From Rhizophagus irregularis (lineage: Eukaryota > Glomeromycota > Glomeromycetes > Glomerales > Glomeraceae), in the NCBI RefSeq assembly GCF_026210795.1, contig NC_089446.1, positions 3,191,001 to 3,255,000 of the forward strand: a stretch of 64,000 nt of DNA, given 5' to 3'. Positions 1-64,000 of this stretch are shown piece by piece. The notes beneath the pieces are model-generated. The model saw only the letters and a program-made list of their open reading frames with translations. It had not been told where the DNA came from and searched no databases. A program made the translations under genes and the position numbers. Each line of letters opens with the position of its first letter. Position 1 is the stretch's first letter.

Positions 1-212
1 GTATATGTGTTTCTATTATAACTCATTGCTTCTAATATTACTTTTTGAAAAATTTTCCAAAATCTTTTAAACCAATCTCCTATTTCTATTTCATCAATAC
101 TATACCATTTTAAACATGAAGGATCTACTTGATATTCTTCTTTCAATTCATTATGTTTCTCTATTTCATATCTTCTTTTAATCTCTTCTAATTCATCATA
201 TATATCAGACAT
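1..212 (-). CDS. Partial ORF, 5' end only; possible first ORF of an LTR retrotransposon
   Basis: An ATG at 210-212 opens a frame that runs off the left edge for about 70 codons without a stop. It begins MSDIYDELEEIKRRYEIEK and continues with a charged helical stretch, then a Trp/Phe-rich segment (GDWFKRFWKIFQK). I recognise no domain. It lies on the same strand as the LTR-like block at 2021-2624 and would be its first ORF (gag-like) if that interpretation holds, although the leader would be unusually long. Two TATAAATA motifs lie upstream on the minus strand at about 443-453 and 499-506, so it may have its own promoter. Coding status rests on the open frame and the composition. Confidence 0.4.
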   Translation of the reverse strand, partial: MSDIYDELEEIKRRYEIEKHNELKEEYQVDPSCLKWYSIDEIEIGDWFKRFWKIFQKVILEAMSYNRNTY

Positions 213-2016
213 TTTTATTTATTTAAACATTTCATAATTTCACTTTTATTTATATTTTATAAAATTTATCATTACTATTTTATCTTTTACTTCTTTAAAA
301 TACAATTTAAATTCTAATATTTTCAAAGTTCCAGCTTTGATTCTATAATTTCTCTATACATTCTATAATATAATCTATAATCGCGATTTTATTTATAAAC
401 TTCCTATATCTTGCGCAAATAAACTGTGATCAAGGCTAGGGATTATTTATAACTGGGGCCGCCCAGTGTCAGACTAATATGATCACCAACAAAGGCTTAT
501 TTATACTGGGTCCTTCCAGTTCTATACACAAAATTAAACTTTTTAATAACTTTTAATCTTTTTCTTATATTAACTTCCAAAATATTTATTTCAAATCTTT
601 TTCATATTATTTTATTTCTCGCATTTCATTTTATAATTCATTAATATTTTCTTATTATAATTGGATAGCCACGGATTTTTAAGCGATCAACGTACTAAAA
701 TTTCTGTTGACAAACGCCCCTGGTGACATGACTATTTCTTTACTATTCTCTTATTCTTTTATTTTCTTTCTTTATTCTCTCAACATGTGTTCTGTGTTAC
801 TTCAAAAATTATAAATACACCCCCTTTTTCTTTTAAATTTCAATTTTTCGCATTTTATTTTTATTCTATCGCATCAAGGTATGTATTATTTTATTGTTTT
901 CATCACTTTACTGCACTTTGTGTAACCTATTTTTTTTTTATAATTCATATGATTTGTACTACTCACGTGACTTTTTACATAATATTCTTATGTAATCTCC
1001 TCAGCTCTGTGGAGGTCTATATTTATTTTACTGTGCCTCATCACGTGACTTATACTTTCTCTTATTTCTTCTATTATTTTCTTATTCATTTATATATTTT
1101 TTATTAATCAGTCGTCCCTGCCCAAGGGACAACTATATATTTCTTTTTATTTTTATATTACATCATCATTACATCATTTATTTCATATAATTTATTATTA
1201 TCTTTTACAATCTTTCATATTATTCTTTTATTGTAATAAAATTATTTTTCATATATCACATAACAACATTTCGATATTTCTTATATTTACAATATCATTT
1301 AATTTTCTCTTTCACTTAGTAACCTATACCGGGCTTGCCTTTACCTTCTTTATAGAAGTATAGTAGTTTACGGGTTTGTCACTAATAACTTTTCTTTTCT
1401 TATAATACTTTTCAAATTTTTCAATCATTTATTAACTTCTTATTATTCACAAAATTCATTCTCATTATAAATTTTTATTTTCATTCAATTTTTAAATCTT
1501 TTCATTATTATCTTGAATATTTCATTCATCCTTTCGATATATACTTTTTCAATATATCGTATATTTTCATTTCTCATATATTCCGTAATATTCCTTTTTC
1601 ATAATATTACTTTCTTTTATTTCTCGTATATCATTTAATAATATTTTAATTTTTCTTATATATTTTCTTTTACTATATCCTTTTTCATATATAGTAACAC
1701 TTTTCTCATATTTCAGATAAGTCTTCCTTATCTATTATTTCTTTGATGATTTCTCATATTATCTATTACTTCTTTGATGATTTTTCATATCATCTATTAC
1801 TTCTTTGATGATTTCTCATATCATCTATTACTTCGATGATTTCTTATATCATCTATTACTTTTCTTTGATGATTTCTCATATCATCCTTCCTTTCTTATA
1901 TTTCACAAATTTTCTTTCATCATTTTCATTTTTTTTTTTTTATAATTTTCTTTTATTTCTCATTTAGATTTTGTATGAAGACAACAATCTTTTATTTTCT
2001 CGCGAGCATGCACCAA
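213..2016. other. T-rich non-coding leader
   Basis: No credible gene on either strand; the plus-strand open frame at 787-1107 is low-complexity Phe/Tyr. It holds two similar GC-richer blocks at about 429-470 and 481-520, each with TATTTATA next to CCCAGT or CCAGT, and a tandem repeat at 1722-1895. If the LTR reading is right, this is the untranslated leader of that element. Confidence 0.4.
1722..1895. repeat. Tandem repeat, unit about 36 bp, about 5 copies
   Basis: The core TCTTTGATGATTTCTCATAT followed by CATCTATTACT is repeated about five times with small changes, such as one unit lacking CTTT. It lies in the T-rich leader and no coding is apparent. Confidence 0.75.
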
Positions 2017-2020
2017 AAAT

Positions 2021-2624
2021 GTGACACACCGCCCATAGGATATTAAAATAAAATATCGTATGTTGCCACCGACGTGTTGAGTTCGAATAATATCTGTGCT
2101 TGGTTTTTAAAATAAAATTTAGTTACAAAAATTACAAAACATAATTTCTTACTAAAAATTAATTTTGCGATAGTTTCCCCAAAATTATAAATATTTATTA
2201 GGTCATTACAAATGACACCTCTTTTTCATCATAAGAAAAAGGTTAAAAGAATGTGTTAGTTTTTTATTAAAGGACAAAATAATTTTTTTTTCAAAAATTG
2301 AACTCCTGAATTTCCTATCAAAATCCACTTGTATTTATACATTTTTAAGAAAAATATTTCTAATATTTCTAATATTTCTAATAAAATTTGAAGATCTATT
2401 ATCATGTGACTATCTCGTTACACTAAACTAAACTATAAATATAATTTTATTGGCTAATTATTTATCCATCGGCTAAATATTTATCCGTCACTTACTGCGC
2501 CATGTGACTTGTCACGTGACTTTTGTATTCCCAACTATTTCTTCTTGTATAACCATATCATGTGACCTACTGCGCCACAGGATTTACTGCGTCATTTATT
2601 TATTATATTTTCAGTTATTACAGG
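2021..2624 (-). mobile_element. Probable LTR of an LTR retrotransposon (minus orientation)
   Basis: Read on the minus strand the block starts TGTAATAACTG and ends GGTGTGTCACA, i.e. TGT...ACA ends. Just beyond the end comes TGGTGCATGCTCGCGAG, which begins TGG like a tRNA primer-binding site. A TATAAATA box is at 2332-2339 on the minus strand. The upstream part (2399-2580) has several CACGTGAC or CATGTGAC sites that could be U3 enhancer sites. The second LTR is outside the window, so the boundaries and the target duplication cannot be checked. The 5' boundary near 2624 is the weakest part of the call. Confidence 0.35.
2332..2339 (-). promoter_or_regulatory. TATA box in the LTR-like block
   Basis: TATAAATA on the minus strand, followed by a region without other strong signals. 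The CACGTGAC/CATGTGAC cluster lies 60-250 bp upstream on the same strand. The role is inferred from position only. Confidence 0.3.
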
Positions 2625-2923
2625 GTTCTGCCTCTAAAAATGTAGTGATGTCAAATTCAATGCTTGATTTACTGATTGAATATGACCAGAAAAACTACTA
2701 ATAAAGGTCACCAGTTTTCTTGGTTCAAACCCATAATTAATTTTCAAAAAGATCACTATAAAAATAATTAATAAAAGTCATGTATTAGTTCGCAAGAATA
2801 AGAAAATTTGAGTAAAGATCTTTCCTTTTTCTGTTTTTGGAGTGAAAACATGTGAATAAATAGCCAATTGACCAATTATAAGATGTTTCGTATTTATAGG
2901 TGACCTTTACATATAGTTTTCCC

Positions 2924-3925
2924 TAAAGCTCCGCATGAGCCAGCTTTGAGCCGAGCCCAACAGTCTGGCTCGCCCACCAAAAAAAAAAATTCTGGCCTCA
3001 GCCCTGCAATTAAGAAACTGAAATGCCCATAAAAATTTTGGCTCAAGCTAAAGTGAGCTGAGCCAAGCCATGATTTTCATGGCTCGAGCCAAGTCAGGCT
3101 CGAGCTTTATCTTCAGAAAAACGTTTCGCAACGTTTTTTATTGTTAATTAAAAAACGGTACGAAACGTTTTTTCTAAAATAATATAGTGAAAAAAAGCGT
3201 TTTTTGCAACGTTTTTTACTGAAAATTAAAAAAACGTTGTGAAATATTTTTTTCCAATATAATATAGTGAAAAAAACGTTTTCGCAACGTTTTTTTATTA
3301 AAGAACTTAAAAAAACGTTGCGAAACGTTTTTTCTAATATAATATAGTAAAAAAAACGTTTTCACAACGTTTTTTATTAAAGAACTTAAAAAAATGTTGC
3401 GAAACATTTTTTTCTAATATTAGATAGTGAAAAAAATGTTTTCACAACGTTTTTTTACTAAGAATTTAAAAAAACGTTGCAAAATGTTTTTTTCTAAAAT
3501 AATATAGTGAAAAAAACGTTTTCACAACGTTTTTTACTAAAGAATTAAAAAAAACGTTGCGAAATATTTTTTTCCAATATAATATAGTGAAAAAAATGTT
3601 TTCGCAACGTTTTTTTATTAAAGAATTAAAAAAAATGTTGCGAAACGTTTTTTTAATATAATATTATACAAAAAACGTTTTCGCAATGTTTTTTGTATGA
3701 TAACTCAAGCCAGCTCGAGCTTTTTAAGCCGAGCCTATTACTGGCTTGAGCTTTTTGAGCCGAGCCTATTACTGGCTTGAGCTTTTTGAATCGAGCCTAT
3801 CACCGGCTCAAGCTCATTTCAAACTGGCTCGCGAGCCACTAAGCCAATTTAATCGTGGCTCAGCTCGACTCAGATTGAAAAGCTCGAGCCAGCTCGTGAG
3901 CCGGTTCAGCTCATGCGGAGCTTTA
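2924..3925. mobile_element. hAT-like non-autonomous element with 8-bp TSD
   Basis: Perfect 17-bp terminal inverted repeats: TAAAGCTCCGCATGAGC at the left and its complement ending at 3925. They are flanked by an 8-bp direct repeat GTTTTCCC (2916-2923 and 3926-3933). An 8-bp duplication and YARNG-type ends fit the hAT superfamily. Subterminal GC-rich GAGCC/GCTCGAGCC motifs lie on both sides and an 80-bp palindromic satellite fills the centre. No transposase reading frame is present, so it must depend on an enzyme made elsewhere. The intact ends suggest a fairly recent insertion. Confidence 0.88.
3181..3660. repeat. 80-bp tandem satellite of alternating hairpins
   Basis: The motif AATATAGTG/A recurs at 3181, 3261, 3341, 3421, 3501 and 3581, an exact 80-bp period. 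Each unit carries AAACGTTTTCGCAACGTTTT and its near complement AAAACGTTGCGAAACGTTTT, so each unit can fold into two alternative stems (with the adjacent or with the preceding half). Partial units extend on both sides (3120-3690). Confidence 0.9.
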
Positions 3926-3929
3926 GTTT

Positions 3930-4469
3930 TCCCAGTCCTGGTTAAATACTATTTGGCGACTTATGAAACACGCACTTGAGTTTCGAAAGCCATTCGAAAA
4001 AGGCCACGAGAATTCAAGGATCATTTCTGTCAAAATGAAACAGTTCGGTAGATGCAAAATCAGTTCAGAGACATTTGAGTCAAATATGTCAGCCTATCAC
4101 GTAAAGAACTCGTATATTTTAGCCAAATTTATAACACAAGATGGTAGTGTTAATTGTTATCCCAAATAAGTTCAATTCTTTTTTTTCTACAAGGTTGACT
4201 TACTGGATGGAGAATTGAAACATAATTTGGCATTCATTCGATAGTATTAATCAGTGAATTCTTGTTATTATTTTAGTATTAAAGACGATAAAATTTGCAA
4301 TGTCGAACTTTGGGGTACTGAATTTTACCCTGAAGATTGAGATTGCATAATTCTAGTGCATAATATTCTCAGTAGATTTGTGCCAATAAAATATAAAATT
4401 TCAGATAGAAAAAATGTAAGAGAATATTTGGCCATAAATCCTGTTAATAGAAAATTTAATATTCATTAA
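3930..4469 (+). pseudogene. Decayed C-terminal fragment of a transposon-encoded protein
   Basis: The frame from about 3936 (SWLNTIWRLMKHALEFRKP...) through QFGRCKISSETFE, ILAKFITQDGSVNCYP, ELWGTEFYPED, ISDRKNVREYLAINPVNRKF resembles the C-terminal part of a repeated protein family that I associate with large DDE transposons of Rhizophagus-type genomes. That family assignment is from memory and not verified. The frame is broken by TAA after YPK (4167), TAG and TAA after FIR, and TGA at ...PED*DC. Three of these are explained by single G-to-A or C-to-T changes in Trp or Gln codons. The hAT-like element at 2924-3925 lies immediately upstream, so the N-terminal part is missing. Not functional. 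Confidence 0.6.
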
Positions 4470-7400
4470 AAATAATAATAATAAATTTTCATTTTTATTA
4501 GTCGAAATTTGACAGAGGTTGTTGCTTTTTATTGGATTTTGCATAAATTCTTTTTTTTTTGAGTTTTATATAAGTGTCACTTGTTTATAATAAATTTTGA
4601 AAACTAAGTTTTATATAATGATCAGAATTTCAGAAAATCAGAACATCAGAAGAACTTTGGAAGAACTTTGGAAAAGAACTTCAGAAATTATGTAAGTCAA
4701 AATTAAGCCAAAATTAAATTCAGATGAATTTTGGCTGAAATTTATTCTGAAACTTAACCGAAAGTCACATGTCTGAAATTTCTTATTTCAACTAGTGTAT
4801 ATATATAATATATTGTATAATTAATATATTGTATAATGTATATAATTAATCCAATACAATATTATATAGTTATCTGATGGAAAAGAGTGAATAACATTAT
4901 TTTCCATCAGATAAATTTTATATTCTATGATCATATTTATCAATAGTCTAAATAGTCTAATTTTTATCATCTTTTTTTCTTTCTTTTGTTACCATTTTTT
5001 TTCTTATTATTATTTTCTTACAAATTTATAATGAAAGTCAAAAAGCAACTCCTTAATAAAAATAAATTTACATTAAATAAAGCAAATATATTATATATTT
5101 AATTATTGTTTTTAAGGAGAGTAATTTTACATTTAATATATTTTGATGATTGCATCCTACTGGGTGGATATAGCTTATAATAATTTGTTTATATGATATA
5201 TAAACTACATATCAATAAAGCATATATAAATCATTAAAAAAAAAAAAAAAAATTTACATTTAATAACTGTACTTTTAATTTTCCATATTAATTAGCTTAT
5301 ATAATTGATAATGTACAGTATATAGATATATTTTATTGTGTGTATAATTAATAATAAAATAAATTTCATAGTATTTGATATTGCATATAAAATACTATCA
5401 GATAACTATAAAATTTTACTATACATGATCCTATGGAATATCAGATATAACCTATTATTATAATTCAAATTCTTGTTATTAAGCTTAAAAAAATAACTAT
5501 AGATATTAAAAGTTGGTAAGTACTAAAAATTTCTATTAAAAAAAGAAAGACTTTAAAGATCACAACCAATTAATAGCAGATAGTATCATTTGTTATTTCA
5601 ATAACTATCTGCTATGATAACAAGAAAGTTTTTTGACAGTAAAACTGGAATTAAACAATTAATGATAGTTTTAACAATAACAACTACTTTTGAATCATAA
5701 AAAAAAAAATCATTTTAGGCAAATATCTTCATTATATAGCCACTAAGTTAGATTATGTTTAATCAAGTTTAAATTTCAAGTTCAAATCAAGTTTTGGGAT
5801 CAATTTTGTCTATTGTTGTGTTGTGTTTCATTCTATTCTCTAATTTAGGACAAATTTCTAAATAGAAATTTCCTCGGTAACTTATATAATTATTGTTTTC
5901 AATATTATTAACCACATAAATACAATAAAAGAATTGGGATTGACCATAATATCTTCATTATATTGGATTATTCCAATGTATTACATTCTGTTTTACATTC
6001 TGATAAATTTTCTTTCACGCGTTTTTCCGGTTACCAAGTTTTAACAAAACGAATTAAGCATTTTAAAAATTTTTAATTAATGATAACTTTAGATGTAATA
6101 AAATTAATTTAATATAAACATAAAGTATGATTTCACGTTAGGTAATCTTGAGATACTTTATATAATAACAATTAAAGTATCGCAAACTATACCGTAAATA
6201 TAATAATCATGATCATGTTTAGGATAAAAAAAATGTTGAAATCAAGAGTCTTTTTTTTATGACGACTTTTTTTTTTTTCTCACTCAAAAAATCTTGGCAT
6301 TTCCTTTAATATTATCAATCTACAATCTATTTGATCTTTTTATTTTTTTTAAAAAAAAAACGCATTGATGATTATTTTGACATTTATTTCCAAAAATAAG
6401 GATTAACAAAATATTAAAATTTTTTTTTTAAGCATAAAACCTGTATTTTGTTGAAAATTCTTAGAATTTTAGAATCATGTAGATCATTTATTAAATCAGG
6501 TGTTAGGAGATAACTGTAAATATTTATTCCTTATCGTATTACAATTTAAATTTCCTTTGCATATTATTTAAATGTATGTATTTTTTAAATTATACGATTA
6601 ACTTATTATTATTATTATTTCTGATCGGAATTTAGAATTTTCTGATAAAAAAAAATAAAATAAAAATAAAATAAAAATTTTTTTTTTCTTTAAAAAAAAA
6701 AAAAAAAAGATAACATTTAAAAAAGATGACAATAATAAAATAATAACCTTTTTTGTTAAAAACCGAAAAAAAAAAAATTTTTTTTTTTTTTAGTTTCAAT
6801 ATTATTATTAATATTAGGAATAAAGATAGATTAAAAAAAAAAAATTTCATTTTTTTTCTTGATTTAATACTAGTTTTTTTTTTCGAATCGTAATCATAAT
6901 TTCCATTTTTATCAAAAAAAAAAACTTGTATAAATAATAGTTTGTATGTAACTTAAAAAGGGGTAAAATATAATTTGAAGAAAAATAGACCAATTAAAAA
7001 AAATGATTTTTTTGAATCGGGTGCATCCGTCGGGTTCACCCCTAAAGAAAAAGATATCTTTTTTTTATCTATAAGGAATATAAGAAAAAAATAAAAAATT
7101 TGTAATTGTTGATCTATTTTATTTTGCTAATTGAAAGTTACGCACACGATCAAACAAACATTTTAAACAACAATAAACGTCAAACGCCTATTGAAAAACG
7201 CCTTTAACGTCAAATACCGGTGCAGACGCCATTTGATGCCAAATATTATTCCGAATTAAATAGTAATTCCGTGATTTTTTTTTTATTTTAAAAAAAAATT
7301 ATCATTTTGTTATTTTTTTTTTTATTGAAAAAATAAAAAAAACTTTGTACAAAGAAAAAAAAAGAAAAAAAAAGGAAACCGTTAAACAAAGGAAAAATAA

Positions 7401-7604
7401 AATTGAATATATTACAAGAAAAATTGTTAATGTGACAAAATTTCACAATTTTCACGCAACTGTAACGAATAATTACCGTGGCGTAACAATTTCACCATGT
7501 AATAAATAATTTTTATTATTAAATGGTACTACCCTTTATATACCAAACGCTCCCTAGTAACTAAAACCTTAAATTAAGATTGCTACGCCCACTTTATATG
7601 TACA
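4470..7604. other. Intergenic AT-rich DNA
   Basis: No gene supported. It contains long A/T homopolymers (6640-6850 and 7270-7370), a 15-bp perfect inverted repeat at 4870-4914 and a 12-bp one near 5566-5612 (ATAGCAGATAGT / ACTATCTGCTAT). A short GC-richer patch lies at 7016-7048. Confidence 0.6.
4870..4914. repeat. Perfect hairpin, 15-bp arms
   Basis: TTATCTGATGGAAAA at 4870-4884 and TTTTCCATCAGATAA at 4900-4914, separated by a 15-nt loop. Probably the centre or end of a decayed foldback element; related ATCAGATAACTAT sequence occurs near 5395. Confidence 0.7.
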
Positions 7605-8391
7605 CTATAAGTTCATTTCTTTTTTAACAGTTAATAAAACGGTTAAATATTGTCTCGCATATTGTAAGGACATTGCGGGTGATTTATTATAAGCATTTCT
7701 TTCTTGTTTGGATATTTTAGGTCTTTCTTGATCCAAACGAACATTTAATTCTTTTATTGGTTCTCTATTAAAAAAAAAAAGAAAAAAAAAATATATATAA
7801 AGATTACACAGATTGTTCTTTAAGTTCATGTAATGTACAAATTCGATCAACATAACAACGATATAGGATACTCTTTGTAGAAGAAAAATCGTGAGACATA
7901 CCTTGAATAGAACGGATCATCATAAGAAGTGAAACTTGTGTGACCAGACTTTGAATCTTTTTGTTTAATGGCATATTCTTCAGAATAACCATTTATCCAA
8001 CCATTACATTTTCTACCAACACGATATGCAGCAGTTGATTCAATCATTTTTTCCGTAACTGAGAGTTTTGATTTTGGTTGATGAGAATGACGTTCACTTG
8101 GATAATAATCTACATCTGATACCCATTCATTTCGTCTATTTGGACCCAACTGTGAAGGAATATCAGGACTATGTCTTTGTTTTATATTTTTTGTTCTTTT
8201 TTCTAAAATAAAATAAAATAGCGCAAAAAATAGCAAAAATAGCAAAAATAGCATATAAATAAATAAATTAGCATATATATAGCATATATATAAATAAAAT
8301 AAAAAAGTGATAATATTATAAAACTTACCATTACGTTTTGTAGAGTATTCTGAAGGAGGTAATACTGGAATACTTTTTTTATTTTTATTTG

Positions 8392-8425
<34 letters not shown>

Positions 8426-8857
8426 TTTACCAGAGAATGAAAAGTCAAATGATGATAATATTGTATCTAATTTACTTTTAGAATTTGACTTATTATTATT
8501 TGATTTATTACGATAACTTGGTATTGAAGGAATTTCTTTTGAAGAAGATAAACGAAATTCTTCAAAATGATGACGAGAATTTAATCTATGATCCAACATG
8601 TTTACTTCTTTTTCAGGTTTAAATTTTTTTCCACTTAAAGATTTAATTAATTCTTGACGACACTTTGCTATAAAACCACCAATTACAGTAATAACGAACC
8701 AACCAGTAAAATTTACAGTGAAAATTATTCCACAAAAAGTTGATAAAGCACAAAAAGTTATAAAAGAGATAATTAATACAGAAATATCGTACTTATTATC
8801 TTTCTTTGAAAAATATGATGAAAAAATGGAGGAAGAAGTTGATATGAAAGAAGACAT
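7605..8857 (-). CDS. Membrane-anchored protein of unrecognised family, paralogue of 57716-58771
   Basis: Three exons: 8857-8329, 8202-7902 and 7764-7605, giving 329 residues. Introns of 126 and 137 bp have GTAAGT and GTATGT donors and TTTTAG and TTAATAG acceptors, in phases 1 and 2. The start is the first ATG (MSSFISTSSS). Residues about 25-65 form two hydrophobic segments (IISFITFCALSTFCGIIF, then GWFVITVIGGFIA) followed by a basic stretch, so membrane insertion with a long soluble tail is likely. An Asn10 run is encoded by an ATT/TTA microsatellite at about 8397-8426. Right after intron 1 comes the conserved block QRHSPDIPSQLG (185-196), W203, DYYPS (208-212) and RHS, then STAAYRV. The last exon has ERPKIS and KSPAMSLQYARQYL. 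These match the gene at 57716-58771 in order and spacing, with the first intron at the same place and phase. Function unknown; I do not recognise the family. Confidence 0.88.
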
Positions 8858-10908
8858 TGTTTGAAACAAAAAAAAAACAAAAGAGGTTTATATAATAATA
8901 ATAATAAAGTTTATTTAAGTAAGTAGTGTAATCGTAGGACAATTTTCGCGGCGCGCTTATTTTTCGCTGGATGAGGTAAGAGAAATTATTAATGATGCAG
9001 TTTGTAAATGAAAAAAGAAAATGAAAGAGTTTTTATCATTGTTGAAAGAAAAAAATAAATTTGGGTATAGTAAAGTTACACTTTTATAATAAAATCGAAT
9101 TGTGTTTCATGTGATTTTTAAAATAATAATATAACGGCAACACTCGGCAACAAAAATTTAAATTACGAATTATGCAAGCCACAATTATAATAAAGATGCT
9201 GATAAAATTCAGGTTTATGACCGCTTTTAACTGTGCCCATTTTGCGATACCATTCGTTTCACAGAATAAAATCTTCTTTAAAAATCAGGTTCTTTATTTA
9301 TTTTTTTTTAAAAAAAAAAAATTTTTTTTTATGAACAATGTTTTAATTACATTACTTTGTTCTAATTGAACCTATAATTGTTTATTGAGGTCACGGAATT
9401 TACAAATTTTCCTTCCGGTAATAAAATCAAGTTTTTAAAATATAATTTGACCATATAAATGAGAATTAACAAAATAGTTAATTTCCCACATAATCTTTCA
9501 TATTTTTCACACCAATTTCAATTTCAATTTCAATTTCTAATTTTAATAATTTTTTATTTATTTTATTTATTTATTTTATTTATTTTATCTATTTTATCTA
9601 TTTTATTTACTTTTATTTATTTTACATAGAGGGAAAATATATACACATAATATTCATATGTTTTGGCTCCCTAATTGTTTCAATTTTTTTTTTCCTGATA
9701 ACCAAAAAAGAAATAATCGCTATCTTTTTTTTATTTCCTTTCTTGAGATAATATCAAAAGATGGTTGGACCATTGAAAAGAAAACTATTTGATCCATCTA
9801 TTTTTATATTTAATGATCTAAAGCCAATTTGTTTACAGAATTTTTTCTTTTAATTCGAACAATGGAATTTTAATTAATAGAAAAAGATTTCATTATTTTT
9901 TTTTTTTAAAGAAAAAACAATTTTTTTTTAATGAAAATAAATATTTATCTATCTTTTATTTTCACAAGTGAATCAATTATATTAAGATATAAAAAGGTGA
10001 TACAATGTATTTTTTATATTTTTTTTGTTTTTACAAGGAAAAAAAAATGTCGGAAAAGGATTATCCAAATTTAGATGATTTACAACTTTTTTTTTTCATT
10101 AGTTTTTTTTTTCTTTGTAATCTTACCTATAAATGGATTTCATTTTCCGAATCATTTTTATGTCATTTCCTGTTCATATCTATTGTTTATGAATAATCAA
10201 AGGGTTTTTGAACAATCATAAAAATCTTTTTGAAATTCTGAAGGTCTGGTTTTCTTTAAACGTTCATATATGAACGCCTCTTTTCTAACGCGTGAGTTAG
10301 TGAGTTAGTGAGTTATGATGTTTAACCAAAAAAAAATCGAGATGACGTATTTATCACGTGTTACCTACATATTATATCTTAGTAATCTTTTTACCCCCTA
10401 AAATTTATGCTTTCTTTAGTGATGTATTTTTAGGATTTTTAGAGCATAATTTTGTTAGATAAAGTTCTTGCATTTTAGGGAAAAAAATGCATATATCCAT
10501 TATTTACAATAAGTTAAATTTTTTTTTTTTTTTTTTTTTTTTGTTTCATTCTTGCAGCATTGCAGATATTAATTTAAGAAATAACGTTATTAACTTTATT
10601 TTATTTTATTTTATTTTATTTCATTTTATTTTATTTTATTTTATTTTTTTTATTTACCACATTTTTTTTCCCACATTTTTTTTCAAATATTTATTACCAA
10701 TCATTTTTTTCAATTATAATTTAGAATTTCACAATAAGTTGATCAACAATGATGTTAGAATTAGTGTTGGTCTCCGTAAATAGTTGTAAATCCAAAAGGT
10801 CAAGTAAATCAGAATTACCATCTTTTAGCTAACCACAATAGTTGTAGTAGTATTTACAAGCCAATTTACAACTTATTACAATCGCTAAAGGTTGTAATAA
10901 TTCGATAT
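8858..10908. other. Intergenic; possible promoter of the minus-strand gene, then low complexity
   Basis: About 85 bp upstream of the start codon at 8857 is a GC island (TTCGCGGCGCGCTTATTTTT, near 8945). The rest is AT-rich with a TTTTA-type microsatellite at 9545-9620, a 16-bp palindrome CGTTCATATATGAACG at about 10260-10275, three GTGAGTTA units at 10293-10316, a run of 22 T at about 10520 and ATTTT repeats at 10595-10650. A short open frame at 10048 (MSEKDYPNLDDLQL) is too weak to call. Confidence 0.55.
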
Positions 10909-11107
10909 CCCTATAAAAAATTTTTATCCGAATATTTCCATTATTTCTCCGTGTCTTCCGTAAAAATTCCGTGAAAATGATACATTCACGGATATCCGTG
11001 TTATCGAGATGAAAATTTCCATAATTTAAGGCTATAAAATTCATTAAAATGATACATTCACGGAAAAAATATGGAAAGATAAAACACGGATCAGATTTTT
11101 TACAGTG
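10909..11107 (-). mobile_element. MITE family M1, copy 1 (CACTG/CCCT ends, 3-bp TSD)
   Basis: 199-bp element. On the minus strand it starts CACTGTAAAAAATCTGATCC and ends TTATCC...-type complement GGATAAAAATTTTTTATAGGG (11107 to 10909). It is flanked by TAT on both sides (10906-10908 and 11108-11110). The interior contains CACGGATATCCGTGAATG and matches copy 2 at 33094-33260 almost base for base. CAC/CCC-type ends with a 3-bp duplication fit CACTA-like (CMC) elements. It is non-autonomous. Confidence 0.75.
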
Positions 11108-11960
11108 TATCTAATAATCGTTACTTACGGGCAACCAACATAAAATATTTTGATCATACATTTAAAAATTATTCAGGATGTTTCAGGTTCAAAAAAAAAT
11201 TAATGTTCATGCTGTTTATGTTTTTTTTCGTTAACGCTACGCCACATATGTAAATTGTTAGAAATGAAACGTATTTTTGTTTAAAATTCTTAAAATTCAT
11301 AAAAAAATAATATAAATAAATATAAATATTTTTTATTAATAAGATTAATAATTTAAGTTACATATCACTCTTTTATGTTAAAAAAAAAATGTGTAATAAA
11401 ATATTACAATCTTTTGTCATTTTATATACTTTGTTACGCGTGACGCAATAAGATAAATCATTACCACACTTATTCACGCTTATTCGCGTATCAAAATGGT
11501 TAAAGCATATACCGCAGCGGAGTTAACTGATATAATCATGACAAAAATTGAAATGTCATAAGCATATTATTATATAGGCACAAAATTAATTGATAATCAA
11601 AGAAATCATTGATGAGAATTATTAAAATAAAGAATGTTATAAATCACTTATTTTTTTTAACCGAAAAAAATAAACAATAATATAAAAAGATCCTTTTTAT
11701 TGAAGGATGAAAGTTTATAGATCAAAATATAAAGACTTTATTAAATGTAAGATATCAATTATCAATAGCCATTAAATCTGACTGTCTAAGATTAGTTTAC
11801 AACTATAAGGTTTTGAAAATGGGATTCACTGCGGCAAGAATATTGTTTAGTATATAACAGTTTTAAAGACGTTTAAAATTTTTGCTCTATTATAAGTTAA
11901 ATTACTGATAATGTTACAAAGTGATCAATGTTTTTGTCAGTAGAAGGTCATAATGTTCAT
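11108..11960. other. Intergenic AT-rich DNA
   Basis: I see no gene, repeat array or conserved motif here on either strand. Confidence 0.5.
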
Positions 11961-11969
11961 ATAAGTTCG

Positions 11970-12520
11970 TTCTAGTTACGACAGTAAGGATCAGAATGCT
12001 ATTGGTTCAAATTTGAATGAGAATTCTTTGAAAATTAGCTTTATTCCGACTAACAACATGGAGTGATAATGTCATATTACGACATTAAGGATCGGAATGC
12101 TACTGGTTCAAGTTTTTCAATGAGAATTCTTTGGAAGACAGCTTTATTCTGAATAACAACATGGGATATTACGACAGCAGTAAGGATCGGAATGCTACTG
12201 GTTCAAGTTTTTGAATAAGAATTCTTTGAAAACAGCTTTATTCTGAATAACAACATGGGTGATAATGTCATATTACGACAGTAAGGATCAGAATTCTAAT
12301 GATTCGGGTTTTTAAATGAGAATTCTTTGAAAAATAGCTATGGGTCATAATGTTATATTACGACAATAAGGATCGCAAGTTTTTGAATGAGAATTCTTTG
12401 AAAAACAGCTTTATTATAAATAACAAACATGTCATATTACGACAGTAAGGATCAGAATGCTAAGAATTCAAGTTTTGAATGGGAGAGCTCATTGAAAAAC
12501 AGCTTTATTCTGAATAACTC
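11970..12520. repeat. Minisatellite, unit about 80-100 bp, six copies
   Basis: Units begin CGACAGTAAGGATCAGAATG at about 11979, 12078, 12172, 12266, 12361 and 12440. Each continues with GGTTCAAGTTTTTGAATGAG, AATTCTTTGAAAA and CAGCTTTATTCTGAATAACA. Copies differ by substitutions and by deletion of blocks (for example the 12361 unit lacks the GCTACTGGTTC section). No open frame spans the array. Confidence 0.85.
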
Positions 12521-12842
12521 AACCTGATACTCAGGAAAAAAATCTTTTTATGCAACGTTCGATCGTCAATCGACTACTACTCAGCATAATTTATAGATTT
12601 TTTTCGTATTAATTTAATGGATTATTTTTAACAAAGAATAAATGATTTTTGGGGAGAATGTCGTCAAATTTTAAATAATTTAATATTTGGGATTTGGGAT
12701 TTAGATTTTAGTGGGTTGAATTTTGATAACATGTATAGAACAAACTATTTCTCAACTATATTAGCTTGATTGGTTTGATGGAAATGTATTATGTATGATA
12801 TACATGAGAGCAGCGATGTACATTAGAACTTTCAATGACTTT

Positions 12843-13040
12843 TTATTGGAATTTGAAGGTTTGGAATTAGAAGAATTGGTAGATTCCAATATTCCAATAA
12901 TTTTCGACACATATTAGTTTATATATATACTTATGTGCATTGTGTATTGGAAGCTTCCAATAAAAATAAATTTATTGACATTGGAAGGCTTGGAATTGGA
13001 AGAATTGGAAGATTCCAATAACTTCCAATCTTTCAATGCA
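12843..13040. repeat. Two direct copies of a GGAATT-rich 50-bp block
   Basis: The block TTTGGAATTAGAAGAATTGG followed by AGATTCCAATA occurs at about 12860 and again at about 12985, separated by TATATA-rich DNA. Reverse copies (TTGGAAGCTTCCAATA) lie nearby, so the region is partly palindromic. The open frame covering 12933-13193 is explained by this repeat and is not a credible gene. Confidence 0.6.
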
Positions 13041-13787
13041 CTTCACTGCATGAGAGAGGCCATGATCGGTCACCTAGTATTATTGGCCGTTGATTTTCAG
13101 AGAGAAGTAAAGAATTGTATATTATTAGAGATTATAATCATGATCGCATTCAGACAATTTCAGGTCATCCAATTTCTTTTACCATTAGATTAATCGGATG
13201 GGACATAAGTTTTTGATTATTTTTCAAATTTATGCCAGATCTTTCATAAAATTATGGGAAAGTAATAGGTCAGGTTCTGTTGACTAGCATTTCCTTTCAC
13301 ATCAGCTTGACTTTGGAATTTTGAATTTTTAGAATTAGTAACATCAGGGTATCAAACGTATAAGCTATCTTTTAATGCTCAGATTTTAGAATTGTCAATA
13401 AAAAAATAGAAATGTTTTTTATATCTTGAAATATCTTGAATTATTACTCCTTTATCATATATATACAATTATGATTTAGATCTAGAGAATGTGAGAAAAT
13501 ATGAATCCTTTCATAATACATAGGATTAGTACGAGAAATGTTACATCATACACAGAAGTAGAAATTGCGATGGGAGAAATGAATTTAAAAATTATTCAAA
13601 TAATTAGCAACGAATCATTTATTTCTAAATTATTCCAATATAATACACATTTAAAAGACGTCTAATAAAAAAAAACAATACCAAAAGAAAGAAATAATAA
13701 AAAAAAACAAAAAAATAAAAGTTATGTATATTTATATATATGTATATAACACTGTTGACTTTAAACTGTAAACCAACAAAAAGATTA

Positions 13788-14345
13788 TTACACCCATTTT
13801 AATTGACTAAAAAAATTCCACAAGACAGATGCTTTGTTGACATTGAAATTAACAGCCTTCTGAGCATCGCTCTTTTTAAATTCTTTACCTTCCATTTTGT
13901 GTTTTTGAGCTGCTTTCAGAATATTATATTTAGCTTTTAAATATATGGATGGAGTTAATCTCAGTTTAGAACATAATGTTTTTTCTTTCTCATGTAAGAG
14001 ATTAAAACCAGCTTCTTGAGAAATATCCATCGATTTGGTCCTATCCCAAAAAATTCGAGGGTTTTTGTAATTCAAATTCTGATGGTTAATAGGCATTTGG
14101 TCGATTTCTTTGACGATTTCGTTTAGAGTGTTTATATTTTGTGGTTTTTGATTATTATGAGAGTCATTTTCGGTTAAGAGGAGAGTGGGATTCTTCGCAT
14201 AGATTTCATAAATATTGATACGATAAACAAAACCATCACCAGACGAATCTGGAGCTCTCATTGGATATGGTTGTTTGCGAAAGTGTTTTCGAGGAATATT
14301 TCGATAGTAAAGTATACTAGTAGATGTTTGTGATTTTGCAGCCAT
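13788..14345 (-). CDS. SWIRM-domain protein (Ada2/Fun19/Laf-type SWIRM)
   Basis: Intronless, 185 residues from the ATG at 14343-14345 (MAAKSQTSTS...). The N-terminal half is basic and likely disordered (IPRKHFRKQPYPMRAP). The C-terminal 75 residues form a SWIRM domain: GFNLLHEKEKTLC (113-125), LRLTPSIYLKAKYNIL (128-143), FKKSDAQKA (156-164), VNKAS then WNFFSQLKW (169-184). In this family the domain is a helical DNA/nucleosome-binding module of chromatin complexes; the closest layout I know is a short protein with a C-terminal SWIRM such as fungal Fun19 or Laf proteins linked to histone (de)acetylation. It ends with TAA right after the domain. Likely nuclear. No other gene is close enough to suggest linkage. 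Confidence 0.85.
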   Translation of the reverse strand: MAAKSQTSTSILYYRNIPRKHFRKQPYPMRAPDSSGDGFVYRINIYEIYAKNPTLLLTENDSHNNQKPQNINTLNEIVKEIDQMPINHQNLNYKNPRIFWDRTKSMDISQEAGFNLLHEKEKTLCSKLRLTPSIYLKAKYNILKAAQKHKMEGKEFKKSDAQKAVNFNVNKASVLWNFFSQLKWV

Positions 14346-14884
14346 ATTGATCAATAAAAATTTTTGTTTGAATAAAAAAAAAAAAGTAGTTTTTATTTAA
14401 AAAAAAAGAAAAGAAAAACAAAATGTATTCTGATTTATACAGTGGTGTATAATGACGAAATAGGTTGAAAAAATTTTTTGTTTGATAAGTTTATTAATTC
14501 AATTACCAATCATTTTCGATTATTAACAAAGTCGATGTTTCATAAATTTTAGTACTTTACCGAACTAAGATTAAATTGCAAACAATTTCTTCCTTATATG
14601 GAATTAGAGAGTTCTTTTATATGACGATTTTTTAAAAATAAAAATGTAATCGTCATTAAGAATTAATATAATAAAACTTAAAAATAAATTTTTTTTATGA
14701 GTGATTATGACTTGATCAATGTATATATTATATACATAATAAATATTTATAAAAAAAAAATTTAATTATTTTTTTTAAAAAAAAATCTTTATGATAAATT
14801 AATTATATAATTTCACGAGAATTTCTCTGTACTTAAATATTCAACATTTATATAATTTATTCAAATTACAAAATTACACAAGCA

Positions 14885-15515
14885 TTCTCAATAATCCGGA
14901 ACTTCGATAATCCGGATCCTTCGATATACCGCCGGAGTTGAGTCTAAATCGGATATATTTTAATTACAATAATAATATAACGGAATCTTCCAATGAACCA
15001 GAACAATCCAGAACCACCATAAAACTGATTATATGTTCCCAAATAAAACTGAACTTTTTCTTTTTTAATTCCGGTATCCCGTTTTTAAGTAGTTTACTTT
15101 ACCGGTACCGAAAGTCACTTGATCAAGATTTCATTTTTGCCGAAATCTATTTTTATTAAATTTGCCCGAGATACCGTTTTGCCGAAAAGAAAATTGTGCC
15201 GAAAATGTATTTATTTTTATTTTATTTTAATTTATATATACAGTATGTATATATAATATATATATATATTGATATATATTTATTTTTATTTGTTTGTTTG
15301 TTTGTATAAAATTCATATAACAAATAAACTTAGTCATTGGAATATAATGTTTAAAACCAATAATTATATTTATTATTTTTAAATTTTTTTTTTTTATTTT
15401 ATTAAAAAATTAACTTTCGGTAAAACGGTATCTTGGTAATATTGATTTCGACATTATGACGCTTCGGTCAAGTGTTTCGGTAAATACGGTGGAAATGTAC
15501 CGTAACCGCATATAC
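14885..15515. mobile_element. Foldback element with imperfect arms (pogo-like ends suspected)
   Basis: The left arm includes ACCGGTACCGAAAGTCACTT (about 15100-15122), GCCGAAATC and GATACCGTTTTGCCGAAA (about 15170-15187). The right arm has TTTCGGTAAAACGGTATC (about 15415-15432), GATTTCGACA, TCAAGTGTTTCGGTAAATAC. The arms are complementary over about 100 bp with small gaps, separated by a TATA/TTTG-rich centre. The left part also has a duplicated CGATAATCCGGA motif at 14893-14925, which resembles ends of pogo/Tigger elements. The outer limits are not certain. Confidence 0.55.
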
Positions 15516-16387
15516 ATCTTAATAATAAATTTAAAAGTTTCCTTCACTATTTCTATTTATAAATACCATTTTTAAATATAGTATAATATCTTAATAATTC
15601 ATTTTTTTAATTTATAAATTAAATTTTCATCTTTTAAATCGTTTAATTACATTTTGAAGAGAAAAGATAATGGTCCCTTGGAATGCGCAAAGAAAGGCGA
15701 AACTTTGTATGAAGTATTGAGAATTCACTTTGAATGTTATTTATTAGATGGTATATACGGATAAAACATTATACGTATATGACGTACATGTATATCTGTA
15801 TATCTGTATATCTGTATATCACGCGAACTATTATATATATGATATATATGGACATTTGATATTTTACCTGTAACCTATCCAATTGATTCTTCTCTAATTT
15901 GCGTGAATATAGCATGATAAATATGGTTAATATCTGCATAAGTGAGTATCGGTAAAATGTAACGTGACTTTCAATCTTTTACCCGATGTTCGATAAAAAG
16001 AATAATATGTAAAATTAATAATATGTAAAATTGACGAAAATCATATGCAAATGACCTTTGATCCATTATCATTTTAGACCGGTTAAATACTTGATAAAAG
16101 ACCGGTTTACGTATATTACAGTACTTTCCATCCATACTATAACAGATAAGTAGATTATAAATCATAAAATGAGTGCCTTATTTGAATGATTTCACGGAAT
16201 ATGTTTTAGCACACACCGATTTTAACGTCACACACACAACCACCTGATCATCAAAAATCATGAGAATATATTATTTCTAATTTTTTCCCAAAAAGAAACA
16301 TTTCTTTCTAGGAAAGATTTTATTTTTATTTTATTTTGACCCAAGATAATAATAAAGAATTTTTTTTTAAAAAAAAAAGAATCAAAA

Positions 16388-16718
16388 ATGCAAATTTTCG
16401 TTCGAGGATGTCTTGGTTATGGTGGTAATGCTTATACTATAGAAGTTGAATCTTCAGATAGTATTGCACAAGTGAAAGAAAAAATTTCTAATAAGACAGG
16501 TATTTTTGTAATTATGGATTATTATAAAAAAATTTTCTCTTCCATTTAAAAGAAATAATAAAATTTTAAAATTGATAGGTGTGCCTTGTGCACATCAAAG
16601 ATTAATTTTCGCTGGAAAACAACTTACAGATGAAAGAACATTATCGGATTATAATATTCAAAAAGAGTCAACTCTTCACTTGGCTTGTAGACTTCGTGGA
16701 TGTAAGTTATCATTTTGA
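16388..16718 (+). CDS. Ubiquitin-like protein, copy 1
   Basis: Two exons, 16388-16499 and 16579-16718 (GTATTT donor, GATAG acceptor, phase 1), 83 residues. It starts MQIFVRG like ubiquitin (MQIFVKT) but has a five-residue-longer first loop ([10 protein letters not shown]) before [17 protein letters not shown]. Exon 2 is very close to ubiquitin: [10 protein letters not shown], then [16 protein letters not shown]. Lysines matching K48 and K63 are kept; the K11 position is lost and V70 of the hydrophobic patch is Ala. The end is RLRGC plus KLSF and stop instead of RLRGG. A GTAAGT donor overlaps that end (16702), so a third short exon is possible and the C-terminus is uncertain. It may be a divergent ubiquitin or a conjugation-dead ubiquitin-like protein. 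A second copy follows 600 bp downstream. Confidence 0.75.
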
Positions 16719-17339
16719 AATGGTGAACATTTTTTTTTATTTTTAAAAAAAATTTATTATTAATTTGAAATTTTTAAAATTATGCAACGAAGGCTAATAT
16801 GTTAGATTAGAGAATCAGATTATCATCGGAACTCGGAAAGAATCAATCATGCTTTTTAAATGAAGATTTTTATCTTTTATAAATTTCTGTGTAATGCATA
16901 TAACTTAAATAACATTAACTATAGCGTTATTAGGGTATGCCGTTTTGGACAATAAGCGCGGCGCATTTATTAAATTTCAGCATCGAAATAAAAAGTTATA
17001 TTATAAATAGCGGTTATCATTTTTTTTTTAAAAAAAAAAGAAAAAGAAAAAGGAATTCTTAACAAAGCAAAAATTATCGTTGCGAAATCCTTATTATTCA
17101 ACCTATTTTAATTTTAAATCGGGAATTTCGGATACTATTATCCGTAAATTTCCATAGAATTCCCATGGAATAACAGCTAATAAAGTAAAGTTACTTTTAA
17201 ACCTGATTACACAATATAAATAAGTACTCATTGAAACGGTTCAGATTACTTTTTATAGAAACAAAAACAGTTTATAGTATTTATATATGAACTTACCTTA
17301 AAATTATGACCTGAGAATATTTCTTTAAACCATTCTAAA

Positions 17340-17721
17340 ATGCAGATTTTTATTTATGCTGATCGAACGTATACTATCGAAGTTGAATATCATGATACTG
17401 TTGCAATTCTCAAAGAAAAATTTTATAAGAAAACAGGTAATGTTTATGCTATTAATAATAATAATAACACTAACACATGTGATTTACATATTTTAACAAA
17501 CATACAATAAATGATAAGGTATTAATTGTGAAAGACAAAGATTAAGATTAATTCATCGTTGCAAACAACTTGAAGATACAAGATCATTATCAGAATATAA
17601 TATTAATAAAGAATCAACCGTTTATTTGGTTCATACGCTTCTTAGTTGTAAGAAATGTCCCGGTCGTAAGTATTTTGTTTTTTTTTTTGTGAAATTTAAA
17701 AAATTTAAAACAATTAAATAA
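17340..17721 (+). CDS. Ubiquitin-like protein, copy 2 (more diverged)
   Basis: Two exons, 17340-17436 and from 17519; same intron position and phase as copy 1 (KKT-G then INCERQRLRL). The fold signature remains: MQIFIYADRTYTIEVE, VAILKEKF, QRLRLIHRCKQLEDTRSLSE, YNINKESTVYLV. The diglycine end is gone; the frame reads TLLSCKKCPGR and then a strong GTAAGT donor at 17666, so the real 3' end is probably a further exon not found here. The read-through stop is at 17719. Compared with copy 1, nearly half of the positions have changed, including LIFAGKQL to LRLIHRCKQL, so it may be a neofunctionalised copy or a decaying one. Confidence 0.6.
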
Positions 17722-19190
17722 TTTAAAATTTATTACAAATATTTACAAACAGAGAAATGATTCAATGTATATTGTTTAGAAAAAAGCAGAGATAAACTCT
17801 AATTTAAATACGAAGAGCCGTGTTACGAAATCTCTTTGTTCATGTATATATATTTTTGTGTTTTATAATAAAATTATCCTTTTTATATCTTTACAGTAAG
17901 TTCTAGTTAAAGTATTGTAAATCCTTTCTGGTAAATTGGTGTTAATTTGCATTGTATAATACCCGAAATCAAATGAAAGTTACTAATGAGTAATTGAGTA
18001 TTATATAATTTTTTTAATAAGGTATTATGGTATGTATCTGGTATAAGTGGGCTACATGATCTATTATTTATTACTTACATACTCATACAAAAATATGAGA
18101 TATTGTGCTCATTATCAATAATTTTGGCAGAACTTCTAATTAAAAAAAAACGCGATCTTAACAGTGCATTTTTTTTGGATTATTTACTGTCTTCTTAAAT
18201 ATTTGAGTAGTGGAGAAATTTGTACTGAATATCACGTGATGAACGGGAAAATTCGGGTATAAATTTTTTGTCAAAAATTGAGACACAAAAATGATGAAAA
18301 ATTAAGTGAAATGAACTTGCTTCTGGCCAATAACTATTTCATGAAGTCTTACGTACAGGCCAATGCCAATTGATTACATACATTTTTATTTGATGCACTA
18401 TTTAAAAACAAATAGATATAATTAGAAAATAAAATTTATGAAATATAATTTTGCAAATTATAATAAAACAAAATGTAATATATAAGATTTTACATTAAAT
18501 ATATACCATTATTATCCAAAGAAAGCTCAAAAGTTATAAATCAACCTATTTTATTTATTTTAATAATTAATATTTCAATTGTATAAAAGAAAAAGCCAAT
18601 TATATAAAATTTTCCTAAGTATTATTATATATATAATAATTGTTTATGATACAGACCATATAAAGCAAAGTTGAAAATTAAAACAAATGAAAAAATGTAA
18701 AATCTGAAAAATCCATCTTTTTATTCTAATAAAATAGATATATTATATATATAAAATTTATATAATAATTATTTATATAGAATTATCCTTATAATTGATT
18801 TTATAGCAAATTAATTCTTTTTCCAATTTTTTTTTACTTCTAAAAAAATGTCTTTTTCAGTTACTTTGATAGAAATAACTTTAATATATTTACCATAAAA
18901 ATTGATTTTACAGCCAATAAGTTTAATTGCTTTATTAAAAGAACAATAAGGTTTACTGTAAAATCAAATAATTAAAGAATTTAAATAATAAAATATTTTT
19001 TATTATTTTATAAAAGTAATTTAAATAAATATTTTTTTAATAGTATTTATGCTATTTAAACATAAAAATGAAATATATAGATTTGGTTTAACTTTATCAA
19101 TGAATTATTTTGATTTATAAAAATAATAAAAATATTCATATGAGTTTATTAATTTTACTTTATAAATAAAATGCAAATATATACTAGAAT
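17722..19190. other. Intergenic AT-rich DNA
   Basis: No coding or structural feature supported, only AT-rich sequence with short self-complementary stretches. Confidence 0.5.
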
Positions 19191-19398
19191 CCATTTATTT
19201 ATAAGATAAGTCACCTTTAGGCCTAAAGTAAAAATTATATATAAAATTCTTTGCAGATCTTACTATAAAAATTTTATGTTATATTGTTATGATTTTTTCT
19301 TTTTTAACTAATTAGCCAATAGAATTTTTAAAAAAAGTAAAGTAAAAACTATTAGTAAAGGGCCAATTTCTATGATTACCTTTATTATAAATAAGTAA
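19191..19398 (-). mobile_element. MITE family M2, copy 1
   Basis: The complement of this block matches 21903-22131: TTATTTATAATAAAGGT at one end, AATTGGCCCTTTACTAATAG, then TTTAGGCC...GGTGACTTATCTTATAAAT at the other. Terminal inverted repeats share TTATTTATAA and AGGTSAC. No reading frame. Its 3' flank is interrupted by the element at 19399-19911. Confidence 0.7.
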
Positions 19399-19911
19399 TG
19401 TTACGATCTGGATGAATCCATGATCCACTAGGTTAATCTGTATTTAAATTTGTGGATCTGAATATCTGTCACAAATTTACAGATCCATCCGGATATCTGC
19501 CAGATTTCATTTGAATATAATAGATTCATGGATTTACGCATAAGTTATTACTGATCATCACGTAATTCTCGCCAAATTATAAATTTCACCAGCATTACAA
19601 TTTCCATTTGAAAGATATATCGTTATACAAGGATTTTAAAAGAAAATTTTATTTTTTGGAAAAATAAAATTTTGTGAAACGGCTATCACTAAAAAAGGAA
19701 ACAATTGACATACTGGCGCTATAATTCTGGTCGGAATTATAACTTCGCCAAAATTACTGCGAATCTTCTGCCGACGATTATCTGGATCTATCCGCTTTTC
19801 TATCCAAATCCATCCGTCATCTGATCTGAAATTCTAACAGATGATCTGAAAAGTTTCGAATCAGATGAATCCACTAGATTGATGGATTGATCTCATCCAG
19901 ATTATAATACT
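19399..19911. mobile_element. Small non-autonomous element with ATCTGGATGA inverted ends
   Basis: The left end TGTTACGATCTGGATGA and the right end TCATCCAGATTATAATACT are inverted repeats. Flanking direct repeats ATAAGTAA lie at 19391-19398 and 19912-19919. An 8-bp duplication would suggest hAT, but the element ends overlap the repeat by two bases, so 6 bp is also possible. The interior has several more GGATCTG/CAGATCC motifs and no frame. Confidence 0.65.
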
Positions 19912-19919
19912 ATAAGTAA

Positions 19920-21009
19920 GCAGAATCTTACTGGTTAAAAGTATTAGACTAGTTACACTAAAAATTAATAAAAAAATAAAAAAAAACAAATTTCTAATAT
20001 TAAAAAATAAAAATTACAATTAAATTAATTTAAAATTTAAAGTTTAAAAAATTATTTAAAAGTATTTTTTTTATTCAATTAATAGTAAAATTTTGCAGAT
20101 ACAAAATGGCAAAATTCTTCTCTTTAACTGGAGCAGTTATAATAAAATAATAGTAAAAAACAATTTTTTAATTAAAAATGGTTTATATTTCAAAAATCAG
20201 AAAGATTAAATTAATAATTATTAAAAAATTCACTATTAAAAATCCTTAAAATTTAGCCAAAATTAATGATTTATTATAATTTATTATTAATAAAATTTAT
20301 GATTTTCATTCTCAATGATTACTAATTTTAATTTTTAAAATAAACTATATTTTAATTAAAAAAATTATTTTTTGCCATTATAATTAATTGCTCTGGTTAA
20401 AAGGTTAAAAATTTTGATATTTTGAAAATTAACTATATATTTATTTATATTTACAAATTTTACTATTATCATATATCGCAGATCATAGTACCTTCTTATG
20501 TATAATACTTATAAAATTATATAATACCCAGGGGTATTTTTCATTTACTTTGTGATCTAATAATTAGATTTGAGCCATCTTTTTTTTTTGTTTAATAACT
20601 CCATTAAGCTTTTTAAAATAAAAAAAAATCATTCAAATTAAACTAATAGATTGTAATATATTTGCAAAAAACGGAATTTTTAAATTTTATTTAATACCTA
20701 GGATACAGAATTAAACCCCAATTTTTGCAAGATATTTGAAATACTATGGCCCATAATATACAGTAATTGGATACAAAACTGATTTTTTTGTTTTTTATTT
20801 AAATAAATCTAATAGTATGTAATTCTTTTATTACAGCATTACAGTTTTTTTTGATCTTTTCAAATATTGCATTAATTAAATAAGTTTTTTTTTACTTATT
20901 CTTTAATTGCTTTATATAAAAATAGAGATATTAGTAAAATAATTTAAATAAAAAGTTTAATAAATTACTTATTTTATTAGATTAAAGTTATTAACCTTAT
21001 ATTTCTTTA
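19920..21009. other. Intergenic AT-rich DNA
   Basis: I see no gene or structured repeat; only A/T-rich sequence. Confidence 0.5.
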
Positions 21010-21225
21010 AATTTAAATAAGACTATCTATTATTAAGATAGATCACCAGTAATAATTTTATTTTTATATAAAATCTTACCTTATAATTTTCTTAAATTCT
21101 ATTAGTTAGTTAATTAAAAAGAAAAAAAATTATAATAATATAATATAAAATTTTCTTTTATAATAAGATCTTTAAAGAATTTTATATGTAAATTTTATCT
21201 TAAGTCATAAAATAATTTATTTAAA
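21010..21225 (+). mobile_element. MITE family M2, degenerate copy
   Basis: Same order of blocks as 21903-22131: ACCTTATAATTTTCTTAAATTC, TTAATTAAAAAGAAAAAAAATTATAA, TTTTCTTTTATAATAAGATC and AAGAATTTTATATGTAAATTTTATC. The terminal GGTGAC motif is eroded. Confidence 0.55.
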
Positions 21226-21255
21226 CAAGATTCTATCTAAATATAATATATTATA

Positions 21256-21426
21256 CAGTTAAATCTTGATATAGCGAACCCTTGATATAATGAATTTTTC
21301 AGACAACTATAATAAATTTCCCTTATTATAACGAATTAACTAATCAAATCTCTTAAAATCTTTACTATAATCTTATAGCGAAATTGAAGTCTGGACCTTA
21401 GGATTTGTTATAACAAGGGTTGACTG
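21256..21426. mobile_element. pogo/Tigger-like MITE with TA target duplication
   Basis: 171 bp. Left end CAGTTAAATCTTGATATAGC and right end complement CAGTCAACCCTTGTTATAAC, flanked by TA on both sides (21254-21255 and 21427-21428). Internal ATAACGAATT/TATAGCGAAA motifs are typical of pogo-like subterminal repeats. No frame. Confidence 0.8.
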
Positions 21427-21902
21427 TATTTATTAGTATAATATCTACTAAATTCGCTAGAAAAAATCATCTTCGAATATAAAGATTTATACTTTTCCAA
21501 CTTAAAATCTAAACCGCTTAGAACTGATCGTGCTAATATCAAACACAATTATGGATAAACTCGAGTTATTACATCAAATAATCAAACATTTTTACAAAGC
21601 CTTTAGAAAACACGTTAGATTCCAAGATGCACATAAGTGACATAACTAAATGAACTCGAAGCTACTTTGGCATTAGAAAAAAAGATAAATTGTTTGCTAT
21701 AAAGTTTTTTGCTTTTGAACAACAATTAAGTTATAATTCCATACTTAACAAGAAAAAAAATATACTTTGTATTAGTATATAACCTGATGCAAGAATCATT
21801 TTCTGCAATACTTATCAGATGGATTAAGACAACCTTGGAAGTCTAGTAAAGGTTTGAAAGATGTTAATAATAAAGATAAGAATGAAAATAATTTGGTTGT
21901 AG

Positions 21903-22131
21903 CAAGACCCCGCTTATTTATAATAAAGGTCACTGTAGAAAATTGGCCCTTTACTAATAGTTTTTACCTTACTTTTTTCTTAAATTCTATTGGTTAATTA
22001 GCTAAAAAGAAAAAAAATCATAACAATATAACATAAAATTTCCTTTTATAATAGGATCTGCAAAGAATTTTATATATGATTTTTATCTTAGGCCTGGGGG
22101 TGACCTGTCTTATAAATAAGTGAGGTCCTGT
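21903..22131 (+). mobile_element. MITE family M2, best-preserved copy
   Basis: The ends CAAGACCCCGCTTATTTATAA and complement CAGGACCTCACTTATTTATAA are about 33-bp inverted repeats that continue into AGGTCAC. The interior is shared with 19191-19398, 21010-21225 and 51460-51700. No coding capacity. Confidence 0.75.
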
Positions 22132-22245
22132 TATAGCATAGTAAGTCCTGTGATTATTTTTACTTTAAAAATAAAGCCTTTGGTTAAAAATAATTCATTT
22201 CACATATGGTCTACTTATTTAGCATAATCAATCACTCAACAGTGT

Positions 22246-23496
22246 TAAGGTTGCCTGCCGAAACTCATTTGGCCTGATGCCGAAAGCCGAAACTCTTTTA
22301 TTAGTGCTGAAACTGCCAAAATGCCAAAATGCCAAAACCTGCCAAAATGCTGAAACTGGCATAGTTTTGGTATAGCTAATACTAACATCTTGATATAATT
22401 TCGGCATAATTTCGGCATTCTATAATAATTTTTTTTCATTAATTTAATTCCAATATATATATACGTAATTAAATATTTTATTATATTATTTATTTTATTG
22501 TAATAAACCAATTTTTATAAACAATGGTATACTATAAGAAACACACTCGTTTTCAAGCAATTAAATAAAACTTTCCATATAAAAAAGTCTGGTAAAAAAA
22601 ACAAAAAAAATAGAAGGAACGTTATAACGTTTCTTGATATATTAAAAAAAAAGATTCCCTTTTCCTTCCATTGAAACTTACATGAGTATCCCTGATTCGG
22701 GTTCTTCCAAGTTCTAGGAGTCGTAACCTAAAAAAACAGAAAAAAGAAACGTTAGTACGCTTTAACATAATTAAACACGTACCCCATATACTTACCGAAG
22801 ATCGGTTCTTCCAAGTTCATCAGATCAGGTATCACAAAAAAAACAGAAAAAAGAAACATTAGTACGTTTCTTTAACACAATTAAACACAGTACCCCTATA
22901 TACTTACCAAAGACCGGTTCTTCCAAGTTACATTAGGAGGTCCGGTAACCTAAAAAAACAAAAAAACAAAAAAACGTTAGTACGTTTCTTTAACACAATT
23001 TAAACGCAGTACCCATTATCTTACCAAAGTCCGGGTTCTTTCAAGTTCCTAGGAGTCTGGTATCCTAAAAAACAAGAAAATAGAAACGTTTGTACGTTTC
23101 TTTAATACAATTCAAGAAAAAATTTAAAAAAAATTAACGTTAGTAAAATATACTAACGTTAAAATAAAGGGTGAGCGGGCGATCATAAAATTCAACGTTA
23201 AATTATCTTTTTAACGTTAAAAAAGTTTTTTTTTAAAAAAAAATAACGATAACGGTTTAAAAAACCGTTTTAGATTATCAATGATCAGTTAAAAAACTGA
23301 TCGGAGCTTAACTGAATTAAGAAATGCCGAAACTATATGTATATCATATGATATACTGCGCCGAAATGCCGAAACAGTTTTGGCAGTTTTGGCAGTTTTG
23401 GCATTTTGGCATTTTCAGTTGCTTGCCGAAACCTAGTTTCGGCAGTTTCGGCAGTTTCGGCATGCCAAAACTCCCTAGTTTCAGCAAGCAACCTTA
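22246..23496. mobile_element. hAT-like element A carrying a micro-exon array
   Basis: The ends are TAAGGTTGCCTGCCGAAAC and its near complement GTTTCAGCAAGCAACCTTA, flanked by the 8-bp duplication AACAGTGT (22238-22245 and 23497-23504). Both subterminal zones are built of short CCGAAACTG/CCAAAATG repeats. The centre holds the array at 22612-23100. No transposase frame. A related element end occurs at 27848, and a hAT transposase relic lies between the two. Confidence 0.88.
22612..23100 (-). repeat. Array A: tandem micro-exon/intron units (about 114 bp, 4-5 copies)
   Basis: On the minus strand the putative exons are 23064-23025, 22949-22908, 22832-22796 and 22727-22682 (40, 42, 37 and 46 nt). 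Each is followed by GTAAG donors at 23024, 22907, 22795 and 22681. Acceptors read TTTTTTAG before three of them; the third is mutated to TTTGTG. Between donor and acceptor, introns of about 68-75 nt carry a hairpin such as GAAACGTACTAACGTT whose loop and stem contain TACTAAC about 26 nt before AG. The exon core is TACCRGACTCC then AACTTGGAAGAACC. Whether it is spliced is inference. Confidence 0.75.
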
Positions 23497-23681
23497 AACA
23501 GTGTACGTATGGGGTGCCTTTTTGATATAACGAGTGGTTTATAAATTAATAATATTAGAATAATCCTGTAATTCTCTACTGACTTTATGTATGTTGTGTT
23601 ACTATGAATATTTTAATAAATTTATAAATGTACTACAATTAAAAAAAAAAAGTATAATATCTACTTTCAATATAATTATTA

Positions 23682-26086
23682 TTAATTATCAAACTCTTCT
23701 ACCAAATCATCAACATTATAATTTAATATACCCCTCCCCACTACTTCATTATCATCTTGATTATTTCCATTCACATTACCATTTATTTTGTTTTCCTTCT
23801 TTTCTGAAAACTCTCCAAAATTTTTCAATCTATTTAAATTCTTGGATTGGACAGATCTAATATATTTTCGATCTATACCATTATTTTATTATTTGGAATT
23901 ATATGTCTATCAGTTGTTCTTCGTACACCTTAATTTTTTTCCAATGCGATTTCATTATCATTTTCTTCTGCAAGCTTTGGCTGTTCTGCTAAGGTTTCAT
24001 TTATAATATTATTTAATTCGTTATTACTAAATTTCTGTAAAATTTTTTTAACATCTTTTTCATAAAAAGCTAGTTTGTAAGATGCATTTGACCTATAATA
24101 TATTATTAATTTAACATTGATTCTAATTGCTCTACACCAAGTTTAAGATACCTTTTGTTTAAGAGCCAACCACAAATTGAAAATTCATATTCATAGCTGG
24201 CACTATTAGGGTAAACTGAAAATAAGTGAATTGCAAGTTGTTGTAAATAAGGTGGTTCTAATTCTATACTTGACTACCACTTAATTGGATTATCTATTCC
24301 CTCTGTATATGGTTGATTAAAGGACTTTCTTTATTTTTATATTTCAATAAATGAGAGCAAAAAGTACAAGTTTTAGCCAAATCATCCCTAATTTTTGTGC
24401 TATTACTTCAGTATATTTAACTACTATTTACATCCAAATTCCTTGTTTTAGGGGTTCAGCTAATTAAATATATTTAATTTTAATATTATTTAATTATTAT
24501 AGTAACTAAAGTCAAAATATAATAAAATAAATAAATAAATCAATACCTTGAAAAAGAGGGTTCAAAAAAAATGCTAGCAAGTAATCATTATCATCAAATT
24601 CATTGAAACATGCATTAATTTTTTCAATACAATAATTACAAAATTCTGAATAAAATTGACATAATAACAAGAGAAATTCAAGCTAATTCTAAGTAACAAT
24701 CACTTAAATCTGCTTCTTTCCTTTCTAATGCTAACACAGTTTTATACAATAGATTTAGAACAAATCCAAGAACCTTCAACTCATTAAAAAAATTCCACAA
24801 ACAAATGATAGGGTTAATTTTATCATTTGTTAATAAATCTGAGTAATTGGCTGCCATCTATAGAAAAATTTATTAATCATATAATAATAGTATAAATAAT
24901 AAAATTAGTTTTATTTACATTTTCTAGAACAGCTTTTACTCTCAAAACATCATCAATGCTTTTATAAGCAGTCGTCCACCTTGTTTTGCAGTAAAGCATG
25001 ATTACGCCACCTTTAATATTCATTGTGTTTAAAAGTTCCCAGAACTTAGCACCTAATTTTTTTTGTAAAAAAAAAAAGAAATTCAATTTAGCAAATTATT
25101 AAAATAAAATTATTACATTTAGGTTTAAAATATTTTTACCTGCTCTAGCATTATTTCTAAAGAATGTTGTTAAAATATTCACTTTTTTTAGAAGCTTATC
25201 AGCGAATGGATGTTGAACTATGTCACATGACATTAAGTTTATATAGTGTGAAATGCATCAAACATTCATTATTGTTTGGAAATTTTTTTTCAGTTAATTC
25301 ACGTGCTTTTCAAACATTAGATCCATTGTCACTAACAATAGCTGAAAATTTTGATAACATCTTCACAATATATTCCCCTGTGTGTGAATCACTAGATAGA
25401 TCAGAAAGTTGAAATATATTCTTTTCTATTTGGAGTTAGTAGAGTAAAATTCCATATAGATCTATGGTTAGGAGATGACCACCCGTCTAAAGCTAATATT
25501 AAAAATTAAATATATCAACAAATTTTCATCAAAAATTTTTTTTAAGTAAAATACCTAATGTTAAATTGTCTGACATTTGCAATTCTTTATGAATTTTAGA
25601 ATTAACATTCCCTAATTCATCTTCAAATAAGCGATTGGCCAATAGTTCCCGAGATGGAGGGTCATATGCAACGTTAAGTTCACTATAAAAAATGGTGATT
25701 CTACTACACGAAAAGAAATTCCACAACATACAAAGAACTTTAACAAAGCTCTGTTGATTCAATCAATTCTTCCTTGAGGTAGTGGTTCATCAGTATCATG
25801 ATAATCATATAAAGATGTTTGATTAGAAAATTTTCTTTTTTTATTGTTGTCCGCTTTCTCTTCAAATACTTTTTGATACTTTCGAATTAAGTGAGGTGGG
25901 GCGTTTGGACAATGGTTTGCAATATGTCCCTGTAATGTAGACACATCACTCTGCTAAAAATTTTTTCACAAAATTTACAAGTCTCACTTGCATGCCCTTC
26001 TGAATCACGCTCGCCTTGCGTATAATGCTCCCATACTTCATTACTTCATTCTGCGGGCAGCCTCCTTTACGTTTATTAGTAGTCAT
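23682..26086 (-). pseudogene. hAT-family transposase pseudogene (BED finger to C-terminus)
   Basis: The start MTTNKRKGGCPQNEV is at 26086, then a BED-type region (LQGHIANHCPNAPPHLIRKY), SLYDYHDTDEPLPQGRID (25769-25840), LNVAYDPPSRELLANRLFED, LQMSDNLTL, NMNIKGG...YCKTRWTTAYKSIDDVLRVKAV (24900-25000) and an acidic end GRGILNYNVDDLVEEFDN with TAA at 23682. This order is that of a hAT transposase: BED finger, RNase H-like core with an inserted helical domain, dimerisation end. It is dead: TGA follows RID (likely CGA to TGA), frameshifts follow at about 25700, 25500 and 25100, and multiple stops occur in 24100-24870. Possible original enzyme source for the TAAGG-ended elements on both sides, though its own ends are not clear. 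Confidence 0.85.
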
Positions 26087-26480
26087 CTTTATAGAGAATA
26101 AAAAAAATTTTTTTTTGTCAAAGAATGACGCGTTGTGAAAAACGGATTTTTGGAATGATGACAATTTTAATCTAATTAATACTGCAGAATTTTCTTAACC
26201 GAAAGAGATGATTAAAATACACAAATTTATCGTTGAAATTACACAGAACATCTCATGATAGGCAACCCTCATTATCTTTATACTTATAAGTTAAAATATC
26301 ACTCTCGTGATACTGTATATAAAATAAGATTATAAAGTTTATAGACAAATAGATTGATTGTAATTTGTAACATCCCAAAAAAAATAGTATATAGTATTTA
26401 AAAGTTTTTAAAATTTTCGTAAAAAAAAAAATATTTATGCAAATATTTAAAAAAGAAAATACATAAAACCTTTTTTTATA
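26087..26480. other. Spacer between hAT relic and element B
   Basis: AT-rich. GGCAACCCTCATTA at 26262-26277 may be a worn terminal repeat of the hAT element, paired with TATGGGGTGCC near 23509, but no target duplication is visible. Confidence 0.35.
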
Positions 26481-26599
26481 AAAACCCCTTAGTCAAATGA
26501 ATTAACGAAAGCCTCGAAAGGTAGAACACGATATACAGTATTGTGACACAAGTGTCAATTTTATCTCCAAGAAGTCGTCACTAAAAAAAAAAATAAGGA

Positions 26600-27560
26600 A
26601 AGAACGTTAGCAAACGTTCTGTAACCAAAGAAAAGTAAACCCCACACTTACATTTCACGTTCAAGTACCAATTTCGTCTCCAAGAAGGTTATTATTACTA
26701 CAAAAAAATATATAGAACGTTAGTAAACGTTCTATAACCAAAGATAATTAAAAAATATCCTCCATTTCATGATTACCCGTGAAGAAAGCTCTTCTTAAAA
26801 TATATTCATTATTTATTTTAGAATAAAATCTAGCCGTTGAAGAGGTAGATAAACCACACAAATCTACTATCCAAGATTGTCAAATTCTTTGTTTTAAAGC
26901 ATCTCGTTCTTTCCTAATCTCACTGACTTTTTTAATTTCTTTCATATTGTTATCAATAGAGTTCTGTAAGTTTTTTATTTGTTGCTTCAAATCATTACTG
27001 GCAACATCGCCCCTAGCCATTTTATCATTTAAATTTTTCATTTCTAAGTTTAGTTTTCAACCTTAATATTTCTTAATATCCTATATCTTATATCTAAAAA
27101 ATATTTAAAATGACCAGACATCATAGGAAGAAATCTTTTCTAAGTCAAACACAATATGATCTCCTTAGCTAGCTTGTTTCTTTCTTCCTCAATCTCAGTT
27201 CGCTGATTAATAGCATTATTGGATATTTCTCTTTGATATCTTTCACTATCTTTTAGTTTCTCAATTGATTTGCCTGCTTTCTCTAATCTCACCTTTCGCC
27301 TCCAAGTATCCAGATATTTGTTCCTAAAGTACCAACAAAAAAAAGACTTAAACTTTCTTTTTCAGGTGTCATTTCGTCTTAAGTTTGGTTTCGTCCAATA
27401 CCAAGAAGCCGGTATCCCTACAAACGAAAAAAAAAAGAAAAAAGAAACGTTAAAAACGTTTCTTAAAACATTAAATTTTTTTAAAAACCTTCCTTTTACC
27501 TGTCCGGCTGTTCGTAAATTCCGGTTTCGTCAATTCCAAGAAAGCTGGTATCCCTATAAT
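26600..27560 (-). repeat. Array B: interspersed micro-exon/intron units
   Basis: On the minus strand: exon from about 27555 to GACAG|GTAAAAGG near 27500, hairpin GAAACGTTTTTAACGTTTC, TTTGTAG, next exon GGATACCGGCTTCTTGG. Further on, hairpin GAACGTTTACTAACGTTC and TTTTTTTGTAG precede an exon with CTTCTTGGAGACGAAATTGG and the donor GTAAGT at 26651. Then hairpin GAACGTTTGCTAACGTTC and TTTTTTAG at about 26582. The exon cores resemble those of array A (TACCRG..TCTTGG). Confidence 0.6.
26762..27300 (-). pseudogene. Coiled-coil gene fragment inside element B
   Basis: Two minus-strand segments encode heptad-like helices: KSIEKLKDSERYQREISNNA then EIEEERNKLAKEII (27280-27160), and MARGDVASNDLKQQIKNLQN then KEIKKVSEIRKERDALKQRI (27020-26890), followed by a stop and SWIVDLCGLSTSSTARFYSK. 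They look like exons of one coiled-coil protein separated by an intron ending in ATTTTTTAG (about 27100). Breaks and missing ends make a working gene unlikely. It may be captured host sequence. Function unknown. Confidence 0.45.
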
Positions 27561-27848
27561 ATTTCATTTTTCGTTAGAAAATATTTCTTAAGTTATAATA
27601 AATTTAAAAAAGAATACCCGCTTTATACCTTAATGTCCATGTTGTCCATGTCCAAGTTTATAAAACTGAAATATTTTTTTTTTTACATATTGATTATCGA
27701 TGATCAGTATGACTGACCAATCCTAACCGAATAGAGTAATGCCGAAACTATATGTACAGTATATCATATGATATACTATGTCGACACGCCGAAACGGTTT
27801 CGACAATTTCGACATGTCGAAACTCTTTAGTTTCGGCAGGCAACTTTA

Positions 27849-29327
27849 CGCGCAACATGATAAACTTACAACTGATAATTTAATAGAGTATCAAGATTTA
27901 GATAAGAAACTAAACAATTTTGTTATGCTCTTTTAACAATTGGAGTTCCGTGGACAAACATGGTGGCAGAAATTGGAACTAATTCCATAAGGATGATAAA
28001 TATTGATAGGCGAACATTACAGAAATTTTGTTCCAATAAAACAAAAAGACCTGATGATGAAGTCTTGCTTTAATTAAGGCCTGGGTAGAGAGGAGGAGGA
28101 AAGAAATAATAATCAGTAATTTAAATAATTATTACGTTATTGAAGAAAATTATAGTTTAATGAACAGTGATTTCATATAATTATGTTTTAACAATGTATT
28201 AATAAACTAAATATGGCCGTGTCCATATACCGCGTAAATAGACACGTGTGATTCGACTACGCCATTTTATCTTATGTTCGCTTATTTTTATCATGTGAAA
28301 TCGATCGGCCTGAAATGCATGCTTTTATTTTTAGATCTTGATGTGACATCGGATCAATTTGCGTAATGCCAATTCAATGATTCATAATATGTGTATTATG
28401 CCAGAACTTTCTGAAAAAAAAGTCGACAGATTAATTATTCAATTGATCTATTCCCACGATCTAACCCATAGATTTACAAAAAAATCTGACGGCATTTTGG
28501 CCCTGATCTCGATTCTATGAAATGTAAAGGGGGTACTATAGCACCATCCGTTCTACATAATAAAGAAAAATTCCATTTTTAGATCTTGTGCGATATTGAC
28601 AATAAACAGTGTATTTCTCAGTAACAACTTCATTTTTATTACTTCATTAGTATTAATTGGTGTCATATCAATTTGTCATTTCATCAGATTAACTTCGGAA
28701 CGGTTAAACTGTATTTGTCAACAATTAGTGGGAAACCCCCTACGAAGCAATAGGCGTAATTTTTGGCCAGAACCACGTTCATGTGATTTTTCGACAAGAA
28801 AACATTTTATACAAAATCGATTTTATACTTCATACATACGAAAAAATAAATTCAATAATGTTGGAACATTACTCCTCGAGAAACACGAAATTCACAAGGG
28901 ATGTGTCCTCCAGGCATCTAATGTATTATTACTTCATTTATCGAGTGTATCTAAACATATACAAAATCACATGATGATGTAGTTAAATCCTTATTTCTTT
29001 ATTAATATAAAATAGCTATTACACAAATCTGATGCGCTCTTTTACAGTAATAATATTTTTTATCTTAAGCTTGAAAGATGTGTATCAACAACTCCATCAA
29101 AGGTGATGTTTTTGATATTAAAAAAATTCAAAAATTGAGCAATTTTTGTAGGAAGTCCATTTATATTATACTTAAAGTAGGGAAGGAGGGAGGGAAGGGG
29201 ATTGATTTCGAGAAACTACACAATATTTTCTTATCTAATTCTGTAATTTTTATATCAAAAATTAGTCAAATTAATCACGAATTATTTACAAATACCATTA
29301 TTCTTGATACGTACCAAATTATAAATT
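27849..29327. other. Intergenic; no convincing gene
   Basis: Contains short open frames at 28596-28982 and 29078-29338 without recognisable motifs. The segment 27850-28090 is slightly richer in coding-like codons (KLNNFVMLF, RPDDEVLL) but is full of stops and may be an old gene relic. Confidence 0.4.
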
Positions 29328-30015
29328 TTAAACATTAAACAATAATGTGTGCTCAGTTACGTGAAATTCACCTTTTCGTGGAACTTCGATCTGGTAAACT
29401 CGTCCAAGGTCTGGTATTAATGGGGTATGTTTCGCCCAAATGCCATTTGGGCTGTTGAGGTATGCCCCAACAGCCGCAATGGCATTATTTAAGTTTTGAT
29501 GTGGTTGGAAACCACCCACGTTGTCAAACGAGAAGGCGCAATCAGACGGAAGTCCGGGTAGAGGCGGGAACTGGGTGTAACCCTGTTGAGCTCGAATTAC
29601 TAATAAGAAAAATAGAAAGAATTCTTAAAAAATAATCAAATAAGGTAATATTTACGATTTATATATACAATTACTAATAATTAAGTTGGTATTAGCTGGA
29701 TTTGCTATGGTTCTGGCCGCTATTCCCAATTCCCATTGTATCCCACTCAATCAGTAAGAGTGGGCCTCGTAATACGTATCAACATCTTCATTATTTTTAT
29801 CTTTCTTATGCTTTTGTTTTACAATTTTTTTCCACTGCTTAATAATACCTTGAGATTCTTCATTAAAATTTTCAGTACCTGCCATCAAAGCAAACAAATA
29901 AATCATATTGAATTCCTAAAATTACGAAGGTTTAATACCACAAACCTGTATTTCTATTATTTCTATTGGAAATTTTTTTGAAAACTTTTTTAAAAATATT
30001 AGAAGGTTCAGACAT
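29328..30015 (-). pseudogene. Unrecognised multi-exon gene with a GC-rich last exon; one internal TGA
   Basis: A possible first exon begins at 30015 (MSEPSNIFKKVFKKISNRNN). An open stretch then reads AGTENFNEESQGIIKQWKK and continues to YYEAHSY, TGA, then LSGIQWELGIAARTIANPAN. A donor GTAATT at about 29667 and an acceptor TTATTAG at about 29601 (intron about 75 bp, phase 1) join this to RAQQGYTQFPPLPGLPSDCA, NVGGFQPHQNLNNAIAAVGA, GIWAKHTPLIPDLGRVYQIE and a TAA at 29328. The last exon is close to 50% GC, far above its surroundings. I do not recognise the family. Either the TGA is a disabling mutation or the model has one more small intron. Confidence 0.5.
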
Positions 30016-30299
30016 TTTGGCTGACAAGTACGAATGAAAATATATTAAACATATTTTACGTTTCATTACTTATATATATTTTTTTAATAATGACTTTTTA
30101 ATAATGACAAACTTTCGAAACTCCTGATAAATTAAAAACAACCATCAGAAATACGTCATTCTATATCATGGTTATTTATACGTTGCACATACAGATAATA
30201 GAAAAATAAACTCGATCAAACGCGGCCCATATTGAGCACTCACGTTATGGTCGTGATTCTTTAGATGGTTCAAAATAATTAAAAAAATGTGTCAATTTC

Positions 30300-30490
30300 A
30301 GGTTTCACTTGCCCGGAAATTCTCATAGCAATATCGTTTTACAATTCCTTCACTATAAATTTTTATTTGATCTTAGAATTTTTCATTTTCATCTTTTAAA
30401 GTTGAGTTTTCTTTGATTTAAATTTCCATAAGTTATTCAACCTTATTTCTCTGTTCGTTTTCTTTTCTTCTGCAACTAGTTTTCTGATTT
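30300..30490 (-). pseudogene. Coiled-coil gene fragment
   Basis: The minus strand reads EIRKLVAEEKKTNREIRLNN, then after frame changes KDENEKF*DQIKIYSEGIVK and RYCYENFRASET. The composition is coiled-coil and resembles the fragment in element B in style, not in sequence. It is broken by stops and frameshifts. Confidence 0.35.
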
Positions 30491-30785
30491 CAACAAATCA
30501 ATTGTTATATATGCATTTCATTTTCTACTTCAGTTTATATCAGTCAAAAAGTACATGTGGTGTTCATAAATCTGATTTGTGCGTGAAGAAAATAGTAAAT
30601 TATAAACATACGCGTTTTCCGTATTCGTTAAACAAGCTTTCGTATTATCGTATAAATAGAAATTCCATTACTTGCCCACATTCGTTAAACAGGCTCTCGA
30701 AGTAAAGTCGCGTAAAATATTAACTTCATATTGTTATATTGTCAGTCATGACTCATGAACGTTGAAAATTTATATCTTTATGTGA

Positions 30786-31443
30786 AATTTAAATGTTGAA
30801 GAATTTTTTATAAATTCGGGGTTTGAAATCCATTCAAATAAAGCATCTAACAGAAATAGAGAAATTTATTTGTTTTGTTTAAAATATGGTAAAAAAGAAA
30901 CGATTAATGTTTTAGATTATAATGAATTACCTACCGCTACTGAAAAAAAATGAAGTTTAGGTAGCTATCTTCATTTCTTACTTTTATTTAATTTATTTAA
31001 TCATCATATGTTATTTTTTAATACTAGGACTTCTTTTGGAAAATATCAAGAGTTCTTAAATTTTGAAGAAAATCTCGTATATTTAAAGAATTTTAGATCC
31101 CGCAGATCTCTCAGCATTCCTTAAAGACTCTCTTATTGCGTCAAATATAGCACATATAGTAAGAAAAAGCTGATAGAGAAAAAATTATTAATAATTTTAA
31201 ATCAATGGGTGTCAAAAATTATTTTGATAAAATGTTTATATTAACCGATTCTGGGGAATTATTGAAATGGACAATGTCGATGGTATGTTCGTAAGTTATT
31301 TAATTTAATCAAATTCAAATAATAATTTAACGCCATTTATTTTAAATATACAGAAAGATTATAAGGATATGTTTTTAGATTCATATATTTCATTAATTAA
31401 AGCTAGTGAAGGAAAAATTGTTGTTGATAAAGTCATTATGTGA
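30786..31443 (+). pseudogene. Decayed gene of unknown family with one intron
   Basis: Frames in order: NVEEFFINSGFEIHSNKASN, KYGKKETINVLDYNELPTAT (stop), KYQEFLNFEENLVYLKN, then shifted ILDPADLSAFLKDSLIASNI, shifted again ADREKIINNFKSMGVKNYFD, KMFILTDSGELLKWTMSM, then a GTATGT donor (31280) and a TATACAG acceptor (31353), and KDYKDMFLDSYISLIKASEG to TGA at 31443. At least two frameshifts and one stop. The smooth amino-acid style supports former coding; family unknown. An overlapping minus-strand frame (31359-31691) also looks protein-like and cannot be excluded. Confidence 0.45.
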
Positions 31444-31699
31444 ATTTCAATATCACGAGTTACACTTTTGCCAATAGAATAATAAAGATTTTGTATATAT
31501 CGAGATATTTGAAAATAGGCAAAGGTTTCTATCATGAAATTATATAAATTATAATAACTGAGTCCGTTACTATGCTGTAATATCACTTTAAGTGATGATT
31601 TTGTCATATGGTCAAGTGATTGCGGCGGACATGTTAATATTTCAGTTTTTTTAATAATATTATAAACCCTCAGTAAAAAATTTCGCGGCAATTAATTCA

Positions 31700-32887
31700 A
31701 TAAATCGATGTTTGCAATGCATAAAATGCAGTTGAAAAAGAATAAATGCACCAACCAATAATGAAAGGTTAGTGTGTTTGAAATACATATAAAGTAACTA
31801 ATCAATCGTAAATACTATATTTACTTATTAAACCTGCAAAATCTTGATTCTTGTAAATTTAAAATAAAATGTTATATATAAATCAGCAATTCCAAAGAAA
31901 TTTATAGTGTAAAGTTATTAACCAATATGTTAGAAATAATGTTAAAACCGCGTATATTAGGCATTGTTAAGTCGTTCAGTAGCGATTATAGATACGGCTT
32001 TATTATTCCTTTGGACTGCCCTCTTACTAATTATAACGATGGTAAACTTGCAACTGTGGGTATTTAGAAATATTGCTTTTATTAAATTTCATTTTTTAAT
32101 TATAAATTTTTTTTTTGTAAATATAAAAAATATAAGTGTTTGTTCATTATACTTCTATTATATATCCTAATAATAATGGATTTAGAAAGCTTAGTAAAGT
32201 GCATTTAATTTATTTTAGATTATTGTTTTTTTATTTTTTTTATAATTATATTTTTTTATATTTTCTTTTTAGGCAGAAATTGTAAGAATGCATTGAACAA
32301 TTATTCAATTTAACAAATATAGTAAATATTTTTTATAATACTGTAGGTGCGATTCGACTTATACTTTAATTCAAGAGGATACTGTGCTAAAAATGTCAAT
32401 TCATTGAATATAATCAGTAGTAAGTTGATGAATAGTAAATTAGTTTTAGTAGTAATACTTTACAGTATATCTTGTTAATTATATATTAAACTTTATTTTC
32501 AAGGTAACCCCGCACATCATAATAAATAATCCTGTTATTTTACAATCTCCAATGCTTCAGATTTTAATTAACAGTACTGTATGCTTTTTTTCATATATTT
32601 GTTTATTTTTTTTAAAAAAAAGAGAATAGGTCATACTTTATTATCATATTATTTTAATAAAGTCATGATTCGGTTCATTTATCAAAATTATTTACGTAAA
32701 GAAATTTGCGTCACACTCTAAAAAATGCGTATATTTATCACATGAAATAAGCCATATCATTTATAAAAGGGTCAATTTACCGCGTATTGCACTTAAATAA
32801 TATCTTAACCTGCTTATTGCATTACCGTAATAACTGTTTGTTTATGTTACTATTTATTTTACCATTGAAAAAAAAAAATTTCTTACC
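31700..32887. other. Intergenic AT-rich DNA
   Basis: No supported feature. Upstream of the RCC1-like relic there is no distinct promoter beyond an A-rich run and ACCATGG at the start codon. Confidence 0.5.
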
Positions 32888-34230
32888 ATGGATTCAAAAA
32901 AACAGTCAAATTCGTCAACAAATATTACTGTTTTGAAACTTAAACGTAGGAAAGCTGTTAAAACAAATTTATCAATTCCAACTCATTCACAAGAAATTGG
33001 TCAAGTTTACATTATTGGATCTAATGAATTTTCTCAATGCGGTATGTATATATATATATATATAGAAGACTTGAAATGTTCAAAAAGATTAAACCCTGTA
33101 AAAAATCTTATCCGTATCATTTTCATGGAATTAATAACCTCAAATCATGGAAATTTTCATCTCGCTAACACGGATATCCGTGAATGTATCATTTTCACGG
33201 AATTTTTATGGAAGACACGGAGAAATAATGGAAATATTCAGATAAAAATTTTTTATAGGGAAAATTAATTAAGAATTTAGAAGAATTCAAATTGTTAATA
33301 TACTGTAAGTGCTGGATCACTTCATAATGCTGCTCTTACTTCTGATGGCAAAATTGTTACATGGGAAATTAATGATCATAGTAAGTTTATCTCAAACCTA
33401 ATTCCCTAATTGCAACATATAATTATTTGTTTATTTATTGATTATAATAACTTAGGTACACTTGGTTGTTTTACTGAATCTCCTAAGTCAGTGGAGGCAA
33501 AATTAATATTTGAAAGAGGAAATTATAATATAGTTGAAGAAGTAAAACCTGTATATGCTGAAGGTCTTGATAATGTTAGTATTGTAAAAGTAGTTTGTGG
33601 AGATAATGCAACATTCACTATTTCAGATCAAGGGCATTTATATGCAATAAGTATTTTCAAGGCATATAGATTTTCTATCATATTATTATTGATGTTATAT
33701 ATTTATCAAATTAGAACTAAATTCTTTGAAATTAGGGCAAGAATGGAGTTATTAGATTTTCTTATAATAAGTGTATTGAGCAACCAATATTTACACAATA
33801 TACTTCATTCAAAAATTTTAAAATTGTCAATATATCAGCAGGTACTAATTATGCTTTGGCCCTTACTTCAAAAGAATATGTATATACGTGAGGAAGTAAC
33901 GAGATCTGCCATCTTAAAAAAGACTTTTGATATGTAAAGTACTCAATACACTTGTTTTATTTAACCTAAGATTAAAGCATATTGTCCAATTATACTCCAG
34001 TTCATATTATAAATTTGCAATTGATAATAATGGATGAGTATATATGAGTTTTTGGATTAAATAATATAGGACAGTATAGTCTTGATACATCAAAGCAAGC
34101 TATTATCCCTCTTAAGAGGCATTCATTCTTCAATAAAATTGGGCAAAAAGTAGAAGAGTTTGCTGCTAGTGAATATCATACACTTGCTCATATGCAAAAT
34201 GAACAAGTTTTCAGTTTTGAATGATCTGAT
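32888..34230 (+). pseudogene. RCC1-repeat protein pseudogene (Prp20/RCC1-type)
   Basis: From ATG at 32888 (in ACCATGG): a basic N-terminus (LKLKRRKAVKTNLSIPTHSQ) then RCC1-type blade pieces GQVYIIGSNEFSQCG, SAGSLHNAALTSDGKIVTW, VVCGDNATFTISDQGHLYAI, ISAGTNYALALTSKEYVYT, VFGLNNIGQYSLDTSKQA, EYHTLAHMQNEQVFSF. In the family these blades form a seven-bladed propeller acting as a Ran GTPase exchange factor on chromatin. An intron with GTAAGT (33380) and CTTAG (33457) is intact; another, ending GAAATTAG before GKNGVIRFSY, has GC instead of GT at the donor. Damage: a small (TA)n expansion at 33045-33065, the MITE at 33094-33260, a frameshift at about 33310, TGA where Trp is expected (VYT*GSNE), and further TGA codons near the end. 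Not functional. Confidence 0.85.
33094..33260 (+). mobile_element. MITE family M1, copy 2, inserted in the RCC1 coding sequence
   Basis: Starts CCCTGTAAAAAATCTTATCC and ends GATAAAAATTTTTTATAGGG, flanked by AAA on both sides (33091-33093 and 33261-33263). It is shorter than copy 1 by about 30 bp near the left end. Removing the element and one AAA gives an uninterrupted reading RLKLIKNLEEF, in frame with the RCC1 relic, which confirms the boundaries. Confidence 0.85.
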
Positions 34231-34234
34231 TATG

Positions 34235-34545
34235 GGGCTTACTCAATATTGATCTATTCATTACAAGTTCATCATCAATTCTGTTGAATTATTTATTTCG
34301 ATATCAATCCTAAAATTGAGTAAGTTTGATATCGATTCTATTGATTATTTTGCTTGACATCGATCCTATACGTTTGATAGATTCTATATATTTATGAGTT
34401 TTTCATTAATCCTGTTGATTGTGAATTAAAACTCAACCCATTAATTAGTTACTCAAAATTGATCTCATATATGCATGTTCAATGATAATCCTGTTGATTT
34501 GCTTGCTTGACATCAATATTAATAATAAATGAGTTTAATAATAAA
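34235..34545. repeat. Degenerate tandem repeat around ATCAATCCTGTTGATT
   Basis: Variants of TCAATCCTGTTGATT, GATATCGATTCTATTGATT and TTGCTTGACATCGATCC recur about every 60-90 bp, interspersed with ACTCAAAATTGATC. Worn minisatellite, no coding. Confidence 0.5.
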
Positions 34546-34853
34546 ATCATATACAATACCAAAATAACTGGCAAAATGTTTCTCTATATAAAAAGATTAA
34601 AATCTGAAGACTTAAATTATTATAACAAATTATTTTATTATTTTTCAGATTTGAAAAGATTAAAATTATTTTTTTAAATAAAGTTAATAGTTTATTTTTT
34701 TAAGGAATTGATTTTATAGTTAAGTAGTAATTTAACTGAAAGATGATATTTAAGTTATCTGATTTTTTGTTGTTGTAATCTACTAAATAAATTTAAAGAA
34801 AATAAATAATTTTATTTAAATATTAAAAATTTAATATCTTTATGATTTTAATA

Positions 34854-36436
34854 CAGTCACCCCTCTCTACAGCGAACCTCGATATAGCGAATAACATGAT
34901 ATAACAGATCATACAGTGTGGTACCGATTTTAAATATGAAAAAAACCTTGATATAACGAAGTTTACTATTTATTTACCATATAACGTAGTACGAAGTAAA
35001 GTGTGTGAATTTCTTATATAAAAATGCCTCTCGATATAACGGATTTTTTTTATAACGAATTTTTTTCAGTTATAACGAAGAATTTCTTTATAATTAAATG
35101 TAATTATTAATAAATATTGATGCATTATGACATTAAATATCACCCCTGTGTTTTATATTTAAATTATGGATCAGAATTGTATCAGGATCGTATCAGGATT
35201 AATAATTCTGGCTATTTTATTTAATATTTAGGCAGAATTACATTAATTTACATTAATTCGGTTGTATTAGGATTCGATGTGAATTGTTATTAATTTATAT
35301 TTATCACGGGGGTAAGGACACTCCTAGTTAAATTAATATATCATTAATAATTTATTTATTATATAGTCAGTTATTGTTAAACAGCATTCCTACAAAAAAA
35401 AGGAATTATAATAAACATTTTTATATAGAACACTTCAGGAAGCATTCCCTATAATAAAAAAATAAAAAAAGAACATTAGTAAATGTTCTTAAACGAAATT
35501 AAAAGAAAAAATTGAGTTGTCCCACTTACTTCGTCTGCAAGCGTCCATTTCGAAGTCCCTACAATAAAAAAAATAAAAAAGAACATTAGTAAATGTTCTT
35601 AAACGAAATTAAAAGAAAAAATTGAGTTGTCCCACTTACTTGTCTCAAGCGTCCATTTCGAAGTCCCTACAATAAAAAAAATAAAAAAGAACATTAGTAA
35701 ATGTTCTTAAACGAAATTAAAAGAAAAAATTGAGTTGTCCCACTTACTTCTTGTCTCAAGCGTCCATTTCGAAGTCCCTACAATAAAAAAAATAAAAAAG
35801 AACATTAGTAAATGTTTTTAAACGAAATTAATAAAAAAATCGAGTTCCCCACTTCTTGTTTCAAGCGTCCATTTCGAAGTCCCTACAATAAAAAAAATAA
35901 AAAAGAACATTAGTAAATGTTCTTAAACGAAATTAATAAAAAAAATCGAGTTCCCCACTTACTTCTTGTCTCAAGCGTCCATTTCGAAGTCCAGGAAGTT
36001 CCCTATAATAAAAAAATAAAAAAAGAACATTAGTAAATGTTCTTAGTAAATAAAAAAAATTGAGTTCCCCACTTACTTCTCGTCTCAGGCGTCCATTTCG
36101 AAGTCCAGGAAGTTTCCTACAATAAAAAAAATAAAAAAAGAACATTAGTAAATGTTTTTAAACGAAATTAATATAAAAAACCCCCCAGTTCCCACTTACT
36201 TCTCATTCTAGGCATCTATTTTGAAGTTTAGAAAGTACCCCTATAAAAAAAAGATTAAAAAAAATGTTAAATTATCGGTAATCAGATCAACAAGTCACAT
36301 GATCTGTATAACCGATATTCCTATACCGAAGAATTCATTATACAATACCGAATAATTCGTTATAGTGTTAACGAAGTTGCTTATAACGAAGCCCTGATCA
36401 GCTGGAACCTAGGGTTCGTTATATCGAGAGGGACTG
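34854..36436. mobile_element. pogo/Tigger-like non-autonomous element carrying a micro-exon array
   Basis: Left end CAGTCACCCCTCTCTACAGC and right-end complement CAGTCCCTCTCGATATAACG, flanked by TA on both sides (34852-34853 and 36437-36438). Subterminal TATAACGAAG/CGTTATA motifs are frequent on both sides. No transposase frame. The central 850 bp is array C. The element is 1,583 bp, long for a MITE because of the array. Confidence 0.85.
35440..36250 (-). repeat. Array C: seven micro-exon/intron units (about 110 bp)
   Basis: Seven copies of the palindrome GAACATTAGTAAATGTTC at 35471, 35581, 35689, 35799, 35904, 36025 and 36140. On the minus strand each unit reads: ATTGTAG or ATTATAG acceptor, exon beginning GGACTTCGAAATGGACGCTTG (27-30 nt, or 40-41 nt with an extra CTTCCTGG block), GTAAGTGGG donor, then an intron of about 81 nt with the hairpin AGAACATTTACTAATGTTCT holding TTTACTAAT about 25 nt before the AG. 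One unit (about 35851) has lost the GTAAGT. The exon reads LPGLRNGRLRQE in one frame. Signals are nearly identical in all copies while flanking bases vary. Confidence 0.85.
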
Positions 36437-36438
36437 TA

Positions 36439-37404
36439 TATATAATTTTACTTACAGAATCTTTTATTTTTGTCTTTTAATTTCATTATGAAATCACAAA
36501 ATTCTAATCATTACTTTACAAAATATTTGATATTTTTATTTAAATAGTAATATAAAAAATATATAAATACTAAAAAAAATTAAATGATATTAATAATAAG
36601 TTTTTATTTAATTATTGAATTTTCAATAAAATTTTTGATAAATTTACTACTATAAATACACTATCTATTTGTAAAATATCAGAAAGTTTTAATTAATTTA
36701 AAGAAGATATTTAGCAGATTCACAACTTATCTTAAAGGATTTACAATTTCTTATAATTTTAATTTGCTTTTAGTTTAATTTTATAAATAAACTGTATTCA
36801 AAACTATATTATTTAATAAATCTTAACTTTAAAAACTAGAAAGCAAAATTTTATTTAAGTTTAATGAGTCAAAAATTTTTTTATTTGTAACAAGCTTAAA
36901 TTTAATAATTTTTGCTATGATCTATCTTCATATGATCATATAACTTAATATATCCATATCGGCGGGTTTGTTTCATTACCTATAATTATTGAATTTTGTT
37001 ATATGAATAAAAATAAATATTGCGAAGTTAATGCTTAGTATAATGTGCATATAATCCTAAAAAAAAAATTTAAATTTGTCGCAATTTTATTTCCGGCCAG
37101 AATTAACATAATTCGGCTGAACTTAATTCTGGCCGAAACTTTATAATATTATTTGCGACGGAAAAAAAGAATACAAAAGAATATGTATTCCGTAAAATAT
37201 ATGTTGCGTCGTGCTGCGGTCTTTGATAATATTAATGGGTTAACATTAAGTGTAAATAAAAAATTGATCATCTAATTGCAAAATTGGTTCATATAAACAA
37301 AACATGACGACATAATACATATACAATTTAAGAATCATGTGTAAGTTTGTATCACACTTGATTTCAAAAAAAAATTTTTCTAACGCTAATTTCAAAATAA
37401 CAAA
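36439..37404. other. Intergenic AT-rich DNA with one foldback
   Basis: A foldback at 37078-37160 has GTCGC...GGCCAGAATTA and TTAATTCTGGCC...GCGAC arms, a small MITE or the terminal region of a larger element. Nothing else is supported. Confidence 0.5.
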
Positions 37405-39628
37405 ATGGAAGAAGATAGCACTTATCCAACAAGTCGTTTTATTAAACTTTATGATAAAAAAAGAACTTTCTATTACAAAATCATAAAAGAGGGAACATAT
37501 CCTCTTACCAATCAACTTCATTACACCAGAAATCCAAAACATCCAATTCCTCACAATTATATTGTTGAAACTCAATATGGAAAAGCAAACCATATTGTAA
37601 AATGTTCAATTAATTATGTGGAAGGAAAACCTTTATTTAAAGTCAACTTTGGAGAAAATTTTGCGAAAGAAGTACATTCTTTAGAATCTTCAACAGAAGC
37701 CGCCTGTAAATACTATCAGATATATTTGATGAATTTTTTTATTATCAAATGTTAAATATGAATGCTAAAACAAATAATTAGGAGTTCAAAGAAGCTACTA
37801 ATAAAGGAAAAATATCTGGCCTTCTACTTTTTGGTCTCAAGTTACTTAGTGTTGAACGAGTGCATAAGTCAGTGACATTAAAAATTCAACCTTTTAGTGA
37901 ACTTAGCAACACCACAAGACGCCGAAAGATGCTATGCTTATCACAATGTATTTTGGATGCTGTTGAAGAAGAAAAGGAAAACATGTTCCATCCAACTGAC
38001 CAAATAAAACTTAAGCAAGTAAAATTTGAATCTTATAATGATTTATATGATATTAATTTTGAGCAGTTAGATATAATGGGAGAAATAAAAAGAATTGAGG
38101 CAGTAGTTAAATCTTTAGACAGAAATCATATTTCAAGAGAGGCATATCGATCTTTAGCGCGAATTGAACATAGTATACCACGTGAAGAGGCAGTATCAAC
38201 TACACGACAAAGAATCAATATAGAAATGAGAAAAAATATTCCATTAACTCTTGTTGATTTATTACAACCAACTATTTTTGAGCCAATTACAGAAGAGCCT
38301 CATATTACTGATAATGCAGTTATTACAAATATGTTAGAATCAATTGGTAAAGGAGGACAACGGCGTATTACAAATATTCTCAATTACATTGTACCGTTAT
38401 ATATAGAACGAGGAATCTTAACTCCTGAGACATTAACTTTATACATTAGAATTTCAGGTGATGGACGCAATGTTGGTCGCAAGGTTAAACATGTTATGGT
38501 AACAATGACATTATTAAATGACCTTAATGGTTTACAAAAACCAGATAACAATTATACATTAGTCTTATATCCAGGAGCTGAATCATATGAATCTCTTAAA
38601 AATGCCCTAACTCCTTTAATTTCTGACTTGTCTATATTAAAAGAAAAAGGATTTGATCAAATAGGAGGTAATCACTGGCCGGTTGAACTATTTTTTAGTT
38701 CAGACTGGAAATTTCTATCAATATGTCTAGGAATAAAAGCCGCTAACGCTCAACATTTCTGTCCATGGTGTGATTGTAGTAAAGATGAAATTAACACTAC
38801 AACAAAAACAATAAATAAGTCAATGGATGAGATTAAAGATAATTATAATCAAATTAATGGTCATATTAAAAAACCACTATTTTATATGATACCTTTACAA
38901 AACTGGGTATGTGACGAATTACATGTTTTTTTACGAATAACAGACAGATTATGGGAATTGATGCTTTCTGATCTTCGTCGTGAAACAACAAATGAAGAAA
39001 TTTGGAAAGAAAAAATATTATTAGAAATGCAGAGACTTAAGATAACATTTCAATTTTGGCGTGAAAAAAATAGTAACAATCTATCATATACTTCCCTTAT
39101 GGGACCAGACAAGTTAAAAATCCTGAAAGAATTTAATCTTATTGCCATTTTTCAGTCAACAGAAAGAGCTATACAAATCCAAGAATTATGGAATCAATTT
39201 AATGAACTGTATATCTTGATGCAAAACATGCAAACTACAGGTGAAACTTTTCATTATAAGGCTCAAACTTGGCTAAATGCATTTTTAGCTCCTTCTAAAG
39301 GACATCCCAACAGGAGTAATTTTGTTAGAGGAATGTATCGAATTCAAGATGTAACTCCCTATATTCATGTATTGGTTAATCATGTAGCAGAGTTTATTGA
39401 AATTCATCATGAGTTTGGATTAACTGCTTTTTTATGTTCAGCGGTGGAAAAGAAAAACCACATGCAAGTGTGCCTTTATTTTCGAAACACATTAAAAGAT
39501 GGGGAACACGAGAATTCACGAAAATCTGCAATTGTAGAAATGTTAGAACATGAAATCAGCAATTATATTTTGCGTTAAACGAAGTACCAAATTTTTTTGA
39601 AAAACCAAAAAAATACAGAATAATTTAG
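37405..39628 (+). pseudogene. DDE-type transposase-like gene, two exons, two late lesions
   Basis: Exon 1 37405-37719 (MEEDSTYPTSRFIKLYDKKR... STEAACKYYQ) and exon 2 from 37782 (EFKEATNKGKISGLLLFGL...) are open for 105 and 598 codons. Exon 2 has RISGDGRNVGR, TLVLYPGAESYESL, VELFFSSDWKFLSICLGIKA, FCPWCDCS, WVCDELHVFLRITDRLW and FLCSAVEKKNHMQV. Asp in SGDG, Asp in SSDWKF and Glu in VEKKNH are candidates for an RNase H-like catalytic triad, with a CPWCDC zinc motif between. I know similar proteins as a repeated family in Rhizophagus-type fungi and some invertebrates, without a secure name. The 62-bp intron has a proper TAATTAG acceptor, but its donor reads ATATAT after CAG, one G-to-A change from GTATAT. 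Near the 3' end a one-base shift at about 39555 causes an early stop at 39578; the other frame continues LYFALNEVPNFFEKPKKYR to 39628. Very recently inactivated. Confidence 0.75.
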
Positions 39629-39749
39629 TTTAATAATTAATTTCATAGTTTTTTTTATTTAAATAAAGAGAAGATCACAATAATAACTGACATATATTTA
39701 CAACAAGATGATTTTTTTATTTATTTGTATATGCAAAATTGATTTATTT

Positions 39750-40361
39750 CTATAAAAAAAATCTATATTTGACATTGATCCAAAAAAAACGAAATTGGAC
39801 GGATCCCGCCTCAAACTTATGATTTTCTTTGTCTTTACCACCCGTCATTTGCCATTTTACAGTCATTTCCCCATTAGCTGATAATTTCATTTTAGTTTTT
39901 TGTTTGTGATTATCATCTCCATTCTCAGGTACATACAAACGAACAAAACTCAATTGCCCCTTTCCATAATTACGTTCTCCCCACTTCTCATCATCTAATA
40001 TTTGCCCAATTTCATCAAATGCATTTTCCCCCTTGAAACTACAAAAATAAAAAGATTCACATGGAGAATAACGTGTTATATGATCTTTGAAAACACCAAC
40101 AAAAGCATTTTCACTACAATGTAATGAAAAGGTTTGTTCTCCAACTGCAGTATAATTGTTCCTAAGTCGCTTTTGTAGCTTCTTAATTATAGCGCTTTTT
40201 AAATAGGAGAGTTCTGAATTAGAAATTTGTTGAATATGTGATGGAAGTTTATTGTAAGATATATGTTTTAGTGTCTCATGTCGTTGTAACCCTGAACGAG
40301 TTTTAAACCCTTTGGTACGCCTTGTACAGATTGAACAATAGAACTTACCGCCCATATGCAT
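39750..40361 (-). CDS. C2H2 zinc-finger protein, probable transposon partner
   Basis: Intact intronless frame of 203 residues; an ATG at 40361 and a second at 40355 are both possible. Near the N-terminus a zinc finger reads FYCSICTRRTKGFKTRSGLQ with RHETLKH following (C-X2-C-X13-H-X4-H). The rest (LHCSENAFVGVFKDHITRYS, FYFCSFKGENAFDEIGQILD, KWGERNYGKGQLSFVRLYV, GEMTVKWQMTGG, GSVQFRFFW) looks like a beta-rich domain of unknown function. It converges with the transposase-like gene, 120 bp apart at the 3' ends. Similar zinc-finger proteins sit beside transposases in AM fungal repeats as far as I recall. A GGTAAGTTC near the start could be a splice donor, so a longer form is not excluded. Confidence 0.7.
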   Translation of the reverse strand: MHMGGKFYCSICTRRTKGFKTRSGLQRHETLKHISYNKLPSHIQQISNSELSYLKSAIIKKLQKRLRNNYTAVGEQTFSLHCSENAFVGVFKDHITRYSPCESFYFCSFKGENAFDEIGQILDDEKWGERNYGKGQLSFVRLYVPENGDDNHKQKTKMKLSANGEMTVKWQMTGGKDKENHKFEAGSVQFRFFWINVKYRFFL

Positions 40362-41735
40362 ATCTTAAACAAATTTCATTAGATTTTTATTTTGATAAGT
40401 TAAATTGAATAATAATATTAATTTAATTCAAATTTTCAAGTCAATTTATTATTTTATTGGATATTTAATTTAACTTGATCTGATTTGGAATTTTAATCCT
40501 GATGAAAATCATGAAAGCTTACAAAAAGTAAAATAAATATTAAAAATATTTCTTATAAAAAGAATTGAAAAAAACATTTTTTAAAAAAATTTTAAAACAA
40601 ATATTTTGAGATTATCATTTCACTTTCTAAATCAAATAAAACCTATTTAAATTCTGTTAATTGTAATTACATGTTATAAAAATAATAGCTTTAATATAAT
40701 TTTTAATATCAGCAAGATATACAAAAACATAACATAAAATATAATATAATTATATAGTTTATTTTAATATAAAAGTTATTGAAAATTATACAAACTGTAT
40801 ATATATATTTTAATTTAAGAAAAATAGGATATTTAATTATTTATTGGTGCTAAAAGTTTATAAGTTTATATTTGATAATTATGTAATTTTTTTCAATTTT
40901 CTAAACTGATTCTATATTATATAATCTGAAATTCAGCCAATAAAAAACTGGAATTTTTGTGTAAAGGACTAATAAAATGCAATTTTTGAAAATTTTTATT
41001 ATGGTTAAAATAAAATATAAGAAAAAGCGGATTTTAGCAGCTACTATTTTATAAAGGTTATATATTGATAAAAATTTTTTTTTATTTGATTCAGATTATA
41101 ATAATTTGGGTTAGCAATATCACAATGCATAAAGATAGCCCAAATTATCATAAGTTTAGCTAATATATTTTGTTTCAAATTTGGACCAATTATATGAAAA
41201 TTATGCAATTTTAAATATAACTTTTTATATAGATCTTCTTTCAAAAATCTGACTGATAATTTGATAAAGCTTATTTCAAAGAATAAGTTACCAGTTTATT
41301 TTTCTAAATTGTATTTTTTTTAAGGAGTTGAAAGATTTTTAAGTGTTACATTTTTATTGTTGAGTATAGACTTCTGTCACTATATATAAAATAAAATATA
41401 AAATATAATAAAAATAAGAGTGTTGCCAGGGGAAAATTAACCAGGTTAGGAATTACATTAATTCTGGTACAATTCAGTTTTGAAGCTTGACTAGGAAACG
41501 TAATTCTGCCCAGCGGTTAATTTTCCTCTGGTTAATTTTCCCCTGGTTAAATGTAGTTATTCTCTAAAAATAATATAACTAAGATAATAAAATTAAAATA
41601 AATATAAACAAATAAATATATATAATAATATATAAGTGATAAATATAATAGAAATAATAAGAGAATAAACCTAAAACAATATATATATATATATATATAT
41701 AATAGAAATAACTCTTGATCTACATAACATAATAT
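40362..41735. other. Intergenic AT-rich DNA with one foldback
   Basis: A foldback at 41425-41546 has GCCAGGGGAAAATTAACCAG at one end and CTGGTTAATTTTCCCCTGG at the other, with GTAATTCTG/GGAATTACA inner arms, a likely MITE. A (TA)n tract lies at about 41682-41702. No gene seen. Confidence 0.6.
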
Positions 41736-42623
41736 TTATTTGCCAGTTAAGTCAGCACCGCGTGGTGGGTGTGCCGTGACCTCTACGGGATCAGTATTTG
41801 GATCAAAACGGAAATATTCTATAATACCTCTAGTAGTTTCGTATTCAATGCCATCATCTTTTCTAGCTGCTTCATTATTTAATTCCATTGATTGGGACGG
41901 GACATCGAAATTACTGCCTTCAAAGAGAGCTTCCATAAAATTCGATCCTGGCGCTTCTCTATATTTACCTAAAAAAAAAAATAATTCTAATTTAATAATA
42001 AGAAATAAAAAAAATAAAGAAATAAATTATACATATTCCATATCAATATATAATCTTCGATTTGCTTTGGATATAGTTGATTTAATCAAACACTCACATC
42101 ATTAAGTTTAACTGGTTTTCCATTTGTTGGACTATATAACTTAAATTTCGTACTTTGATCGGCTATTCCAAATAAATTACAGAATTCGTTGAATATATCA
42201 TCATTTATAGAAATTTTAAAGTTTTCTTTAATAAGCCTTTTATCCATCATATTATTCCATTTAACTGATCCTTCTTTTGGAAGCATATTTGGTGATTCTT
42301 CTTCAAATAATAATAAATGTTTTACTGTTACACTTTCAGATGCAGGTCTGCTAGCATTACGAAAATTTCTTGTACTAGTAGTTGGCCCAACTACGATGGA
42401 AATCTTGAGAGTGACCACAATAGACACACTTATACGGAATTTCTTCTTTGTAAAATTGGCAACGACATTCTAGGCATAGTCCGTACGGATGTTCCTCCGT
42501 ATTTATATTTGAGAATGGAATTTTATGAAATCCAATACTGTGACTGCAGAAAAAACATACTTCTTTCCCAGCTTGTACTTTATAACGTTGGCAATTGCAT
42601 TTACTACATTTACTATCTTCCAT
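41736..42623 (-). CDS. Tandem Cys/His zinc-motif protein with a possible frameshift
   Basis: From ATG at 42623: MEDSKCSKCNCQRYKVQAGK, then two copies of a C-X2-C-X-C...C-X2-C-X-H...H motif: CSKCNCQRYKVQ..VCFFCSHSIGFH and CLECRCQFYKEE..KCVYCGHSQDFH. After QDFHR the frame must change by one base (about 42382) to continue TSTRNFRNASRPASESVTVK, LLFEEESPNMLPKEGSVKWN, FCNLFGIADQSTKFKLYSPT to LND. An intron 41969-42093 (donor GTGTTT or GTGAGT at 42097-42093, acceptor TTTTAG) joins to KYREAPGSNFMEALFEG and ends ADLTGK, TAA at 41736. The paired motif suggests two zinc sites; I recall a similar CxC-GH style in FAM221-like proteins but cannot confirm. The frameshift may be real decay or a sequencing error in an otherwise intact gene. 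Confidence 0.65.
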
Positions 42624-43262
42624 CAAAATAAAACTTTTAAAGATGTGAAATAAAATATAGGAATTATATGGGAAAAAACAATGAAGGTAATAACGGGTCG
42701 AACAGGTCGAATGTGTTAAAAAAAAAGTTTTTTTTTTTATTTTTTTAATTAAAAACGTCAAGTTCGATGTTTTAACTTTTAAAAAAAAACTTTTTTTTTA
42801 ATTATTTTATTTTTTAATTTAAAAAAATGGGAGGTTTTTTTAATTAACCTTTTTATTATTCGCTTGCACCGAATCAAAAAAAAAAAAGAATTTTGAACCA
42901 TTTTTATAAAAACATAAATTTTATAAATTTTATAAAGTTATGAGTTGTAAAAAGATTATATATATATTATATAATTTCACAACACATTTTATGCAGATTA
43001 TCTAAGGGTAACCTTTTTTGAAAAATGTGTTACTTTCAATGTTGAGCAATGATACATATTACTTAATATAGAAACCTCGTTTAAAGTTCCATTGTATGGA
43101 CTGCGTACAGATCTACAATATATTTCGCTATCTATAAGTATGAAAGTAGTAATGTATCCGAAATAGTTTATAACAAAAAAAACAAGTATTTTGGAATAAC
43201 AACTAATTTATTCAAGGAAAAGAAAAAAATGCTGTTGTTTCTCATACATTAATTCAAAGTGA
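42624..43262. other. Intergenic AT-rich DNA
   Basis: Upstream of the zinc-motif gene. Long A/T homopolymers at 42720-42840; nothing else recognised. Confidence 0.5.
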
Positions 43263-43521
43263 AATTTATCACCAAAAGAACTCGAGATGAAATTACAGAA
43301 CAGAAGATAGCAGAAATTCTTCAAAGTCTTGAAAGACTGTTGGGAAAAACTTTATTAAAAAAAATTTAGAAGACAAATCATACAATTTATTTAGTGATAA
43401 TAAGCATGTTTATTGTCAAAGTTGTCAAAAATTAATAATTTTGCACCGCTTTAACATATTATCATTCCAGCACATATTGAAAAATCCCACTTCTCAAAAT
43501 CATGCATCTCTAAATACATAA
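43263..43521 (+). pseudogene. BED-like zinc-finger fragment
   Basis: Reads KFITKRTRDEITEQKIAEIL, QSLERLLGKTLLKK, then after a stop and shift EDKSYNLFSDNKHVYCQSCQ, KLIILHRFNILSFQHILKNP, TSQNHASLNT and TAA. The CQSC...H...H layout resembles the N-terminal finger of transposon proteins. Only about 85 residues remain. Confidence 0.45.
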
Positions 43522-44129
43522 ATCTGATGCACGTACAATGTAAAGTCCTTTTTTTTATAGTAGTTATTAATTATTTTAACATATTATTTTTCCTTAACTT
43601 AACCCTGGTTTTTAATAGTTGATTTCTTTATTTTTTACACAAATCATGAATTAAAGATAGTAAGTTTTATAATAAATATTATAAAACTTGAAAATTTTTT
43701 AATATTAAAAAAAAACCATTTACTATATTTCTCTTTTTTTTTTATAAGCAAACAAATTTTTAAAGCAGTTATATACTAATTATAGTTTTAAATATATAAA
43801 CTAATAAGATATAAATTTATTAAACTTATATATATTTTTTTATATTTATATAGTAAAAAAAAAAATTTGTTTATAATTTATCTTTTTTAAATTTTTTTTA
43901 TCAAAAAAAAATAAAATTTATTAATAATTAAAATTGGAAAAAAGTATTCTTTTTTTTTTTTAATTTAAAATACTATAAATTTTAATTTTAGTTATTATAT
44001 AAAATTTTATAAATTTAATATAGTTTATAAATTATTTTTAAAAATTAATATTCTTATAAAAAATTACATTTATACTACTTTTAAATAATATAAGATTTAA
44101 ATAACATTTATATAAATTATTAGGAATAT

Positions 44130-44420
44130 GTTTTTTTCGCACCTGCGATATATCGCATCTCCCTTTTTTGGTAATTTTTATATATTAATTATGTCGATCA
44201 TTTTTATCACATGACTTCGTTAAGATTTCCCATTTTTTTAAAAAATCCTTACATGAGACCTTATGCACTTACTATGTACTATAAGAAACCTTATACTATA
44301 CGTATTTTTGACCGTTCTACAAGTTTTCTTAATATATCAAAAAGGATTTAGAATGTCATTTTTGACTTTTATATGTAACATATTATAGAGGTGCGACATA
44401 ACGCAAGTGCGATAAAAAAC
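44130..44420. mobile_element. MITE with TTTTTCGCACCTGCG-type inverted ends
   Basis: The left end GTTTTTTTCGCACCTGCGAT and the right-end complement GTTTTTTATCGCACTTGCG are inverted repeats extending into ATATCGCA/TATGTCGCA. About 290 bp, no frame. Confidence 0.65.
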
Positions 44421-45020
44421 AAAACCCTAAATTATTATTCAAAATTTATTTTAATATATATTGTTAAGTAAATTTATATTTAACATTAAAAATTTTTTAG
44501 GATTTTAAAAAATTTTTATATAAATAAAATCCCAAAAATATTTTTATTAATAACACATGTCAAATGACCAAAAACAGGCAAAAAAAATAGCTAGAATTGC
44601 ATAAACTAATCGCAAATTTATATAAACTATTTACAAATAGTATAGATTAATTCACAAATAGCCAAAAACAGCTAAGAATAGCCAAGAATAGCCAAGAATA
44701 GCCACTGCTTTTCGCGCCATTTTTTTGCTAATTTTTAGCATTTTGACCTGTGTAACTTTAAACAAAAGTTTTTTTTATTATAATCATTATTAATAAGTAT
44801 TAGTTATTTCAAAAATTATAAAAATAAGTAAAATTTTTATTTTTATTTTTAATTTTTTTTATAATTAACTAGTATTCACCTGTTAACTACGTTAACAGTT
44901 AGAGGTAAATCTGCTTACAGTCTGTATAACAATTCCATATATTTATAGTAATATGCACTTTTCAATCTTACTACTTAAAAATTCTTAAAAAAAAAAAATT
45001 ATTTTTTATTTATTTCTTTG
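44421..45020. other. Intergenic with short AGCCAAGAAT repeats
   Basis: AGAATAGCCA is repeated three times at about 44676-44705, and a palindrome CTGTTAACTACGTTAACAG lies at about 44880-44898. No gene. Confidence 0.5.
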
Positions 45021-45896
45021 AGTTTTACTAAAGATCACCAGTGGTAATTTTCACTAATAGTGAATTTTTCACTATACATAAATTTTATTGGTTAATTTTT
45101 TGCATTGTGACACAATTTTTATTTTTTAGTGACTTTGAACTATTTTTGTTATGCTCTTTTATTTTTTTGCCTAAGAACACAAAGATCAATAAAAAATGCG
45201 AAAATTGAGGATAAGATCAAAGGTAATCACATCCCAAAGATAAAGAACACAAAGATCAATAAAAATGCAAAAATCAAAGATCAGATCAGAAATGTTAGTA
45301 GTGTTCTCAAATCAAAAAAAAAAAAACCAAAAAAGAAATAAAAAAACAAATGCAAATACTCACTTCAAAGCCAAAATCTGGAGTCCAAGTCCGTCCCTAA
45401 AGAAAAAGAAAGAAAAGGAATATTAGTAGTGTTCTAAATCAAAAAAGAAAAAGAAACAACAAACAACACAAATACTCACTCCAAAACTGAAATCTTGAGT
45501 CCAGTAATATCCAAGTTCATTTCTAAAGAAAAAGAAAAGAAAAGGAACGTTAGTAGCATTCTTAAATCAAAAAAAAACAAAAACAAACAAAAAACAATTG
45601 CAAATACTCACCCAAAGCCAAAATCTGGTGTCTGGTAATATCCAAGTTTATTTCTAAAGAAAAAGAAAGGAAAAGGAATGTTAGTAGCGTTCCCAAATCA
45701 AAAAAAAAATAAAAAATAAAAAATAACGCGAATACTTACTTTAAACTGAAAGCTGAAGTCCAAGTTCGTCTCTAAAGAAAAAAAAACCAAAGTTGCGCCA
45801 TACAAAATCATGGCGCGGCGCAAGCTTTTTAAATTTTAAATTTATATAATTTATATATATGGTGTCGATCACCACTGATGATCTTTCATAGTAAAA
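45021..45896 (-). mobile_element. Element D with GTTTTACTA ends and a micro-exon array
   Basis: The left end GTTTTACTAAAGATCACCAG and the right-end complement GTTTTACTATGAAAGATCAT (then CAGTGGTGATC) form inverted repeats. I could not find a clear target duplication. Most of the interior is array D. Near the right end a hairpin TTGCGCCAT ... ATGGCGCGGCGCAA lies at about 45793-45824. Confidence 0.55.
45280..45775 (-). repeat. Array D: four micro-exon/intron units (about 128 bp)
   Basis: On the minus strand, exons lie at about 45771-45740, 45652-45612, 45523-45482 and 45397-45365. Each is preceded by TTCTTTAG and followed by GTAAGTATTCG or GTGAGTATT. Introns carry GGAACGCTACTAACATTCC, AGAATGCTACTAACGTTCC, AGAACACTACTAATATTCC or GAGAACACTACTAACATT, i.e. 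CTACTAAC/T inside a partly self-complementary stretch. The exon core is GAACTTGGAYATTAC...GGACTCCAGATTTTGG. Confidence 0.7.
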
Positions 45897-45899
45897 CCC

Positions 45900-46740
45900 T
45901 TAGGACGTTTCAGTACTTTCTTACAGGATGACACTATGGGATTCTTTTTTTTTTGTAGGTCAGTTTGGTAGGTTCGTTCGGTGTTCTTTTCGCTTTGAGA
46001 TTCTTTCTTTTTTTGTAGGTCGATGTTTAGCATTCTTCTATAGAGTTTTTCTTTTTTGTAGGTCAGTTCAGTATTCTCTTTCTTGTAGGATGACGCTCCG
46101 GAATTCTCTTTCTTGTAGGACGACGCCTTCAGGATTTTTCTCTTTTTTTGTAGGTCAGTATTCGGTATTCTTCTATTGGGTTCGTAGGTTAAGTCATTTT
46201 CTCTTTCTTTTAATTTTCCTTTCGTTAGAGGATTCTAATTTCTTTCATTTTTTTTTCTTTAGATCAGTTCTTTTTTCAGCATCAGATTCTGAAAGTAGGG
46301 TCTATAAGCCCTCTTTCTTTCGTTTTCCTTTAGTTAGAGGCTTGCTAATCTCTTTCATTTTTTTTCTTTAGGGATTGGTTATCCTTTTTAGCATCAAATT
46401 CCAGGTAGGTCTCTAAAGCCCTCTTTCTTTCGTTTTCCTTTAGTTAGAGGTTGCTAACCTCTTTCATTTTTTTTTCTTTAGATCGGTCCTCTTTTCAGCA
46501 TTGGATTCCGGGTAGGTCTATAAAGCCTTCTTTCTTTCATTTTCCTTTAGTTAGAGGTTGCTAACCTTTTTCATTTTTTTTTTCTTTAGATCGGTTCTCT
46601 TTTCAGCATCGGATTCTGGGTAGGTCTCTAAAGCCCTCTTTCTTTCGTTTCCTTTAGTTAGAGGTTGCTAACCTCTTTTATTTTTTTTTTCTTTAGGTCA
46701 GTCTTCTTTTTAACGCGAGATTCCAGGTAAATCTTTCTTT
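45900..46740 (+). repeat. Array E: micro-exon/intron units on the plus strand
   Basis: Five regular units: acceptors TTTCTTTAG end at 46262, 46371, 46481, 46589 and 46696 (period 107-110). Exons start with ATCGGTTCTCTTTTCAGCAT, and donors GTAGGTC or GTAAATC are at about 46294, 46404, 46511, 46619 and 46726. The branch hairpin AGAGGTTGCTAACCTCT is perfect at 46446, 46553 and 46660 (nearly so at 46336), with TGCTAAC in the stem-loop. Upstream, 45950-46160 has a denser series of TTTTTTGTAG|GTCAG or GATGACGC units spaced 30-60 bp. Confidence 0.75.
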
Positions 46741-47150
46741 GTTTTCATTTGTTCCGTTTTGTTTTGTTTCGTTTCATTTTTTGTATATTCTAACCTTTAC
46801 CCTTTCCATTTAGGTCCTAGTTCTTTCGGCTCTTCGACCCTAAGGTGCATGTTTTTTCATTTTTTATTTCATTTGTTTGTGTTGTTTGTTTTGTTTCATT
46901 TTTCATTCATTCTTACTTTCTTTCTCCTTTACTCTCTGCTCATGCTCTGTATGCTTGTACTTTATGCTTTTTTGTTTGTTTTGTTTCATTTTTTGTTCAT
47001 TCTAACCTCTACCTCTTCATTTAGGTCTCGGTTCTTTCAGCTCTTCGACCCTAAGGTGCATATTTTTTTGTTTTTTATTTCATTTTGTTTGTGTTGCTTG
47101 TATTGTTTCGTTTTTCATTCATTCTAACTTCTACTCTCTTTCCATTTTGT
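46740..47150 (+). repeat. Array F: two 31-nt micro-exons with 180-nt intron
   Basis: Exons 46814-46844 and 47025-47055 share TTCTTTCRGCTCTTCGACCC then TAAG. Both are preceded by CATTTAG with TTCTAAC 22-27 nt upstream and followed by GTGCAT. A third copy of the upstream part is at 47115-47150, where the acceptor is changed to TTTTG. Confidence 0.65.
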
Positions 47151-47749
47151 TGAAGAAAGGGAAAGGAAAAAAAACAAAAGTAAGAAAAATAAAAAAAATA
47201 AAAAAATTAAATGCATAACATTTTTATTAAGATCGATGCTATTGCGTCATGTGTGTCACGCACTGCAGTTGCACAATTTGTAAATAGTTATTTATGTGGG
47301 TAGTCTAAACATAACGTCCACGTGATTGCAGTGTTTTTTAAATATTAGATAATAGTAAAAATTACTAATTATATAATTTATAAATATATTTATTAAAGGT
47401 TTAAATTTGAATGCACTTGTATTTAAATACACTTTTCTTTTTTGAAAATTTTTATATAATAAAAATATTAATTATTTTATTAGATGATACTAAAGAATTT
47501 CTGATTTTTTTGAATAAATACAGTTTATATCTTATATATTTGCTTATAAATAAATCTTAAAATTTATATATATATATTTTTGATTATAACTAATTTTCAC
47601 CTAGGATGATTTAACCTGATTATTTTATATATTTTTATATAATTTACCCGGTGATATCACCTCATTTAAATTTTATTAGCTAATTAATATGCTGATCATT
47701 TCTTATACTTGTTTATTTTTTTTTTAAATGTACTTAGATAATCTTTTTT

Positions 47750-48080
47750 TTCTTTAGACTTTTCGCTTCTTTGCACGGCACTCAAAGTACGTTTTCTTTC
47801 TTTTTTTTTATTTGCTTCTTGCATTTTTTTTCCTACTAACTTTATTTCATTTTTTTAGATCCTTTAGCTCTTTCGACTTTGCAATTAAGGTATATATATC
47901 TAGCACTTATTTTTTATTTCATTCTTATATTTCGTTTCTTACATTTTGTATTTCACTTTTTTTAGATCTTTCAGTTCTTCTTTGCAACTACTAAGGTATG
48001 TTTTATTTTTTTGTTTTCGTTTATTTATTACATGTAATTTCTGTTCCCTACTAACTTTATTTCTTTTTTTATTTTATAGG
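47750..48080 (+). repeat. Array G: 30-31-nt micro-exons with TACTAAC branch sites
   Basis: Acceptors end at 47757, 47858, 47965 and 48079. Exons 47859-47889 and 47966-47995 start ATCYTTYAG and end TTAAG or CTAAG before GTATAT and GTATGT. Branch sites CCTACTAACTTTATTTC lie at about 47833 and 48047, 18-27 nt before AG. The exons resemble those of array F. Confidence 0.65.
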
Positions 48081-50029
48081 TTTAGTTTTTACTTGGTTTC
48101 CTGTTTATCTCATTTTCATTCCTTCTCTATTTTTTGTTCTTTTTCGTCTTTTTATTTTTTTTTGCTTTTTTATTCTTCCCTTCCTTTGTTTTTTCTGTTA
48201 TTCTTTATTTTCTCTTCGTTCCTTTCATTTTTTTGTTCCCACTTCGTCTCTTTCGTTCCTTTACACTACCCTTCATTCCTTTTATTTTATTCCATTCCCG
48301 CTTCTTCTTTTTTATTTCTTTTCACTACTTTTTATTCTTTTTATTCCCTTTTGCTCCATTTAATCTCTCCTTCATTCTTTTCATTTTTTTTCATTCTCAC
48401 TTAATCTTTTTCGCTTCTTTCATTTTTTTTACTCCCCCTTTGCTCCATTTCGTTATTCCTATTAAAAAATTTAGTATTTTGGATAGTATGAGTTTATTTT
48501 TTTCAATCAATGATTTATGTAACCTATTAAAAATTAATAAATTGCTATAAACTTTTAGTGCGAAAATATTTTAATCATTGTTTATTATATATTTAAAAAT
48601 TTAGCCAATCAAAAAATTTCAAAAAATTTGCAGAGGATTTATATGCAAATTATAAAGTGAGAAATATTAAAATTTACACCAATCAAATTTAATAAATTTA
48701 ATAAATTAATTGTGAGTGAAATCACCTAAGTGATCTTCACCCAGAGAGAAAGTTAGCAACAGTCTATATTTTTTTGCTTTTTCTATAACTTTATTTATAA
48801 TGATAAAAAAGGTTTAAAATTTATTTTTAACTTATACTATAAAAGTATAGTAAACATAATTATATCACTTTACCGATTATTTGCTGATCATATAATTCCA
48901 GATTTTAAAAACTTGTTGAAAAGCCACAAATAATTTTAAAATAATATGTCAAAAAATAATGAAAATTTAATAATTTATCATATAATATTAATTATATGAT
49001 TATTAGTATAATTTTTTATATTGCTATAATACAAATCATTAGATAAAAATTGATAGATGAAGGTAAATATATATGAGTGAAACTTGAAACTTTGCACATC
49101 TTCTATCAGTGAATTTGACTATTATTGTTGACATAATTTATAATATTCTTCTCTGTTTGCACTTATTTTGAATTATACAAATTATTTTTTCTAATATCTC
49201 GCTGATAATTTTTTTAATTGCATAATTAACACAGCCAGTATTTTTTTCGCCAATTATATTCACTTAAGGTGTGATTACTAAACTGTTAAAAAGACTTACA
49301 GCCATATATAAAATTGTTGAAATATATCACATTGCATAGTTTTATTATTATCTACATATTTTTTATTCTATAGAAATGTTGTCAATGCATAGTTTAAATT
49401 TGAGGACGCTTTCATTAATCATATGAGTGGCTATATTATGATACATGAGCTCAAAATATATTAAAATAAAAACTATTTGACCTGAGATTACTTATATGAT
49501 ATGAACTGTAAAATGCAAATTATATCATACTAACGATCTCATATTTCTTTAGCACCTATGAGTCTCGTTACTGCATGCCATAACTTCTGAGTTTTTTTTC
49601 AGTCAAGTTGAAGAAGTTATAATTATCAACTCTCTCATTTTCAATTATATCAAAATCCTTCTTTATAAGCCTTATTAAATCCTGACTTTACAAAAATTTG
49701 ATAAGTCTTTTTGTATCATATTTTTTAATTTCCTCTGAAGTGAGATCATAAAACTAAAAAATATATTTCTGTTTTATGTGTCAGGTGATTAGCATCATTT
49801 CATGTGATCCTGTCAATATAATTTTACAAGAAATTTACTATCATGTTATATTTTGAAACTAATTTTATTTCCAAAATCTGGGTTAATAGGTTTATTTCAT
49901 TTTTAAAATAAAATTCACTTTATGAATTTATATGATAATTATTAATTTAATAAATGTATAATTATAATAACAATAAAATTGCTTTAAACAATACAAATTA
50001 CAATTACAATTACAATTTAATTATTACTG

Positions 50030-50358
50030 TATAGCACTGCATATAGTACCCTCTTGTAATAATACCTCTGCAAATAGTACTGGTTTATTATTCAAATTCA
50101 CATTCAGGTATTTTTAAAAAATACCTAATACTAATCAAAATTCGATTTTAAATAGTACCCCAAATACTAATTATATTATTCTGACTTAAAATTAATCAAA
50201 TTTATACACTAATTTATTTAATTGTAAAATCAAATGTATTTCCCTTCTAATATACCCACTTTTAATAGTATCCTTCCTTTTATAGTATCCTTTCAGGTAC
50301 TATTCAATCTAAGCAAACTTTCTTGAATAGTACTAAAGATACTATACACAGCGCTATA
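50030..50358. mobile_element. MITE with TATAGCRCTG inverted ends
   Basis: The left end TATAGCACTGCATATAGTAC and the right-end complement TATAGCGCTGTGTATAGTAT are inverted repeats. Inner AATAGTACTGG / TGAATAGTACT motifs also pair. A TA or TG duplication is possible. 329 bp, no frame. Confidence 0.7.
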
Positions 50359-51459
50359 TGGTAAAGTATTTTTAAAAGGTCTGTTGTAATATTAAATCCA
50401 GATTACCAAATTTGTACTTCTTGAAATATAGATTTCTTACTTTAATTCTTTGTTTTTATATTTCTTTTAATTTATTAGCCAGATTTTCTTTTATAATCTT
50501 ATTTAATGATAAATAAAGGTTTAACTGCTTTGTTACAACTGACATATTAGCATATGTTTTTAAATCCAATTTGTTAAAAAAATCTTCAACCTGTTGTTGG
50601 TAAATTACAATATAATAAATGTGACTTTTAATAAAATTATAAAGATTGGTAAAATGATATAATATTAAATTTTTATAAGTATAGAATTCAATTTTAAGAA
50701 AACTGCTATTTTAATATAATAATTTACTCAAGCCAAAGTTACTTTGTTTTTATCATTCTCTGAATTCTGAGCAAATTATGATTTCAAATTAGAAGGTTAA
50801 GAAATCCAAAGTTGATTAAAAAATACATAATAAAAATTAGATGCAAATTTATTTTCTTCAAGTTAATAAATTACCAATAATAAATAAAATCATTGTAAAA
50901 ACTATTTTTAAAAAGATTTTAAGGTCTTTACTATTTTTTATTTTAGACTATCAAAAAAAATTTCAAATTCTTTATTAAATAATAAATCCATAATTTTTAA
51001 AACTGATTTAAAAAAAAAAATTTAGTTATTTATAAACTTTATTAGGCATTTTATAAGTATATTAACATGAAAGTAACGCAGTTAATTAACCATCTTTATA
51101 TAATTATAATTTTATTCTACTATAAATTATATTGGAAATTCATAAAAATATTCAGTAAAGTTAACTAAATATTTAATTTAAAATTAAAAAATGTTAATTA
51201 TCAAAATAAGATTTAAGTATCCTTTCTTTTATAATTTTCTAATTTTTTAATAAACCAATATATAAATTTAATATGAGTAAAATAAAACTCTATAAAAAAT
51301 TTTATCCATTATTATTTCTGTAAAAATTTCATAAAAATAAACCTTTTTTCACAATAAATGTAAATAATTTGATAAATTTCAAGATATAAGATTATTAATT
51401 CTGAAAATATAAGTTTTTTATAAAAAAATGGATTATAAAAAATGTATTAACTTTTTTTA

Positions 51460-51700
51460 CAAGAAAGATTCGGCTTATTTATAATAAAATCACTATAAAA
51501 AATTGGCCTTTTATTATATTAATAATTTTTACCTTACTTTTTTCTTAAATTTTATTGATTAATTAACTAAAAAGAAAAAAAATTATAATATAAATGTAAT
51601 ATAAAATTTTCTTTTATAAAAGGATTTGTAAAGAATTTTATATATAATTTTTACTTTAGACCTACTAAAAGTGATTTATTTTATAAGTAAATAAAATTTT
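51460..51700 (+). mobile_element. MITE family M2, distant copy
   Basis: CGGCTTATTTATAATAAAATC, AAAAATTGGCCTTTTATTA, TTGATTAATTAACTAAAAAG, AAGAATTTTATATATAATTT and GTGATTTATTTTATAAGTAA follow the same order as in 21903-22131. Confidence 0.65.
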
Positions 51701-54399
51701 GTAAAATGTCAATCAAAATATTGTTTATTAGTTTGCAATTTATAATTCTAATAAGAATAATAATGGTTTAATATAATAGAAATCTAATAATCTATTATAT
51801 AAATCTTAAATAATATGAAAATTTATGTTAAATAAATTATTACTATTATTTGAATCATATCCATTATACAACTTTTATGCTAAATAATAAAGCAGTTAAG
51901 ATTTTTTTAAAAAATTAGTATTAATTAAATATTTTTTATTCAAAATTATTTAATAAATTCAAATTATATAAAGTATACAGTTAATTCAGTTTGAATTGAG
52001 TTTAAGTTTGTATTTTGTTAAAAAATACAATAATATTTTTTTTTTCTAATATATAAATTGTATTATCAGTTACAATTATCCATAATATACATCTAGTAAA
52101 ATTCAAGTCATTTTATTTTAAATATTTAATAATAATAATATTAAATATAGTTTTTGTATTATAATTCAAAATGGTATTTATTGATTTTTATTATTTCAGA
52201 ATTGATAATATAAAATAAAATACTTTTTTTTACTTTAAATTGATTCATAAATTAAGATTTCAAATAATAGTGCAATAATTGCCTAATGGATTTAAGTATT
52301 AATATATAATTTTAAAATATCTTAATGCTATATTAATATTATTGGTTAATGGTTAATTTTGTAATAATTCTTCTAATTCTTCAATAAATCAATTGTATAT
52401 ATTTTATTATAAAATTTAATAAAATTTAATCAACTTGTAAAATACTAGTTGTAAGCCAAATAATATTTGATATATACTTTTACTTATTTACTTAGAAAAA
52501 TAATTTTAATTACTTCTATAAGGTACCATGAATTAATGATTGAATTTTATATAAATGGTTTGCATTTTTATACAACCTTTAACTTCTAATGTTTTTTTTT
52601 TAAAAAAAAAATTACCTTCAAAAGGAACAGGTATTCTTTATTAATACAGCTAATAAATTGTTTACAAATAAAAGTAACTTCTACTTTTTATAATATATAA
52701 ATAGTTAAATAAAGGTGTTTTGCAGTAAAAAAGGACAAAACTACTGAAAAAATTCTTTTATATGCTAAAAATATTCTAAATGCTATAATTTATTCAGATT
52801 TTATATTAACTCATTTTTTATTTTTTTTAGTAGTTTCATCCCTTTCTACTGTAAAGTGCCATATATTCCAAGAGTACAATTTTCTAAATATATAATTAAC
52901 AAATAATAATTTTTACTATATAATTTATGATTTAAACTATTATGAAAAAAAATTTGTTTAAGAAATAAAAAAAATAAAATAGATTTATTAATAATTATAA
53001 AGATTTAAAAAAAGATTATATTATTAATAAATTCAAATATTTTTTAAGTTTTAATTAAAATTAGTAGAAATTTTATATTTTTAATTTATACTTTATAAAT
53101 TTTATAAAAGTTATATAATTTGTATAATACAAATAATGTATAACTAATATATTTATTCAAAAAAAAAATATATATATATTACTTAATAAATCTTATATTA
53201 TTATTAATAATACTTTTATTATAAAAAACTGGAATAAAATAAATTTTAAGAAAAAAAATTGATATTTTAGAAAATTAAATTATTTATTATAAAAATCCAA
53301 TAATTTAATTAATTAAAAAATTGAATTTAATTTATATTATTATTACTTTACAGATTTTGAAAAATAAATCATTATAGATTACAATACTAATACAAAATTA
53401 AGCTTTAGTAATAAAAGTAATTTTATTGTATTTTATTATATAGATTTGCTAAAATAGTAAAAATACCAAGTTTCTTTAAATTTGAAATGAAGTAAAACAT
53501 TTGAATTTTCAATATTAAAAAGTTAAAATTTGAAATTTGAAAAACATGTAAGATTGAAAAAAAAAAGGAAAAAGAGATTTTCTTGAATATTATTTAAAAT
53601 ATTGTGTTTAAAAATTAAAAATAAATTGGATTCTAATAATAACTCTATTAAGTATCATTATTAACTTTTATCAGTTTATCTGAGATCCCATGTACTTATT
53701 AAAGTAAGATTCATTAGTATATATAGATTCCATAATTCTATCCTAAAAAAATTAGTTTGGAAAATTAATTATTTGGAAATTTCAAATACTGTAAAAAAGA
53801 TAACCCAACAATGCACTATATCAGATGAGACGCAAGCTGATAACTAAATTAATATTTAATTGGTTTGATTAAAAAATAATTTTTTTTTTAAAATACTACT
53901 ATAAATAAAATATTTTATTTTTTTTTATGATGGGCTAAAGCAGGGGTATCACACGATACGTTAACGCATCGTACAACTTGCTTTATTAGTTATGACACAG
54001 TATGTACGTAATGCCTTATACCCGATAATGTATTATTGATAAATATTATAACTTTTTGACATAATCGTAACGTGGTAAAATTTTTCCTAGTAGGTTTCCA
54101 ATTTAAGTCCTGGTATACAGGTTCGGAGATGAGCCGCAATCCTATCTAGGTACGGATTGCTGTTTTGCTTGATGGCAAATCATTTAATACAGTACGTACG
54201 CATACTTGTTTGATCTTGAGAACAAAATCTATTTTTTTTTCTCTCATTTCAATTAAGTTTTTTTTGACACATTATACCGAAAAAAAAATAAATTTTTTTT
54301 TCTTGATGAAAAACCTGATCGTTATTGTTAAACTTTTTTTTTTTTTTTTTTAATTAAACTCGAAAAATATTCATTTACTTCATTGGTTCTTTCTTGCTT

Positions 54400-54445
54400 T
54401 TAACATACATACCATACATACCATACATACCATACATACATACAT
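54400..54445. repeat. CATACATAC microsatellite
   Basis: Repeats of ACATACCATACATACC within an otherwise AT-rich stretch. Confidence 0.8.
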
Positions 54446-57400
54446 TAATTAATTTTTTTAAAAAAGATTCATTCAAGAAAGCAATTTTTTTTTCAAACTG
54501 AGACTTTACTTGATTTAGTTCAATTTTGTGTTTGTATAAAAAAAAAAAAATCGTGTTGGAAAACGTGTTTTTGAATCTTTTACTTGTAAAAGATTTACAT
54601 CGTACATACAAACAAAAATCAAAAAAAAATCCACCAAACCAATAAAATCAAATAATATTTCCAGGATCCACTTTTTTAGATAATCATCAATAAACATAAA
54701 ATCATTTTAAAATGTTTAAATGAAAAAAAAAATAAATAAATAAATAAATAATAATAAACATTAGTAACGATAAGTGGCTTAATTATTATTATTTTTTTTT
54801 TAAAAGACATATGAATAACCATAATTATATTCATTCACCTTTCGCAGTTCCGGTTTATATAATATCTCTTGTAAGCCAAAAAAGCGACGTGATCAAATAT
54901 TTGTATCTTTAAAAAAAAAAAATGAAAAAATGAGAATATTATAACAATGTAGGTTTAACAATGTAAATCCTATATAAAGAAATACATTTATAAAAATAAA
55001 CATGTTTGTAATACAAAACTTTTAATAAGGGATTATAATAAATTGCTGCGGAATAAATAAGAAAAGAATTCTACGACACATTTATAAAATAATTTCGTAA
55101 GTTAAAGGTCAAAATTAGAACAATGTTAATAATGATTAATAGAAATCAATCATTACAAAGTAAAAGTTGTGGTAATACCTATCACAAAAGATTTAAACTG
55201 TAATAGGAAGGTTTATATAAAGATTAGGATTGGGGGAATACTGTACATACAGTAATTATAGTATGTAGTACTAAATAATTATAATTGTCATTATTGTTTT
55301 TTTAAAAAAAGTGGCTAAAAAAACTAGGTTTAAAATGATTATTATTTTATATATTGTTTTAGGATGTTGTTTATCATAGAATGCGTGGATGTTTCTTGTG
55401 GATTTTTTTGTTTGGCTTATTTGTGATTTTTTGGTAAAAAAATGAAGTTTGATCATCCCACGAGATTTTTAGATTACTTTAAGTTTGGTTAGTAAATAGT
55501 TTTCTTCCCGCCAAAAATTTTTATTATAAGTATTATAAGTGATGATAAAGTATACAACGTATTTAAAGTTTTTTAAAATTATATATATATATAGTTTTTC
55601 CCGCCAAAATTTAAACAAACCGGCATTAAATATTTTTATTAAGTAGCATGGGAAAAAATTATGTTAAAAGATTAAAATAATCTTATTAAAAAAATACTCA
55701 TTTAATAAATATTCATTTTTTTTTTTTTTTTTTCATTGGGCAAAAAAAAAAAAAAAAAAATTATTAATTATATATTGAAACATTTCGACCTTTGGGTCCA
55801 AGTCGAAGAAGAAGAAAAAAAAAAAAGGTGAAACAAATCAAATTCTTTGTGGATCCCGCAACATTGTTCAAATATTCTGGGTCCGAATTTTTAAATCTAA
55901 CCAAAAAAAGTTTTTAAACTTTGTTAATATTAAATCTGGAAAAGAAAAGTAAAACAATCCTTTTTAAAATTTAGATTACTCACAATTCATAAAACAAACT
56001 CCATTATGATTTATATGCATTAAAATCACCGTTGTGTAACATCCATTGAATCATTAATAATTTATCATCATTATTTTTTACTGCGCCAAAATTGCAAATT
56101 ATATTCGCGAACGAGAAATTCTTTTTTTTTTTTTTTATTTTAATGAAAAATAGGAATTTTTTTTTATTATTATTCTTATAAAAATTTAATTAATTCATCT
56201 TCATGTAATAAAAATAAAAGATAGGTTCGCCTAGATTATGCAAATAAACCGATAAGTTTAATCCAGATATCGGATAAATTATTTAAATTTTTTGAAAGAA
56301 AAAAAATATTTTTAATCTTTACGTTATTGTTTCTTTTCTTTTTTTTTTTTCTTTGATAAAATCAAAAATAAATATACATACATACGACATTATTAAATAT
56401 GCAAAGACGCCAATACCCATCCAATTATTAATTGACTCGTATAGAAAAAAAGAAAAAAAATTTCTTCTTTTTCAGCTGAACATTTTGTTACAAAAGAATT
56501 TCTTATGCAATGACCCAAAGATCTCATACTCAAGGGGGTTAAAGCGAATGAGTCATTTTTTTTTTTTATAATAACATTCAAATTACCAAACATTGTATAA
56601 TGGCACACGTAATTTAAATATATACATATTATGTATAATATGTTGAAAAATTCAATTTAGAAGCTGCATAAAAAAAAAAAAATTTGATATATTGATATTA
56701 GAATTCATGCATTAATCAATTTTTTTTTCACATACACAACTCTTAAAACCTTGTAAAAAAAGAAAGTGTTTGAAGAATTGGAAAAATCTTTATGAATTTC
56801 CTTGTCTTTATTAATAATTAATTCAATTGAGTTACTAAAGATCAAATAAAGAGAAGGAATTTCCCTAATATTAGCATTATTGGTATTATTGTACGGATAA
56901 TTTATTAAATAATATTTCTGAAAATCATATGATTACAAAAAGATAATTTATAGGATTGTTTTTCCGGTAAAAATAAAAAAGTTTCATTAGTAGGTAACAA
57001 TGCAAGGTAAGGTGATCTCTACTACCAATTACTATTAATAAAACAACTGAACTAAACAATAATATAAAATAAATGCAGCCACACTTTTTTCAACCTTTTT
57101 CATCATTTTCCTTAAAGTTTCAAATAACATTACTTTTTAACTTTTTATTATTTAAAGTATAAAATGATATCATTCATCTTGGCAATGTACGTACAAAGTT
57201 CCTTTTTTAAGTCACGTTAATTCCATTAATTCCTATTGTTCAAATTTTCTATGAAACATCATCGGTTTGAAAAAAAAAAATTTTTTTTTTTTTTTTTCGT
57301 AATGGCGTCTATACATGCATTTTTTGCAGAATCACATGCATTTTTTTTTATTTTTATTAATTAGTTTTATTAAAACTAAATTTATAGTATATGGCGTATA

Positions 57401-57715
57401 ATTATTAAAAAAAAAAAACGAGATTTTTTCCGTTTAGACTAATCCTATTTTAGGTATTCATCAGGAATAATCTTTTTTAACAATAAGGACATATTGTAAT
57501 TTTATTTTACATATATTATTATAAAATTTTTTTTCGATAAATACTAACCGAAAATTTCACCGTCTTTTCAAAAAAAAAAAATTCGAAAAATTTTAAAAAA
57601 TATTTTTATAAATATATGTGTATATATATATATTCCATAAACCACAATTTCTTTTTTTAATTAAATTTTTTTTTCTAAAAAAAAAAAAAAAAAGGACAAT
57701 TTAATTTCACAAGTT

Positions 57716-58771
57716 ATGTCTCTTGCATTAAAAAAAAACGACGAAATAAACCTTTTGTGTAGTGTAGTTTATCACGTATCATTTTGCATATTTCTTTCAT
57801 TATTAGTTTTACATAACGCTCTCATAGCTATAAAAATAATAATTTTCATCTTAAGTGACTATATTTCAACATTCACAAAACAATTCATAATGATTGCCGC
57901 TGAAAGAAGCACTAGCATTACTAAATCTTGTTTGGTCTTGGTTGAATTCTTGGCCATGAATTATATTAAATATATTGATTTCGCTATTGAAGAAGAAAAG
58001 GTTTCTTCTGAAAAAGGTCCTATTAAAACAATCTTGTCAACCGCTTCTAAAAAAGTACTCCCTCAAGTAAAGAAAGATGTCGTTTCTACTCAAAAAAATA
58101 CTCCTGTTGTTTCTCCTGAAATTTTAAAGAAATCTGAAGCTGTTCGAAAAAGTACTTCAACTCCTACTAATACTGCTAATAAAAATACCGAAGCTTCTCC
58201 TGCTCTTTCAATATTTGCTGAACTCTCTTTAAGAAAAGCTGGTAAGTTTAAACTATTCAACTCTTCTCATAATTTAAAATTTTTTTCTTTTTACATTTAC
58301 TAATAAATTTTTCTTTCTTATAATAATATAGAAAAGGACCAATTGTCTTTGGACCAACGACATCGACCTTCTGTCCCATCATCTCTTGGGGGAAGTCGTA
58401 CTGGTGATTGGAAATCATTGGATTATTATCCAAGTAAACGTCATTCATCTCCTGCTCCAGAAAAACCAAAACGCACGACAACAATGAAATTAATGAATTC
58501 AACCGCTGCAAATCGTGTATTAAAAAGTAAAAGAAGAGTACAAGATCATGATGATGATGAAGATGAAGTAATCCGATCTAAATCAACTCAAAAACAAAAA
58601 GTTAAACCACAATTAAAAGAGATAAATTTAAATTTATTTGATGAAAGACCTTCACTTTCTCAACCTCCTCGTAAACATCATTTAAATAAATCTCCTGGAA
58701 TGAATTTACAAATTGCTAGAAGATATTTAAAAGCTATGGTTAAAGTTAGAAAACATAGAAATACCATATAA
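57716..58771 (+). CDS. Membrane-anchored protein of unrecognised family, paralogue of 7605-8857
   Basis: Two exons, 57716-58241 and 58332-58771; 321 residues. The 90-bp intron has GTAAGT and ATATAG ends, phase 1. The N-terminus has a hydrophobic region (residues about 13-47, CSVVYHVSFCIFLSLLVLHN and IIIFIL) and a further one at about 77-92; membrane insertion is likely. A Ser/Thr/Lys-rich linker follows. Right after the intron come QRHRPSVPSSLGGS (184-197), W202, DYYPS (206-210), RHS, then STAANRV, an acidic DDDEDE stretch, and at the end ERPSLS and KSPGMNLQIARRYLKAM. These motifs and the intron position match the minus-strand gene at 7605-8857, which has one additional intron. Exon 1 lengths are 526 and 529 bp although their sequences are unlike. 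Function unknown. Confidence 0.88.
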
Positions 58772-59193
58772 TACTTTATATTATTATTTATTTTAATTAA
58801 TTATTTTTTTTTTCATTTGTAAGTTTATAAATTTTTTTGCATAATAATTTTTTTTTCTCTCTCTCTCTCTCTCTCGCATTATTTGCATTTCTGTAGCATT
58901 TTTATTATTATTATTATTATTTTCCTCTTTTTTTTTCTTCTTTTTTTTTTCCTTTATGTATCATAGTGCATCATTTTACATTTTACATTTTTTTTTTCTA
59001 CGAACAATTTTAAAACATTAATTAATTATTTCCAAACCATATTGTAAATAATTTATTTATTCATATTCTTTATATTCTTTTAAAAGTCAAACCATGAGAT
59101 AAAATTATATCTATTTTTTTAGAACTATTTAAGACATTTTTTATTCTTCTCTTTATTTTTTTTAAAAAAAAATAAAAATTTTCAAAGGGGATG

Positions 59194-59365
59194 AAATATT
59201 AAAAAAAAATCATGTAATATAATGAAAATAAAAAGTTTTATTTCTGCCTGCAAAAATTCAAAAAGTTATTGTTCTGTGAAAAAATAATATTAAAAAAAAA
59301 TCGTGTAATATAATGAAAATAAAAAGTTCCTGCAAAAATTCAAAAAGTTATTGGTCTGTGCGGAT
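59194..59365. repeat. Tandem duplication, unit about 90 bp
   Basis: AATATTAAAAAAAAATCATG followed by TAATATAATGAAAATAAAAA and CAAAAATTCAAAAAGTTATT appears twice; the second copy lacks the TTTATTTCTGC section. Confidence 0.8.
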
Positions 59366-59627
59366 GAATAAAGTTCCCCTTCCCCCCAAAAAAAGAAAAT
59401 TGCTGACATCACGTTTCGCTATTTTTGCTTTCCCGCCAAAAAAAAAAAAATTAAAACTTTAGCGTTAGCGTCACGAAAAAGTCACTACACCATCGTGAAA
59501 GAAAAAAATATCATCTTAATGACGTAAATGGGATGCCACTAAATTTTACTAATTTAATAAGTTTTTCTTTGGAACAGAAAATGGATGTTCTAAGATCATC
59601 ATCATTATTAACAAAGAAATTTCTTAT

Positions 59628-60060
59628 CTTTGTATGTGGCTCCTTTTCTATTTAGACGGTGGCAAGAACAATGACTAACTTTTACAATATGTATTTTTAT
59701 TTAGTAAAGATCATTTATCAACTGTGGCTTCATTCCTTTCATACGTGAAGTCATTGCATTTCCATACATAGTATTCTTTTACGTAATATCACATTTCAAA
59801 GCAGCTGATTTCAAACGTGAATTTTCATGTGATTCGGTTATTCCAGTCCCCGAATCAAAAGCAGTGATTCATTGTATTCGTAATATCATAATTGTAAAAA
59901 AAATTTGCTTGTATGTGGCTCTTTTTCTATTTAGACGGTGGCGTGACAATGAACAATATGTACTTTTATTTAGTAAAGTGCATTTCTATAGTCCATAGAT
60001 AGTACTATAGATAGTATTTTTTACGTAATATCACATTTAAAAGCAGCTAGTAAAATTAAT
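59628..60060. repeat. Direct repeat pair, unit about 190 bp
   Basis: TTGTATGTGGCTCCTTTTCT, ATTTAGACGGTGGC, ACAATATGTATTTTTATTTA and TTTACGTAATATCACATTTC, AAAGCAGCT occur at 59631-59810 and, with deletions, at 59910-60052. Confidence 0.75.
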
Positions 60061-60640
60061 AATAATAAAATAAGTTATATATCTGATATAATAATTATAT
60101 ACGTTATAGGACCCATGGTTATAATGAACTTTTGGCCAAAAATCAACCATTTTATTAAATTTAAAAAATTGTTTTTTGCAAATATTTTAGCATTTAGTGG
60201 TCCAATTTTGATAAAAATAGACTAATTTAATAACCAACATAGAAAAATTTTTATAATGTAAGAATTTTATAATGCTTAATTTAAGAAAATTTTTATACTA
60301 TGTAAAATGATTAATTTACATGTTTTTTGGCATTATTTTAAAATACTAAGAATTTTTAGTTTGCTTAATTTTGCATACTATTTATAGAATTTTATTAAAA
60401 ATATTACAATTAAAATTTATTTTTTTCACTTCTGGTAACCCTTCACTTTAATTTTATACTTTATTTCATAATTTTTGTATAAATATGTAAAAAAAAAAAT
60501 TTTTTTTTTTTAACTGAAACTTTTTTTTTCAAATATACAAAAATATTTTATTAATTATCTTTGAAGTTTTAATAGTATCTTTTATTAATTTTACTATTAA
60601 ACTTATTAGTATACTACTGATTTTAAGAATATTTCAAATT

Positions 60641-61990
60641 ATATATCAGTCAGTGGTCATTTCATTTCTCTTATAATTACTAATAAATAGTAATTTTTTG
60701 TATTTATATTAACATAAATTTTCTTAAGTTATATATTATAAAAACTTTATATATTTTTGTTCTTTAGGAACTATTTTACTTATTTAAATACCTTTTTTTA
60801 AATATAATACTTTTATAAAAAATTTATGTTGAGCTAACTTTTATAGTTTCAACCTCCAGATGCAACTTATTGGTAAAAGGTAAGTATTACTTTTAAATAT
60901 ATAAATATATGTATTTTTTTATGAGGAATCAGTTTACTTAATAAATAAAAAGCAAGTTTCTTAATAAAATTTATGGTAAATCTAAATTTACAATTTTAGC
61001 AAAAATTAGCCAATATTAAACTTACAAAATGTATATAAATAATTGCTAATTTTTTTTGTATAAATACAATTTTAATTGCAAATTATATGTTATAATAAAA
61101 TAATATTTTAAATATCTACAATATTTAACAAATTTTATAATTTAACTAATTTTTAAAAGTTGTTAATAGTAAAAGTATTTCAATAACTATTCAATTTTAA
61201 TATAATTTAATATATAATTACTTTTAAAGGATATAAAATAGCCTGTAAAATTTTAGTATATATTATTATGTAAAATATTTCAAAATATTAATTAGTATTT
61301 TACATATCAAGTAAATGATTTGCATTTTGTGTAATAGTATATTTATTCAATAATTTCATATTCTCAAATTTTACATACTGTTTTATAATTAATTAAAATG
61401 ATTATACTTTAAATTTTATTAAAATTAAATAATTATTGAAATATTTTTACTATAAACAACTTTTAAAAATTAGTCAAATTATAAAATTTGTTAAATATTG
61501 TAAATATTTAAAATATTATTTTATTAAAACATGTAATTTGCAATTAAAATTGTATTTATACAAAAAAATTAGCAAATATTTATATAAATTTTATAAGTTT
61601 AATATTGGCTAATTTTTACTAAAATTGTAAATTTAAATTTACCATAAATTTTATTAAGAAAATTACTTTTTATTTATTAAGTAAACTGATTCCTCATAAA
61701 AAATTACATATATTTATATATTTAAAAGTAATATTTACCTTTTACCAATAAGTTGCATCTGGAGGTTGAAACTATAAAAGTAAGCTCAATATAAATTTTT
61801 TATATAGGTATTGTATTAAAAAAAAAAGGTGTTTAAATAAGTAAAAAAGTCCCTAAAGAATAAAAATATATAAAGTTTTTATAATATATAACTTAAGAAA
61901 ATTTATATTAATATAAATATAAAAATTACTATTTATTAGTAATTATAAGACACCCCTAAAAAATATGATATGACCGCTGACTGATATATA
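60641..61990. mobile_element. Large palindrome (arms about 640-670 bp)
   Basis: From ATATATCAGTCAGTGGTCAT at 60641 to ATGACCGCTGACTGATATAT near 61990 the two halves are near-complementary along their whole length. Paired blocks include GTTTCAACCTCCAGATGCAA (60847) with TTGCATCTGGAGGTTGAAAC (61752), ATGAGGAATCAGTTTACTTA with TAAGTAAACTGATTCCTCAT, and AATTTACAATTTTAGC with its partner. The centre is near 61315. It is probably a long-TIR foldback element. No frame of note. Confidence 0.85.
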
Positions 61991-64000
61991 TATATTGCTT
62001 ATTTTTTAAAAAAAAAACTTGCATAAAATGTTAATTATATATATAATACATATGCTATATAGTAAAAAATAAATACTATTACTTAATAATACTTTAATTA
62101 TATGTAAATTGCTGGAAAACTAGAGAGTTTTGGCAAATTAGCAAAATGCTAAAATAGTGAAAACTATTATTAAAAAGTTAATAAAACTTTAAAAAAGTAA
62201 AATTTATTATAAATACTAAAACTATTAAAATTTTACTAAAATTATAATAAAATTATAATAAAATATAAATTTTACAATTTTTAGTATAAAGTTTTTTTTA
62301 AACATCATTAATTTAAAGGTTTTTACAATAAAATAATGCTAAAATTTAAATTCTTTTAGTTAAAAAGAATTTGCAAAAAAAAATTAAACAAGCACTTAGT
62401 TATTAACAGTGTTATACATAAGAATGATAAGACATGTTTTGCCAAATTTTAATATTTCAGACATTATCCCGTCCATGTTCCATTCACATTCCATCCAAAA
62501 TTGTTCAAGTTTACAATTTATCTTATCAAGACAATACCTAATGGACTATAATTTATATTTAAGATTACGTCGTTTTAATGTCCCAATGTTCTGGACATTG
62601 CTAAAATCTTTGGATATATCCTGGACTGTTCCATTCCATCCATAGATATGTTCTGTTCTTATAATAATACTGTTAATAAGTAATGATCTTCATTTTACAT
62701 ATGATGAAAATTATTTCTATATGCAAAATAAAGATCATTATCTATTTTTAACAAGTAATTTTTTAATAATTAGGAGTCTGTTGGCTTTTTAATTTTTTTT
62801 TCAGAAAATTCCTTTTAACTAGAAGAATTTAAATTTTAGCATTATTTTATTATAAAATTATTTGATGTAATATTATTTAAAAAAAATACTATACAAAAAT
62901 TGTAAAATCTATATATTATATAATAATTTTAAATATATTCATTAAATAAATAAATTAATTTATTACTAAAGAATATTGAATTTTTTTAGTTTTAATTTAT
63001 AATTTAAGTTATTTAATTATTAATTTTAAATTTTTTTTTATAATATAATTTTATAAAAATTTTTGATTTTTTAAAAATATTAAAAATGACAAAAGAAACT
63101 GACTAGATTTCTTTGCTTTAATATTATATAATTAAAAAAACTAATTAATAAATTTATATTAAAATTTATATTTTTTAATAGATCATATTATATTTTAAAT
63201 TTTATTTTAATTGGATTTAAATTGGTTAAAATACAAATAATCAATAATTTAAATAATATATGGTTAGTTACTTTTGGAAGCTACTGTATATCTTTTGTTT
63301 ATTATAGTAATTGTTTTAGCATTATGTAAATTATATTATTGACAAATATAAGAATTTTTTATTTTCTGAAGAATAACACCTAATACTTTTTATTATCAGA
63401 AGTACCATTATTCCTAACTATATTCCAAATTTGTTTTACCCATATTCAGGTCTTAATTTGAAAGTTTTCTAAATTTATTATTGGATAACTTTTACACTAT
63501 TAATATGGAATAAGCAATTCTCTTCCTAAATCTATAATCTGTATTATTTATATAATAATTATGTAGTAGATATACAAAATAATTTATAAAAATCTTATCA
63601 ACCTTATTAGAACTGAGCAATAATACACTTCTTCCTTTTTTCACATTCTTTCGTATAGCATTAAAATGCATTTTAATGATTTTAGTAATACATTTTTTCA
63701 AATAATCATTGCTACATTTGATGGTATTTTCATAGATAATTACTAAGTAAGAAGTCATATATGGTGCAATAAATATAAAATGACAGAGTATCTTCCAGCT
63801 TTAAATTCCCAATTTTTATATGATCTTTCAATTATTTAAATAAATCCATTCTTAGAGAAGTATTTTAGATTATATTCAAAAAGTTTTTTAAATAGATAAT
63901 AAACACAAAAATATCACTAAAGCTCTAAATAGTCTGGATTGGTCCAGGTTGAGGAGTAATCTAGGACCAGACTAAAAAATTGCTTTATTTCAGTCTGATC
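61991..64000. other. Intergenic AT-rich DNA to the window end
   Basis: No supported gene. Short frames at 62409-62645 and 63492-63758 lack recognisable features. AGTCTGGATTGGTCC and GGACCAGACT near 63930-63975 form an imperfect inverted repeat that may be the edge of another element. Confidence 0.5.

What the first reader, a model, noticed from the sequence alone, without database searches (positions are those of the whole stretch)
35440..36250. Seven tandem 'exon plus complete intron' units with the branch site inside a perfect hairpin (array C)
On the minus strand each of about seven repeats has a GTAAGT donor, a palindrome GAACATTTACTAATGTTC that presents TACTAAT, a T-rich tract and an AG acceptor, separated by a 27-41-nt exon-like core GGACTTCGAAATGGACGCTTG. 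Splice signals are kept in nearly all copies. One explanation is a self-splicing-out cargo that lets a transposon sit in genes without harm. Another is a machine for making a repeated peptide. A third is plain satellite amplification of one exon-intron junction. I know of no described element with this design; novelty is inference.
Basis: partly seen in the sequence, partly recalled or inferred. Interest (0 to 1): 0.92.

Follow-up and report, generated by a model that had tools for sequence, protein, structure and literature searches.

The report
Intron arrays riding in fungal transposons
In a root-symbiotic fungus, a jumping gene without a protein of its own carries a row of tiny repeated exon-plus-intron units with near-perfect splicing signals, and other kinds of jumping genes nearby carry rows built to much the same plan, although nobody has yet shown that their RNA is made or spliced.

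Summary
On the minus strand at 35449-36242 lie seven ~110-bp units: exon, GTAAGT, spacer, hairpin over TACTAAT, T-tract, AG; one unit lost its donor. The array is cargo of a 1,587-bp pogo-like non-autonomous transposon (34852-36438) of Rhizophagus irregularis; 38 of 40 fetched loci have both ends, with 2-14 units each.

Splice signals are nearly invariant. In 35 close elements (216 units), signal positions carry 10 private but only 1 shared substitution, against 34 and 38 elsewhere (Fisher p=0.008): inserted copies lose signals, but losses are rarely passed on. A ~20% diverged subfamily agrees.

At least three further arrays in the window follow the plan, one in a hAT-like element, two head to head in a Helitron-like element. 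There the test is mixed: significant in one, a trend in one, negative in the hAT-like family.

Peptide coding and self-removing cargo are not supported. Transcription and splicing are untested. Best reading: non-coding multi-intron passengers kept spliceable because that helps the transposon, perhaps by escaping RNA-based silencing. The hairpin pairs part of the branch site rather than presenting it.

The parts
34852..36438 (-). pogo-like non-autonomous DNA transposon that carries the array (1,587 bp, TA at both ends)
   Evidence: 38 of 40 fetched loci have both ends; TIR-type pattern 145 sites, reversed control 0
36413..36438 (-). 5' terminal inverted repeat, TACAGTCCCTCTCGATATAACGAACC
34852..34877 (-). 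3' terminal inverted repeat, GTTCGCTGTAGAGAGGGGTGACTGTA
35449..36242 (-). array of seven exon-plus-intron units
36241..36242 (-). first acceptor AG; no GTRAG or GTATG donor upstream of it inside the element
   Evidence: leader donors in 0 of 38 elements
36071..36076 (-). one of six intact GTAAGT donors (others start 36199, 35962, 35747, 35639, 35529)
35905..35922 (-). one of seven branch hairpins GAACATTTACTAATGTTC (others start 36157, 36042, 35817, 35706, 35598, 35488)
   Evidence: fold
35842..35855 (-). unit that has lost its GTAAGT donor by deletion
   Evidence: gap of L009, where L024 (and partly L022) also have donor gaps; coordinates approximate
35340..35389 (-). stretch after the last acceptor-like TTTTTTTTGTAG, with AATAAATAAA; terminal exon is an inference, no GTAAGT-type donor precedes it in this copy
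   Evidence: older copies
22246..23496 (-). hAT-like element with array D (TIR TAAGGTTGC, 8-bp duplication clear in two relatives)
   Evidence: ends computed from L049
26300..27850 (-). array E, degenerate, with one D-type terminal repeat near 27847; the lower border was not determined
45280..45790 (-). array F inside the Helitron-like element; its branch hairpins are imperfect
   Evidence: no F hairpin of 6 or more perfect pairs
46180..46760 (+). array G, head to head with F in the same element
44869..47349 (-). Helitron-like element holding F and G: A|TCTAATATTT ... hairpin ... CTAG|T

Best explanation
The array is a tandem set of spliceosomal (U2-type) exon-intron units carried as non-coding cargo by a non-autonomous pogo-like transposon. 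When the element is transcribed, each GTAAGT is joined to the next TAG through the TACTAAY branch, leaving a short RNA of 27-41-nt exons. The encoded peptide does not matter; spliceability does. Copies that can be spliced leave more offspring. The most likely reason is that a transcript carrying many fast, strong introns passes as a normal host pre-mRNA and escapes RNA-based silencing, or gains RNA output through its introns. Shown here: the anatomy, the transposon, the constraint on signals in this family, and a like plan in hAT-like and Helitron-like elements. Inferred: transcription, splicing and the benefit. The hairpin's role is open; it may tune branch-site access or hold the 3' splice region.
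For: Element ends in 38 of 40 loci, 2-14 units each. 198 of 216 units keep exact GTAAGT, ACTAAY and AG. Substitutions private:shared 10:1 at signals against 34:38 elsewhere, p=0.008; without the rearranged L040, 7:0 against 28:36, p=0.005; composition-matched permutation p about 0.0002 or below. Older subfamily, 17 units in 5 loci: donor changed in 2 of 96 cells, branch 2 of 134, exon 123 of 501, spacer 96 of 574. Like plan in a hAT-like and a Helitron-like element. Branch hairpins 495 against 2 control. Rough control: in 20 exon gaps of host chaperonin genes, read on the sense strand with 30 nt on each side, 2 hold GTAAGT and 0 hold TACTAAY. R. irregularis has TE-directed small RNAs and DNA methylation (PMC8647823, passages); stalled spliceosomes flag transposons for RNAi in Cryptococcus (PMC6232588, passages); introns act as barriers to nuclear RNAi in C. 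elegans (PMC5554785, abstract and section 16).
Against: No RNA evidence at all. The D (hAT-like) family shows no excess constraint (signals 12 of 241 against 109 of 1,486, p=0.22); with older relatives signals are more variable (45 of 334 against 218 of 2,017, p=0.16; G/C positions 27 of 122 against 97 of 825, p=0.004), and those relatives have weak donors. F is only a trend (p=0.09); within the L065 array G/C signals do not differ (7 of 72 against 44 of 392). The private-versus-shared test counts substitutions only: gaps touch donor positions in up to 3 elements and TAG in up to 6 elements, some perhaps alignment ends. With three poor copies left out and intron spacer alone as reference, p=0.053. 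A/T positions alone are not significant in the older subfamily (p=0.14). Stem pair 75-86 is broken (C.A) in 27 of 216 units. Pairing of the branch A would be expected to hinder splicing (PMC2275289, abstract). No usual donor precedes the first acceptor. The benefit is wholly inferred. Units within one array are not independent, so p-values are indicative.
Confidence: 0.45

Rival explanations
1. Plain satellite growth: one exon-intron stretch was captured by a transposon and multiplied by slippage or unequal exchange; the splice signals are inherited, not selected.
For: Copy number varies 2-14. Array D shows no excess constraint on signals, nor does L065. Private signal losses occur in individual copies.
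Against: Deficit of shared variants at signals in family C and excess conservation in G, p=0.008. A like plan in three transposon types.
Confidence: 0.28
2. Exon trap: the donor-less first acceptor and a terminal exon with a poly(A)-like end capture host transcripts when the element lies sense in an intron, so the array is expressed as the 3' end of host genes.
For: No GTRAG or GTATG donor in the leader of 38 of 38 elements; AATAAATAAA after the last acceptor-like site.
Against: Would harm the host and gives no clear gain to the element. Insertion in sense inside genes was not tested. In this copy the last acceptor has no GTAAGT-type donor before it. The poly(A) signal is inferred.
Confidence: 0.1
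3. Introner-like cargo: splicing removes the element from host mRNA and makes insertions harmless.
For: Transposon with strong splice signals; transposon-derived introns are known (PMC9860276, passages).
Against: No usual donor in the leader in 38 of 38; exons, leader and the ~600-bp 3' part would remain in the mRNA.
Confidence: 0.04
4. Machine for a repeated peptide (a tandem-repeat protein gene inside a transposon).
For: The 13 measured array exons of L018, spliced in silico, are open for 136 of 136 codons, and 20 of the 36 other copies are open throughout their measured exons; the commonest exon is 30 nt (78 of 147).
Against: A tandem unit that is open once is open everywhere. Only 86 of 147 measured exons are a multiple of 3; older copies have 40-nt exons; the L065 array has 32-nt exons (counted by eye). 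Changed cells by position mod 3 are 22, 56, 45, with no third-position excess in either open frame.
Confidence: 0.06
5. The palindrome works as DNA (protein binding, methylation or recombination site) and the likeness to introns is secondary.
For: Stems are palindromic in DNA and often hold CpG; 1,242 sites of one stem class with free loop against 150 control.
Against: 47 of the first 50 listed sites, all on contig C1, have a loop that makes YTAAC on one strand. In family C the GTAAGT and TAG outside the palindrome are constrained as well.
Confidence: 0.07

Closest known systems
Introners and fungal introner-like elements
   Same: Repeated near-identical introns linked to DNA transposons; fungal ones often have inverted-repeat symmetry (PMC9860276 and PMC8469720, passages)
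   Different: Introners insert into exons and become introns, with splice sites at or near their ends. Here complete introns with exons between them are tandem cargo inside an element that shows no usual donor in its leader
Pogo-like (Tc1/mariner) non-autonomous elements
   Same: TIR CAGTC...ATAACGAAC, TA ends; transposase-bearing relatives in the same genome (L061, L062, L063)
   Different: I know of no such element with an intron array (recalled, not searched exhaustively)
Micro-exon genes and tandem-repeat effectors such as SP7 of the same fungus
   Same: Short repeated modules and introns (PMC11333574, passages; micro-exon genes recalled)
   Different: Those code for proteins; here the frame is not kept between units or families
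Spliceosome-based recognition of transposons (Cryptococcus; intronic barriers in C. elegans)
   Same: Would explain why strong introns could matter to a transposon (PMC6232588 passages, PMC5554785 abstract and section 16)
   Different: No array of this type is described in the parts I read; the link is inference

Membership tests
U2-type spliceosomal intron | GT donor, branch motif, pyrimidine tract and AG in order within intron length | tested here: met
   198 of 216 units exact for GTAAGT, ACTAAY, AG
U2-type spliceosomal intron | removed from RNA | not testable with these tools
   no RNA data on hand
pogo-like Tc1/mariner transposon | terminal inverted repeats with TA at the borders | tested here: met
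   38 of 40 loci with both ends; L032 reads TT at the right border
pogo-like Tc1/mariner transposon | empty sites with a single TA | not tested
   no second strain examined
pogo-like Tc1/mariner transposon | own DDE transposase | tested here: not met
   no stop-to-stop frame of 110 aa or more inside 34852-36438; three relatives with similar TIRs have DDE_1 matches: non-autonomous
introner | splice sites at or near element ends so that the insertion becomes an intron | tested here: not met
   GTRAG or GTATG in the leader of 0 of 38 elements
hAT (array D) | 8-bp target duplication and short TIR | tested here: inconclusive
   clear in L050 and L052, approximate in L051 and L049 (read by eye); transposase not sought
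Helitron (arrays F and G) | 5' TC, 3' hairpin then CTRR, insertion between A and T | tested here: met
   5' end in C18, C19, C29; 3' end in C18, C19, C2; neither end found in the fetched C22 stretches. Helicase not sought; end features of the family recalled
repeat-protein or micro-exon gene | frame kept across repeated exons | tested here: not met
   86 of 147 measured exons multiple of 3; 40-nt and 32-nt exons in relatives
SP7-like effector | signal peptide, repeat motif and conserved intron | not tested
   only literature passages read

The most novel reading that the evidence does not exclude
Unrelated DNA transposons (pogo-like, hAT-like, Helitron-like) in one fungus have acquired 'splice shields', independently or by exchange: non-coding arrays of strong mini-introns with a branch-site hairpin that make transposon RNA pass as host pre-mRNA and evade RNA-based silencing, with selection acting on the transposon and not on the host.
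Probability: 0.25. Interest if true: 0.95.

Novelty: new variant of a known kind. Interest (0 to 1): 0.74.

Why it matters
How genomes tell transposon RNA from their own is an open question, and introns are one suspected mark. Arrays of near-ideal introns inside protein-less transposons, with broken and intact copies side by side, give a natural test: if intact-signal copies draw fewer small RNAs or less methylation, introns act as a self mark. It would also give a source of ready-made exon-intron units for new genes, and a large natural set of branch sites inside hairpins.

Tried and rejected
Peptide coding, introner-type removal and spliced-leader or other small-RNA gene readings were considered and set aside. 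For the last, Rfam found nothing in the window at gathering thresholds, and the T-run in the C spacer has no counterpart in D (judged by eye). SP7-like effector: looked up, no sequence link tested. Host-gene control: read the minus-strand genes in the wrong orientation (4 of 20 gaps) and are not used; one search repeats the count on the sense strand. A first constraint run mixed both strands of F and G; those two rows are not used and one search replaces them, while its L065 row is used. A scan of viral contigs for one hairpin class gave 10 contigs with one match each, not read further. Pfam gave nothing for four of six window ORFs tried. A further copy of the C element, L067, turned up after the set was closed and is in none of the counts. 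Whether the array families share one ancestor was not tested; exon cores look alike by eye.

Full report
Where it is. The window is G000:C18:3191001-3255000 of a 146.7-Mb genome in 32 contigs. The contig number and the length of C13 (5,085,394) equal the 32 scaffolds and scaffold N50 of the published R. irregularis DAOM197198 assembly (PMC10234402, passages), so I take the host to be that fungus.

The observation. On the minus strand the array runs from the acceptor at 36242 to 35449. It has seven units of about 110 bp. Six of seven donors are exact GTAAGT; one is deleted. Five of seven palindromes are exact and two differ by one base. Exons with an intact donor are 27-41 nt. RNAfold puts TACT in the loop and AAT in the stem, so the expected branch A is paired and 'presents' is not quite right.

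The carrier. Alignment of 40 fetched loci gives fixed ends at window 36438 and 34852 in 38; L044 and L048 lack an end in the fetched stretch. The ends are TACAGTCCCTCTCG... and ...AGAGGGGTGACTGTA, and the 12-bp flanks shown differ from copy to copy. The TIR pattern with up to 3 mismatches occurs 145 times, reversed control 0. Three related elements carry pogo-type DDE_1 matches (L061, L062, L063). L063 has 88% identity with the array element over its ends and no TACTAAY site. The array element is therefore a pogo-like non-autonomous transposon. Units per element range from 2 (L045, L047) to 14 (L018), most often 7. One more copy, L067, was seen later and is not counted.

Constraint on signals. 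In 216 units from 35 close elements, 198 keep GTAAGT, ACTAAY and AG exactly. Substitutions were split into private (one element) and shared (two or more). Signal positions: 10 private, 1 shared. Other positions outside CpG and stems: 34 and 38 (Fisher p=0.008); all other positions: 38 and 48 (p=0.004); intron spacer alone: 15 and 14 (p=0.03). Without the rearranged copy L040: 7:0 against 28:36 (p=0.005). Without L040, L024 and L023: 6:0 against 29:28 (p=0.03), and against spacer alone p=0.053. Composition-matched permutation p is about 0.0002 or below. So inserted copies lose signals at an ordinary rate, but lost signals are rarely passed on. The test leaves out gaps: donor positions have gaps in up to 3 elements and TAG in up to 6. 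A diverged subfamily (17 units in 5 loci) agrees: donor 2 of 96 cells changed, branch 2 of 134, TAG 2 of 47, exon 123 of 501, spacer 96 of 574, T-tract 24 of 310, stems 19 of 102 and 7 of 65. At G/C positions only: signals 3 of 64, other non-CpG 120 of 358 (p=3e-7 by cells, 0.013 by positions). A/T positions alone are not significant by position (p=0.14). Cells within an array are not independent.

The hairpin. In this family the stem is less constrained than the linear signals: pair 75-86 is C.A in 27 of 216 units and pair 72-89 is A.C in 22. Yet the last unit of several older copies has a shifted but still complementary hairpin (AACATTA..TAATGTT, read by eye). Across the genome one stem class, RAACGTNNCTAACGTTY, occurs 495 times against 2 for the reversed pattern. 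With a free loop, RAACGTNNNNNACGTTY occurs at 1,242 sites against 150. Of the first 50 sites listed, all on contig C1, 47 have a loop ending in YTA, which makes YTAAC, and 46 have a matching outer pair (31 A-T, 15 G-C).

Other arrays. Array D lies in an element at about 22246-23496 with TIR TAAGGTTGC and an 8-bp duplication clear in L050 and L052 and approximate in L051 and L049, hAT-like by inference; that TIR with up to one mismatch occurs 1,242 times, control 0. Arrays F and G lie head to head in an element with Helitron-type ends, A|TCTAATATTT and hairpin-CTAG|T; each end is seen in three contigs. F hairpins are imperfect. L082-L087 show further arrays with a like plan, some with weak donors. 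Strand-specific constraint tests: G signals 5 of 163 against 80 of 884 (p=0.008); F 18 of 229 against 164 of 1,403 (p=0.09); D 12 of 241 against 109 of 1,486 (p=0.22), and with older relatives 45 of 334 against 218 of 2,017 (p=0.16), where at G/C positions signals are more variable (27 of 122 against 97 of 825, p=0.004). The L065 array, within one element, showed no difference at G/C positions (7 of 72 against 44 of 392). So constraint is shown for C, supported for G, and not shown for D or L065.

Host introns. Twenty exon gaps in chaperonin genes, read on the sense strand with 30 nt on each side, hold GTAAGT in 2 and TACTAAY in 0. This small control suggests that array introns have stronger signals than ordinary ones. 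An earlier version read four of the gaps in the wrong orientation and is dropped.

What it does not do. No GTRAG or GTATG donor lies in the leader of 38 of 38 elements, so the element is not built to splice itself out. Exon lengths are a multiple of 3 in 86 of 147; these are the exons that a strict acceptor-and-GTAAGT pattern could measure in 37 elements, fewer than all units. L018 is open for 136 of 136 codons over 13 measured exons, but repeats of an open 30-nt exon stay open by construction. Changes fall at exon positions mod 3 as 22, 56 and 45, with no synonymous bias in the open frames.

Mechanism. I take the units to be real U2-type introns in a non-coding passenger transcript (identity about 0.85, spliced when transcribed about 0.7; my estimates). 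Why a transposon should gain is inference. R. irregularis has TE-directed small RNAs and methylation (PMC8647823, passages). Poor splicing marks transposons for RNAi in Cryptococcus (PMC6232588, passages), and introns hinder nuclear RNAi in C. elegans (PMC5554785, abstract and section 16). Arrays of strong introns could exploit such a rule. A donor-less first acceptor also allows exon trapping.

Known work. Two R. irregularis transposon papers contain no occurrence of 'intron' or 'splic' in the main text (PMC8647823, PMC11075540). My searches, of open-access papers only, listed no paper that I recognised as describing such arrays; I read listings and the parts named, not whole papers. Introners (PMC9860276, passages) and symmetrical stwintrons (PMC8469720, passages) are the nearest kinds.

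Verdict. A real and striking feature, well supported as anatomy and, for this family, as constrained splice signals; its use is unproven.

Noticed in passing
44869-47349: Helitron-like element with two head-to-head arrays of exon-intron units on opposite strands (F minus, G plus).
   Followed up: partly
22246-23496 and 26300-27850: Elements with TIR TAAGGTTGC-type ends and arrays D and E; that TIR occurs 1,242 times genome-wide with up to one mismatch.
   Followed up: partly
3117-3694: Tandem repeat of 80/160 bp whose consensus holds AACGTT palindromes; not examined.
   Followed up: no
11981-12339: Tandem repeat of about 101 bp containing GTAAGG; not tested for splice order.
   Followed up: no
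13791-14396: ORF with a SWIRM domain match (Pfam), likely part of a host gene.
   Followed up: no
37782-39575: 598-aa open frame without a Pfam match at E 0.001.
   Followed up: no
L018: Copy of the array element expanded to 14 units; 13 measured exons are open in one frame for 136 codons.
   Followed up: partly
L043 and L044: Older array elements with an AAGGTTGC-type insertion between the 5' end and the array (read).
   Followed up: no
L065:200-1500: Array with ten TACTAAY sites, mostly 112 bp apart, hairpin AAACGTACTAACGTTT and 32-nt exons, about 1.9 kb from a pogo-type TIR; its carrier was not defined.
   Followed up: partly
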